Part shown: positions 1 to 42,974 of the stretch, piece after piece
Position numbering within the stretch: position 1 is the stretch's first letter
Layout: each line of letters starts with the position of its first letter
IMG/VR virus record: IMGVR_UViG_3300045284_000093
Coordinates: 1 to 42,974 of that record
Reading direction: 5' to 3' (one strand)
Length of the DNA stretch: 42,974 bases
Source of the DNA: a virus
The notes under the pieces: generated by a model
Database searches by the model: none
Seen by the model: only the letters and a program-made list of their open reading frames with translations
Told to the model about the DNA's origin: nothing
Translations under genes and position numbers: made by a program

Positions 1-1
1 T

Positions 2-247
2 GCACAACCGATCCAATCGGAACAGAAGTACGTGACCGATGGTACGCATGTGTACCACTACAACGAGCATCTGGACGAACTGCTCGTACGGGGCGATCTG
101 AAATACTGCGATCGTCCGCTGGTGCCGAAGGCGCGCAAGCCGAACTTCCCGGTGCCGCCGAATGAGCCGATGATGGAAGATGTGCAGCAGCAGATCGCGG
201 GCGGGTTGAAGGATGACGAGGAAACCAATGGAAAACCAGCACCGTGA
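2..247 (+). CDS. C-terminal part of an unrecognised phage protein (cut by window edge)
   Basis: The reading frame is open to the left edge and ends with a stop at 245-247, so only the last 81 residues are visible. An in-frame GTG at 32 exists, but the frame stays open upstream of it, so that start is not preferred. The visible part is polar, with a Pro-rich stretch (KPNFPVPPNEP) and an acidic tail. Its end overlaps the start of the Acb2-like gene by 20 bases. Position just before the adaptor genes suggests a head-region gene, but I recognise no domain. Function unknown. Confidence 0.6.
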   Translation, partial: AQPIQSEQKYVTDGTHVYHYNEHLDELLVRGDLKYCDRPLVPKARKPNFPVPPNEPMMEDVQQQIAGGLKDDEETNGKPAP

Positions 248-452
248 GATCAAGGGATACCGCGAACTCAACGTGGAGGAAATCGCGTTGATGAACATCA
301 TCAAGGCCAAGGGGGCCGAACTTGGCGAAATGATCGCGTTGCTGCGTGCCGACAATACGCTCGATCAGCGTTGGGTCAGCATCGGTGCGACGCATCTGCA
401 GGAAGGGTTGATGGCACTTACTCGCGCGGTAGCGCAGCCGACATTTTTCTAA
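228..452 (+). CDS. acb2: Acb2/Tad1 hairpin-domain protein, anti-CBASS cyclic nucleotide sponge
   Basis: The 74-residue product has the signature of the Acb2 family: N-terminal ENQHREIKGYREL, then a helix LMNIIKAKGAELGEMI, then DQRW and the ending GLMALTRAVAQPTFF. Acb2 proteins form hexamers that bind cyclic di- and trinucleotides made by CBASS cyclases and so block the abortive response. Tyr11 and Lys26, the residues I know as nucleotide ligands in the Pseudomonas phage protein, are both present at the same numbers. The ATG at 228 is chosen because GAGGAAA lies just upstream and the family begins MxNQHR; an ATG at 213 would add five residues. It sits between a head-region gene and adaptor genes. 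The match to the family is from memory of its motif; nucleotide binding here is inferred. Confidence 0.87.
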   Translation: MENQHREIKGYRELNVEEIALMNIIKAKGAELGEMIALLRADNTLDQRWVSIGATHLQEGLMALTRAVAQPTFF

Positions 453-628
453 TGAACGTACGCGAACGCGTCGAACGTATTCAGGAGGAAATTGACGGTG
501 TGGCGTCGCAGTATGGCGTCACAGCATGGGAACGTGAATTTCTGGATTCTGTTGTTGAGCGTTCTTCGCTTTCAGAACGGCAGGAGAAAGTTCTGGCAGG
601 GATCGAACAGAAAGTTTTTGGATCATGA
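452..628 (+). CDS. Small phage protein of unknown function (58 aa)
   Basis: The start ATG at 452 overlaps the stop of the Acb2-like gene by one base (TAATG), and the stop overlaps the next start (ATGA). The product is charged and helical, with a pattern WEREFLxS...RxxLSERQEKVLAxIE seen in short proteins that sit beside phage head-tail genes. No catalytic motif is visible. The frame is also open upstream to 371, but that extension would lie inside the previous gene and reads as non-coding. Likely part of the same transcript as the virion genes; role unknown. Confidence 0.65.
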   Translation: MNVRERVERIQEEIDGVASQYGVTAWEREFLDSVVERSSLSERQEKVLAGIEQKVFGS

Positions 629-1314
629 ACGCATCCGAACTTCTGCGGGCAGCGGCGACGGAACTGAATGATCTTGAACCGGGCGCGGAGTACACGCGCT
701 TTCCGGAAGCCGAGTTGTGCGATTACCTGACTGAGGCGCTGGCGCAGCTTGCGGTGCTGAAGCCGGGAATCTTCCGCACGATCATGACGCTGACGCTGGG
801 AACGGGTTCGCAGCAGATGTTGCCCGAGAGCGTCGAGTCGCTGGAGGACATCGTATTCAATGTGAACCCGGATGGCTCGCTGGGGTTGCCAGTGCTGCCG
901 GGGGATTTCAATCTTGAACGGACTTACGGCAAGGGTGTATGTGCAATCGATCCGTATGCGGTGCGGTCGTTCTCGGCTCCTCCCAAGACCGATGCGTTCT
1001 ACTTTGTCGACCCTCCGGTGCCACCGGGGACGACCGTGCGCGTGCAGGCAGTGGTGCAGATCGTGCCGCAGGTTGTGACGACACCCGACACACCGATCGA
1101 TCTGCCGAATGCATCGCCGCTGACGTACCGCAATGCGTTCAAGGACTGGATGCTGTACCGCGCCTTTGCCAAAGATACTGAGTCGCAAACGTCGGCTCAG
1201 AATTCGCAGATGCACTTCAAGTCATTCTACCAGTCGGTGGTGGGTCCGCAGCGAACGAAGCAGGGGTTGCCGGTTCCTGATGCGGAGAAAGCCAATGCCC
1301 CGAGCCTTGAGTGA
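625..1314 (+). CDS. DUF6682-like phage adaptor protein (head-tail connector)
   Basis: The 229-residue product starts with a helical segment, SELLRAAATELND, followed by RFPEAELCDYLTEALAQLAV. This resembles the N-terminus of DUF6682-type phage adaptor proteins, which have a helical bundle and sit between portal and tail tube. The middle is beta-rich and the C-terminus is helical (RNAFKDWMLYRAFAKDTES), as in that family. Start overlaps the previous stop by four bases (ATGA). The next gene begins inside its last 20 bases. Assigned from pattern and position; a direct profile search was not possible. Confidence 0.65.
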   Translation: MNASELLRAAATELNDLEPGAEYTRFPEAELCDYLTEALAQLAVLKPGIFRTIMTLTLGTGSQQMLPESVESLEDIVFNVNPDGSLGLPVLPGDFNLERTYGKGVCAIDPYAVRSFSAPPKTDAFYFVDPPVPPGTTVRVQAVVQIVPQVVTTPDTPIDLPNASPLTYRNAFKDWMLYRAFAKDTESQTSAQNSQMHFKSFYQSVVGPQRTKQGLPVPDAEKANAPSLE

Positions 1315-1909
1315 ATTCATCCCGCTGACACTGGGTCTGCGTGGACTGACAGGCGTACCGCCTGCAATTGCCGAGGAAGCGATTCGTCAGTCAGCGATCG
1401 ACCTGTGCGATCGCGGTGGCACGTGGGAATTCAAGCTGACGCTGCAGACGCAGCCACGCGTGCATGAATACCCACTGTTGATTCCGGAGCTTTCCAATGT
1501 CGTCGGCATCAAATCGGTGACGCTCAACGGTAGCGTGCACTACCCTGATCTGTGGGGAAGTCGCATGTGCGGCTGTGGTGCGCGTTCGTTCGCGCTGCGC
1601 GGTCTGCGCGCGATCAGTGTCTATCCGGTGCCCGACGAGGAAGATCCGGCGTACGCTGACATCGAGTTGTGGCTGAAGCCCACCAACGATGCGTGTGAAC
1701 TGCCGAACCTGTTGTATGACGAATGGGCCGATGCGATCGCCAATGGCGCGGCAGCGCGACTCTACGCCATGCCCAAGCAGGACTGGAGCAATGCCGGACT
1801 GATGCAGCGGTACGCGCAGGTGTTTGGTAACGACGTTACCCGTGCCAAGAACAAGCGCGTGCTGATGCGTACGACGGGTCCGTTGATGATGCGTGGAGGA
1901 TATTTCTGA
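1295..1909 (+). CDS. Putative virion adaptor or tail-tube protein
   Basis: The ATG at 1295 is preceded by GGAG at about eight bases and overlaps the preceding gene by 20 bases. The 204-residue product opens with helices (PPAIAEEAIRQSAIDLCDR), has a beta-rich middle and a helical C-terminal part (DEWADAIANGAAARLYAMP). That layout resembles gp6/tail-tubular-A type adaptors of podoviruses. A short Cys pattern, MCGCGAR, lies mid-protein. The stop overlaps the next start (TGATG). A role at the head-tail joint is inferred from neighbours and shape; no named domain was recognised with certainty. Confidence 0.6.
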   Translation: MPRALSEFIPLTLGLRGLTGVPPAIAEEAIRQSAIDLCDRGGTWEFKLTLQTQPRVHEYPLLIPELSNVVGIKSVTLNGSVHYPDLWGSRMCGCGARSFALRGLRAISVYPVPDEEDPAYADIELWLKPTNDACELPNLLYDEWADAIANGAAARLYAMPKQDWSNAGLMQRYAQVFGNDVTRAKNKRVLMRTTGPLMMRGGYF

Positions 1910-2583
1910 TGGGCTGCGCTCCGTGTCTCGATGATTCGGGCTGGTGCGGCAGCGAGATCGCGCCAACAACATGCAAGCAAAGACGCTATTCCGGCTGCGA
2001 TTGGATCGCGCTGTCGCCCGCGACCGCAAAGGTATTCGTGCGAATGTTGCAGAGCCATCAGAATCCGGTGCAGTTCATTCCGAGTCAGGTGCCGGTCAAC
2101 ATCAAGATGTATCGCGAGGGGATCAACTGCGTCGTGGCGGAATATCCTGCGTGGCAACGCGACTCGCGTGGTTACGTCGGTTTCTATTTCGATGATGCAC
2201 TGCTGGCACAGGCGGCGGGTTATTACGTCGGCGACGTATTTCTGGGTTGTGATTATTGCTTCTCGCTCAAGTTTCGGCTGGCTCCGTGCGAACTCGTTGT
2301 CGATGATTGCCGCACCGAACAGCAGGCTGAAACCTGCGGGCGTGAGATCTGCGCGATTTATCCGGCCATTGGCGAAGGCACGATCGGTGGTGTGGACTGC
2401 GCGCTACCGCCCACCTGCAGCCCATGCGATGACACATGTGGTGCGATACCTCCGTACTTCGACGATAGTAATCCCAACGACTTTCAGTTCGATCCCTGTC
2501 AGGCAGGCTGCTCTACGCCAGCTACGACGTGCACGCTTCCAATCATCAACCCAGTCGCCGGTACGTGGGTCGGCTGGTACTAG
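1909..2583 (+). CDS. Cysteine-rich virion-region protein of unknown function
   Basis: The 224-residue product contains 19 cysteines, which is very unusual for a phage structural gene. Many occur in pairs or short-spaced sets (CAPC near the start, CDYC, CSPCDDTC, CQAGC), mostly in the last half. There is no signal peptide, so in the reducing cytoplasm these could bind metal; alternatively they could form disulfides in the finished particle outside the cell. Start overlaps the previous stop (TGATG) and it lies between adaptor and tail genes, so I infer a virion component. No family recognised. Confidence 0.6.
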   Translation: MGCAPCLDDSGWCGSEIAPTTCKQRRYSGCDWIALSPATAKVFVRMLQSHQNPVQFIPSQVPVNIKMYREGINCVVAEYPAWQRDSRGYVGFYFDDALLAQAAGYYVGDVFLGCDYCFSLKFRLAPCELVVDDCRTEQQAETCGREICAIYPAIGEGTIGGVDCALPPTCSPCDDTCGAIPPYFDDSNPNDFQFDPCQAGCSTPATTCTLPIINPVAGTWVGWY

Positions 2584-2592
2584 GAGAGCATC

Positions 2593-3687
2593 ATGTTGAG
2601 CTTCAGTAATTTCGTACGGACCACGCTCCGCGCGCCAGTCACGCCGTCCGACACGATGCTGCTGCTCGAAGCGGGATCGGGCGCGTTGTTTGGCCTCACA
2701 TCAGGTGACTACTGCTATCTCACCGTGAATGATGGTGTGACGGTCGAAGTGATGAAGTACACGTCAATTGGGCCGGTAGTCAACGACACGCTGCCGGTGG
2801 CGCGCGGGCAGGATGGCACGACCGCGAAGGCATTCCCCGCAGGAGCCTGCGTGCAGGTGGCGTGGAACAAGGCGCAGGTGGCGGATTTCGTTACGCAGCT
2901 TTACAACGAAATGTTCGATGCTGCGTTACTCGGCGCGGACACAATCCAAGTTACGGCTACGCCGACGTCGCCCCCGCCCGGTGGTGTGTTTTACGCTGTG
3001 AATGTCGCTACTCACCAGCTATGGTATTGGAACGTCAACGGTCCGGCGTGGATCGAGCTTGGCAACATCAGCCAAGGCATCGTGGTGACGACTGCACCAC
3101 CATCAGGGGCACCCGCTGCGAACGTGCGCTTCGCGGTCAACACGTCGGATGCAACACTGTGGTACTGGAACAACACGGCGTGGATCCAGATCTCCAGTGC
3201 GGCAGCATCGGGCGGTGCTGAAGTCTGGACGCGACAGAATGTCAATGAAGTAACTGCGCCGGTTGGCGGTCCGCCGATTGTGGGTGCCAGTTTCAACTGG
3301 ACCGATCACGCGCACTGGCAAGCCAATACGGCGCTTGCGTCCAGTTTGCAGTGGGCACCCGAGCATCGTTTCAAAGCCAATCACGACATGCTGGTAGTGG
3401 TGTCGATTGGCGTCAACGCCGAAGCGGCAACGCATGGTGTGGACTGTAAGGGCACTGTGGTGCTGACTACCGACGATCCGGGGCTGCCTACAGGTGAGTG
3501 GGGCGTGGGGTGGAATTTCGATCCGGGACAGACTTCGCCTGCGGTTGTCGCGTCGATTACGACTACACCGCTGGTACTGCACGCGGGTAAGGTAGTTGAT
3601 CTGAACATCATCGTCGATGGGGCATCGGCGAGTGGTCTGCTGGTCCACAAGATTCTCATTTCGATGGAAATTCTGGCGCTGATGTAA
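2593..3687 (+). CDS. Tail or virion surface protein with duplicated beta module
   Basis: The ATG at 2593 follows TAGGAGAG at a normal distance. The 364-residue product begins with a beta-rich segment containing ARGQDGTTAKAFPAG, a motif common in phage tail and receptor-binding protein N-termini. Two copies of a short module follow, with VFYAVN..HQLWYWN..WIEL and VRFAVN..ATLWYWN..WIQI. The last 150 residues look like a beta sandwich. The stop shares one base with the next start (AATG). A tail fibre, spike or decoration role is inferred; receptor binding is not shown by the sequence. Confidence 0.6.
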   Translation: MLSFSNFVRTTLRAPVTPSDTMLLLEAGSGALFGLTSGDYCYLTVNDGVTVEVMKYTSIGPVVNDTLPVARGQDGTTAKAFPAGACVQVAWNKAQVADFVTQLYNEMFDAALLGADTIQVTATPTSPPPGGVFYAVNVATHQLWYWNVNGPAWIELGNISQGIVVTTAPPSGAPAANVRFAVNTSDATLWYWNNTAWIQISSAAASGGAEVWTRQNVNEVTAPVGGPPIVGASFNWTDHAHWQANTALASSLQWAPEHRFKANHDMLVVVSIGVNAEAATHGVDCKGTVVLTTDDPGLPTGEWGVGWNFDPGQTSPAVVASITTTPLVLHAGKVVDLNIIVDGASASGLLVHKILISMEILALM

Positions 3688-5390
3688 TGCCCAGCATTCG
3701 TATTCAGAACTTCGGTGGTCTGGTGCCACGCATGTCCCCGCGCCTGCTGGCCGGGGGACAGGCGCTGCGTGCCGAACTGACGAAGCTCTGGTCGGGCGAG
3801 ATTCGTCCGTTCATCGAGAAGGCGAAGATCGACGTGCCGCTGGTGCAGGACTGCATGGCCAAGACGATCTACAAGTTCAAGGATGTGTGGCTGTCGTGGT
3901 GTGCGGATGTCGACGTGGTGACCGGTTTCACGCTCGACCAAGGATCGGAGCGGCTGTACTACACGGGGGATGGTGGCCCAAAGATCACCACTTACCCCCT
4001 TGCAGTGGCGTCGCTGCCGACGCCTGCGAACAGTCTGCCGCTGGGGGTACCGGAACCTACGCTGCCGCCGATACTGGGCACGCCGACGGGTACTGCAGGG
4101 ACACCGCAACTGCGCTATTACGTCTACACGTGGTACAGCAATTTCGATGAGGAGAGTGTGCCGTCGCCGCCGTCGGCAGGGATCAACGTGTCGGATGGGC
4201 AGCATGTACCGATTCAGATCCCTATGCCGATGGTGCAGCCGGTCAACATCGAAACGGTGCGGGTGTACCGCACCAATGGCGGGCCGTTTCTGTTTGTCAA
4301 GGAAGTGCCATTCGAGGACGTTGCTGCGGGCAAGGTCGTTACCGATGATGTGAAGAATATCGATCTCGGCGAAGCAATCATTTCGACGACGTTCTATCCG
4401 CCACCGAACAACATTCAGGGCCTGATCGGGTTGTCCAGTGGATCATTCGCCGCTTTCCACGATAACCGAGTGGTGTTTTCGGAACCGTATCAGCCCCATG
4501 CGTGGCCACCTGAATACGAGAAGATTTTCGACTTCCCCGTCGTTGCGCTGGGGACCTACGGCAACACTCTCGTTGTCGCTACCACGGGATACACATACCT
4601 TGTTGCTGGAACTGATCCTCGAAGCCTGTCTGTCGATCGGGTCCCAGACCCATACCCTTGTGTATCAAAACGGTCAATGGTCAGTGCCGATCGCGGCGTT
4701 GTCTACGCTTCCGGCGAAGGCTTGGTGTTTGTCGGACTCTACGGAACGCAGATCCTTACGCGTGCTTTGATGACGCGTGACGAATGGCAGCAGTTCAATC
4801 CATCCACGATGCATGGGGTGATCTTCGATGGGCGTTACTACGGATTTTACGAATCGACGCGTTACTTCAGTGCTGATGAAACAGTGGTTCCGGCTGGTGC
4901 GGGATTTATCTTCGACTTCAACGACCGCATCGTGTACGGGCTTGATGACGATAGCGCCATCAGCAAGGACGACAAGCTGGCTACAATCCCGTACCACGCA
5001 TCAGCGACGTTCGCCAATCCGGTAACACAACTGCATCTGGTGATCAATCCCACACTCAAGAGCAACGAGTTGTTCAAGTGGGAAGGCGGCGTCGAGTTCG
5101 AACCTTATGTATGGCGTAGCAAGCAGTTCGCGTTTCCGTACGAGATTACGTTCGCGGGTGCCAAGGTGCTGCGGCAATGCAAGGGCGAGCAGCCGCTGAA
5201 GTTCCGGCTGTGCGATGGCGAATGTGGCAAGGTGGTGTTCGAGCGTGACGTGACGACTAACCGTCCGTTCCGGCTGCCATCACGACATGGCCGTACCGAC
5301 TGGATCGTCGAGATCGAGGGCACAGCATTTGTGCAAGAGATTCACGTATCGACGAGCTTCATGGAGTTGTCCGAAGGACAGGCCCAGTGA
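3687..5390 (+). CDS. Tail nozzle or head-stabilisation-type virion protein
   Basis: This 567-residue protein begins RIQNFGGLVPRMSPRLL, which matches the opening of a family of podovirus structural proteins annotated as tail nozzle or stabilisation proteins. Repeated beta segments across residues 60-480, including NRVVFSEPYQPHAWP and VVALGTYGNTLVVAT, fit a beta-propeller such as T7 gp12 or P22 gp10. The ending is beta-rich. It overlaps the preceding gene by one base and the following gene by four (GTGA). Nozzle function is inferred from family resemblance and gene order. Confidence 0.65.
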   Translation: MPSIRIQNFGGLVPRMSPRLLAGGQALRAELTKLWSGEIRPFIEKAKIDVPLVQDCMAKTIYKFKDVWLSWCADVDVVTGFTLDQGSERLYYTGDGGPKITTYPLAVASLPTPANSLPLGVPEPTLPPILGTPTGTAGTPQLRYYVYTWYSNFDEESVPSPPSAGINVSDGQHVPIQIPMPMVQPVNIETVRVYRTNGGPFLFVKEVPFEDVAAGKVVTDDVKNIDLGEAIISTTFYPPPNNIQGLIGLSSGSFAAFHDNRVVFSEPYQPHAWPPEYEKIFDFPVVALGTYGNTLVVATTGYTYLVAGTDPRSLSVDRVPDPYPCVSKRSMVSADRGVVYASGEGLVFVGLYGTQILTRALMTRDEWQQFNPSTMHGVIFDGRYYGFYESTRYFSADETVVPAGAGFIFDFNDRIVYGLDDDSAISKDDKLATIPYHASATFANPVTQLHLVINPTLKSNELFKWEGGVEFEPYVWRSKQFAFPYEITFAGAKVLRQCKGEQPLKFRLCDGECGKVVFERDVTTNRPFRLPSRHGRTDWIVEIEGTAFVQEIHVSTSFMELSEGQAQ

Positions 5391-5623
5391 GCAGTGACAA
5401 GCGTCCGGGCATTCCGCAGATCGATTCATCGATTCCGCAGAATATTGCGAAGGTTCTGGCACCGCTCAAGGAGCATGCTGAGATTGCACAGGGAGTACGT
5501 TCGAAAGGGACGAATGGCGTTGGCTACGCGGGCTGGAAACGGCGCAGCGTCACGCTGGGGATGCTGATCTCCGCAGGTGTGATCAGCGAGGCCAAGGCTC
5601 GCGAGTTGTACGACATGGAATGA
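5387..5623 (+). CDS. Small virion-operon protein (78 aa), GTG start
   Basis: The GTG at 5387 overlaps the previous stop in a GTGA arrangement, which decides the start. The product has an extended N-terminus and a helical C-terminal half (LGMLISAGVISEAKARELYDME). Position between the nozzle-type protein and the low-complexity virion proteins suggests a minor structural or assembly part, but no domain is recognised. Confidence 0.6.
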   Translation: MSSDKRPGIPQIDSSIPQNIAKVLAPLKEHAEIAQGVRSKGTNGVGYAGWKRRSVTLGMLISAGVISEAKARELYDME

Positions 5624-5627
5624 ATCC

Positions 5628-6779
5628 ATGGACCTAATGGAACTCGCCCGTCAGAATGCCGAGGAGGGGCGCAATTACCAGAATGCGTTCATTGGCACGG
5701 GCCATGAGATGGTGCCCGGTACGACGGGCAGCGAAGGTGGTGCGGGTGCGTACACCCTCGATCCGAATGCGGCGCTGCCTGCGGTGGGCTGGAGTGGCCC
5801 TGCAGCGTACAACGTAGGTTATCCCGGTACGGAATACGGCCCCGGTAACGAAGGGATGATGTACGCGCAGTTAGCAGCAACGCGGCAGTTCGATCCGAAT
5901 GCGACGATCACGCAGGGGATGCGTACGACGAATGAGGGTATCGACCAAACGTACTATACGCTCAACTTTGATCCATCGAAGTTACCGGCGCATGCGTATC
6001 CGAATGCGAATCTGACGGGGGTCGGTGGTTACGGCAATGATAAGGTCTACAACAGCGACAATCGATATTTTGTAAACGATCCGAATTATGGCGTGATGAC
6101 CGATCCACGCAATATCGATAAACGTGAGGGTTTTGACTGGTTGTCGCTGGCTCCGCTGGCAGTAGCAGCCTTCGCTGGCTTCGGTGCACCGATGCTGGCT
6201 GCAGCGATGTCAGGTGGAGCATTAGGTGCCGGTGCAGCCGGTGCTGGTGCAGCAGGGGCCGGTCTTACTGCGGCGGATCTAGGTAGTGCGGAATCGTCGT
6301 TGTATGGTTCGACGGTGGCTGCCGCTCCAGAGTATGCACTGGGTTCGCCGATGGTTGCAGGTAGCGCCGAATCATCCTTGTACGGTCCGGAAGTTTATGC
6401 TGACGCATCGCATGCTGTTGGTAGCTATGCACCGGGTTACGGGCAGAATGCGCTGGGCCAGTTGTATGGACGCACGGCGATTACGGCGGGACAGCAGCTT
6501 GGCAACCGACGTTTTGATCCATTTGCATTTGTGCCTGCGGCTGCAGCGGGTGCTGGTGCCCCGTGGTGGACTGCGCCTGCGGTACAGGGTGGCAAGCTCG
6601 CATACGACGTGAGCCAGTACGATCGCCAGCAGCCACAGCAACAACAGCCACAACCGCAGGCGTACGATCCGAAGAACTATGGCAAGTTGAATCAACCGAC
6701 GGTGCCATCGGGGGATACCCAGCCAGTAGCGACTTCATACGCCGACGCACCTTATGGTCGGTGGGGATCGTGGACGTAA
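5628..6779 (+). CDS. Low-complexity Ala/Gly/Tyr-rich virion protein
   Basis: The 383-residue product has a polar N-terminal half, then a hydrophobic Ala/Gly segment around residues 180-220 (PLAVAAFAGFGAPMLAAAMS), then repeats containing SAESSLYG (twice) and a Gln/Pro-rich stretch near residue 335. Hydrophobic Gly/Ala segments followed by disordered tails are typical of podovirus internal proteins that leave the particle with the DNA. Weak ribosome binding site; the gene starts four bases after the previous stop. Role inferred from context only. Confidence 0.55.
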   Translation: MDLMELARQNAEEGRNYQNAFIGTGHEMVPGTTGSEGGAGAYTLDPNAALPAVGWSGPAAYNVGYPGTEYGPGNEGMMYAQLAATRQFDPNATITQGMRTTNEGIDQTYYTLNFDPSKLPAHAYPNANLTGVGGYGNDKVYNSDNRYFVNDPNYGVMTDPRNIDKREGFDWLSLAPLAVAAFAGFGAPMLAAAMSGGALGAGAAGAGAAGAGLTAADLGSAESSLYGSTVAAAPEYALGSPMVAGSAESSLYGPEVYADASHAVGSYAPGYGQNALGQLYGRTAITAGQQLGNRRFDPFAFVPAAAAGAGAPWWTAPAVQGGKLAYDVSQYDRQQPQQQQPQPQAYDPKNYGKLNQPTVPSGDTQPVATSYADAPYGRWGSWT

Positions 6780-6788
6780 AGGGATAGC

Positions 6789-7685
6789 ATGGCCACTCCA
6801 TTCATGTCGACTACGTTTGATCCGACCCGCTATATCGCAGGGTCTAAAACGGCGAGTCCGACCAAGACGCCGCTTGGATCGCTGGTCGATCCGGCCACAA
6901 CCTCGACTACAACACCTGATCCAACATCAACGGCAATTACCTACGGCTTCGGTACTGGTGCTGGTGGTCTCACTACGCAGCAGCAGAAAGTATCTGATTC
7001 GGTACAGAACGCGTTCTCGAATTCGCTCGCACAGCGCGATCGTGACATGCAGCGGTACCAGATGCCGCAGTTGTCGAGCAACATTGAGAATGAGGCGCTG
7101 CAGCGTGCGATTGCGACAGCAGGTTTGGCGAATGCGCAGACCAATCCGTACGGCATCACGGGTGCGCGTAGTGCCGCTGGGGGTGGCGGACGTGGTGGCG
7201 GCGGTGGTGGCGGCTACGGTGGTGGTTACGCCGTTCCGCGTACGGCGGGCGTGGCTGGAGCCGCACCGCATCCGGGTGCGTCGTGGCAGCAACTGCTGGG
7301 GCAGGGCCTGCAGGGCTTCTCGGCACTAGCACCGTTGCTATTCGGCAAGCAGGGTATGGGCGCGCTTACGGATAAAGGCATCGTCGGTTGGGCGTGGGAC
7401 AAGTTCACAGGTAAACCAGTGGCGATTGACGCAAACGGACAGCCCGTTGTGGAGGATCCGGTGTATGGCAGCGGTTCTGGCTGGGGTCAGGATGTCATCA
7501 ATCCAGCCAATCCATACGGTGCTGTTGAGTCTCCTGCGGCGACACCGATGTACTACGGACAACCTGATTTTGTCGGACCACCTGCTGCTACACCTGTTGA
7601 TTATGGTGGCGGCGATATCGCCGACTGGAGCAACTGGGGTGCGCCTGCTACAGGGTACATGCCGGACTGGAGTTACTGGGGGTAG
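6789..7685 (+). CDS. Low-complexity Gly-rich virion protein
   Basis: The ATG at 6789 follows AAGGGATAGC. The 298-residue product is Thr/Pro-rich at the start, helical around residues 60-115 (QQQKVSDSVQNAFSNSLAQR), then has a long Gly run near residues 134-150 and a tail with repeated YYGQPDFVGPPAATPVDYGG-like units and WSNWG/WSYWG. Composition and position suggest an internal or scaffold-like virion protein. No domain recognised. Confidence 0.55.
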   Translation: MATPFMSTTFDPTRYIAGSKTASPTKTPLGSLVDPATTSTTTPDPTSTAITYGFGTGAGGLTTQQQKVSDSVQNAFSNSLAQRDRDMQRYQMPQLSSNIENEALQRAIATAGLANAQTNPYGITGARSAAGGGGRGGGGGGGYGGGYAVPRTAGVAGAAPHPGASWQQLLGQGLQGFSALAPLLFGKQGMGALTDKGIVGWAWDKFTGKPVAIDANGQPVVEDPVYGSGSGWGQDVINPANPYGAVESPAATPMYYGQPDFVGPPAATPVDYGGGDIADWSNWGAPATGYMPDWSYWG

Positions 7686-7688
7686 ACC

Positions 7689-9173
7689 ATGGCTAATTTT
7701 CTACAAGACTTCGCTGGGCTAGGGCAGGCATTCGGTGGCATCGCCACGGGTCTTGATCAGGGCATGGCTCCGCTCAAGACGTGGGAAGGGATTCGCACGT
7801 CGGATCTTGCTAACGACAAATCAGAAATTGCCAATCAGGATCTGCAACAGCAGCAGTTTGCGCGCATGGGTACGCTCGATCCAGCGCAGCAGCAGGGGTA
7901 TTACGGCGCGTGGCAGAACAATCAGATCTCCGGATTGCAGAACGTCACGGCGTCGAATCAACTGGGCACACAGACCCAGCAGCAACAGATCGACATGTAT
8001 CGATTGGCCACATCGCCGGAAGGCCGGGCGCGCCTGCAGGGGCTGGATCCATCGTCGCCCCAGTTTGCGATGGAATTGGAAAAGATGCGCGCGGAGACCA
8101 ATCCGTTCAGCGTACCCGACGACATCAGCAAAACGCTGATCCCGGCGCAACAGCGGGGTGCGAATCAGCAGGCGACGCAGAATTTCCTGCAGACGGCGAT
8201 GATGTCGATGAAGGACCCCAATACGGGTGAGGCGATGTTCGGCGAAGGTGACACCATCGTGCCGTCGCCCGGTGGTGGCTACGTCATGAAGAAAGCCAAC
8301 GGTGACGTTGTGGCGGTGCCATACAACTTGGCGGCGTTCGCGCAGCAGATGGAAAACAACCCGACGCTGTTCAAGGCGTTGCAGGATCGCGCCAATGCAT
8401 CGAATACCCAGCGCACTAGTGACATTACCGCGCAGGATCAGATCCTCAAGCTGGGACAGACACTGATGGCGAACGATCCGCTCGTCGCAGCGGGAACCAA
8501 GGAAATGGCCGACGCGACATCGCAAATGAATGCGGTCACGGTCGCACGTTCGAAACTCCCTCCGATCGATTCGCCCGAACGACAGCAGGCGATTGCCACT
8601 CTCGATGCGCAGGAGACCGCAGCAAGAGCTTTGCAGGCGCATGGACAGCAACTGATTTCCAGTCGGGTGCGGGGGCAGGGTTACACACAGTCGGCGGCAG
8701 CGACCGGACAGACCGGGGGCGGCGCGGGTGGACTGATGTTGAATTATGCGAAAAATGGTCAGCCGATATTCACGGGCAATCAGCCAACGAACACGAATTC
8801 ATTCGGACAGGTTCCCCTAGGGGGGCCGTACGCTCAACCGGGGCAGGGGCCAACGAATGTTCCGATGACCAGTTATCCGGTGAACCCAGCCGACGTGTAT
8901 TCAAGCAATGTTCCGGATCAAACGATGTTCACGGGCGGACAGAATTTCGTCGGACCTCCCTATGTAGGAGGGGCGACGCCGCAGAACCAGACGGTGATCA
9001 CGGCAGTACCATCGGCTGCGCCATCTGCTCCATACAACAACGCGAACTTCCCTGTCGATCCCAACGCGATTCCGCTGGGACGCTGGATCACGCAGCCCGG
9101 AACGACGGCAACACCTAACGCAGGTGCGCGTAGTCGGTACCTGTCCAATCGTCTTGTTGGTCCGGGTCGCTGA
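7689..9173 (+). CDS. Gln-rich internal virion protein candidate
   Basis: The 494-residue product has a helical, Gln-rich first half (DLQQQQFARMGTLDPAQQQG) and a Pro/Asn-rich C-terminal third that looks disordered. It starts three bases after the previous stop and is followed after three bases by the transglycosylase gene. Long Gln-rich helical proteins immediately before a lytic transglycosylase and a giant internal protein resemble the ejection-protein cluster of podoviruses. Function is inferred from that order. Confidence 0.55.
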   Translation: MANFLQDFAGLGQAFGGIATGLDQGMAPLKTWEGIRTSDLANDKSEIANQDLQQQQFARMGTLDPAQQQGYYGAWQNNQISGLQNVTASNQLGTQTQQQQIDMYRLATSPEGRARLQGLDPSSPQFAMELEKMRAETNPFSVPDDISKTLIPAQQRGANQQATQNFLQTAMMSMKDPNTGEAMFGEGDTIVPSPGGGYVMKKANGDVVAVPYNLAAFAQQMENNPTLFKALQDRANASNTQRTSDITAQDQILKLGQTLMANDPLVAAGTKEMADATSQMNAVTVARSKLPPIDSPERQQAIATLDAQETAARALQAHGQQLISSRVRGQGYTQSAAATGQTGGGAGGLMLNYAKNGQPIFTGNQPTNTNSFGQVPLGGPYAQPGQGPTNVPMTSYPVNPADVYSSNVPDQTMFTGGQNFVGPPYVGGATPQNQTVITAVPSAAPSAPYNNANFPVDPNAIPLGRWITQPGTTATPNAGARSRYLSNRLVGPGR

Positions 9174-9176
9174 TCC

Positions 9177-10370
9177 ATGGCGCGACAACTGAACCGGGGT
9201 GAAGTGCGCCAGCTTGCGGCAAGCAAGGGCATACCACCCGAGTTTGCGCTGGCCATCTGGGGGCAGGAGTCGTCGGGCGGCAAGAACACCAAGACGTCGG
9301 CTACAGGTGCGCGTGGTGCATTCCAGATGGAACCGCCGACGTTCCAGCAGTACAACGAGAATCCCAACGGGGATATTAACGATCCCACCGACAACGCCGT
9401 TGCAGCGATGAACTACATGCACGATCTGCTGAATCGCTACGGCGGCGACTACAACTTGGCGGGACAGGCGTACTACGGCGGGCGTCCGGTCGGCTATCTG
9501 TACAAGGGCATACCCAAGAAGGATGTCCGTAGCACTGGCGTGCCCGGCTCGCCGCTGATTTCGGAATATGGCGCGAGCATTGCGTCGAAAGCAAATACGA
9601 TTCGCGCGCAGTTGGATGCTGAAGGCGCACCGACGCAGTTGGCTAGTGGTTCGTCGTCGATGGTGCCGACGAATTACGCGCCGTCGAAAGCTGCCAACAA
9701 GCCGCTGCAGGATCTGACGCAGTTGCCGATGTATGGTGGCGGGCAGCAGCAGATGCCGGATACATCGGGGATGCCGTTGCCGCAGATGGCGTATGGCGCG
9801 AATCCTACGCCGCTGCAGATGGGTATGATGGCTTACAACAGTCCGCAGCAACGGATGACCGATGCGTCAGGATTGCCGTTGCCGCAAATGTCCGGTTATT
9901 CGCCGTCCCAGATTGCCATGACTCCCGGTGGGCCGCAGGGTCCGTCGGATCAAGTCGAACGCATGATGGCGCAGTTGGGGATCGGGCCATCGCAAACGAC
10001 CCCGACGGAACCGTTGCCGCAGTATGCAGGGCCGACGCAGGGTACGCCCGATCTGTCGCAGTTGGCGTCGCTGGCAGCAGGTGATGCGTACCGGACGCCG
10101 ATTCCTTATCCGCAGTTCGCGCAGACTGGGGGAACGCCGACGCTGGAGCAGATCGCGGCAACACCCCCGGATACGTCCAGTACACAGCGATCACCGACGC
10201 AGGTTATGCTGGCCAGAATGTATGGTGCGACTGACCCCGTAACGGGTCTGCCGATGGACGTGGCGATGGGTTTACGCGATTCGAGTGGCACGGGTATCGA
10301 GGACGCGAACACCCACCAATATTTGCAGAAGTTGGTCGATTCCACACTTAACGGGATGAATTTTGGCTGA
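9177..10370 (+). CDS. Virion-associated lytic transglycosylase (SLT-like domain)
   Basis: Residues 1-115 form a soluble lytic transglycosylase-like domain: a helical start, the motif ALAIWGQESSGG with catalytic Glu31, GARGAFQM (residues 44-51), and GQAYYGG (residues 96-102). Such domains cut peptidoglycan glycan strands so the DNA and internal proteins can cross the cell wall. The rest to residue 397 is low complexity, with LPMYGGGQQQMPD and two further SG-L/M-PLPQM repeats. No signal peptide, which fits packaging in the particle rather than secretion. The end overlaps the giant gene by eight bases. Confidence 0.8.
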   Translation: MARQLNRGEVRQLAASKGIPPEFALAIWGQESSGGKNTKTSATGARGAFQMEPPTFQQYNENPNGDINDPTDNAVAAMNYMHDLLNRYGGDYNLAGQAYYGGRPVGYLYKGIPKKDVRSTGVPGSPLISEYGASIASKANTIRAQLDAEGAPTQLASGSSSMVPTNYAPSKAANKPLQDLTQLPMYGGGQQQMPDTSGMPLPQMAYGANPTPLQMGMMAYNSPQQRMTDASGLPLPQMSGYSPSQIAMTPGGPQGPSDQVERMMAQLGIGPSQTTPTEPLPQYAGPTQGTPDLSQLASLAAGDAYRTPIPYPQFAQTGGTPTLEQIAATPPDTSSTQRSPTQVMLARMYGATDPVTGLPMDVAMGLRDSSGTGIEDANTHQYLQKLVDSTLNGMNFG

Positions 10371-13300
10371 CGACTACGGCGCTGCGCTGGCGCTTCCCCC
10401 AGCATCCCCTTATGGCGCTGCGCTGCCCGTAGCGTCCCCCTACGGCACGGATGCGACCGCTCCGTTTGGCGGCATGCCGATGAGCGACATGATCGCTCTT
10501 GCGCAGCAGTATCAGCAGGCACAGCAGCAGCCAGCACCGGAACCGCCGCTGGATACGCGCGTACCGACGGATCAGTTTGTCGACTTGCCGACGTTCCAGC
10601 AGCAGATCGCGCCGAATATGTCGGCGGGCGATGCGTACGACATGTACCGGGACGTCATTCTGCCGAAGCAGCTTGCCGACATGGGCATGCCGCCTGCGAA
10701 CGTCAAGCAGTCGGTGGCGAACTTCGTAGCGAGTTCTCCGCGTCCGGTGGAGCGTGGGGTGTTAGGCGAGCTTGGCAATACGCTGATGTCAGGCTGGGAT
10801 CTCGCCGCACAGGATACGAAGGGAGTGGCGGAAAGGTATCTGCCGGATTGGCTGGTGCAGGGAATCGAGGACACCGGCAAGAAGCTGGGGATGGGGAACG
10901 TCGAGGATATTTCGAAACAGCGTTTGCAGGATATGACGCCGGAAATGAAGGCGGCGTTGGCGAAGGAATGGGTTCACGAAGATGCGCAGGGCAACAAGTC
11001 TATGGGTCCTGCGTTTGGCGATTGGCGTTCGTATGTGGGGGGTGCGTTGCAATCGCTGCCCGAGCAGGCAGTCGGTTACGCAGGCGGGCGTGTTGCTTCC
11101 GCTGCGGGCGCGGCGCTTGGATTAGCTGGAAAGGCGGCGAAGGCGCTGACGTGGTTTGGCGGCAGCACGCCAGAAGGTTTGCTGGCGGGCGAGCAGTCGT
11201 CGCGTGAAGTCACTGACTATGTGATGAACGCGCCGCAATCCGTCATGGACGGGTCGAAGGTGTATCAGGATTTGCGCGCTAGTGGCAAGACGGATCAGGA
11301 AGCGCGCAAGCAGATTGCCAGCGACCGCGCGACGCAGGCGTACATCAATGTCGCGGCCAGCACGATTGCGCTGGGTGGACACGGCGACGTCGTGCTGGAT
11401 AGCGTCATCAAAGGTGAAACCAAGGGCATCATCAAGCGGGGCATCAAGGCGGGAACCGGCGAAGCTATCGAGGAATTTCCGCAGGGTTATTCCCAGCAGG
11501 TGTTCGAGAACATCGCCAAGCAGGCGGTCGATCCGACCATTCCCACGACGCAGGGCGCGCTGAATCAGGGTGTGGGCGGCGCGGTGCTGGGCTTTGCGCA
11601 GGGCGGTGGGATGGGGGCGGCGTTCGGTCACAACCCGCTGGAACAGGGTAAGCCCGCCGAAACGCCCGCTGTGACGCCGGATGTACCGATCACGCCCGAA
11701 GGGCAACTTGCGGTGAACACGGCAGCGGCGATCGCTGCCCGGCAGGCCGCCATTCCCGCCAACGAATCGACGCCTGAAGAAGATCGCACGATCCTGCGTG
11801 ACACGCTGGTCAATGCAGGTGTGCGCGCGGCGCTGCAGACGACCGGTGTGACGGTCAAGGAGAACCAGTACCAAAAGGAACTGGATCCGATCGATCAGGT
11901 CGCCGATCCGAAGGATGCACCGGCAGCGATCCGGCAGGCGATTGACAGTTTGCAGGGGCGCACTGGTAAGCAGGCCGAAGCTACGGTCAGCGCATTGCAG
12001 GACATCCACGACCAACTCGTCGCCCAGCAGACACTGGAACAGACGCAGGGGGCGCTGGCGGGTACACCGACGGCAACTACGCCACGGGTGCAGGGTGAGA
12101 CTCCGGTACAGGACACCATCCGCAACGTCCTCAATATCCGTACCGGGGCAGACCGGCAGGCAGCGAACGATGCGTGGATGGCGCACTTTGCTACGCTCGA
12201 CGCGATCCAGAACGCCACGCAGGCGGCAGCGGCGCATGCGAACATGGAAGCCGAGCGCGCCAGCTTGCTCGATCAGCATGTGCAGCAGCAGACCGCTGCG
12301 GGTGCAACCCCTGCAGCGTCGCTCTCCCCCCGGATCGTCAGCGAGTCGACTAGCCGGGTTGAGAATGCACTGAAGGCACTGCCGCAGCGCAACCAGACGG
12401 CGATCCGCCAGCGCGCCAATCAAATTCTTCAGGACACCGTAAATGCTGCCAATCAACGTGCTAATCAGCGCGGTAATGCAGGCAATCCACGAACACAACT
12501 TGGCGCATCCGGAGGACTTGATCTCGCAGGCGGACGCGCAGGAAGTGGTGGACTCGTTGTTGAAGGGGGCGCAGCAGGATCAGGAGGGGGCGGCGGGTTC
12601 GCCGGACTCGGGGGCGGACGACGTGGCCTTGGCGGGCTTGGCTCCCGGCAGCGCGCCGCCGTCGGCACCGCAGGCCACATCCCCGGTACCGCCACCGGGA
12701 CCGGTGGCACTCTCGCCGACCGGCTGATTGCGCAGGTCGAAGCCGGACAGGCCGATCCGCGTCTGTTGAGTCTGCTGGTCATCGCCGACGAGGAAACGAA
12801 AGCCTTCCTTGCGGAATCCGGTGCAGCCGTTCCAGAAACGCCGCCACCGCGCGTGCCGACGCCACCAGCCCCTACCCCACCCCGGACGCTCAAGCGTGGC
12901 CCTGCGGCGGTAGTGGGCGGTTTCTCGACGGCGAAGGGATCGACGTATCAGGTACACCCTGACGGCACGACGACGCGGGACAAGGCGGCACGTCCAGAGC
13001 ATCCGGGCGAAAAAGAACGTGGGGTGCAGCCACGCTCGCAAGTGACGTTCTACGTCGATCACGATCTGGCGCAGCGTCGCCTGAGTCTGATTCAGGCCAC
13101 CACGCCGCACAAGATCGCGTTGACGGTCAATCCGGACGGCACGCACGCCGGACTCATGTGGACGACCGGCCCACAGGCCGGGAAGATGATCGACAACACC
13201 ATCGTGCCGATCAGCAAGACGCCGCAGGCGGGACTGATCCCGGTCGAAGGCTGGCGCACTGGTATTACCGGTGGTACTGGTACTGAATACGACAACGTGC

Positions 13301-16300
13301 ATTTCGGCAATCCGATCACTACGATCGAAGGACCATCCAATGCCCAATCCGCTAAAACGACCGACGCCGGGACGCCCACTACCACAGGCGCGATCGCGGA
13401 CGCTCAAACCGTCAAGCCGAATCCATCCCCCGCCGACGCTGCGCAAGTCGGCACGCTCAAGCGCGGGCGGGCTGCAGCAACCCCCCTCGCCCCAGCGCCC
13501 CCCGGCAGCATCGGCGCATCGCTACTTTCAAATGCCACCGCAATATCTGAGCGGCTCCGTCGCGGTCGCACAAAAGCTGAAGCAGGACCCACAGGTGTCG
13601 TACGTCCTAGCTCAATTGCGGAAAAGCTTGCATCGGTCGGGCTTGGCCGGGCGGATGCTGGGACCGGACGACGAACAGGCAATCTTCGACGAGGTAAGTC
13701 AAACGCTGATGCAGTCCCCAAGCGTACTCGCCGCACTGCAGCAGATACCACAAGCCTAGCGCAGAAGCAGGACCTGACCGATTCGCTGGTCGCCAAGTAC
13801 GGCTTCTCGCGGGCGCAGGCATGGGGGCTGGTCGAAGCGCAGGGAACCACCGCGCCGGACATCGTGCACAAGGCGGCTGCGGAACTCGCCGCCAAGAAGG
13901 AGACCGTCGACGCGCTGGTGCAGGACCACGGTGTACCACGCGCCGAAGCGTGGAAGCTGGTCGAAGCCGACAGCAACGAATTGTGGCAACCGTCTACCAC
14001 GGTCAGCGACGAGGATCTGCAGAACGTCGGACCGGCTGGCGGCGGCACGTCCACCAACGTCACCGAGGCAGTCAACGCTGGGGATGTGCACGCGACGCTC
14101 GACGCGCTCAAGACGGCGCTGCCGGACGAGTTGCAGCGCGCGGTGGCGGGACGCCTGCAGGACGTGGGTGTGACGGCATCGATCGAAATGGGCGAACTGC
14201 CCGGCAGGATCAAGGGGCAATACTCGCCCAGCACCAACAGCATCACCATCGATCCGGTAAAGGGCGATGACGCTACGGTACTGCACGAAGTCAGCCATGC
14301 GGGCACGCAGGCGGCGCTGCGCAATCCGCAGACGCCCGAGCAGAAGGCCGCTGCCAAGCGGATGAACCAGTTGTTCGAGTATGCGAAGGCGCATCCGAAC
14401 AGCACTGGCATGCAGGATGCGCGGGGGTTCCACAGCGTCGAGGAATTCGTCGCCGAGGCATTCAGCAACAAGGACTTTCAGGATCACCTGCGGGGCATCC
14501 CGCTGCCGGGTGAAAGCACGCACGGTCCGATGAATGCGTTGTCGGCGTTCAAGAAATTCGTGCTGAACCTGCTGGGCGTGCGCAGTGTGCTGTCGGAAAC
14601 GCTGATGACCGGCGAGGATCTGCTGGATTCACGCGTGTTCAGCCTGTCGGCCAATCTGCAGAATGAGGCTGCTGCCGAGAAGAACCAGCAGACCGGGAAG
14701 GCATACGCCGGTACGCCGAGTGATGCGCTGACGGCGATGAACCCGCAGACCGGCGAGCGCACCGCGATCGCCTACCTGAACAAGGATGGGAAAACCTACA
14801 ACTACTACGAAGCGACACACGACGAACCGAAAGGCGTCAAGGGCACGCGCATCGAGAAGTTGACGCGGCAGCAGGTCGAGGATCTGATCAGCGAGAACGG
14901 CCACACGACGATTCCACCGCTGAACGAAGCGCAGCCGCCGACATCCACGCCGCCGAAGGCGACCAAGGATTTCCTGCCGGGGTACGACAACGAAGGCAAT
15001 CTGCAGACCGTCGCCTACGAGCAGGACGACGGCACGTGGAACGTCTACACGTCGACCACCAGCAACGTCACCACCGACCCGAACGCGACCAAAACCAACG
15101 TCCCGAACAAGGCAGCGGTGCAGGCGCAGATGGGCGCGACCGGGCAGCGGGTAGCCCCGGCATCGACGACGGCGCGCACGCAGACTGGTGGGGGTGGCGG
15201 CAGCAACACGGCGAACCAGACCGGCCCGGCGACGCTGACACCGAATGGTCCGGCGAAGGATTTGGTGCTGAAGCGCGGGCGGGTGCCGAAGTGGGTACCG
15301 AAGGTTTTGGGGGGTGGCGCGCAGAGGATCATGCTGCAGAGCTACTTCCAGAATCGCTTCGCGGGGTTTCAGGATTTTGGGCGCATGGTCAAGGAAGTAA
15401 TGGCCGCGCACAACGAACATCTGCCCGACGAACTGAAGATCGACGATCAGGCCATCCTGCGTAATACGCACGCGGCCAACAAGATCGCGGAGCAGGAAAA
15501 GAAGTACGCCGAGCCGATCGCCGAGCAGGGCGCGTCGATGGAGAAGAAGTTTGGTTTGACGCAGGAGGAGATCGACAAGGATGTGACCAATCTGCACTTC
15601 GAGGAGCGCGCGGCGCACAAGCAGCAGATGCTCGATCCCGACACTGACTGGACGACTGGTGAGGCGAAGCGATCCCTCGACAAGCTGAAGTCCGATCAAC
15701 TGGCCGCTAAAACTTCCAACGACAACCTGCGCAAGAATTCACCTGCATATTTCGCCGAAGTGGAAAAGCTCGCCATGCTGTACAAGCAGATGGGCGACGC
15801 GACGCTCGACATGGCGCAGGCGTATCACCTGATGCCGAAGGCGACGGTCGATCGGATCAAGGGCACCTACAAATACTGGGTGCCGATCCAGATCGGTGAA
15901 CGCACCGTCAGCGGCAAGACTGCGACGGGTTCGACGGCGATGGGCACGGTGCCATTCCAGCGCATCCGCGAGAACATGATCCGCACCGTCATGCGCGGCG
16001 AGCAGAACAACATCGCTGGTATTGTCTACCAGCTTGCGTCGAAGATGTTCAACGTTCTTGACGAGAACGGCAAGCGGGTATTCGATTTTTCGACCCCGGC
16101 AAAAACCAAGATCAAGATCGACCCGCGCGACTTCACGCTGGGTTATGGCGTCGACACGGTTAGCCCGCTCAATCCGCGTGCGGTACAGGTGTTTGTCGGT
16201 GATGGCCAGCGGGTGTACATGAGCATCGAGGATGATGCGATCTTCAATTCGCTGAACATCTTCAGCGGGGCGCAGAAGCAGTCTGCCAAGACGGCGGCGA

Positions 16301-17946
16301 TCGGTGCGGTGGCAACAATGTCGCACATCATGGCGCTGGGCAAGACGGCGGCGAACCCCGGCTTCGCGGTGTTCAATCTGTTGCGTGACGTTGCTACCAC
16401 TGCAGTGCAGTTGCCGAAGGAATATTCACGGGCGCGGTTCTTCATGCATCTGGCCTCGCCACAGGTGTGGGGATCGGCGTTTTATAGCGCATTCGCCGAA
16501 GCATTCGGCAAGGAAGCGAAGGGGGTTTACAAGCAGGCGAAGGAAGCCGGTGGGCTGGTGACGCAGCAGGCGTACGCCGGACTGGATCCGATCAACGCTG
16601 CGGTGAACGGAAAGTTTAGCCCGTCGACCAAGGACACGCTGAAGCAGCGCGGCAGGCAGGCGCGCGAAGTGCTGATGGCGTTCTCACAGGCGCTCGAATC
16701 GGGTACCCGGCTCGCCATCTTCAACACGGTGAACGAACATCATCTGGCGCAGGGTATGACGACGCAGGCGGCAGAACATCGCGCGGCGATCGCGGCGAAA
16801 ACCACCACGGTCAACTTCGAAACGCGTGGCACGGTGCCGCTGGGTCCACTGTACCTGTTCGCCAACGCGAAGATTCAGGGGTTGGCAACGTACTACGACA
16901 AGCTGGTCAACGAGAAGAATCCGTACACGCAGGCGGCGACGGTCGGGCTGATGGGATTGGGCCTGATGGCTGCGGCCATCGGCTATCGGGACAGCGACAA
17001 GGATAAAGACGGTAAATCGAGATACGGCAAGATGCAGCAGAACAAGCGCGACTCGATGATCATCTTTCATGAGGGCGCGACGGGGATACCGATTCCGCAG
17101 GAACTGGCCCCGTTCTACGCGATCGGCAACACCATCGGCGACGGCATCTGGGGCGATACGCAGTCGACTCCCGCGCAGATGTGGTCGCGGTTCATGCGGG
17201 TCGTCGCGCAAACGGTGTCGCCGCTCAACACGCCGCAGCAGGACATTACCGGCTACAAGTCGAACCTGTCAGATTACCTGCTGCGTACGATTACGCCGTC
17301 GGTACTATTGCCGGTCTACGATCTCAGCAAGAACGAGAATACCTTCGGCAATAAGATCGTGCAGAACAAGGACAAGCTGCAGGCGGGTGGATCGCCGATG
17401 CGGGAAATGTATTCGAAGAACGAGAATACGTTGGCGGTGAATGCGGCGAAGGCGCTCTATCAGGTAACGGGGATCGACGTGGCACCTGCGCAATTGAAAT
17501 ATCTCGCGGCGGCGTTTGATCCTACGGGGTACACGAACTACTGGTCGGACGTGCTGGGTTCGAACAAGCCGCCGTCGTATCCGGGACAGGTCGACACCCG
17601 TGGTGGATTCGATCTCACGCGCCCGATCGCGAAACGCTTCGATACGACGGCATCGAGTTTCGCCGACGACGATAACTACAATCTCGCCAAGCAGGAAACG
17701 CTCGAAGCGAAATACTACACAACCAACCCGAACGCGCTGCGGCGTGGTACGCCGACGCCTGATACGCAGAAGCTCGCTGCACTGGAGAGAATCTTCGCCG
17801 ACACCGACAAGCAGATCAGCGCGATCTACAAAGACTTCAAGGCACGTCCGCAGGCGACGGATTTGCAGATCAACACGATGAAGCAGCAACTGCAGCAGCA
17901 GGCGCTGCGGCAGTATTACCACATCACTGGGAAAGGTGGTGGATGA
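10363..17946 (+). CDS. Giant polyvalent internal virion protein (2527 aa)
   Basis: Translation can only start at the TTG at 10363 or later, since TGA occurs at 10357; TTG overlaps the previous gene by eight bases. Visible parts are: YGAA repeats at residues 1-30; helical regions to about 690; a Gly-rich linker at 695-790; a basic linker with LKRG motifs at 843, 1032 and 1636; two copies of a helix pair (LVAKYGFSRAQAW, LVQDHGVPRAEAW) near 1136-1215; and a zincin-like HEVSH at 1308-1312. A long helical region follows, with GFAVFNLLRDVATTAVQLP near 2000, resembling the large polyvalent domain LPD38. Such proteins enter the host with the DNA. Peptidase activity is inferred from the motif only. 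Two other-frame genes appear to lie inside. Confidence 0.85.
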   Translation: MADDYGAALALPPASPYGAALPVASPYGTDATAPFGGMPMSDMIALAQQYQQAQQQPAPEPPLDTRVPTDQFVDLPTFQQQIAPNMSAGDAYDMYRDVILPKQLADMGMPPANVKQSVANFVASSPRPVERGVLGELGNTLMSGWDLAAQDTKGVAERYLPDWLVQGIEDTGKKLGMGNVEDISKQRLQDMTPEMKAALAKEWVHEDAQGNKSMGPAFGDWRSYVGGALQSLPEQAVGYAGGRVASAAGAALGLAGKAAKALTWFGGSTPEGLLAGEQSSREVTDYVMNAPQSVMDGSKVYQDLRASGKTDQEARKQIASDRATQAYINVAASTIALGGHGDVVLDSVIKGETKGIIKRGIKAGTGEAIEEFPQGYSQQVFENIAKQAVDPTIPTTQGALNQGVGGAVLGFAQGGGMGAAFGHNPLEQGKPAETPAVTPDVPITPEGQLAVNTAAAIAARQAAIPANESTPEEDRTILRDTLVNAGVRAALQTTGVTVKENQYQKELDPIDQVADPKDAPAAIRQAIDSLQGRTGKQAEATVSALQDIHDQLVAQQTLEQTQGALAGTPTATTPRVQGETPVQDTIRNVLNIRTGADRQAANDAWMAHFATLDAIQNATQAAAAHANMEAERASLLDQHVQQQTAAGATPAASLSPRIVSESTSRVENALKALPQRNQTAIRQRANQILQDTVNAANQRANQRGNAGNPRTQLGASGGLDLAGGRAGSGGLVVEGGAAGSGGGGGFAGLGGGRRGLGGLGSRQRAAVGTAGHIPGTATGTGGTLADRLIAQVEAGQADPRLLSLLVIADEETKAFLAESGAAVPETPPPRVPTPPAPTPPRTLKRGPAAVVGGFSTAKGSTYQVHPDGTTTRDKAARPEHPGEKERGVQPRSQVTFYVDHDLAQRRLSLIQATTPHKIALTVNPDGTHAGLMWTTGPQAGKMIDNTIVPISKTPQAGLIPVEGWRTGITGGTGTEYDNVHFGNPITTIEGPSNAQSAKTTDAGTPTTTGAIADAQTVKPNPSPADAAQVGTLKRGRAAATPLAPAPPGSIGASLLSNATAISERLRRGRTKAEAGPTGVVRPSSIAEKLASVGLGRADAGTGRRTGNLRRGKSNADAVPKRTRRTAADTTSLAQKQDLTDSLVAKYGFSRAQAWGLVEAQGTTAPDIVHKAAAELAAKKETVDALVQDHGVPRAEAWKLVEADSNELWQPSTTVSDEDLQNVGPAGGGTSTNVTEAVNAGDVHATLDALKTALPDELQRAVAGRLQDVGVTASIEMGELPGRIKGQYSPSTNSITIDPVKGDDATVLHEVSHAGTQAALRNPQTPEQKAAAKRMNQLFEYAKAHPNSTGMQDARGFHSVEEFVAEAFSNKDFQDHLRGIPLPGESTHGPMNALSAFKKFVLNLLGVRSVLSETLMTGEDLLDSRVFSLSANLQNEAAAEKNQQTGKAYAGTPSDALTAMNPQTGERTAIAYLNKDGKTYNYYEATHDEPKGVKGTRIEKLTRQQVEDLISENGHTTIPPLNEAQPPTSTPPKATKDFLPGYDNEGNLQTVAYEQDDGTWNVYTSTTSNVTTDPNATKTNVPNKAAVQAQMGATGQRVAPASTTARTQTGGGGGSNTANQTGPATLTPNGPAKDLVLKRGRVPKWVPKVLGGGAQRIMLQSYFQNRFAGFQDFGRMVKEVMAAHNEHLPDELKIDDQAILRNTHAANKIAEQEKKYAEPIAEQGASMEKKFGLTQEEIDKDVTNLHFEERAAHKQQMLDPDTDWTTGEAKRSLDKLKSDQLAAKTSNDNLRKNSPAYFAEVEKLAMLYKQMGDATLDMAQAYHLMPKATVDRIKGTYKYWVPIQIGERTVSGKTATGSTAMGTVPFQRIRENMIRTVMRGEQNNIAGIVYQLASKMFNVLDENGKRVFDFSTPAKTKIKIDPRDFTLGYGVDTVSPLNPRAVQVFVGDGQRVYMSIEDDAIFNSLNIFSGAQKQSAKTAAIGAVATMSHIMALGKTAANPGFAVFNLLRDVATTAVQLPKEYSRARFFMHLASPQVWGSAFYSAFAEAFGKEAKGVYKQAKEAGGLVTQQAYAGLDPINAAVNGKFSPSTKDTLKQRGRQAREVLMAFSQALESGTRLAIFNTVNEHHLAQGMTTQAAEHRAAIAAKTTTVNFETRGTVPLGPLYLFANAKIQGLATYYDKLVNEKNPYTQAATVGLMGLGLMAAAIGYRDSDKDKDGKSRYGKMQQNKRDSMIIFHEGATGIPIPQELAPFYAIGNTIGDGIWGDTQSTPAQMWSRFMRVVAQTVSPLNTPQQDITGYKSNLSDYLLRTITPSVLLPVYDLSKNENTFGNKIVQNKDKLQAGGSPMREMYSKNENTLAVNAAKALYQVTGIDVAPAQLKYLAAAFDPTGYTNYWSDVLGSNKPPSYPGQVDTRGGFDLTRPIAKRFDTTASSFADDDNYNLAKQETLEAKYYTTNPNALRRGTPTPDTQKLAALERIFADTDKQISAIYKDFKARPQATDLQINTMKQQLQQQALRQYYHITGKGGG
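12443..12727 (+). CDS. Possible nested gene in the +1 frame inside the giant gene (94 aa)
   Basis: An ATG at 12443, preceded by AGGA eight bases upstream, opens a 94-residue frame fully inside the giant gene but in another frame. The first half reads as a plausible protein, with helix-like LPINVLISAVMQAIHEHNL and DAQEVVDSLLKGAQ, then an acidic and Pro-rich tail. Over the same bases the main frame gives a monotonous Gly/Ala/Arg linker, as expected if constraint comes from the nested frame. It lies in the same frame as the second nested gene. A chance open frame in GC-rich DNA is the alternative. Confidence 0.4.
   Translation: MLPINVLISAVMQAIHEHNLAHPEDLISQADAQEVVDSLLKGAQQDQEGAAGSPDSGADDVALAGLAPGSAPPSAPQATSPVPPPGPVALSPTG
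13340..13759 (+). CDS. Probable nested gene in the +1 frame inside the giant gene (139 aa)
   Basis: The ATG at 13340 has an excellent ribosome binding site (AAGGA, seven-base spacer). The first 60 residues are basic and Pro-rich. The last 75 look like an ordinary folded helical domain: QYLSGSVAVAQKLKQDPQ, VSYVLAQLRKSLHRSGL, LGPDDEQAIFDEVSQTL and SPSVLAALQQIPQA. The overlapping main frame (residues 993-1132 of the giant protein) is a low-complexity Ala/Thr/Arg linker. This contrast and the binding site favour real overprinting. No family recognised. Confidence 0.5.
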   Translation: MPNPLKRPTPGRPLPQARSRTLKPSSRIHPPPTLRKSARSSAGGLQQPPSPQRPPAASAHRYFQMPPQYLSGSVAVAQKLKQDPQVSYVLAQLRKSLHRSGLAGRMLGPDDEQAIFDEVSQTLMQSPSVLAALQQIPQA

Positions 17947-18143
17947 TGGACCTGATTGGACTACTTGTTACGATCGTCATACTGGCGCTGGTGTTTTATT
18001 TGATCTACTGGATCATTGGCCAGATCCCGCTGCCCGACCCGTTCAAGACGATCATACTGGTGATCGTCGGATTGATCGCTGTCATCCTGTTGCTGGGGAT
18101 GCTATTCGGCAGTATCAACGTACCGCGCTTCGGCCTTCGTTAG
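17943..18143 (+). CDS. Small two-helix membrane protein, holin candidate
   Basis: The ATG at 17943 overlaps the giant gene's stop (ATGA); a second ATG follows at 17946. The 66-residue product has two membrane helices, about residues 4-26 (LIGLLVTIVILALVFYLIYW) and 38-58 (TIILVIVGLIAVILLLGMLF), joined by a Pro-rich turn IPLPDPF. It resembles short Thivi_2564-type membrane proteins often found after internal virion genes. A holin role fits its size and late position but is not proven. Its TAG stop overlaps the stop of the convergent - strand gene. Confidence 0.7.
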   Translation: MMDLIGLLVTIVILALVFYLIYWIIGQIPLPDPFKTIILVIVGLIAVILLLGMLFGSINVPRFGLR

Positions 18144-18421
18144 TGTAGGCTGGGCTGCTCACCCCCCTCGTCATCGTCCTCGTTATCACCCACTCGGCTC
18201 ACTCCGATGAACACTCCATCGCGCTGGGCCAGCAGGACGAGAAAGTTGGCGAGGAAGGGTGCCCACGTCTGATGCGGTGCACCGTCGGTCGCGCCAAATA
18301 GACTCGCCAACAGCACATTGACGCGAATGTGCATTGGCTCTTTCTGCAGAATGTCCCGCACCTTGTCGTGCAGATCGGTGCAGTGTGCCGCTAGTTTTTC
18401 AGAATCAGCAGCGTCAACCAC
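18140..18421 (-). CDS. Unknown protein, GTG start (93 aa)
   Basis: A GTG at 18421 follows GGAGG at nine bases on the - strand; this is the best start and lies inside the end of the membrane-protein gene (31-base overlap). An upstream in-frame ATG at 18532 would overlap that gene almost fully and has no binding site. The product is helical (VDAADSEKLAAHCTDLHDKV), with a hydrophobic middle (WAPFLANFLVLLAQ) and an acidic tail (GDNEDDDEGGE). It is the last gene of the leftward transcript. No family recognised. Confidence 0.6.
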   Translation of the reverse strand: MVDAADSEKLAAHCTDLHDKVRDILQKEPMHIRVNVLLASLFGATDGAPHQTWAPFLANFLVLLAQRDGVFIGVSRVGDNEDDDEGGEQPSLH

Positions 18422-18585
18422 GTAGTAATCCCTCCAAGTAAAAGGCCGATACCGACGCCCCGGTACCACCAGCAGTAGGGGCAGTCGTTCTTCGGCCATA
18501 GATACCATGCACCCAACTGCAGCAGGTGCCACGCGTACTGAACGGGGTTCATCCGTTCGCTGACTTCCGGCTCGTCGGGCATCAT
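18391..18585 (-). CDS. Small membrane protein with CPYC motif (64 aa)
   Basis: The start ATG at 18585 overlaps the stop of the primase-helicase gene (ATGA). The product has a soluble N-terminus, an aromatic stretch with CPYC at residues 35-38, and one C-terminal membrane helix at about 43-62 (GVGIGLLLGGITTWLTLLIL). Single-helix proteins of this size occur in phage lysis cassettes, but CPYC could equally point to metal or thiol chemistry. Function open. Confidence 0.6.
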   Translation of the reverse strand: MMPDEPEVSERMNPVQYAWHLLQLGAWYLWPKNDCPYCWWYRGVGIGLLLGGITTWLTLLILKN

Positions 18586-21395
18586 GGCGTCAGTACGTCC
18601 GCTAAATCGTCCCGCTTCGACAGATCGAAAATGTAGCAGGTCGGGCGCAGCATCAGGTCATGCTCGTAGGTCCACTTGCCCAGCACGCATTGGGCCGTAT
18701 CGACGAGCAGTTGCATGTCCCGCCATTTGTCGAGCATGCCGGTGACGTTCAGCCGATTGTCCACTAGCCACTCCTTGACCTTGACGGTGTTGATGTAGAC
18801 CCGTCGTTCTTCCTTCGCGAAGCGTCCCTGCAGATCGTCGCGCAGCGGGCGCTTGACAGCCGTGACAGTCTTGATCGTACCGGGTGCGTTCGACCCGATG
18901 TTGACCGGCGTGTCGCGATCGACCACTACCATGAACGGGTAAAACGCGCCCAGCATGCGTTCCAGAATGGCGGTCGGCGTATCCCCGGCCTTCTCCTGCA
19001 CTTCGCGCTGTTTGCCGAACCAGTCGATGATCCACTCGACGCCGCGTTCGATTGGATGGTCGATCAGTCCCAGCCGCTTGGCAATGCTCGCTCCGGTGAT
19101 CATCGACACCAAGCTGGTGATGCGGAAGCGTTCGTCCGAGTAATCGACCTGCGCCGCCTGTATCAGTTTCAGACGTGTCACGTGCAGCCATCCCGGCACC
19201 TTCTTCTGATGTTCCACAAGGTACTGGATGAATTTGGGTGCGGCATGGCCGAAGTTGCTCTTGATCGATTCGGCGATCGTCTGCCGTTCGATCTGCTCGT
19301 CGGGAGTCATGGCGGGGAAGGTCAGCGGGAATTCGATCAGTCGCGCCTGCAATGGTGAGGCGTCCATCTGCAGCGTGCTGGCGACGTCGCGCAGGCTGGT
19401 GTTGCCGGTGCTGAACATCATCGTGCGGGTCATCAGCGGCGGTGGCAGCACACCGTTCTGCTTCAGGCGCTTGCGTCCGGTCTGGTCGGTGCATTCGTAC
19501 AGCAGCTTGTGCTGTGCGTCAGGTTCGAGGCGGCTGATTTCATCGATGCCCATCGGCACCCCGTTGAGCAGCGACATGGCGGTCTGGATCGCGTTGGGTG
19601 TCGCATTGGCCGACCACGACAGGCTGGCGGACGCCGGGTCGCCATAGATCGAATTGATCAGCCGCAGCACCGTCGTCTTGCCCTGCCCGGTCTCCTGACT
19701 GTAGGCATGTACCATCGCGGCGGATTCGGTGGCCAGCCGGATCAGCGGCGCGCCGAAGCCGATCCACGACATGACCATGTGTGCTTCGTAGCCGGGCAGC
19801 CCCAGCAGGTTGAACGCGCGCTGCCACTCCTGCATGCTGCCGTTGGGGCGCAGATCCTTGCCGAACTGCTGGATGTCCTCGGACAGCCGGGTCACGAATT
19901 GCGTGCCGTCGGGGCGGTAGATGGTGTCGCCCAGCACGTAGGCTGAATCGTGTTCGTACATCTTGGTCGAGTCCCACCCGAGTTGTCGCTGGGCGGGGGC
20001 GACGACCGCCTTGCTGCGCGCGTCCTGCAGCCATGCACGGATGTTGTTCATGGCGCTCTTGTGGTGGCGTTGCTCGAAGATGATGCCGCAGGACGTGAGG
20101 GCCTTGTGCAGTTCGCTGGGCGAGCCGGTCGTGGCATAGTCGACGTATCCCTCCGTGCGTGCACCGTTGACGATCGTGGCGACGGGAGCCAGCATGCGTG
20201 ACACACCGAAGCTGTTGCGGTCCATGAACGGCATGCCGATTTCGATGGTACCCGAATAGATTCTGGATGGCCCGTCATCAGTATGCATCCACAGCATGTT
20301 GTCTTGATGAAACCAGTTCTGCGGCATCGATGTGATTGGATCGATGTGGACTTCCGGTGGTGGGACGACGATGAAACCGATCGACGATGGTGACTTGATG
20401 ATCCCCAGATGCGGGCACCCGATGCAGCCTCCCGGATGCTCCGTTTCCAGTGATTTGCACGTCGCGCCCCTGCCCTTCCACAGCCGACCTTTGGCTTCGG
20501 TCTCGGCGTGATCGTACGCGGCGTGGCCTTGTGACAGGGTGTGGATCAGGTGTGGCGCGTTGCTCTTGTACAGCGTGCCGACCATTTCCCGCCACATCGG
20601 TTCGGGTACGTCGTCGGCGTTGTGCATCGCCCACTGCATCTGCTTACAACCATCGAGAATTTTCTGACCGTCGAATTGCTCCGGATCGGCTATATCGATG
20701 GCACCTAAACCGTAAGCATTACCATTGATACCTGTGTGGCGAATGTGTTGTAGTGTGTCAATACCGTTCAAGCCAAGCAGAGGACGAAGCTCGTCGACCG
20801 GCGTGGCGACAGCATCGATCTTGACCCGGACCAGTCGCGCGTTGCCGGTTTTCCAATTGGTAGTTTCCACGGGGCGCAGGATGCGCGCGGCGTCGGCGGT
20901 GCAGCGCATGTCAATCTTTAGCCCGTGCTTGACACACAGATTCTTCAGCGCGAGCGCCAGCGGCTTCCATGTCGTTTGATCGACGTCGGTGTCGAACGGC
21001 CAGTACACATGGAGTCCACCACCAGAGCCAACTACGAGCGGCGCAGGCAGGCCGGTCGTTTCGATGAATGCCTTGAGTGCGGTTGCAGCATCGCGCTGCG
21101 TGGGATATTTGCCAGCTTCCGGGCCGACGTCGAGATCGAGCCACAGGGCGCGCAGACGTTCGGCGTTCTCCTGCGAGCGTCCCTTGCGGGTCTTGACGCT
21201 GCCGGGCTTGAACCCAGCCATGGCAATGTAGATGTTGGCACGAATCTGTTCGAGCGCGCGGATCTTGGCGACAGCTTGTGGAATCGAGGCGAATGCGTAG
21301 TGAACCGAAACGGGTGGCGAACCGGTCAACTGCACAACAACGATGTCCCCAGTGGAAGGCAAGATGCGCGTGAGAAATGCGTCGAGAGACAGCAT
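18582..21395 (-). CDS. AEP-type primase fused to DUF927-like helicase (937 aa)
   Basis: The N-terminal 190 residues carry archaeo-eukaryotic primase motifs: hDhD as LWLDLDV (Asp87, Asp89), SGGGLHVYW with His129, and a third segment DMRCTADAARILR. A Cys cluster (CKSLETEHPGGCIGCPH) lies near residue 345 and may bind zinc. A Walker A, SQETGQGKTT, near residue 568 begins a DUF927-like helicase part. Together they would unwind DNA and make primers at the fork. I chose ATG 21395, preceded by GGA at nine bases; 66 upstream codons to 21593 read as non-coding and cross the terminator hairpin. It is followed by overlapping small genes. Confidence 0.85.
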   Translation of the reverse strand: MLSLDAFLTRILPSTGDIVVVQLTGSPPVSVHYAFASIPQAVAKIRALEQIRANIYIAMAGFKPGSVKTRKGRSQENAERLRALWLDLDVGPEAGKYPTQRDAATALKAFIETTGLPAPLVVGSGGGLHVYWPFDTDVDQTTWKPLALALKNLCVKHGLKIDMRCTADAARILRPVETTNWKTGNARLVRVKIDAVATPVDELRPLLGLNGIDTLQHIRHTGINGNAYGLGAIDIADPEQFDGQKILDGCKQMQWAMHNADDVPEPMWREMVGTLYKSNAPHLIHTLSQGHAAYDHAETEAKGRLWKGRGATCKSLETEHPGGCIGCPHLGIIKSPSSIGFIVVPPPEVHIDPITSMPQNWFHQDNMLWMHTDDGPSRIYSGTIEIGMPFMDRNSFGVSRMLAPVATIVNGARTEGYVDYATTGSPSELHKALTSCGIIFEQRHHKSAMNNIRAWLQDARSKAVVAPAQRQLGWDSTKMYEHDSAYVLGDTIYRPDGTQFVTRLSEDIQQFGKDLRPNGSMQEWQRAFNLLGLPGYEAHMVMSWIGFGAPLIRLATESAAMVHAYSQETGQGKTTVLRLINSIYGDPASASLSWSANATPNAIQTAMSLLNGVPMGIDEISRLEPDAQHKLLYECTDQTGRKRLKQNGVLPPPLMTRTMMFSTGNTSLRDVASTLQMDASPLQARLIEFPLTFPAMTPDEQIERQTIAESIKSNFGHAAPKFIQYLVEHQKKVPGWLHVTRLKLIQAAQVDYSDERFRITSLVSMITGASIAKRLGLIDHPIERGVEWIIDWFGKQREVQEKAGDTPTAILERMLGAFYPFMVVVDRDTPVNIGSNAPGTIKTVTAVKRPLRDDLQGRFAKEERRVYINTVKVKEWLVDNRLNVTGMLDKWRDMQLLVDTAQCVLGKWTYEHDLMLRPTCYIFDLSKRDDLADVLTP

Positions 21396-21415
21396 TGCAC
21401 GCGTCCTATGAAAGT

Positions 21416-21441
21416 GGGGGGCCGCATTGCGCGGTCCCCCC
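21416..21441 (-). terminator. GC-rich hairpin between 21448 gene and primase-helicase
   Basis: Six G (21416-21421) plus CCGC pair with GCGG plus six C (21436-21441), with one bulged base and a five-base loop. On the - strand it is followed by ACTTTCAT, a weak T-tract, so it may be a partial terminator or an mRNA-stabilising hairpin before the primase gene. Confidence 0.5.
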
Positions 21442-21447
21442 GTGAAA

Positions 21448-21753
21448 CTACTGAATACGCCAGACGCGCAACGTACGCGAGTGGGTATCACCCTTGGGCC
21501 GTTTCTCGGCGCGGACGGAAAACCTGCGCTTGAGCTTGCGTGCCTGCTCGGTGATGCGGACACGCACCTGTTTCTCCTTGGTGCGAGAAACATTCTTCAG
21601 TTCGATGGAATCGTGCACTGCCATCCGGCCCAGTATTCCTCGTAGCTCGGTGATGAAGCCCCCGCGTTTTGGCGGGGGAACACCAACTTCAATCAATCCA
21701 ATGCCGATCTGCGACAACTCGTCAACAGCCGCATTGTAGGGATCGCTTCCCAT
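21448..21753 (-). CDS. Unknown basic protein (101 aa)
   Basis: The ATG at 21753 is preceded by a GGGGG ribosome site. The product has an N-terminal helix, a segment VGVPPPKRGGFITELRG, and a very basic C-terminal half (QVRVRITEQARKLKRRF), which suggests nucleic-acid contact. It lies between the SSB-like gene and the primase-helicase, so a replication role is plausible. No known domain recognised. Confidence 0.55.
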   Translation of the reverse strand: MGSDPYNAAVDELSQIGIGLIEVGVPPPKRGGFITELRGILGRMAVHDSIELKNVSRTKEKQVRVRITEQARKLKRRFSVRAEKRPKGDTHSRTLRVWRIQ

Positions 21754-21783
21754 GCTTGGCTACCCCCTTCTGTTGGCTGTTGA

Positions 21784-22869
21784 TTACGCATCGAAATCGT
21801 CAAGGTCAATGGTGAACCCCTTCGATTTTCCTGCACCCTCGGTTGCTGCGGCTGGTGCGGGTGCTGCGGCGGCAGCCGCGAATCCCCGTGCCGGTACTGC
21901 TTCGGTTGCACCGTTGCCATTTGTGGGTGCAGCAGCAGGCGGCGCTGCAGCTTCAGGAGCCTTGGCCGGACGGCCACGTGGACGGGGCAGCGCGGGCATC
22001 TGCGGAGCCACAGACGCAGCGGTGGGCGCAGGAGCGGCCTGCCGTACTGGTTCTGGTTTCGCTTCGCTGGCGGGCGCAGGAGCCGCTGGTGCTGCCGTAC
22101 GCACCGCTTCCGGTTTCACTTCGCCGGTTTCGACTTCGTTGATTACATCGGACAGCATCAACTGGATCGATTCTTCCTGCATGCGGACCTTCGACTGTTC
22201 CCACTCGACAGGCGTCAGCATGCGGATCGGGCTGAAGAACAGCTTCGGCACTGACGAGCGTTCGTCGAACGTCAGCCGGGTGACCAGCTTCACCGCCATC
22301 ATCGAGTGCGCGGTCAGCGTTTCGATGTACGACTTCAGGTTGTACATGTTCTGCGCGGACTGATCGTCCCCGAACAGCGACAGCGCGTTCACGTCCAGCG
22401 CGAAGATGTCGCCATCGATCGAATCCGGTGCGGCGACGATGACCCGTTTCTTGTACGCGCATGCCTTGGCCTTGCTGTCGCCCCGGATCGCCGACCCCTT
22501 GACGTTTTGCGGGCAGATGGCGCACTTGTCCGACTGGCGGTTCGGCACGTCGAGCGGCGGTGACTTGCCGTCCAACGAATAGCAGTCGGGCGCTTCCGGC
22601 TTGGCGTTCATGTCGTACTGCTTGGCGTAATAGATCCGCGACACGTGCGGGTTTGCCGCAAGGAACACCACGTCCAGATAGCTCTCCTTGTGCGCGCCGA
22701 CGTCGGTACCGTTGATGATGAAGCGGAACCGGTTGCCACGCAACGAGATCCGATTGCCGAAGCCGCCCCCGGTCAGACCCCCGGCCAGCGTGTTGGCGAT
22801 CGCGCGGGTGTTGTCGTCGTCGACGAGCGAGACACCCTGTTGCTGTAGTGCTACGAGTGCGTTGTTCAT
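21784..22869 (-). CDS. Putative single-stranded DNA-binding-like replication protein (361 aa)
   Basis: Residues 35-230 are beta-rich and contain four cysteines (96, 116, 119, 137) in a CAICPQN..ACAYKKR pattern that could hold zinc. I know this pattern, preceded by LDVV..ANPHVS and APDCYSLDG, from a group of phage DNA-binding proteins next to replication genes. The C-terminal 120 residues are an Ala/Pro linker with an AT-hook-like RPRGRPAK, ending in the acidic tip IDLDDFDA, as in SSB and T7 gp2.5. SSB function is inferred from these features. Start six bases downstream of the previous gene, with AAAGG upstream. Confidence 0.65.
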   Translation of the reverse strand: MNNALVALQQQGVSLVDDDNTRAIANTLAGGLTGGGFGNRISLRGNRFRFIINGTDVGAHKESYLDVVFLAANPHVSRIYYAKQYDMNAKPEAPDCYSLDGKSPPLDVPNRQSDKCAICPQNVKGSAIRGDSKAKACAYKKRVIVAAPDSIDGDIFALDVNALSLFGDDQSAQNMYNLKSYIETLTAHSMMAVKLVTRLTFDERSSVPKLFFSPIRMLTPVEWEQSKVRMQEESIQLMLSDVINEVETGEVKPEAVRTAAPAAPAPASEAKPEPVRQAAPAPTAASVAPQMPALPRPRGRPAKAPEAAAPPAAAPTNGNGATEAVPARGFAAAAAAPAPAAATEGAGKSKGFTIDLDDFDA

Positions 22870-22875
22870 TGTGTA

Positions 22876-23268
22876 TCAACCTTTCAGTACGGTTATGGTG
22901 CGGGTGGTCTCGACTTTACACGCGGGCGGCAATCCCCCGGATTCTTCAAGATACTGCTCCATTGCCGAGTCGAGCAAGCGTTTCTGGAACAGGTCGGGCC
23001 GATCGTTGGCAACGACCCACGGGTAGAACAGCGACCAGTCGGCGCAGCCGAAACGGCGCTTGTCGACTTGCTTCACCAGTCCGATCCCGTCGATCTTCAT
23101 GTGGGTCACGCCCTGCGCCTGCAGCAGTTGCAGCATGACCACTTCCAGTTGCTTCATGGCGCGAACGTACTTGCCATTTTCTTCTTCGTACTTCGCTTTC
23201 AATTCGTCCTGCTTCGCTTCGATCTTCCGGTATAACAAAAGTGCATCGTTCATTGTCTCGATTTCCAT
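22876..23268 (-). CDS. Conserved phage protein of unknown function beside SSB-like gene (130 aa)
   Basis: Residues 10-50 are a charged coiled-coil helix (KIEAKQDELKAKYEEENGKY), followed by a C-terminal domain with CADWSLFYPWV, LFQKRL and GLPPACKV. This helix-plus-ADW..Y.W..LLPPG layout occurs in many phages directly next to the DNA-binding protein and polymerase genes, with no known function. ATG 23268 is preceded by GAGGGGA; an internal ATG at residue 6 is possible. A TATAAT sequence lies upstream. Confidence 0.6.
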   Translation of the reverse strand: MEIETMNDALLLYRKIEAKQDELKAKYEEENGKYVRAMKQLEVVMLQLLQAQGVTHMKIDGIGLVKQVDKRRFGCADWSLFYPWVVANDRPDLFQKRLLDSAMEQYLEESGGLPPACKVETTRTITVLKG

Positions 23269-23290
23269 ACGCTCCCCTCAGTGATACAAC

Positions 23291-23296
23291 ATTATA
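23291..23296 (-). promoter_or_regulatory. Possible -10 element (TATAAT) in an AT-rich patch
   Basis: On the - strand TATAAT occurs 23 bases upstream of the 23268 start, within an unusually AT-rich patch (23281-23310) between the helicase stop and this gene. No convincing -35 element is seen 17 bases upstream. It could start transcription of the 23268, SSB-like and primase genes. Weak evidence. Confidence 0.3.
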
Positions 23297-23303
23297 CTAC
23301 ATA

Positions 23304-24839
23304 TTACACCTGTAGTTCCTCTTTGAACAGCTTCAGCAGCCGTTGCTGCAGATTGTCCTTGTCGCGCAGCGCGGCGTACACCCCCCACTCCACCTTGGTC
23401 GCACCCATGTGCACGATGCGGGTGGTCAGCTTCTGCCCCGGTCGCGCCATGCGCTCGCATGCCTGCCCATAGACGTCGAGCGAGTGGATCGGCGAGAACC
23501 AGATCATCGTATCCGCAGCCACCAGATTCAGCCCGTGCGCCGCCGTCTTGGGATGCGCGACGATAATCTGCGGGTTCGCCGTCGACTCGAACGCCCGCAG
23601 GATCTCGCTGCGCTTGGTGCGGCTGGTCTCGCCGTCGATCTTCGCCACGGTGAAGCGTTTCTCCAGATGGGCTACGACTTGGTGCAGAGCGCCACGGTAT
23701 GGTACGAATACTACACTCTTGGCGTTGGCTTCGTCAACGATCTCGTCGAGGGTGGCAAGGCGCTCGGTCACGTCGAGCGGCACGTACTCCTCGCTGTCGG
23801 AGCGCACGCAGCCCGCCGCGATCTGCAGCAGCTTCGAAAGCAGGATCGCCGCGTTGTTCGCCGTGATGACGTTCTGCTGGGCGTAGATCAGCAGCCGGGA
23901 TTTCATTTCACTGAACCATTTCTGCTGTTCCCTCGACATCTGAGTTTCGCGGTCCAGATAGATCGTCGGCGGCAGGGTCAGGCAGTCGGCCTTCGCGAAG
24001 CGGATCGCAGGCTGCAGCGCGCGGTGCACTTTCTCAATCGCGTCCTCCTTGGCGACCCACTTGAACAGCGACACCTTGCGCATCGTTTCATCGCGCCACC
24101 GTCCGAAGTAGGCCGGGACCCTGCCCGGTGAAACAAGTCGCGCCAACGCCCACGCATCGACTGGACCATTCGGGCAGGGTTGCCCGGTCAGTATCCACAG
24201 CCGTTGCTCGGGGCGCAGCAGCTTGCGGAATGTCTTGTACATGTCAGTCTGTGAATTGCGATATGCCGATCCCTCGTCGAGGATGATCAGGTCGAGATCG
24301 TCACGTGCAGCAAGCTCCTGCTGCACGATCTTCAGGCCGTGATGGTTGATGATGTAGAAGTCGACATCCTCCTTCAGCGCGTCGACCCGCTGCTTCCTGC
24401 TGCCATGTACGACGATCGACGTACGATGCATGAAGTGCCGGAAGATCTCGGCGTGCCACACCGCGTCGAGACACGACAGCGTGGACATGATCAGTGCCTT
24501 GCGAATCGTGCCGAGATTCATCAGATGATCGGCAGCCCACAGTGCGGCGAGGCTCTTGCCCAGCCCCATATCCGCAAGGATGAAGCAGCGCGGATGCAGC
24601 GTCGCGAACGCGGCGATCTCCTGCTGATGATCGAATGGCTGATACAGTCCCGGCCAATGGTAGCGGGTGAGGATTGGTGCCGGAACTGGAATACCTATGT
24701 TCCTGAGAACTTTGGTTTCTTCGATGTCGTGCGGAATCCGCACGATGTGCTTATCGTACTGCTCGGCATGCGGGATCAGCGCGAGAACCTGACGCGGATC
24801 ACGCAGCTTGATGTACAGGTCGTCACCCACAATTTTCAT
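23304..24839 (-). CDS. SNF2-like superfamily 2 helicase (511 aa)
   Basis: Two RecA-like halves are visible: Walker A as ADMGLGKS (Lys95), motif II as LDEGS (Asp188), motif III as LTGQPCPN (near 220), and a C-terminal helicase half ending with motif VI QACERMARPGQ. These fit SNF2-family ATPases found in phage replication regions. ATG 24839 is chosen because it overlaps the upstream stop as ATGA; an upstream ATG at 24887 would overlap the nuclease gene by about 50 bases. Next to a VRR-NUC and a Cas4-like nuclease it probably acts in replication, recombination or fork repair. Confidence 0.85.
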   Translation of the reverse strand: MKIVGDDLYIKLRDPRQVLALIPHAEQYDKHIVRIPHDIEETKVLRNIGIPVPAPILTRYHWPGLYQPFDHQQEIAAFATLHPRCFILADMGLGKSLAALWAADHLMNLGTIRKALIMSTLSCLDAVWHAEIFRHFMHRTSIVVHGSRKQRVDALKEDVDFYIINHHGLKIVQQELAARDDLDLIILDEGSAYRNSQTDMYKTFRKLLRPEQRLWILTGQPCPNGPVDAWALARLVSPGRVPAYFGRWRDETMRKVSLFKWVAKEDAIEKVHRALQPAIRFAKADCLTLPPTIYLDRETQMSREQQKWFSEMKSRLLIYAQQNVITANNAAILLSKLLQIAAGCVRSDSEEYVPLDVTERLATLDEIVDEANAKSVVFVPYRGALHQVVAHLEKRFTVAKIDGETSRTKRSEILRAFESTANPQIIVAHPKTAAHGLNLVAADTMIWFSPIHSLDVYGQACERMARPGQKLTTRIVHMGATKVEWGVYAALRDKDNLQQRLLKLFKEELQV

Positions 24840-25129
24840 TTGATCGACTCGATCAGTTGTTGTAATTGATACAGGTTGCTTGGCCACACCACGAAGGTGT
24901 AGCCATGTTGCCGGGTAATGTCCATCAGCACCTTATCCTGTAGCGGCGTAAGCTTGCCACCCGGAGCCTTGCATTCGATCGCGAAAAACCGGCCCTTCGG
25001 CGTGCAGCCGATAATGTCAGGAATGCCGATGGTACCGCGTCCTGCAACCGGCATGAAGTACCAGAAACCTGCTTCCTTCAGTAACTGTTTGACCTTTTCT
25101 TTCAGCTTCCCTTCCGGGGTGGTTGGCAT
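24836..25129 (-). CDS. VRR-NUC domain nuclease (97 aa)
   Basis: The product is a minimal PD-(D/E)XK fold of VRR-NUC type: GIPDIIG with Asp38, then FFAIECKAPGGKLTPLQ with Glu52, Lys54 and Gln64. Such stand-alone domains, common in phages, are thought to cut branched DNA such as Holliday junctions. ATG 25129 is chosen because the fold starts there; the frame is open to 25201, and no strong ribosome site is visible, so translation may depend on the overlapping upstream gene. Its stop overlaps the helicase start (ATGA). Confidence 0.8.
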   Translation of the reverse strand: MPTTPEGKLKEKVKQLLKEAGFWYFMPVAGRGTIGIPDIIGCTPKGRFFAIECKAPGGKLTPLQDKVLMDITRQHGYTFVVWPSNLYQLQQLIESIK

Positions 25130-25281
25130 GTGTATATTTTCGGTTCGAGTTTTTCGATGTGATGTTCGATAAGTTTCGCGACGCCGTGTTCGTCCTTCCA
25201 CCCAGCGAGTTCGTGCAGCACTGCCTCTCGCATAGTTTCTATGCCCAGCCGAAAGATTCTATCTTCTTCGCGAGGGGTCAT
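25102..25281 (-). CDS. Small unknown protein (59 aa)
   Basis: The ATG at 25281 overlaps the previous stop (ATGA) and follows AGGGGA at a proper distance. The product is helical and charged: MTPREEDRIFRLGIETMREA, HELAGWKDEHGVAKLIEHHI, then a short tail. It overlaps the VRR-NUC start by 28 bases, suggesting coupled translation. No family recognised. Confidence 0.6.
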   Translation of the reverse strand: MTPREEDRIFRLGIETMREAVLHELAGWKDEHGVAKLIEHHIEKLEPKIYTCQPPRKGS

Positions 25282-25430
25282 TTCTTTTTCCCCTTTAGGA
25301 ATTTGCTGCCCTTGTCCGCCCTGTTGAATTCACATGCGACCTTCTGACTGATCTTGCGTTTCTTCGCGAACTTCGGATCGTGGCATGCGGCAGCCATCAG
25401 CTTCGCCTGCTTCGCACTTACGCTGGGCAT
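25278..25430 (-). CDS. Small Lys-rich phage protein (50 aa)
   Basis: The ATG at 25430 overlaps the upstream stop (TGATG). The product begins MPSVSAKQAKLMAAACHDPK and ends in KGSKFLKGKKK. The pattern SxKQAxxMAAxxHxPxFAKK..I.QKVxxEFNRADKG is common to short phage proteins of unknown function. The high charge suggests nucleic-acid binding. Confidence 0.65.
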   Translation of the reverse strand: MPSVSAKQAKLMAAACHDPKFAKKRKISQKVACEFNRADKGSKFLKGKKK

Positions 25431-26116
25431 CACTGTCTCCTCTTGCCGTTGAACGTGCATGTCGTCACCGGGCAGTGTGCGTTGCACAGGCCGCTCGTCT
25501 TGGGTACCCACGTCGCGGTCTTGTGCGCGTATTCGAGGCGGTTCACGTCGGGCAGAAATTTGTTCCACAACGCAGGTAGTTCTTTGCGATGGTAAGTTTC
25601 CTTATCCTGCTGGAACGACTTCAGCCACACGAACATCGCGCGCACTTCGTCGACCTGCGGGAAGCGGGTGAATACTGCAGCGGCAAACAATTCTAGCTGA
25701 TGTGAGCCGAACCGACGCTTGCCGGTTTTCCAGTCTACGACCTTCGCGACCTTGCCGTCGATCCACAGCGCGTCGATGATTACACGTAGCCACGTTTCCT
25801 TACTGAACCAGTCGGACGGCTGCAGGTTGCGCTTGAATGCCCACTGTTCCTCGGCGGCGACAAGCTCACCCTTTAGCGCACGGAACTGCTCGACGACTGG
25901 CTGCCACTGGTCCATGTCCGACGGTAGCGGCTCACCTTGGGTCAGCGAGCGCGCGATGCAGCTATGAACGTGATTGCCCCAGTCCCGTTGCTCAGTATTG
26001 GGTTCCGCAAAATTCTTGAATACCCGGATCTCCGCGTACTGCTTCGGGCACGTCAGGAACTGGTCGAGCGCGCTGTACGACCACGACACTGGTTTCGCTT
26101 CGAGCGCGACGGTCAT
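25430..26116 (-). CDS. PD-(D/E)XK exonuclease of Cas4/RecB type (228 aa)
   Basis: The N-terminus SWSYSALDQFLTCPKQY is typical of Cas4/AddB/PDDEXK_1 nucleases. Catalytic positions are His51 region, Glu90, Asp115 (RVIIDALW) and Asp128-x-Lys130 (VVDWKTGK), with Gln140 downstream. Cys23 plus Cys211, Cys215 and Cys220 could hold a 4Fe-4S cluster as in AddB and Cas4. The likely role is 5'-3' processing of DNA ends for recombination, together with the neighbouring helicase and VRR-NUC. Start overlaps the preceding stop (ATGA). Confidence 0.82.
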   Translation of the reverse strand: MTVALEAKPVSWSYSALDQFLTCPKQYAEIRVFKNFAEPNTEQRDWGNHVHSCIARSLTQGEPLPSDMDQWQPVVEQFRALKGELVAAEEQWAFKRNLQPSDWFSKETWLRVIIDALWIDGKVAKVVDWKTGKRRFGSHQLELFAAAVFTRFPQVDEVRAMFVWLKSFQQDKETYHRKELPALWNKFLPDVNRLEYAHKTATWVPKTSGLCNAHCPVTTCTFNGKRRQ

Positions 26117-26262
26117 ACTTTTTTCAGTCGCGGATTTCGTTTCTTCGCTGCAGCACTGGCCTTGCGTGACGATGCAGCGAGGATCGCGCCTGCAGCCTTC
26201 TTGCTGTAACCCTGACCGGCGATCTTCGCTTGCACTGCTTTAAACCCCGGATGTTTCTTCAT
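26113..26262 (-). CDS. Small basic phage protein (49 aa)
   Basis: The ATG at 26262 follows GAGGAG. The sequence begins MKKHPGFKAVQAKIAGQGYS and continues AAGAILAASSRKAS to a Lys/Arg-rich end. This HPGFxAVQxKIA..S.KxAGAILAxSxRxAS pattern is widespread in small phage proteins of unknown role. A 29-base palindrome sits 15 bases upstream in its leader, so expression may be controlled there. Stop overlaps the nuclease start. Confidence 0.7.
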   Translation of the reverse strand: MKKHPGFKAVQAKIAGQGYSKKAAGAILAASSRKASAAAKKRNPRLKKV

Positions 26263-26276
26263 GCTGGCTCCTCACA

Positions 26277-26305
26277 CCCCGAAGTGACAGCGTGTCACTT
26301 CGGGG
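26277..26305. repeat. Dispersed palindrome, copy a (longest)
   Basis: A perfect 13-base arm (CCCCGAAGTGACA) and its complement flank a GCG loop. It lies between the stop of the Pro/Gly-rich gene and the ribosome site of the 26262 gene. No T-run follows, so it is not a usual terminator. It shares its core with five other copies in the right arm. Confidence 0.85.
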
Positions 26306-26315
26306 ATTCTCCTCC

Positions 26316-26846
26316 TTAGACGCCCGGATTTTCCGGCGAAGATTTCGGTTGCGCACCCGGCAGTGTGTTGTCCGGTCGTGTTGGCTGCCCCGGAGGAAGC
26401 GGCTGGCCGCTGCCGTGCGGCGGTGGTACAGGCTGTCCCGTGATGTGCCCCGGCTGTCCCGGGAGGGTATTGTCCGGTTGGTTCGCGATGTGCATGATCA
26501 GCCAGCCGAAGCGCGGGGACCAGACCGGCAGGGTCGAGCCGCCCCCACCACCCGGAAGGCCCGCATCGGGATGTCCCGGTGCGACAGGAAAGCCACCACT
26601 CGGATGCCCCGGCTGAACTGGCAGTCCGGCGTCGGGGTGGCCGTAGCCGGGTAGCCCTTGGTCGGGGCGATTGGGACGGCCTTGACCGTAGCCGGGATCG
26701 ACTGGCCCCCATGCCGGGTGGCCGTAGCCCGGATCCGTGGGACGCGGGGGCTGCGGCAAGCTGTTGTCCGGACGTCCGCCTTGTCCCGGCAGTCCTTGAT
26801 CGGCGTGACCGGAGATCGGATACACCATTGCGAGGAAAGGTTGCAT
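26316..26846 (-). CDS. Pro/Gly-rich repeat protein of unknown function (176 aa)
   Basis: The ATG at 26846 is chosen because AGGAG sits seven bases upstream; an ATG six bases earlier is too close. After MQPFLAMVYPIS, nearly the whole protein is made of short repeats: three PDN(S/T)LP units, GYGHPDAGLP, PGHPSGGFP, PGHPDAGLP and others. One ordinary segment, WSPRFGWLIMHIANQPDN, interrupts them around residue 110. Similar PDxGLPG-repeat proteins occur in other podoviruses near the lysis and lipoprotein genes, without assigned function. Likely extended and disordered. Confidence 0.6.
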   Translation of the reverse strand: MQPFLAMVYPISGHADQGLPGQGGRPDNSLPQPPRPTDPGYGHPAWGPVDPGYGQGRPNRPDQGLPGYGHPDAGLPVQPGHPSGGFPVAPGHPDAGLPGGGGGSTLPVWSPRFGWLIMHIANQPDNTLPGQPGHITGQPVPPPHGSGQPLPPGQPTRPDNTLPGAQPKSSPENPGV

Positions 26847-26862
26847 GTGCATTTCTCCTGAG

Positions 26863-26988
26863 TTAACCCTTGAAAAAATAGGCGATCAACGCGGTTACGA
26901 ACGCGACGATCATACCTTCGAGTGCCAAGGTAATGATCCTTACCCTAGCTTCCAGCAAAGCTATGCGAGTTGGAATGTCCGCAGCCAC
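26863..26988 (-). CDS. Small single-helix membrane protein, XhlA-like (41 aa)
   Basis: A GTG start four bases after the lipoprotein stop gives 41 residues: a short amphipathic helix (RIALLEARVRIITLALE) followed by a membrane helix (GMIVAFVTALIAYFFKG). This order resembles XhlA-type proteins, which help phage holins. No clear ribosome site, so coupled translation is assumed; the downstream gene's ribosome site begins right after its stop. Confidence 0.45.
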   Translation of the reverse strand: MAADIPTRIALLEARVRIITLALEGMIVAFVTALIAYFFKG

Positions 26989-26992
26989 AGCA

Positions 26993-27712
26993 TCAGCAAG
27001 GTACGTCGACTGACGGGATGCAAGTCACAGTCCGATGGTCGTCGTTGGGCGAGCTTATACGACCAGTGTTACCACTATTCGATCCCGAGTTGGGTCCGAC
27101 ATAGCTACCGTCACGACCAGCGATAACGCCGGTTCCATTGAGCGTGATGATGTTGGGTGCGGGTGGCCGCATGGTGCTGATGGCGTTGAAGCCGCTTGTG
27201 GCGATTCCCTGCGCGGTGCCGAAGCCTGCGTTGGCGATACCCACATTCGAATTGAAACCCGCTGTCGCCACCGTGCCGAATGAATTGTACGCCGCGATGC
27301 TGGATTCTCGGTTGTTGTTCGAGGCGTTGATCGCGGTACGGTACCCAAAGTATCCCTGTACCAAAGTGGCGACCGGAGCAGCGAACAGCGCGGCCCACTT
27401 GTAGGCTCGGTCCTCCTGCCGCTCCGGTGCTTGCGGCAACACCACATTGACGCTACCACCCCCGCCGTTGCCCCCGCGTGCCAGCGCGAGCGCCATGACG
27501 GCCATGTTACGGGTGTTCGGATCGCTGTTCTGGGCGATCGCTGCCATTGCCTGATAGCGCGCTTCTTCGGCGTTGGCCTTGGCCACTTCAACCTGCTGCT
27601 GCGCTGCGATCGTCATCCGGTAACTTTCCAGTTGCAGCGCGTAATTAGGATCGAGCGTGGTGACGCAGCCAGTAAGCAGCGCCAACGGCAGCAGGCAGAT
27701 TCGTTTCATCAT
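26993..27712 (-). CDS. Phage lipoprotein (239 aa)
   Basis: The N-terminus MMKRICLLPLALLTGC is a lipoprotein signal with lipobox LTGC; Cys16 would be lipid-modified. Then follow a helical coiled-coil region (QQQVEVAKANAEEARYQAMA), a Gly-rich turn, a hydrophobic stretch (WAALFAAPVATLVQGYFGYR) and a beta-prone repeat region (GFNSNVGIANAGFGTAQGIA). It probably sits in the host envelope, perhaps with the XhlA-like protein downstream, in lysis or exclusion of other phages. Either of two adjacent ATGs could be the start. Confidence 0.7.
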   Translation of the reverse strand: MMKRICLLPLALLTGCVTTLDPNYALQLESYRMTIAAQQQVEVAKANAEEARYQAMAAIAQNSDPNTRNMAVMALALARGGNGGGGSVNVVLPQAPERQEDRAYKWAALFAAPVATLVQGYFGYRTAINASNNNRESSIAAYNSFGTVATAGFNSNVGIANAGFGTAQGIATSGFNAISTMRPPAPNIITLNGTGVIAGRDGSYVGPNSGSNSGNTGRISSPNDDHRTVTCIPSVDVPC

Positions 27713-27718
27713 CCCCCC

Positions 27719-29587
27719 CTATCCCTTGGCCAATCCGTAGCGCGCATCATGCCCGATGCTACAGGAAATGGGCAGCCCCGGTGCCCAATCCGGTACCCGG
27801 TTCATTTCCTGCCGGACGACGGGTTCCCACCGTTCGACGTCGTTCCGGTGCACTACCAATACCAGTTCGTCGTGGCACTGGTGTACCACGGTCATGCCCA
27901 GCGCGGCGAGCCGCAGCCATGCGTCGGCAACGAGGATCCCGGCCAGCGCCTGCACGCAGTTCTCGACCACCTTGGCTCCGTACACCTTGGGCAACTTCCT
28001 GCGGTTCTGGTAGGTGTAGAACGCCTGCTGCTCGGCGTCGCGTTCGTGGTACGTCAGGTACGGATAGCGGATCACCCGGCCCCATCGGGGTAGGTGGATG
28101 CCGTCAGCGTCGACGTTCAGCACGCCATGTTTACCCAGCACGCCACCTTGCTGCCGGATGATGCAGCGCAGTACGTCGTCACCCTGATTCCACAGGTTCA
28201 CGATGTGTCGTGATGCCTGCCGGTGCCGGTCGACGATCGCGTGTGCTTCCTTGGGTTTGACCTTGGCCACGCGTGCAAACTTGACGTGCGACATGCCGTA
28301 GCCGAGTGCGAGCCGGACAATCTTGCCGATCATCCGTTCCTTCTCGTCGGCGCGGGTAATCTCCCGTCCGAATATGGTACTGGCTGTTACACAGTAGATG
28401 TCCGGCCCCCGTCCCTCGTCGTACGCACGGAAGGCTTCGACAACATCGTCCTGCCCGGCCAGCCACGCGAGGATGCGTGCTTCGATCTGCGACAGGTCGG
28501 CAACCATGCACACGTGGTCAGGCGGCGCGCACAGCGCCTGCCGGATCGGGTAGTCGTAGCGGGTATCGCGCACCGGCAGATTCTGCAGGTTGAGCATATC
28601 GCCGCCGCCCGCACGCCCGGTGTGCGCGTTGTAATGCCCGAGATAGACCGGCAGCGGGCCGCGCGAGGCCACGCCGATCAATCGCTGGGTACGGGTTTCC
28701 TCGATGCTGCTCTTGTTCTCGATTCGCGCGCTGATCAGCGTCTTGAAGATCGTGTCGGGATCGTTCTCGGCTTCCTCCATCATGTCGAGGAATCCCTGAT
28801 CGGTTTTGTTGAATGCCCACGTTACCCTGCCGGTGGTCGGGCTGATCTTCTGCGGCGGATCCACGCCGATCGACAGCAGCAGCGCAGCGAATTTCTCGTT
28901 GCTCACCACGTCCTGCTTCAGTTGCTCGGGTTCCATGCCGAGTTCCAGTGCGGCCATCGTCAAGCTCGCTTCGCGATACGCCTGCACTTCCTCCAGATGA
29001 TTGCGCAGCAGCAGGTCATCGACCTGCAGCAGTGGCTCGACGAACAGCCGGATGTACTGATCGATCAGCTTGTATTCGTGATCGCCCATCGCGCGCAGCT
29101 TCTGGAACAGCCGCCATGTCAACTCGACGTCGTTGCAGCAGTAGCGCCCGTATAATTCGAGATCGTGGGGTGTGAAATCGAGGCGATGGAATCCCTTGTA
29201 TGTGACTACTTCAACCCCCTTCTCACCGATATTAAGTGTCGTCGCTAACGCGGCCAATGACGTACCACACGTCATGTTGAAACGCGGCTTCGCCATCGAC
29301 ATTGTGTCCATATAGAACTTGGGATAGAAGCCAAAGTGCCATCCAAGAATCGATCCGTCGAAGTAGGTGTTGTGGGCCAGCAGGGCTGATTCTGACCAGT
29401 TGATATTGGCGAGGGCCGTGTGTACTTCCATGGGATCTGAGTACCATAGCGCAGGCTCCGGTCCTTGTTTGATGGAAACGCCGATCACTTCGAAGCGCGG
29501 ATCGCGCACGTAGGCTTCGTTGCTGATCTTCGACAACGAATAATCCTGATCCCAGAAAGTTTCAAAATCGAGAACGACTATTTGCAT
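27719..29587 (-). CDS. Family A DNA polymerase with 3'-5' exonuclease (622 aa)
   Basis: Exonuclease motifs are LDFETFWD (Asp7, Glu9), AHNTYFD (Asn73, Asp77) and a third motif around Asp153 (YCCNDVEL). Polymerase motifs are HTGRAGGGDMLNLQNLP, motif A DLSQIEARILAWLAG (Asp364), motif B IGKIVRLALGYG (Lys422) and motif C QCHDELVLVV. This is the phage replicative polymerase, smaller than bacterial Pol I and lacking a 5'-3' exonuclease. ATG 29587 is used; a TTG 12 bases upstream is less likely. A terminator hairpin lies just before it, so the gene needs read-through or its own promoter. Confidence 0.93.
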   Translation of the reverse strand: MQIVVLDFETFWDQDYSLSKISNEAYVRDPRFEVIGVSIKQGPEPALWYSDPMEVHTALANINWSESALLAHNTYFDGSILGWHFGFYPKFYMDTMSMAKPRFNMTCGTSLAALATTLNIGEKGVEVVTYKGFHRLDFTPHDLELYGRYCCNDVELTWRLFQKLRAMGDHEYKLIDQYIRLFVEPLLQVDDLLLRNHLEEVQAYREASLTMAALELGMEPEQLKQDVVSNEKFAALLLSIGVDPPQKISPTTGRVTWAFNKTDQGFLDMMEEAENDPDTIFKTLISARIENKSSIEETRTQRLIGVASRGPLPVYLGHYNAHTGRAGGGDMLNLQNLPVRDTRYDYPIRQALCAPPDHVCMVADLSQIEARILAWLAGQDDVVEAFRAYDEGRGPDIYCVTASTIFGREITRADEKERMIGKIVRLALGYGMSHVKFARVAKVKPKEAHAIVDRHRQASRHIVNLWNQGDDVLRCIIRQQGGVLGKHGVLNVDADGIHLPRWGRVIRYPYLTYHERDAEQQAFYTYQNRRKLPKVYGAKVVENCVQALAGILVADAWLRLAALGMTVVHQCHDELVLVVHRNDVERWEPVVRQEMNRVPDWAPGLPISCSIGHDARYGLAKG

Positions 29588-29600
29588 GTTGTCCCTCAAT

Positions 29601-29637
29601 AAAAACCCCGGTACGACCCAGTGAGTGCATACCGGGG
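29601..29637 (-). terminator. Rho-independent terminator upstream of polymerase
   Basis: On the - strand, CCCCGGTA and TACCGGGG form an eight-base stem around a 16-base loop, followed at once by TTTTTATT. It ends the ParB-like and 29644 transcript just before the polymerase gene. Confidence 0.75.
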
Positions 29638-29643
29638 GAAGGG

Positions 29644-30153
29644 CTATTTAGATGCATTCGATATAAGTTCGGGCTGCGCTTGCAACTGTTTCACTACACG
29701 CTTCGCGCCATGCCGGGTAACGGCATCGACGTAATTTCGCAGTGCTTTCGCTTCGCCGTTGGCGATGGCCTTGCGCTGAATGACGCGCTCCACGATTAGC
29801 TCGGCATTGGCCCCCTCAGTGACACTCGCAAAGCCTGCAGTGCGTTTGCCGTAGCCGCTGGCGAGATATTTTTCCGGAAACTTCGATACGGGATGGTCCC
29901 GCTTTTCCTTGGAGCGTGGCGACGCGAAAAACGCTTCGACTACCGGTACCAGATCGCAGCCGATATCTTCCTCCAATGCTTCGCGCACATAGTCCCAGCG
30001 AATCGCTTCGGCGACGGCTTCGAAACGTAATGCTTCAAGGACCTGCAATTTGGAAAACGCACCCTGACGTTCGAGTTCCTGCCCAGCTTCCTCACGAATG
30101 GCTTTGTGGATCGGGCATTGCAATGCGGCGGTTCGGCGCAGGTACTTGATCAT
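29644..30153 (-). CDS. Unknown protein following ParB-like gene (169 aa)
   Basis: The ATG at 30153 is two bases after the ParB-like stop, with GGAGGG upstream. The product is mainly helical and charged; recognisable stretches are FEAVAEAIRWDYVREALEED, FPEKYLASGYGKRTAGFAS and a basic C-terminal helix (AVTRHGAKRVVKQL). No family recognised. Tight coupling to the ParB-like gene and a shared terminator suggest they work together, possibly on DNA. Confidence 0.6.
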   Translation of the reverse strand: MIKYLRRTAALQCPIHKAIREEAGQELERQGAFSKLQVLEALRFEAVAEAIRWDYVREALEEDIGCDLVPVVEAFFASPRSKEKRDHPVSKFPEKYLASGYGKRTAGFASVTEGANAELIVERVIQRKAIANGEAKALRNYVDAVTRHGAKRVVKQLQAQPELISNASK

Positions 30154-30155
30154 GA

Positions 30156-31166
30156 TCAGCCCTCCAGTAGCTTCAGTTTGGTAACCGATGCAGGCTTCTT
30201 ACTGATCTTGTGTTGCCAGCGCAGCGCCCGCTCGCTGACCCCACCGAGGGTATGTGCCACGCGCGCAACGATGTCGCGGTCCGAATCGAGTGTAATTTTG
30301 TCGAGGGCATCCACGATCGCCTGCAGGCGATTCGCCGCACTGTCGTCACTCAGCATATGGTCGAGCGAATCCCCCAACGTCTTGCCGAACGCTGCAAATA
30401 ATGGCGTGATACGCTTCGCCCCCTTCGCATGCTTGTAGGCATTCACATCGACCTGACTGCGAATGTCGCGGTGTGCAATGCGTCCATCCTTGACCTGCCG
30501 TGCTGTCTCGCGTGCGCCTTTAGCAACGTGACGTTTCGCTTGTTCGATCTCTGCATGCGGTCGCGCTGTTTTCGATCCCAGCCGTTCCAGTTGCTCCATG
30601 CGATCTTGCGCACGGGTAAGAATCTCCATTGCTGCCTTAACGCTAAGACCGCCCAAGTCATCGCGTGCAATATGTCCGCCAGCAATAAGCGCATACCCGG
30701 CAGCGCAGGCTTTTCCAGTCTGATTCATCCGTTCTTCACGCGCGCTGCCCGAGTCTGTTGTCCATCCAAGAAGGCGAGCAATATCAATAGCTTTCGGATT
30801 TTCGAGCTCGCGCGCTCGAAATTTTCTTGCCGCTTCCCACGTTTCCAGCAGCACCAGAAAATCGGTGCGGTAGTCCTCGCCGTTCTCGCGTCCCATCAGT
30901 TGCAGCATCTTTTCGTCGGTAAGCGAGCGCACGATCACGGGCACTTCATGCAGCTTCTCGCGCTTGGCAGCTTCGATCCGGTGGTGACCGAAAGCCAGTT
31001 CGTATTTCTCACCTGCAGCACGTGCAATCACACCTTCCCACAGCCCGACATCGGCGATGGACCGGCGTAGTGCCGCGATCTTTTCTTCGTTGAACGGGTA
31101 ACGCTTGACCAGCCGGTGCGGATTGCTGACGAGCGACCCGATGGGGACAGTTACTATTTTTGACAT
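30156..31166 (-). CDS. ParB-like nuclease/DNA-binding protein (336 aa)
   Basis: The N-terminal 100 residues form a ParB N-terminal domain: IVTVPIGSLVSNPH, IAALRRSIADVGLWEGVIAR and the box II-like GHHRIEAAKR (residues 60-69). The rest is helical, with a putative HTH region and a long charged middle. In phages such proteins act as DNA-binding regulators, CTP-dependent clamps or nucleases; which one here is open. ATG 31166 with GGAG at eight bases is chosen over an upstream ATG at 31232 that crosses the palindromic leader. It begins its own transcript after a strong terminator. Confidence 0.78.
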   Translation of the reverse strand: MSKIVTVPIGSLVSNPHRLVKRYPFNEEKIAALRRSIADVGLWEGVIARAAGEKYELAFGHHRIEAAKREKLHEVPVIVRSLTDEKMLQLMGRENGEDYRTDFLVLLETWEAARKFRARELENPKAIDIARLLGWTTDSGSAREERMNQTGKACAAGYALIAGGHIARDDLGGLSVKAAMEILTRAQDRMEQLERLGSKTARPHAEIEQAKRHVAKGARETARQVKDGRIAHRDIRSQVDVNAYKHAKGAKRITPLFAAFGKTLGDSLDHMLSDDSAANRLQAIVDALDKITLDSDRDIVARVAHTLGGVSERALRWQHKISKKPASVTKLKLLEG

Positions 31167-31184
31167 GTCGGAAACTCCATATGT

Positions 31185-31218
31185 CCAGAAGTGGACGATA
31201 CATGATGTACGCTTCTGG
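31185..31218. promoter_or_regulatory. Nested palindromes in ParB-like gene leader (putative operator)
   Basis: CCAGAAG (31185-31191) and its complement CTTCTGG (31212-31218) flank a second palindrome TACATGATGTA (31199-31209). The pair lies 19 bases upstream of the ParB-like start, in the only gap between this gene and the preceding terminator. It could be an autoregulatory operator. Inference only. Confidence 0.45.
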
Positions 31219-31260
31219 CGAAATCGCGGCAACTACTTTCCGACTGACGGCATACCCACG

Positions 31261-31287
31261 AAAAAAAGCCGGGGCAGTGGCCCCGGC
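31261..31287 (-). terminator. Strong Rho-independent terminator after PEP-CTERM gene
   Basis: On the - strand GCCGGGGC and GCCCCGGC form a perfect eight-base stem with a four-base loop, followed by seven T. It lies 21 bases after the PEP-CTERM stop. Confidence 0.9.
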
Positions 31288-31307
31288 AGGAAGGAGTAGG
31301 ACAGGAG

Positions 31308-32132
31308 TCAGCGAAAACGCCTCACACCGAACAGGCCAAACAGGCCGATACCCAACAGCGCAAGCGTAGCAGGTTCCGGGATCGGCGGGGGTGGCGGCGG
31401 GGGGACCGCACCGACCGCAGCGTTCCATTCCTCGAAGCCATCCGCCGTGCCAGCGCCCGTGATCGTGCCGCCCGACAGGCCGAACTGTGTGGTGACGATG
31501 AGCCGGTCGGCGGGGTTATGCCCGATGAACAGCGCCGTCGGGATCAGCAGCGTCATGTCGAAGCCCAACCCCGAACCCTTAAACAGCGACGAGTCGATCA
31601 GGATCGTGTTGTCCTGACTCGGCGTGTCGAGGCTGTAGATCAGGCTGAAGCCGACGGTGCCTTCGATTTGCGCCAGCGTTTCGTTCTTGGTCGTCGCGGT
31701 AAAGGCCGTGGTGCCGCCTGTGTCGAAGATCTTGAATGAGTCGAGCGAAATCAGCGGGTCGGTACCACCATCCGGTTCGTTGGTGTCGAGGAAGAACGCG
31801 AAGTAGGTGACGCCGTTGACCGTTACTTGCCCGAGATTCTGGTCGGCGAACGTGTTGGTGAAGGTGTTCGCATTGTCGCGCTTGTCGTCCAGCGGCAGTT
31901 GGCTCGGCGTCGGCTCGTCGGTAGTAAAGCCTGACTCCGTGCCGCTGGCCTGCGTGGTCAGGAACGGGAAGATCGTACCGCTGCCGATGTTGGTCAGGTT
32001 CGTCGGGTTGGCGTAGATCGCGCCGTTGATGGTGCAGGAATTGTCCTTGCCACTCGACAGGTCGCACAGCGTGGCGGACGCCGCCGTGGTGATGCCGAGT
32101 AATGCGACAGCCAGTGTGGTTCGAAAGAACAT
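31308..32132 (-). CDS. PEP-CTERM sorting domain protein (274 aa), phage cargo gene
   Basis: A signal peptide (FFRTTLAVALLGITTAASA) leads into a beta-rich, Thr/Ser/Gly-rich extracellular body, then a Pro run and the C-terminal signal IPEPATLALLGIGLFGLFG with a final RRFR. This tripartite PEP, membrane helix, basic tail is the PEP-CTERM signal cut by exosortase in Gram-negative hosts that make exopolysaccharide. Two cysteines (LCD, SCT) may form a disulfide. The gene has its own leader (about 120 bases) and a strong terminator, like a moron that could be expressed independently. It may alter the host surface. Confidence 0.9.
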   Translation of the reverse strand: MFFRTTLAVALLGITTAASATLCDLSSGKDNSCTINGAIYANPTNLTNIGSGTIFPFLTTQASGTESGFTTDEPTPSQLPLDDKRDNANTFTNTFADQNLGQVTVNGVTYFAFFLDTNEPDGGTDPLISLDSFKIFDTGGTTAFTATTKNETLAQIEGTVGFSLIYSLDTPSQDNTILIDSSLFKGSGLGFDMTLLIPTALFIGHNPADRLIVTTQFGLSGGTITGAGTADGFEEWNAAVGAVPPPPPPPIPEPATLALLGIGLFGLFGVRRFR

Positions 32133-32162
32133 GGGAGTCTCCCTCGGATATGGTGGTAACTT

Positions 32163-32194
32163 GAACGGTGAAGCAACGAACGGACCATGAACGG
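32163..32194. repeat. Three GAACGG repeats upstream of PEP-CTERM gene
   Basis: GAACGG occurs at 32163, 32178 and 32189; the last two are part of a direct repeat GAACGGAC with a three-base spacer. They lie 30-60 bases upstream of the PEP-CTERM start, in the gap 32133-32253. They could be activator or repressor sites. No clear -35/-10 pair is visible. Confidence 0.35.
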
Positions 32195-32253
32195 ACGTAT
32201 AGCTTTTTCAAAGGGTTACAAATGGTACAGGCGTGCAGGTGTAAAGGCGGGCG

Positions 32254-32463
32254 TCAGGGCCGCTTGTGCCAGCGTTCGCGTTCAGCCCGGCGCGCTTCGA
32301 CGGAGGACTGTTTCTTCTGTTCCATGGGTAGCTCCACAGTGCAGCGTTCCTCAGTACGGAAGCGACGGCGGCAGCGGGAGCAGCCTCGGATGCGGATAAC
32401 CATCGGTCCGTAGGACCGGGTGATTGCGACGTACGTCCCCTGTCCGCATCGTGGGCACTTCAC
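32254..32463 (-). CDS. NrdR-like zinc-ribbon small protein (69 aa)
   Basis: The product starts MKCPRCG and has GCSRCRRRFRTEE, giving Cys3, Cys6, Cys28 and Cys31, which match the zinc ribbon of the ribonucleotide reductase repressor NrdR. The ATP-cone domain of NrdR is absent; the remainder is a charged helix. GTG 32463 overlaps the previous stop (GTGA). It could bind DNA or RNA as a regulator, and need not regulate nrd genes. Confidence 0.7.
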   Translation of the reverse strand: MKCPRCGQGTYVAITRSYGPMVIRIRGCSRCRRRFRTEERCTVELPMEQKKQSSVEARRAERERWHKRP

Positions 32464-32624
32464 GCGGGTTTCTCCTTGCGTGGGAACGGGGTGACGTTGT
32501 TCGGCACGGGGAGCGGCTCGGGGGGTGGCAGGTTCTGTTCCCTGCGGATGCGCTCGAACGTCTTGTGCAGGTTCGTGTGCGTACTGTCGACGTATTTGAA
32601 CGTCGGGTCGAGGATGGATTTCAT
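32460..32624 (-). CDS. Small phage protein (54 aa)
   Basis: ATG 32624 overlaps the preceding stop (ATGA) and the stop overlaps the next GTG. It begins MKSILDPTFKYVDSTHTNLH and continues with a helix (KTFERIRREQ) and a Pro-rich tail. DPTFKYV-type openings are frequent in short podovirus proteins of unknown role. Confidence 0.6.
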   Translation of the reverse strand: MKSILDPTFKYVDSTHTNLHKTFERIRREQNLPPPEPLPVPNNVTPFPRKEKPA

Positions 32625-32812
32625 GTGAGCTTTCCTACGACAAGTGGGGTCGTCAGGCGCACAGCATCCTGTGACAGGTTATCAGCCTCGCGCTGCAACC
32701 TGCATGCTTCGTGAGCGATCGCGAAGGTGTACCACACGATGTCGAAATCCTCGGAGTCGGCATAGTCGGCAACGTATGCTTCAAGCACTGGGGGCAGACG
32801 TTGCTGGTTCAT
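32621..32812 (-). CDS. Small unknown protein (63 aa)
   Basis: ATG 32812 is preceded by AAGGA and overlaps the previous stop (ATGA). The product is acidic in its first half (LEAYVADYADSEDFDIVWYT), then helical (IAHEACRLQREADNL). No family recognised; part of the overlapping gene chain. Confidence 0.6.
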   Translation of the reverse strand: MNQQRLPPVLEAYVADYADSEDFDIVWYTFAIAHEACRLQREADNLSQDAVRLTTPLVVGKLT

Positions 32813-33045
32813 TCGGTTTCCTTCACGTCGAGTGCGGCGGGGGTGCCATCGAAGTTGGCGTGATGCACACCGTTCTCACCCGCATAAACGCGGTGCCAGC
32901 GCCCGTTGTCGCGCACCATGTAGGGTGTCGGCCTGTAGTTCGGTCGGCTTTTCTTCGGCATGCTGGTGCGCTTCACCGGCAGCGCGCCGTCGTCATGCTG
33001 GCGGACGATTTCAGGTAGCGGCAGCAGATCTTCAGTCTGATTCAT
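32809..33045 (-). CDS. Small unknown protein (78 aa)
   Basis: ATG 33045 lies 14 bases inside the end of the 266-residue gene. The product is polar, with a basic middle (VKRTSMPKKSRPNYRP) and an aromatic stretch (WHRVYAGENGVHH). No family recognised. Confidence 0.55.
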   Translation of the reverse strand: MNQTEDLLPLPEIVRQHDDGALPVKRTSMPKKSRPNYRPTPYMVRDNGRWHRVYAGENGVHHANFDGTPAALDVKETE

Positions 33046-33832
33046 GGGTCTTGGCTCCTAGTAGGGTTGGCAGATCTTCTCTTACACGTTGGTACCACTT
33101 GTACTGCTCGACGACGTTCTGAATAAAATCGGTGAATTGTGTGGGCATCGGGATGCTGGTGTCACGCTGGGCGATCAGCTTCAGCGCGATCGCGCGACCC
33201 TCGTCCTTTTTGTACTGCGCCAGCAACTCGCTGCCACACAGCGACAGATCGACCGGCCCTTTGGCAAGCATGGTTTCGATCAACGGCATGCAGATCGGAT
33301 GGGTGACGTGCTTGCTCTTGGTGGTATCCCAACCAGAACGCACGACCAGCGCCATCTTCATCAGCTTGGCAGGCGTGGCGATCTTCAGCAGCCAGTCACG
33401 TCCCTCTTTCGAATCCATCAACTCGTAGTCGGGTGTCAGCCACGTCAGGTCGTACAGTAATCGCGCGATGCGCTTCTGTGTTTCACTCAGATCGCGCGGG
33501 TTGCGCATCCACTCCCGTACTAGATCGCACACTACACCACGCCAGTTGTTACCCCGGTTTCGGGTGCGGTATTCGCTGCCGCGCCGGAAGAAATTTCGTG
33601 TGGTGCCCTTAGTGTAGGTCAGCAACCATTCGAGAACATCCATCGGCAATTCGGACGTGTTGATCTTGTCCCGAACCCAGCGATCGAACTTGTTCGCATA
33701 GTCGATGCTGCCGCCGTCGAAGTGGTCATGACCAGCCCATAGCTCCGCAGCGAGAAGATTCTCCTCGTTGAGCGCACGGAAGAACCGCCGCATGACGACA
33801 GTCGCATCCAGATCCGCATGTTGTGATTCCAT
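33032..33832 (-). CDS. Unknown phage protein (266 aa)
   Basis: The ATG at 33832 overlaps the upstream stop (TAATG). The product is mostly helical and basic in the middle, with FFRRGSEYRTRNRGNNWRG, LSETQKRIARLLYDLTWLTP and a C-terminal helix ending FIQNVVEQYKWYQRVRED. I see no nucleotide-binding or catalytic motif. It is the largest protein in this run of small genes, so it may be the effector or partner of one of them, but this is speculation. Confidence 0.6.
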   Translation of the reverse strand: MESQHADLDATVVMRRFFRALNEENLLAAELWAGHDHFDGGSIDYANKFDRWVRDKINTSELPMDVLEWLLTYTKGTTRNFFRRGSEYRTRNRGNNWRGVVCDLVREWMRNPRDLSETQKRIARLLYDLTWLTPDYELMDSKEGRDWLLKIATPAKLMKMALVVRSGWDTTKSKHVTHPICMPLIETMLAKGPVDLSLCGSELLAQYKKDEGRAIALKLIAQRDTSIPMPTQFTDFIQNVVEQYKWYQRVREDLPTLLGAKTHESD

Positions 33833-33972
33833 TATTCATCCTTTCTTTTATCTTTCAGGTAGTGCAGCAGAAACTTGATGATGACGCTGGGCACGAACAC
33901 CCGCTCGACGGTACCGTCTTTCTTATCCTCGGTGACCATGCGCCAGAAATTGCCGACCTTGCTGATGATCAC
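33832..33972 (-). CDS. Micro-protein, GTG start (46 aa)
   Basis: GTG 33972 overlaps the previous stop (GTGA). The product reads VIISKVGNFWRMVTEDK, then DGTVERVFVPSVIIKFLLHY and a basic tail: a beta hairpin followed by a helix, the layout shared by many genes in this array. No family recognised. Confidence 0.5.
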   Translation of the reverse strand: MIISKVGNFWRMVTEDKKDGTVERVFVPSVIIKFLLHYLKDKRKDE

Positions 33973-34160
33973 TTTGATGGCGTGGCTCCTTTCTTGATGT
34001 TGTAGAAATACGCGACGAGCCAGTTGTGCAGGCGTTGCTGCACTGTAAAGCTAGGCCATCCGGACTGCCACGCCAGCGACTTACCGACGACGAACCGTTC
34101 GACATCTTCCCATCCGGTACGTGGATTGTTGTACTTGATCTGCAGGTCGTAATGGTTCAT
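33969..34160 (-). CDS. Micro-protein of the small-gene array (63 aa)
   Basis: ATG 34160 overlaps the previous stop (ATGA), which is preferred over an ATG six bases earlier. It starts MNHYDLQIKYNN, then WEDVERFVVGKSLAWQSGWP, then a helix with VQQRLHNWLVAYFYNIKK. Unknown function; two strands then a helix. Confidence 0.55.
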   Translation of the reverse strand: MNHYDLQIKYNNPRTGWEDVERFVVGKSLAWQSGWPSFTVQQRLHNWLVAYFYNIKKGATPSK

Positions 34161-34369
34161 CGCCACAACTCCCCATCCGCAAGTGCGTACTTCAGCGCAT
34201 CGCGCAAATGAGCGAGCGTGCCATACGCAGACGCGAAACCAGAATCATCAGGATCGCGCCGCACAATAACGTAGCGTTCGATGCTGTCGCGTCCCAGCCT
34301 GATCCGCACACTAGAGGAGTCGGATCTGTACCGGGTGTAGATCTTGAACGTGATTGGATACGTTGTCAT
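34157..34369 (-). CDS. Micro-protein of the small-gene array (70 aa)
   Basis: ATG 34369 has GAGGA five bases upstream and lies inside the previous gene (58-base overlap). The product alternates strands (TYPITFKIYTRYRS, SSVRIRLG, ERYVIVRRDP) and ends in a helix (LAHLRDALKYALADGEL). Unknown function. Confidence 0.55.
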   Translation of the reverse strand: MTTYPITFKIYTRYRSDSSSVRIRLGRDSIERYVIVRRDPDDSGFASAYGTLAHLRDALKYALADGELWR

Positions 34370-34508
34370 TGCCTTCCTCGATCATCGCTGCAGCGGCGAG
34401 CAGCAGCGTCACGACTTGATGATCAGCGTAGATGCCGATCTGCTTATCCTCGAACGCGAACAGCTTGGCTCTTGCGCGCAGTGCTTGGATCACTTCAGGT
34501 TTTTCCAT
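34311..34508 (-). CDS. Small unknown protein (65 aa)
   Basis: ATG 34508 is preceded by AAAGG at a good distance. The first 45 residues form helices (VIQALRARAKLFAFEDKQ, VVTLLLAAAAMIEEGN); the last 20 overlap the start of the next gene and look unstructured. No family recognised. Confidence 0.5.
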   Translation of the reverse strand: MEKPEVIQALRARAKLFAFEDKQIGIYADHQVVTLLLAAAAMIEEGNDNVSNHVQDLHPVQIRLL

Positions 34509-34681
34509 ACGCTTACCTTTCGCAGCAGCTTCTCCAGTGCGTTGATCTGATCATCTTTCATGCGGGCTTCGAAACCCGCGAGCCAGCTTTTGCGGATGAT
34601 GATTTTGCAGGTGTACTTTCGTTTGCCCCTGCGGTGCGACATTGCGTAGCGTGGTGTCTCGTCAAGCATTCTTTCATCCAT
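34490..34681 (-). CDS. Possible small basic protein, start uncertain (up to 63 aa)
   Basis: The frame contains KYTCKIIIRKSWLAGFEARM followed by a helix (DDQINALEKLLRKV). Its IIIRK strand resembles other array members. It overlaps the 34558-34812 gene by 124 bases, and no ribosome site is seen at ATG 34681 or 34642. An internal ATG at 34561 overlaps that gene's stop (ATGA) and would give only 23 residues. Which start is used is unclear. Confidence 0.35.
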   Translation of the reverse strand: MDERMLDETPRYAMSHRRGKRKYTCKIIIRKSWLAGFEARMKDDQINALEKLLRKVSVWKNLK

Positions 34682-34812
34682 TTACATAGGTTGGTTGCAT
34701 CGGTGGTTACGACGTAGTAACCCTTGCGTACCGGCATCGCGCGCTGGACAAAGATGTGGAACGTGCCATCCAGCTTGGTTCCGACCGCAGCGCAGAAGAT
34801 GGGCGGCTTCAT
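34558..34812 (-). CDS. Small unknown protein (84 aa)
   Basis: ATG 34812 overlaps the previous stop (ATGA). The first 50 residues look folded (PIFCAAVGTKLDGTFHIFVQ, GYYVVTTDATNLCKWMKE); the last 30 are Ser/Ala/Lys-rich and overlap another frame. Two strands followed by a helix again fit the array layout. Function unknown. Confidence 0.55.
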   Translation of the reverse strand: MKPPIFCAAVGTKLDGTFHIFVQRAMPVRKGYYVVTTDATNLCKWMKECLTRHHATQCRTAGANESTPAKSSSAKAGSRVSKPA

Positions 34813-34967
34813 TTTAGAAATGATCGTAAGTAGTACGTCAGACTTTCCATAATGTTTTCCGATTCGACCGAATACAGATTGAACGTGGGCGAAACGTCGA
34901 GATTGATTATTACGCGCACTTCATCAGTCCCGGCAATAGCATAGTGTCGAATCAGAAAGTATTTCAT
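34809..34967 (-). CDS. Micro-protein of the small-gene array (52 aa)
   Basis: ATG 34967 overlaps the previous stop (ATGA). The sequence is MKYFLIRHYAIAGTDEVRVI, then INLD..., ending in a helix (IMESLTYYLRSFLK). Its two strands and the closing YLRSFLK resemble the neighbour at 34964, which ends HHIQTYLR, suggesting distant paralogues. Confidence 0.6.
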   Translation of the reverse strand: MKYFLIRHYAIAGTDEVRVIINLDVSPTFNLYSVESENIMESLTYYLRSFLK

Positions 34968-35137
34968 CGCAGGTACGTCTGGATGTGGTGGCGCAGCAGG
35001 GTCAGCACGGACGTGACCGACGTCGTGCGCATGCCATCGTCCACACCCCCGCTGTCGGGCAGCTTCCGTATGATGACGATCGCTTCCCACGTACGCGCGT
35101 CGGTGTACAGCCTGACACTCATGTAGGTGAGTTTCAT
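34964..35137 (-). CDS. Micro-protein of the small-gene array (57 aa)
   Basis: ATG 35137 overlaps the previous stop (ATGA). It begins MKLTYMSVRLYTDARTWEAI, then VIIRKLPDSGG, and ends in a helix (VLTLLRHHIQTYLR). Same strand-strand-helix order as its neighbours, with an IIRK motif also seen at 36392 and 34681. Function unknown. Confidence 0.6.
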   Translation of the reverse strand: MKLTYMSVRLYTDARTWEAIVIIRKLPDSGGVDDGMRTTSVTSVLTLLRHHIQTYLR

Positions 35138-35328
35138 CGCAGGTACCTTTCGAGTCGCTGGCGTAGTTTCGGCACCATTTCATCCCTCGTCCAGAACCAC
35201 GCCACTTCTTCCTTCATTCGCATCTGGACTGTGGATGGTATCCATTTGATCGTGATGTGCACGGCATGCATCGTATCGCCCCATACGCACATGCTGATGC
35301 GTCGTGCAGGACGACGCTGCGACGTCAT
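35134..35328 (-). CDS. Micro-protein of the small-gene array (64 aa)
   Basis: ATG 35328 overlaps the HNH gene stop (ATGA); the frame extends upstream inside that gene but is not coding there. It has a basic start, strands (MHAVHITIKWIPS, VQMRMKEEVAWFW) and a C-terminal helix ending PKLRQRLERYLR. Function unknown. Confidence 0.55.
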   Translation of the reverse strand: MTSQRRPARRISMCVWGDTMHAVHITIKWIPSTVQMRMKEEVAWFWTRDEMVPKLRQRLERYLR

Positions 35329-35867
35329 TTGCTTTTGCCCCTTCGTATACGTTCCCATGTTTCCTTCGTGTTCTGTGCGTTCGTCGTGCGCCGCAGGTGC
35401 CTCGGGTTGCAGCACACCTTGTTGTCGCATTCGTGCCCGATCAGGATGCCGTACAGTTTCTTCGGCTCGTAGGGATCCTCGATCAGTCCCGACAGCCACG
35501 CCGCCACCCGATGCGCGGAGTACGTGTAGCCGTTCCATGACAGGATGCCGTAGCCCCGCTTGCCGATCGCGCCAATCCACGGCCAGCAGGCACCCTCGCC
35601 ACCGGTCATGTTCACGTGCGACCAGAATCTTCCTGCGGACGCCGGGCGTGAGGGGGTACGGCATGCTCCTTTATTACACGATGTACTACGCCCAGAGCGC
35701 AGGTTGCTACGATCCACGGCCTTGACGACGCCGCACTCGCACCTGCATAGCCACTTGCGCTCGTCGGCGCGTTCGAGCAACGTCCACTTGCCGCAGCGTG
35801 CACCACCAGCGAGGGGTACGCGAAGTGACAGAGTGTCACTTGCCATCAGTGGGGTTGGCTTGATCAC
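35325..35867 (-). CDS. HNH endonuclease with N-terminal zinc-binding region (180 aa)
   Basis: Residues 95-165 carry an HNH_3-like fold: CWPWIGAIGKRGYGIL, SAHRVAAWLSG (His119), GHECDNKVCCNPRHL (His145, Asn154, His157). The N-terminal part has WLCRCECG and SGRSTSC, a Cys set usual in phage HNH proteins. Such enzymes nick or cut DNA, as free-standing homing endonucleases or packaging helpers. GTG 35867 overlaps the previous stop (GTGA); ATG 35843 is the alternative and is followed directly by palindrome copy b, which encodes ASDTLSL. Confidence 0.8.
   Translation of the reverse strand: MIKPTPLMASDTLSLRVPLAGGARCGKWTLLERADERKWLCRCECGVVKAVDRSNLRSGRSTSCNKGACRTPSRPASAGRFWSHVNMTGGEGACWPWIGAIGKRGYGILSWNGYTYSAHRVAAWLSGLIEDPYEPKKLYGILIGHECDNKVCCNPRHLRRTTNAQNTKETWERIRRGKSK
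35823..35841. repeat. Dispersed palindrome, copy b (inside HNH gene)
   Basis: AAGTGACA, loop GAG, TGTCACTT on the + strand: eight-base perfect arms. It begins next to the in-frame ATG at 35843 and is read in frame by the HNH gene. Confidence 0.75.
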
Positions 35868-36271
35868 GTGTGGCTCTCCTCCAATTCGAGATAGGTTGCC
35901 ACGGTCTGCACCGCGTTGTCGATCTGCTTCTCGTCGTCGAAGTCGCCAATGTGAAAGAACCCCTCGGTCTCCAGCTTCTCGACGTTGAGCGCATCCGTGG
36001 GATTCACGACGACGTGCAACTCGAATGGCTGCTCCTTCTTGATCAGCACTCGGATCATCTTGTTTCCTTCATAGTTGAGTTTCGTCCATCCCGCGCTGCG
36101 GGTCCAGTAGTTGATCCAATTCTTTACTGCGGTCAGGATACGGGGTGTGCTGGTGGGTCCGGTCCACTTCCGGTCGTTGATGCAGATGATAAAGTTGCTG
36201 CCGTCAAACCAATGCTTGATACGCAACGTTCCATGCAATTCCTTTGGGGTCCTCCTCGGATGCGAGGGCAT
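35864..36271 (-). CDS. Two-module small protein of the array (135 aa)
   Basis: ATG 36271 is preceded by AGGA at eight bases, overlapping the upstream gene by 68 bases. Residues 10-65 form one unit (LRIKHWFDGSNFIICINDRK, then helix ILTAVKNWINYW) and residues 72-135 a second (MIRVLIKKEQPFELHVVV, then helix DNAVQTVATYLELEE). Each has the strand-strand-helix order of the single-unit neighbours. An internal ATG at 36058 has its own AAGGA site, so the second unit may also be made alone. Function unknown. Confidence 0.6.
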   Translation of the reverse strand: MPSHPRRTPKELHGTLRIKHWFDGSNFIICINDRKWTGPTSTPRILTAVKNWINYWTRSAGWTKLNYEGNKMIRVLIKKEQPFELHVVVNPTDALNVEKLETEGFFHIGDFDDEKQIDNAVQTVATYLELEESHT

Positions 36272-36392
36272 GTGTTAGATCCTTTCGCAAGAGCCTTGCC
36301 ACGTGTTCGGCCCACGCCCATCCTCCGTAGCCATCGTTGAAGAACAGGTCGTAGGTTCCGCTTCGCCGATCCTTGCGGATGATGATGGTCAC
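36204..36392 (-). CDS. Micro-protein, GTG start (62 aa)
   Basis: GTG 36392 overlaps the VWA gene stop (GTGA), which decides the start; upstream in-frame codons lie in the VWA gene. It reads (M)TIIIRKDRRSGTYDLFFND, then GYGGWAWAEHVARLLRKDL and a polar tail. Two strands then a helix, with an IIIRK motif shared with other members. Function unknown. Confidence 0.6.
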   Translation of the reverse strand: MTIIIRKDRRSGTYDLFFNDGYGGWAWAEHVARLLRKDLTHALASEEDPKGIAWNVAYQALV

Positions 36393-37636
36393 ACGGTTAC
36401 TTCGATTACATGGCCGAACGTGCAGTGCGTCTTGTTGCTTGTCGTCACGATCCATATCGTCGGCAATCCATAAGGGATGTTGTGGCCTTCGATTTCGCTG
36501 ATGTGTCCGTCGGTCTGCACGATCAGGCAGTCAATCTCCTGCTGATGCTCGACCGCCCACGCGAAGATCGGATTGAGATCGGTGCCGCCGCGTCCCTTCA
36601 TTTCGATCCCGACCAGCGGCAGGTCCTGCGGCGTCAACTCCTCGACGTCACCCTGCATCTTCGTGTCGCACTGGCCGTAGTAGATGCGTTCCGGCTTCAC
36701 GTCCTCAAGGATATCGTTCATCGCGCCGAGTGCGGCCTTGCCCTCGTCACTGCTCATGCTGCCCGACGTGTCGAGCATGAACGCGATCGGCCCGCAATGC
36801 TCCGAGTACATCCCCGGCAGATACGCCTCACGATGGATGTGCCGACGGTTGAACCTGCGCCACGACGACTCGTCCCGACCGATACGCGAGATCAAGTCCT
36901 GCAACTGGGTTTTCCAGTCGATGTTCGGCTTGAGCATGTCATTGATGAATTCCCCCAGCATGCCCGCGTCGATCCCCCGCGCCTTGGCCATCGTCGCCGC
37001 AGCCTGCGCTGCCAGCAGCCACGACTTGTCGAGCGTCACCGCCTCGTCATCGGTCGTGCCGCTGCCTTCGACGGGCTGGCCGTTATCGTCCAGCTTCTGC
37101 CCTGCGGGATACACTTCGTCGAACATCTTGTACTTGCCCTTACCCTGCTGTCCCTGCTTACCACCCTGACCGTTGCCGCCCTCGCCCGGCTCGTCGATCT
37201 GCGGCTGCTCCTTGCGCAGCACGTCGTAGATCGCTTCCCAATTCATGTCACCCCACCGCGCGCTGTCGAGCAGCGCATCCTTGGGCAACTCGGCCTTGAG
37301 CGCGGGCATCTGCTGCACCATCTCCCAGATGCGCTGGTTGAGCGCGTAGTCCATCGCGATGTTCGCGAGCTTGCGATCGCGCCCGCCCAGACGTGACATG
37401 TGCCCGAACATCGGATGACCCACTTCATGCAGGATGATGAAGATGGTCTCGCCGAGCGTGCGTTCGTTCTCGAAATGCTCGCCGTTGTAATACGCTTCCT
37501 TACCATTGGTACCGGCGACCGGCACATGCGGCGTGTCGATCCACTTCAGCTTCGAGAGTAGCGGCAGCATGAACCCGCAGTGCAATGCAATGCGGCCCTT
37601 CGCAAGATCGAATTTCTTAATGGCTGTCGTTGCCAT
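36389..37636 (-). CDS. VWA-domain protein with HExxH region (DUF2201-like, 415 aa)
   Basis: The N-terminal part carries HEVGHPMFGH (residues 70-79), a metallopeptidase-like motif, as in DUF2201 proteins. A Gly/Gln-rich linker (150-170) precedes a von Willebrand A domain with MIDAS DTSGSMS (Asp289, Ser291, Ser293), a later TDL near residue 352, and QTDGHIS. VWA proteins of this type work with MoxR-family AAA+ ATPases, here encoded by 39273-40373 in the same direction. Whether the HExxH part cuts protein is unknown. ATG 37636 follows AAAGGA. Confidence 0.85.
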   Translation of the reverse strand: MATTAIKKFDLAKGRIALHCGFMLPLLSKLKWIDTPHVPVAGTNGKEAYYNGEHFENERTLGETIFIILHEVGHPMFGHMSRLGGRDRKLANIAMDYALNQRIWEMVQQMPALKAELPKDALLDSARWGDMNWEAIYDVLRKEQPQIDEPGEGGNGQGGKQGQQGKGKYKMFDEVYPAGQKLDDNGQPVEGSGTTDDEAVTLDKSWLLAAQAAATMAKARGIDAGMLGEFINDMLKPNIDWKTQLQDLISRIGRDESSWRRFNRRHIHREAYLPGMYSEHCGPIAFMLDTSGSMSSDEGKAALGAMNDILEDVKPERIYYGQCDTKMQGDVEELTPQDLPLVGIEMKGRGGTDLNPIFAWAVEHQQEIDCLIVQTDGHISEIEGHNIPYGLPTIWIVTTSNKTHCTFGHVIEVTV

Positions 37637-37832
37637 GTGGTTCCTTTCTGTCGTCGATTAGTTGTGCGCTTCGGCGCAGCACCTGCTTCTTGGTACGGCG
37701 GTCATGCAGGGTGAAGATGATTACGGTTTCCCCTTGCTCGTTGACTGCGTGAGTGGCGTCGATCGCGCCAACCCGTTTCATCAGGTCGGAGAGATAGACA
37801 GTGGTCTTGGTACCCCGCAGCATGTACAGCAT
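37617..37832 (-). CDS. Small unknown protein (71 aa)
   Basis: ATG 37832 follows GAGGAG. The product has strands (TTVYLSDLMKRVG, TVIIFTLHDRRTKK) and a basic helix at the end. It sits between the DUF3150-like and VWA genes and overlaps the latter by 20 bases, so it may be a partner of that module. No family recognised. Confidence 0.6.
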   Translation of the reverse strand: MLYMLRGTKTTVYLSDLMKRVGAIDATHAVNEQGETVIIFTLHDRRTKKQVLRRSAQLIDDRKEPHGNDSH

Positions 37833-37841
37833 TACTTCTCC

Positions 37842-38699
37842 TCAGAGCCTTGCGAGAATATCCGCTGCCGCCTTCGCAACCTGCGAGCGCACGACGGGGT
37901 TCTTGCGAAGCTGATCGGGGTCCCAGCCCTGCAACGTCTGCTTCGCATCCGTGATGATCGCATCGAATTGCGGATCGTTGGTCAGGTTCATCATCGGCAG
38001 GATGCCCAGCATGTCGTCCATGTTCTGTGTCAGGGTATCCCGGAAGATGTTGTCCGGCTTGGCAAGGCGTTCGTTCATGCACTCGACCACCCTGCGCAGC
38101 TTCGCCTTGGCATCCTCGGTCGCGACCTGCGCCATCTGCTTCACGTAGGCGTCGTTGTCCGCAGCGGCCTTCTCGCCGAGCAGGCGCAGCAGCCGGTCAC
38201 TGGTCGGCAACTCGAAGAATTTCACGTCCATGTTGTAGTACCGCTTGATATCCTCGGCAGACGGATAGTCGTCGGCATTGAACGCATCCCCCAATTCGTT
38301 GCGCGCAAGCTGCACGTCGGCATCGAAGTGCGTGACCAAATCCTCCAGTGCCTCGTCCGCTGCGGCTTTCGCGTTGGCGAATTTCTCCTCCATGTACAGC
38401 ATGTAGAACGGCACCGGCAGCAGTCGTCTGCCCTTCGTGGGGGTGGACATGGTGTTCTGCGTGTGCCACGTGTAGAAGTCGCCTAGCACCGTCTGCAGGG
38501 CCTTCACGCGCACGCCGCTGGACTCGGGCAGCAGGGTCTTTCTGACCCTCAATGCTCCCTTGGAATTCTTCGCGGTGTTCACTTCGCCGCTGATGATCGT
38601 GTCGGTCACCGTGCCCCATGAGAAGCTGCACGTAAGCTGCACTTCGACGACGTGGTTGTGCAGCGTGACGGGCGTGTGTTGCAGGTCGTTCAGGTTCAT
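37842..38699 (-). CDS. DUF3150-like partner of MoxR/VWA module (285 aa)
   Basis: The product begins with a beta-prone region (VEVQLTCSFSWGTVTD), followed by long helices: TLLPESSGVRVKALQTVLGD, ADEALEDLVTHFDADVQLAR and others, with a Pro-containing middle (RLLPVPFYMLYMEEKF). DUF3150 proteins have this kind of helical build and accompany MoxR ATPases and VWA proteins. The call rests on layout and gene context more than on a clear motif. ATG 38699 follows AAAGGA. Confidence 0.5.
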   Translation of the reverse strand: MNLNDLQHTPVTLHNHVVEVQLTCSFSWGTVTDTIISGEVNTAKNSKGALRVRKTLLPESSGVRVKALQTVLGDFYTWHTQNTMSTPTKGRRLLPVPFYMLYMEEKFANAKAAADEALEDLVTHFDADVQLARNELGDAFNADDYPSAEDIKRYYNMDVKFFELPTSDRLLRLLGEKAAADNDAYVKQMAQVATEDAKAKLRRVVECMNERLAKPDNIFRDTLTQNMDDMLGILPMMNLTNDPQFDAIITDAKQTLQGWDPDQLRKNPVVRSQVAKAAADILARL

Positions 38700-38722
38700 G
38701 TCATTCCTTTATGGTAAGGATA

Positions 38723-39205
38723 TTACTTCGCGAAGATCGAATTCAACTGCACCCAGATCACGCGGGCTTGCTCGATCGTGACTGTGATGGTTTCCTTCTC
38801 GGCAAGCGGCAGCACGATCAGCACGTTGGGAAGTGACACTTTGTCACTTGGCGGTTCCGGTGTGAACAGGTCGTGCGTCAGCGTATCGATCGCTTCCTTC
38901 GGCGGCACTTCGCCATTGCCTTTCTTCCACCGCTTCACCTTGACAAGCGTGTTGTTCCATTCCGTGTAACCCTCGGGCAGCGGTGCAGTGAGCGAGTAGT
39001 AGCGATAGCTGGCCGCACCCTTCACCTTCACCCGATTGACACAGCGCAGATAGGTAAGGCGCGACGTGATTGCCGATGCTGACGTGGGCGACATGTCCTC
39101 CGGGAAATGCGCGCCGATTTCAGCGGGTGTTAAGCCCGGATGCTTGGCGATCAGGTTGAGCGCCGTGGTTTCGTTGATCGACAACTGACGGTTCTTGTGT
39201 GGCAT
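38723..39205 (-). CDS. Winged-helix DNA-binding protein, putative regulator (160 aa)
   Basis: Residues 8-70 fit a winged helix: INETTALNLIAKHPGLTPAE, then recognition helix SASAITSRLTYL, then wing VNRVKVKGAASYRYYSL. The C-terminal half is different, with an acidic Pro-rich linker and strand-helix end. The linker contains palindrome copy c in frame (coding SDKVSL). Its place between the ATPase and DUF3150-like genes suggests it regulates this operon, perhaps through the dispersed palindromes; that link is a hypothesis. Confidence 0.65.
   Translation of the reverse strand: MPHKNRQLSINETTALNLIAKHPGLTPAEIGAHFPEDMSPTSASAITSRLTYLRCVNRVKVKGAASYRYYSLTAPLPEGYTEWNNTLVKVKRWKKGNGEVPPKEAIDTLTHDLFTPEPPSDKVSLPNVLIVLPLAEKETITVTIEQARVIWVQLNSIFAK
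38831..38849. repeat. Dispersed palindrome, copy c (inside winged-helix gene)
   Basis: AAGTGACA, loop CTT, TGTCACTT: perfect eight-base arms, fully inside the coding region and read in frame. Confidence 0.75.
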
Positions 39206-39234
39206 GATCTTCTCTCTATTCGTTTATGGGAAAC

Positions 39235-39246
39235 GGGATGCATCCC
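39235..39246. repeat. 12-base palindrome upstream of winged-helix gene
   Basis: GGGATGCATCCC, a perfect palindrome in the 67-base gap between the AAA+ ATPase stop and the winged-helix start. Possible operator; no copy elsewhere was noticed. Confidence 0.4.
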
Positions 39247-39272
39247 TGCACCCCGTGCATTACACCTACGCC

Positions 39273-40373
39273 TTACCGTGCGAGCAGGATCGACTTCAGG
39301 ATCGGGTCCTGCAACACCTTGTTCAGCACCGGCATCGTCTGCTGGTACCGCACGTCGAAGCACTGGCGACCGAACAGCACGAAGTATTCCTTCGGGCCAC
39401 GCTTCAGGTACTTGGCGAAATTCTCCACGTTCGCCTTCGTCGCACGGGATACGAGCGTCAGCGCGAGCGACCACAGCACTTCCTCCTCCTTCGGGATCGG
39501 CACCGCGTCGGGGTTCTTCGCGATATCGTCCGGGTTGGGCATGTGGATCGCGATGCGCCGGAATGCCGACAGCTTGGACGCTGCGGGCGTACCGATCATC
39601 GTCGCCGAATCCCGCATCAGCACCACCGGATCGATGCCCGGTTCGTAGGTGTCCACGTAGTTGAGATAGTTGGACGTGAATTCCAGCGAGCGTGACGACG
39701 AGAACACCGGATTGTTGATCTGATCCGGAGCCATCGGATCGAACGAGTTGAGATACGTCGGCGCGAATTCCCGCTTGTCCTCCGGGTTGATCCGCTCCGC
39801 GCCGTGCATCTTGAGGAACGCGAGCAGCACCGGATTCCACCCGTTCGCACTGCCGTAGTTGAACAGGTTGTCCACGGTCGGCAGCAGCGTCATGACCGCG
39901 CAGCGATTGCCCAGCTTGGTGACGATGCGATTGCTGCCGCTGCGATCGCTCACGCGATTGCTGGTCAGCAGAAACTTGGTCGGACTCGGGAACACGTAGC
40001 TGTGAATCCGCCCCTCGAACACCATCTGGCAGATCAGATTCTGCTGCGAGATATTGCAGTCGCCAACCTCGTCGATCGTGTTCAGCACGCCACCCGTGAT
40101 ATCGGACGGCGGCAGCATGTCGCACGACGGATAGAACATGCTCCGTTTAATGTCATGAAGGGGAACTGGAATCCCCGCCACGTCGGCCACGTCGTGATGG
40201 GACATCTTCAGCATGAACCCATGCTGATAGCCCAGCGCCTCGCGCACCGGCTCGCGCATCGCCGTCTTGCCGACACCGGGCGGGCCTTGGATCAGCACCG
40301 CGTCGATGCCTGACTTGAACAGGCGGATGGTGGAATCGAGAGCTTCCTGATAGTTGCAGATTGTGGCGTCCAT
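39273..40373 (-). CDS. MoxR-type AAA+ ATPase (366 aa)
   Basis: Walker A is GPPGVGKT (residues 30-37), Walker B LNTIDEVGD (Asp101, Glu102) and sensor 1 FLLTSNRVSD (Asn139). The helical C-terminal part follows the MoxR/dynein-like AAA family. MoxR ATPases act as chaperones that remodel or load metal-dependent partners through VWA proteins, and a VWA gene follows 1.6 kb downstream. ATG 40373 with AAGGA upstream is preferred over a TTG nine bases earlier. Palindrome copy d lies 50 bases upstream, so this start is probably regulated. Confidence 0.85.
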   Translation of the reverse strand: MDATICNYQEALDSTIRLFKSGIDAVLIQGPPGVGKTAMREPVREALGYQHGFMLKMSHHDVADVAGIPVPLHDIKRSMFYPSCDMLPPSDITGGVLNTIDEVGDCNISQQNLICQMVFEGRIHSYVFPSPTKFLLTSNRVSDRSGSNRIVTKLGNRCAVMTLLPTVDNLFNYGSANGWNPVLLAFLKMHGAERINPEDKREFAPTYLNSFDPMAPDQINNPVFSSSRSLEFTSNYLNYVDTYEPGIDPVVLMRDSATMIGTPAASKLSAFRRIAIHMPNPDDIAKNPDAVPIPKEEEVLWSLALTLVSRATKANVENFAKYLKRGPKEYFVLFGRQCFDVRYQQTMPVLNKVLQDPILKSILLAR

Positions 40374-40399
40374 GCTTGGCAATTCCTTTCTTAGGTGAT

Positions 40400-40421
40400 G
40401 GTACTACATGGTACTACGTGG
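40400..40421. repeat. Tandem GGTACTAC repeat in leader of ATPase gene
   Basis: GGTACTACAT and GGTACTACGT occur back to back between palindrome copy d and the ATPase start. GTACCATCA on the - strand of this leader is also found in the leader after copy f. Likely part of the same control region. Confidence 0.45.
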
Positions 40422-40422
40422 T

Positions 40423-40443
40423 GAAGTGACAGGCTGTCACTTC
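40423..40443. repeat. Dispersed palindrome, copy d
   Basis: GAAGTGACA, loop GGC, TGTCACTTC: perfect nine-base arms in the gap 40374-40490, 50 bases before the ATPase start. Confidence 0.85.
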
Positions 40444-40490
40444 GGGGTTTGCTGCTGGCGTGCGTGCGGCGTGTGCACCGCCAGTGCGGA

Positions 40491-41492
40491 CTACGTTTCC
40501 TTCAGCGCGTTGGCTTTGGTCCACTCGCGCCCGACGGTGCGCAGGCGGGATTCGAAGCGGATCATTGCGTGATGCACGATGTGGTTGCTGCCGTTGCTGG
40601 CCCATGCTGCCGGACTGTAGCCGTACCACGACTGCATGCACAGCAGCGTGGTCAGCACCGGGTCGATCTCCTGCGGACGCGCCATGATGCGCTCGGCAAT
40701 GGTCTTGCTGTCGTAGGTCGTCTTGTCCTGCTTCATCGCTTCGAGAACGGGTGCGGGTGCTTCTGTTTCGTCGAGCATGGCGACGAACGGTTCGACGAGA
40801 TCGCGGAAGTGCCGGACTGCATCGTGCCATGGCTTCGACTTGCTCCGATCGACGACGTGCTTCACGAACGGCTGCACTTCGCTGATGATCTTCCCATCCT
40901 TGTCGAGCGTCAAGCCATCGTAGAATTGCGTGAGCGTGCCTGCGGTGTCGGTCAGTCCCCACTTGCTCGGACTCCACTTGTCCATGCGGATGCTGCGTAT
41001 CCGCACGTGCTTCACCATGTCGAGCCACTTGCCGGTAACGTAGCCCTGATAGCCCCCCGCAGCGAGCGTGGTACGACCGTCAGCGTTGAAGGTCGCCACG
41101 TCGGTCTGGTACACGCGCAGCATGACGGGCGTGCCCGGTACGGGAATCGCGTAGGTGTGGGTCTCGTCGCGTATCGGGGACGTGTGCTTGTAGCTGGCCG
41201 GGTCGAGTGCGGTGTGATCGCGTGACGACACGCGCGCCTTGTTCAGCTTGTCCCACTCCTGCTTGGATACCCACACATGCGTGCCGTGCAGGTGAATCGC
41301 GTAGTTGTTGTGCAGGTTCTCGCGGGTGCGGAAGTCGCCCCTGAATCTGCCCTGCACCTGCGCCTTCTGTTGCAAGTATGCGAATGCGGTGAGGTATTCC
41401 ATGTTGCTGTTCCTTTCTCGTTGTTGACGTCTACGTATGGCTTTGCGTTCGTAATACTGCTGGCGTTGCAGCAGCAGGGTCGCGTAGCTCAT
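40491..41492 (-). CDS. Unknown phage protein (333 aa)
   Basis: ATG 41492 overlaps the upstream stop (ATGA) and adds a basic helix (YERKAIRRRQQRER). ATG 41402, with AAGGA at eight bases, may be the main start. The body mixes strands and helices, e.g. NNYAIHLHGTHVWVSKQEWD, YAIPVPGTPVMLRVYQTDVA and SWYGYSPAAWASNGSNHIVH. No nucleotide-binding or nuclease motif is visible. It ends just before palindrome copy d. Function unknown. Confidence 0.6.
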   Translation of the reverse strand: MSYATLLLQRQQYYERKAIRRRQQRERNSNMEYLTAFAYLQQKAQVQGRFRGDFRTRENLHNNYAIHLHGTHVWVSKQEWDKLNKARVSSRDHTALDPASYKHTSPIRDETHTYAIPVPGTPVMLRVYQTDVATFNADGRTTLAAGGYQGYVTGKWLDMVKHVRIRSIRMDKWSPSKWGLTDTAGTLTQFYDGLTLDKDGKIISEVQPFVKHVVDRSKSKPWHDAVRHFRDLVEPFVAMLDETEAPAPVLEAMKQDKTTYDSKTIAERIMARPQEIDPVLTTLLCMQSWYGYSPAAWASNGSNHIVHHAMIRFESRLRTVGREWTKANALKET

Positions 41493-41779
41493 GGCAGCGT
41501 GAGTGAGGTCGCCCGATCGATCGCTTGCCGACGGCAGAAGTCGTCGATGGTCTCGGTGCCGGGCTGGTACTGCGGCGCGTACGCACCGACTCCGTTGGTC
41601 TGCTGCACGATCTGCACGCAGCGGATGTATTCCCGCATGAGGCGCTGGTCCAACTCGGCTTGGCGAATCTGTAATCTGAGAAGTTCTTGCTGATCCTGCG
41701 CGAGGGTTTCAGCATGCGACTGCGCGTGCATGCCGGTGAGCAGCATGACGGCAGCTAGTGCAAGGGTGATGCGTTTCAT
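41489..41779 (-). CDS. Small secreted or periplasmic protein (96 aa)
   Basis: ATG 41779 follows AAAGGA at seven bases. A signal peptide (MKRITLALAAVMLLTGMHAQ, cut near SHA) is followed by a Gln-rich helix (QDQQELLRLQIRQAELDQRL) and two cysteines (IRCVQ, DFCRR) that could pair in the periplasm. No lysis enzyme motif. The leader holds two palindromes. An envelope role such as superinfection exclusion is possible but unproven. Confidence 0.65.
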   Translation of the reverse strand: MKRITLALAAVMLLTGMHAQSHAETLAQDQQELLRLQIRQAELDQRLMREYIRCVQIVQQTNGVGAYAPQYQPGTETIDDFCRRQAIDRATSLTLP

Positions 41780-41813
41780 GGTGATTCCTTTAGGTGAGTG
41801 GCACAAGCGGATG

Positions 41814-41833
41814 GCGCGCAAAGCTTTGCGCGC
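41814..41833. repeat. Perfect 20-base palindrome
   Basis: GCGCGCAAAGCTTTGCGCGC reads the same on both strands with no loop. It lies in the gap 41780-41864, between palindrome copy e and the secreted-protein start. Confidence 0.6.
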
Positions 41834-41850
41834 AGTGGAACGGCTGTTAC

Positions 41851-41871
41851 GAAGTGACACGCTGTCACTTC
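41851..41871. repeat. Dispersed palindrome, copy e
   Basis: GAAGTGACA, loop CGC, TGTCACTTC: perfect nine-base arms. On the - strand it supplies the final Lys codon and the TGA stop of the 42185 gene. Confidence 0.85.
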
Positions 41872-42185
41872 GGGGGGTTCTTCTCCTGCTGCAACATGTA
41901 GCGCGCGAGGATCATCATGTCGGACACGATGACGCGAGTGATCCCCTTGTCGTCGGTGTGGGTCGGGTGGCCGTACTTCGGATCGTTCACCATCGACGGC
42001 ATCATCGACCAGTAGTCCCGGCCTTCGTCGCTGAAGCGCGCGATGACGCTGCCGGTGCGCTCGTTGCCGCATACATACCAGTCGGCGGGACCGCGCCCGT
42101 CGACGATCATGCTGCCGAGGTAGCGGCACTTCGCGCAGTCGTGCTGATGGTACGGCTTGGTAGTGAGGGGTGTGGCTTGGGTCAT
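41865..42185 (-). CDS. Small Cys/His protein (106 aa)
   Basis: ATG 42185 has GGAGA at seven bases; an upstream ATG at 42236 lacks one. HQHDCAKCRYLG (Cys17, Cys20, nearby His) and WYVCG (Cys39) suggest a zinc site as in small phage proteins of the HDCxxCxFLG type. It ends EKNPPK with the stop codon inside palindrome copy e. Function unknown. Confidence 0.6.
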   Translation of the reverse strand: MTQATPLTTKPYHQHDCAKCRYLGSMIVDGRGPADWYVCGNERTGSVIARFSDEGRDYWSMMPSMVNDPKYGHPTHTDDKGITRVIVSDMMILARYMLQQEKNPPK

Positions 42186-42247
42186 TGCGGTTCTCCGGTG
42201 ATGTTGCCAAGGTTCATCGTAGTGCAGTGGATCCATTCAGTCTCCTT

Positions 42248-42565
42248 TCACTTCGGCGGGTTGTCGTTGAGGAAGCGGTCGATCTCCTCCCACAGGTCGT
42301 GCGCGTGCTGGGTGTTGGGTGCCGCTTCGCGCAGCGTCAGCACCATGCTGTGCAGCACCTTGTAGAACACGCGCCAGTCGGTGGTGCCGGGGTTGGCGGT
42401 GCGGCGTTCGCTGGCCAGCACGTACTCCGCGCGTTCGGCACGCACCAGCGTATCCGTCCACAGATCGGCGACGTTCATGAACGCCACCTTCATCGCGCGG
42501 AGCTTGCGCTCGCTGTCGCGGTCCTGCCCGCATTCCTCGCAGCAGTTGTCGTAAGTCTGGCTCAT
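42248..42565 (-). CDS. Small unknown protein with Cys cluster (105 aa)
   Basis: ATG 42565 follows AAAGGA. It begins MSQTYDNCCEECGQ, then helices (ERKLRAMKVAFMNVADLWTD, FYKVLHSMVLTLREA) and ends DNPPK. The final codons share sequence with the 42185 gene end and half of the dispersed palindrome. Function unknown. Confidence 0.6.
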   Translation of the reverse strand: MSQTYDNCCEECGQDRDSERKLRAMKVAFMNVADLWTDTLVRAERAEYVLASERRTANPGTTDWRVFYKVLHSMVLTLREAAPNTQHAHDLWEEIDRFLNDNPPK

Positions 42566-42627
42566 GTGATTCCTTTCTCGATCCTGCGGATCGTTAATGC
42601 TTTCTTGGTTGATGGTACGAGTGATAC

Positions 42628-42648
42628 GAAGTGACACATTGTCACTAC
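42628..42648. repeat. Dispersed palindrome, copy f
   Basis: AGTGACA, loop CAT, TGTCACT: seven-base perfect arms with diverged outer bases. It overlaps the stop codon of the 42824 gene and lies 63 bases before the 42565 start. A shorter palindrome (CGATCC, TGC, GGATCG at 42579-42593) follows in the same leader. Confidence 0.75.
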
Positions 42649-42824
42649 GATGTGAGTCCGATGACGAACATGATAGCGATGCCCAGTGCGCCGTTGACGC
42701 ACAGCGCCACGCGGACCCACCCGCTGAAGGCGGAATCGAGGGCGGCGATCAGGGCGCTGACCGACAGGCCGTTGAGCAGGAAGAACGCGAGCAGCAGTAG
42801 CGTGGAGGTTGTCATGTGGGTCAT
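42645..42824 (-). CDS. Small two-helix membrane protein (59 aa)
   Basis: ATG 42824 overlaps the preceding stop (ATGA); a second ATG follows at 42815. Two membrane helices are visible: TLLLLAFFLLNGLSVSALIA and VALCVNGALGIAIMFVIGL. It may be a holin-like or host-envelope protein; its place in the small-gene end of the - arm is not the usual late lysis position. Function unknown. Confidence 0.55.
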   Translation of the reverse strand: MTHMTTSTLLLLAFFLLNGLSVSALIAALDSAFSGWVRVALCVNGALGIAIMFVIGLTS

Positions 42825-42973
42825 GCCTCGGTGATGGTAGGGGTGAACGCGTTGTCCTCGTCATCGTCCATGTCGTCGAGCCGGTCGAGCAATTCTTCGA
42901 GGGCGGCGCGGAGCGCGGAGCGGTCGGTCGCGGATGGGACGGGGGTCGTCGCGTGGGTGAGGCTGTGCTGCAT
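42821..42973 (-). CDS. Small acidic protein at right edge (50 aa or longer)
   Basis: An ATG at 42973 gives 50 residues, but the window ends one base later, so the true start may be outside. It reads MQHSLTHATTPVPSATDRSA, then a helix (LRAALEELLDRLDDMDDDED). Stop overlaps the next start (ATGA). Function unknown. Confidence 0.5.
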   Translation of the reverse strand: MQHSLTHATTPVPSATDRSALRAALEELLDRLDDMDDDEDNAFTPTITEA

Positions 42974-42974
42974 C

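Follow-up and report, generated by a model that had tools for sequence, protein, structure and literature searches.

Within the longest gene of an uncultured phage, a 2527-codon open reading frame (ORF) for a polyvalent protein, positions 13340-13759 very likely hold a real protein-coding gene, read out of frame in a stretch that serves the large protein as a linker. We refer to this nested frame as B; a further ORF in the same shifted frame, A (12443-12727), is very probably a second such gene. A related phage keeps both of them, start and frame unchanged, although the silent sites of the surrounding gene differ by ~37% between the two phages. Annotation pipelines tend to drop nested out-of-frame genes, and ordinary gene finders overlook the proteins that they encode; to our knowledge, conserved out-of-frame genes that lie entirely within the large phage genes for structure or ejection have seldom been documented.

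The phage and its polyvalent gene

The window analysed here is the whole of IMG/VR record IMGVR_UViG_3300045284_000093, the 42,974-base record of an uncultured, podovirus-like phage. Structural genes lie on the + strand upstream of the 2527-codon ORF (phrog_399, phrog_437, the 'internal virion protein' phrog_511 and a transglycosylase-like protein), and replication genes lie downstream of it on the - strand. Judged by phrog_511, the nearest named phages include Vibrio phage douglas 12A4, Serratia phage Parlo, Erwinia phage PEp14 and Burkholderia phage BcepIL02, all at ~28-34% identity. The product of the 2527-codon ORF (hereafter the host gene; Table 1) matches LPD38 (PF18857) at 66.7 bits, against a curated cut-off of 27 (E = 3.6e-18), as well as the DarB-like family phrog_10089 (E = 1.2e-42), and carries an HExxH motif that reads HEVSHAG in the translation; we therefore class it as a polyvalent protein. 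Its membership of the LPD38 and DarB-like families suggests that it is a virion protein, packaged and ejected.

Table 1. Positions of the host gene, the nested frames and associated features, in nucleotides of the window unless residues are indicated.
Feature	Position	Strand	Description
Host gene, longest of the phage	10363-17946	+	2527-aa polyvalent protein; LPD38 and DarB-like matches, HExxH peptidase-like motif
Nested ORF A, very probably a gene	12443-12727	+	94 aa, in the shifted frame that B also uses; predicted N-terminal helical hairpin; kept in L003
Nested frame B, very likely a gene	13340-13759	+	139 aa, ATG to TAG; shifted frame, "ss13" in OLGenie
Putative ribosome site of B	13328-13332	+	AAGGA, 7-nt gap to ATG
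C-terminal helical domain of B (predicted)	13526-13756	+	Frozen main-frame silent sites, dSN 0.015; AlphaFold2 helices
L[KR]RG copies in the host protein	residues 843, 1032, 1065, 1108, 1636, 2459		1032, 1065 and 1108 inside the B overlap
Main-frame LKRG, residue 1032	13456-13467	+	Inside the B overlap

Features of nested frame B

B lies wholly within the host ORF, its third codon position falling on the first position of the main codon. The preliminary description had placed a 139-aa frame here, behind an AAGGA at a seven-base gap, and its coordinates, start, stop and spacing all proved exact. What it called a textbook ribosome site is indeed a good AAGGA at 7 nt, but an unexceptional one: 14% of the ATGs in the window pair equally well with the anti-Shine-Dalgarno sequence, making the strength of this site weak evidence for B. 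ORF length was likewise set aside as evidence, since 27% of synonymously shuffled versions of the main gene have a +1 open stretch no shorter than B; around B, the shifted frame is open for ~173 codons.

The codon usage of B is gene-like, with a score of +0.23 where the shifted frame averages -0.26 (sd 0.16). The codon-usage score of the main frame takes its lowest value in the entire host gene exactly at the B overlap. The main-frame residues concerned (993-1132) consist above all of A, T, G and R and have a pI of 11.7, and the earlier characterization of the host frame as a low-complexity Ala/Thr/Arg linker is a fair one. B itself is basic (pI 11.4), with a helical part and a Pro-rich part. 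In its AlphaFold2 model, helices span residues 71-135 at a pLDDT of ~60-75 and the N-terminal half is disordered, which lends moderate support to the view, also expressed earlier, that the C-terminal domain is normally folded.

Silent sites of the host gene are nearly frozen over the C-terminal domain of B

The comparison of A and B rests on one relative phage, IMG/VR 3300046533_000736 (L001, L003 and others); the large proteins of the two phages are ~80% identical. In L003, the start and length of B are unchanged and its frame contains no stops or breaks; the two B products are 88% identical overall and 95% identical over the last 77 residues. A GAGG lies 6 nt upstream of the L003 start codon, and the stop, TAG in the window, is TGA in L003 by way of two adjacent changes. 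A complete out-of-frame ORF is retained in this one relative.

Main-frame dS against L003 is 0.37 across the host gene. It falls to 0.03, 0.00, 0.03 and 0.06 in four overlapping windows of 40 codons whose first bases lie at 13501-13681 (0.00-0.06 over 13501-13740), and has recovered to 0.42 in the window that begins at 13801. Only 1/61 four-fold sites changed in 13500-13748 (1/56 within 13526-13756), compared with 28% gene-wide. Moreover, B contains a run of 50 four-fold sites with 0 changes, whereas every 50-site run outside the ORF has at least 7, and block permutations reproduced such a zero-change run in just 0-3 of 2000 cases. Among the other full-length genes of the window with an orthologue in L003, the lowest 50-site run has 3 changes and belongs to a very conserved helicase. 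Nearly every base is identical over ~230 nt of the frozen tract. The main-frame synonymous comparison across 13340-13759 that the preliminary description had proposed therefore finds, in this one relative, silent sites frozen over the nested domain.

Several other stretches of the alignment also stood out. Homology between the window and L003 restarts ~11 nt ahead of the start codon of B; the ~150 host-protein codons directly upstream (12798-13328) have no counterpart in L003, which carries a short unrelated linker there instead. Another main-frame synonymous dip (0.07-0.14) occurs at 14941-15060, to which no nested ORF has so far been tied. An 84-codon fragment at 26272-26712, in which 0/19 sites changed, was discarded as probably no gene; it overlaps 26316-26852 in another frame.

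Probable selection on the nested frame

We classed sites by their effect in both frames, using the OLGenie scheme for frame ss13 (PMC7531306). Divergence at sites that are silent in the main frame and replacement in the nested frame (dSN) is 0.015 in the C-terminal domain of B, compared with 0.40 outside A and B, and at sites of the opposite kind (replacement in the main frame, silent in the nested frame) it is 0.089 in this domain and 0.15 outside. Changes are distributed over main codon positions 1:2:3 as 18:6:11 over B and as 297:221:616 elsewhere, a shift towards nested position 3 (Fisher p = 0.002 for main position 1 vs 3, B vs elsewhere). When the low number of changes was taken as given, the nested frame was as open and as similar as observed in 19/3000 simulations; for the C-terminal domain alone, again conditional on few changes, 181/3000 simulations matched B. 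The dN/dS of the nested frame, also proposed earlier as a check, separates B less sharply, with a dNN/dNS of 0.39 that is modestly below the 0.54-0.79 found elsewhere in the gene. These comparisons point to frame-specific purifying selection on B, for which dNN/dNS alone is the weaker indicator.

Alternative explanations

Retention of nearly all bases over ~230 nt would also suit a functional DNA or RNA element, such as a structured RNA or a signal for regulation or packaging, with the open nested frame as its passenger, and the position test on the C-terminal domain alone is based on few changes. We nevertheless consider such an element improbable: the RNA fold over B is less stable than those of shuffled sequences (z +1.27), B has no Rfam match, neither promoters nor terminators exceed the chance level there, the few changes fall mostly at nested position 3, the nested codon usage is gene-like, and the two-base change at the end of B preserves the position of its stop. 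Two antisense frames were also rejected. A codon-aligned one, which would mimic the position pattern, contains stops in both phages, and the single open antisense frame fails to explain the freeze, with 1/58 sites that are silent in both the antisense and the main frame changed.

The least probable of the readings is that recent recombination between lineages, or a locally low mutation rate, produced the low divergence, with no second gene involved. Although the frozen tract is short and has a non-homologous stretch at one border, main-frame replacement changes stand at 0.05-0.06, near the flank level, while silent divergence drops from ~0.4 to 0.02. Recent exchange explains the freeze poorly because main-frame replacement sites still vary and the changes shift to nested position 3; furthermore, the codon-usage evidence owes nothing to L003. 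It is also very improbable that the nested frame is translated without a gene of its own, as a tail of the large protein that ribosomes reach by programmed frameshifting. A and B do share a shifted frame, which is open around B for ~173 codons, but each starts with a conserved ATG behind AGGA, AAGGA or GAGG at 6-8 nt, and a stop stands directly ahead of the ATG of A in the window and ahead of that of B in L003. Moreover, the sequence upstream of 13329 is non-homologous between the phages, and a common shift site upstream of B is therefore unlikely.

A second nested frame

The preliminary description listed a single nested frame and overlooked A. The ATG of A is immediately preceded by a stop in its own frame and has an AGGA 8 nt upstream. 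L003 shares its start and frame at 80% identity, and the first 23 residues are identical, with the DNA changed; over the first 41 codons, dNN is 0.017 vs a dNS of 0.269. The codon score of A tops those of all shifted-frame windows of the host gene, and AlphaFold2, given two sequences, models it as a helical hairpin with a pLDDT of 80-88. The predicted product of A is small, with an acidic pI of 4.1, and it too has a helical part and a Pro-rich part. Conditional on the number of changes, 477/3000 simulations do equally well over its first 50 codons. A is less well supported than B, yet it is very probably another nested gene.

Probable use of the main frame as well

The host protein contains 6 copies of L[KR]RG, against 0.09 expected by shuffling and a maximum of 2 in 5000 shuffles. 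The copies lie mostly between domains, and the three in the B overlap use different codons; 6/6 are kept in L003 and 0 in the distant relative L009. Since the main frame keeps this repeated motif, it is probably also used in the B overlap, where the same bases would encode two working proteins. The motifs themselves suggest processing sites for the embedded HExxH peptidase-like domain, or basic linear motifs. Overprinting, as proposed earlier, is supported by the comparative tests, but the nested frame is not necessarily the newer partner: because the codon usage of B is gene-like and the main frame is least gene-like there, it may be the main frame that is newer or more tolerant.

Distribution of A and B

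Outside the phage pair, no homologues of A or B appeared in sequence, family, structure or fold searches of the collections searched, and neither has a family match in Pfam, PHROG or NCBIfam (A reaches only E = 0.4 against PHROG 32794, which was disregarded). Scans of viral and genome contigs found one phage only that carries the region. Two kin, L011 and L012, have contigs that end short of the host gene, and the ORFs are absent from L009. With no homologue beyond the pair and a distant relative that lacks both ORFs, we propose that A and B arose recently, evolve fast, or occur only in a group that has been sparsely sampled.

A model for nested expression

Most likely, the Shine-Dalgarno/ATG sites of A and B serve for internal initiation on the late mRNA of the structural operon, and both proteins would be made late, together with the large protein. 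Our best guess is that A and B are small accessory proteins that help in virion assembly or ejection, where they might bind to one another or to the large protein. Over B, the main frame would yield a flexible, basic linker that bears L[KR]RG motifs and tolerates double use. A more speculative picture, which we consider rather unlikely, is that the linker of a giant, presumably ejected protein serves as a nursery of out-of-frame genes. Here A and B, stacked in one frame, would possibly be partners, the small genes would have come first with the linker as a read-through by-product, and the L[KR]RG motifs could be cleavage sites of the HExxH domain.

The evolutionary signal is strong and includes two nested ORFs within a single host gene. 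If they are translated, phage proteomes and functional screens that use annotated genes would lack small proteins of this kind, and giant polyvalent genes whose linkers are of low complexity would become obvious search targets.

Comparison with known embedded genes

The embedded genes of two-component spanins, with Rz1 within Rz, were frequently overlooked by gene callers in a survey (PMC6139136). A and B share with Rz1 a small size, a start of their own and a position wholly within a larger phage gene but out of its frame; unlike Rz1, they have no lipoprotein signal (neither contains a Cys that could form an Rz1-like lipobox) and no lysis-gene context, and their host gene encodes a giant polyvalent protein. 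In the ShiLan type of arrangement, an out-of-frame HNH endonuclease lies in a phage methylase gene (PMC11855218). A and B similarly lie in a shifted frame of a phage gene, with the frame of the host gene left open to encode a loop or linker, but they match neither HNH nor any other family and give no sign of homing or of an empty site. Judged by their sequences, they fit neither the Rz1 nor the out-of-frame HNH family.

The host gene belongs with the phage polyvalent, DarB-like LPD38 proteins (PMC5512222; Burkholderia phages BcepIL02 and CSP3); the distant relative L009 is without the nested ORFs. A word search of the main text of PMC5512222 returned no mention of overlapping or alternative-frame genes, and a limited literature search yielded no earlier report of nested genes in this class of host. 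Embedded phage genes are already known as a phenomenon, and A and B add a well-supported further case.
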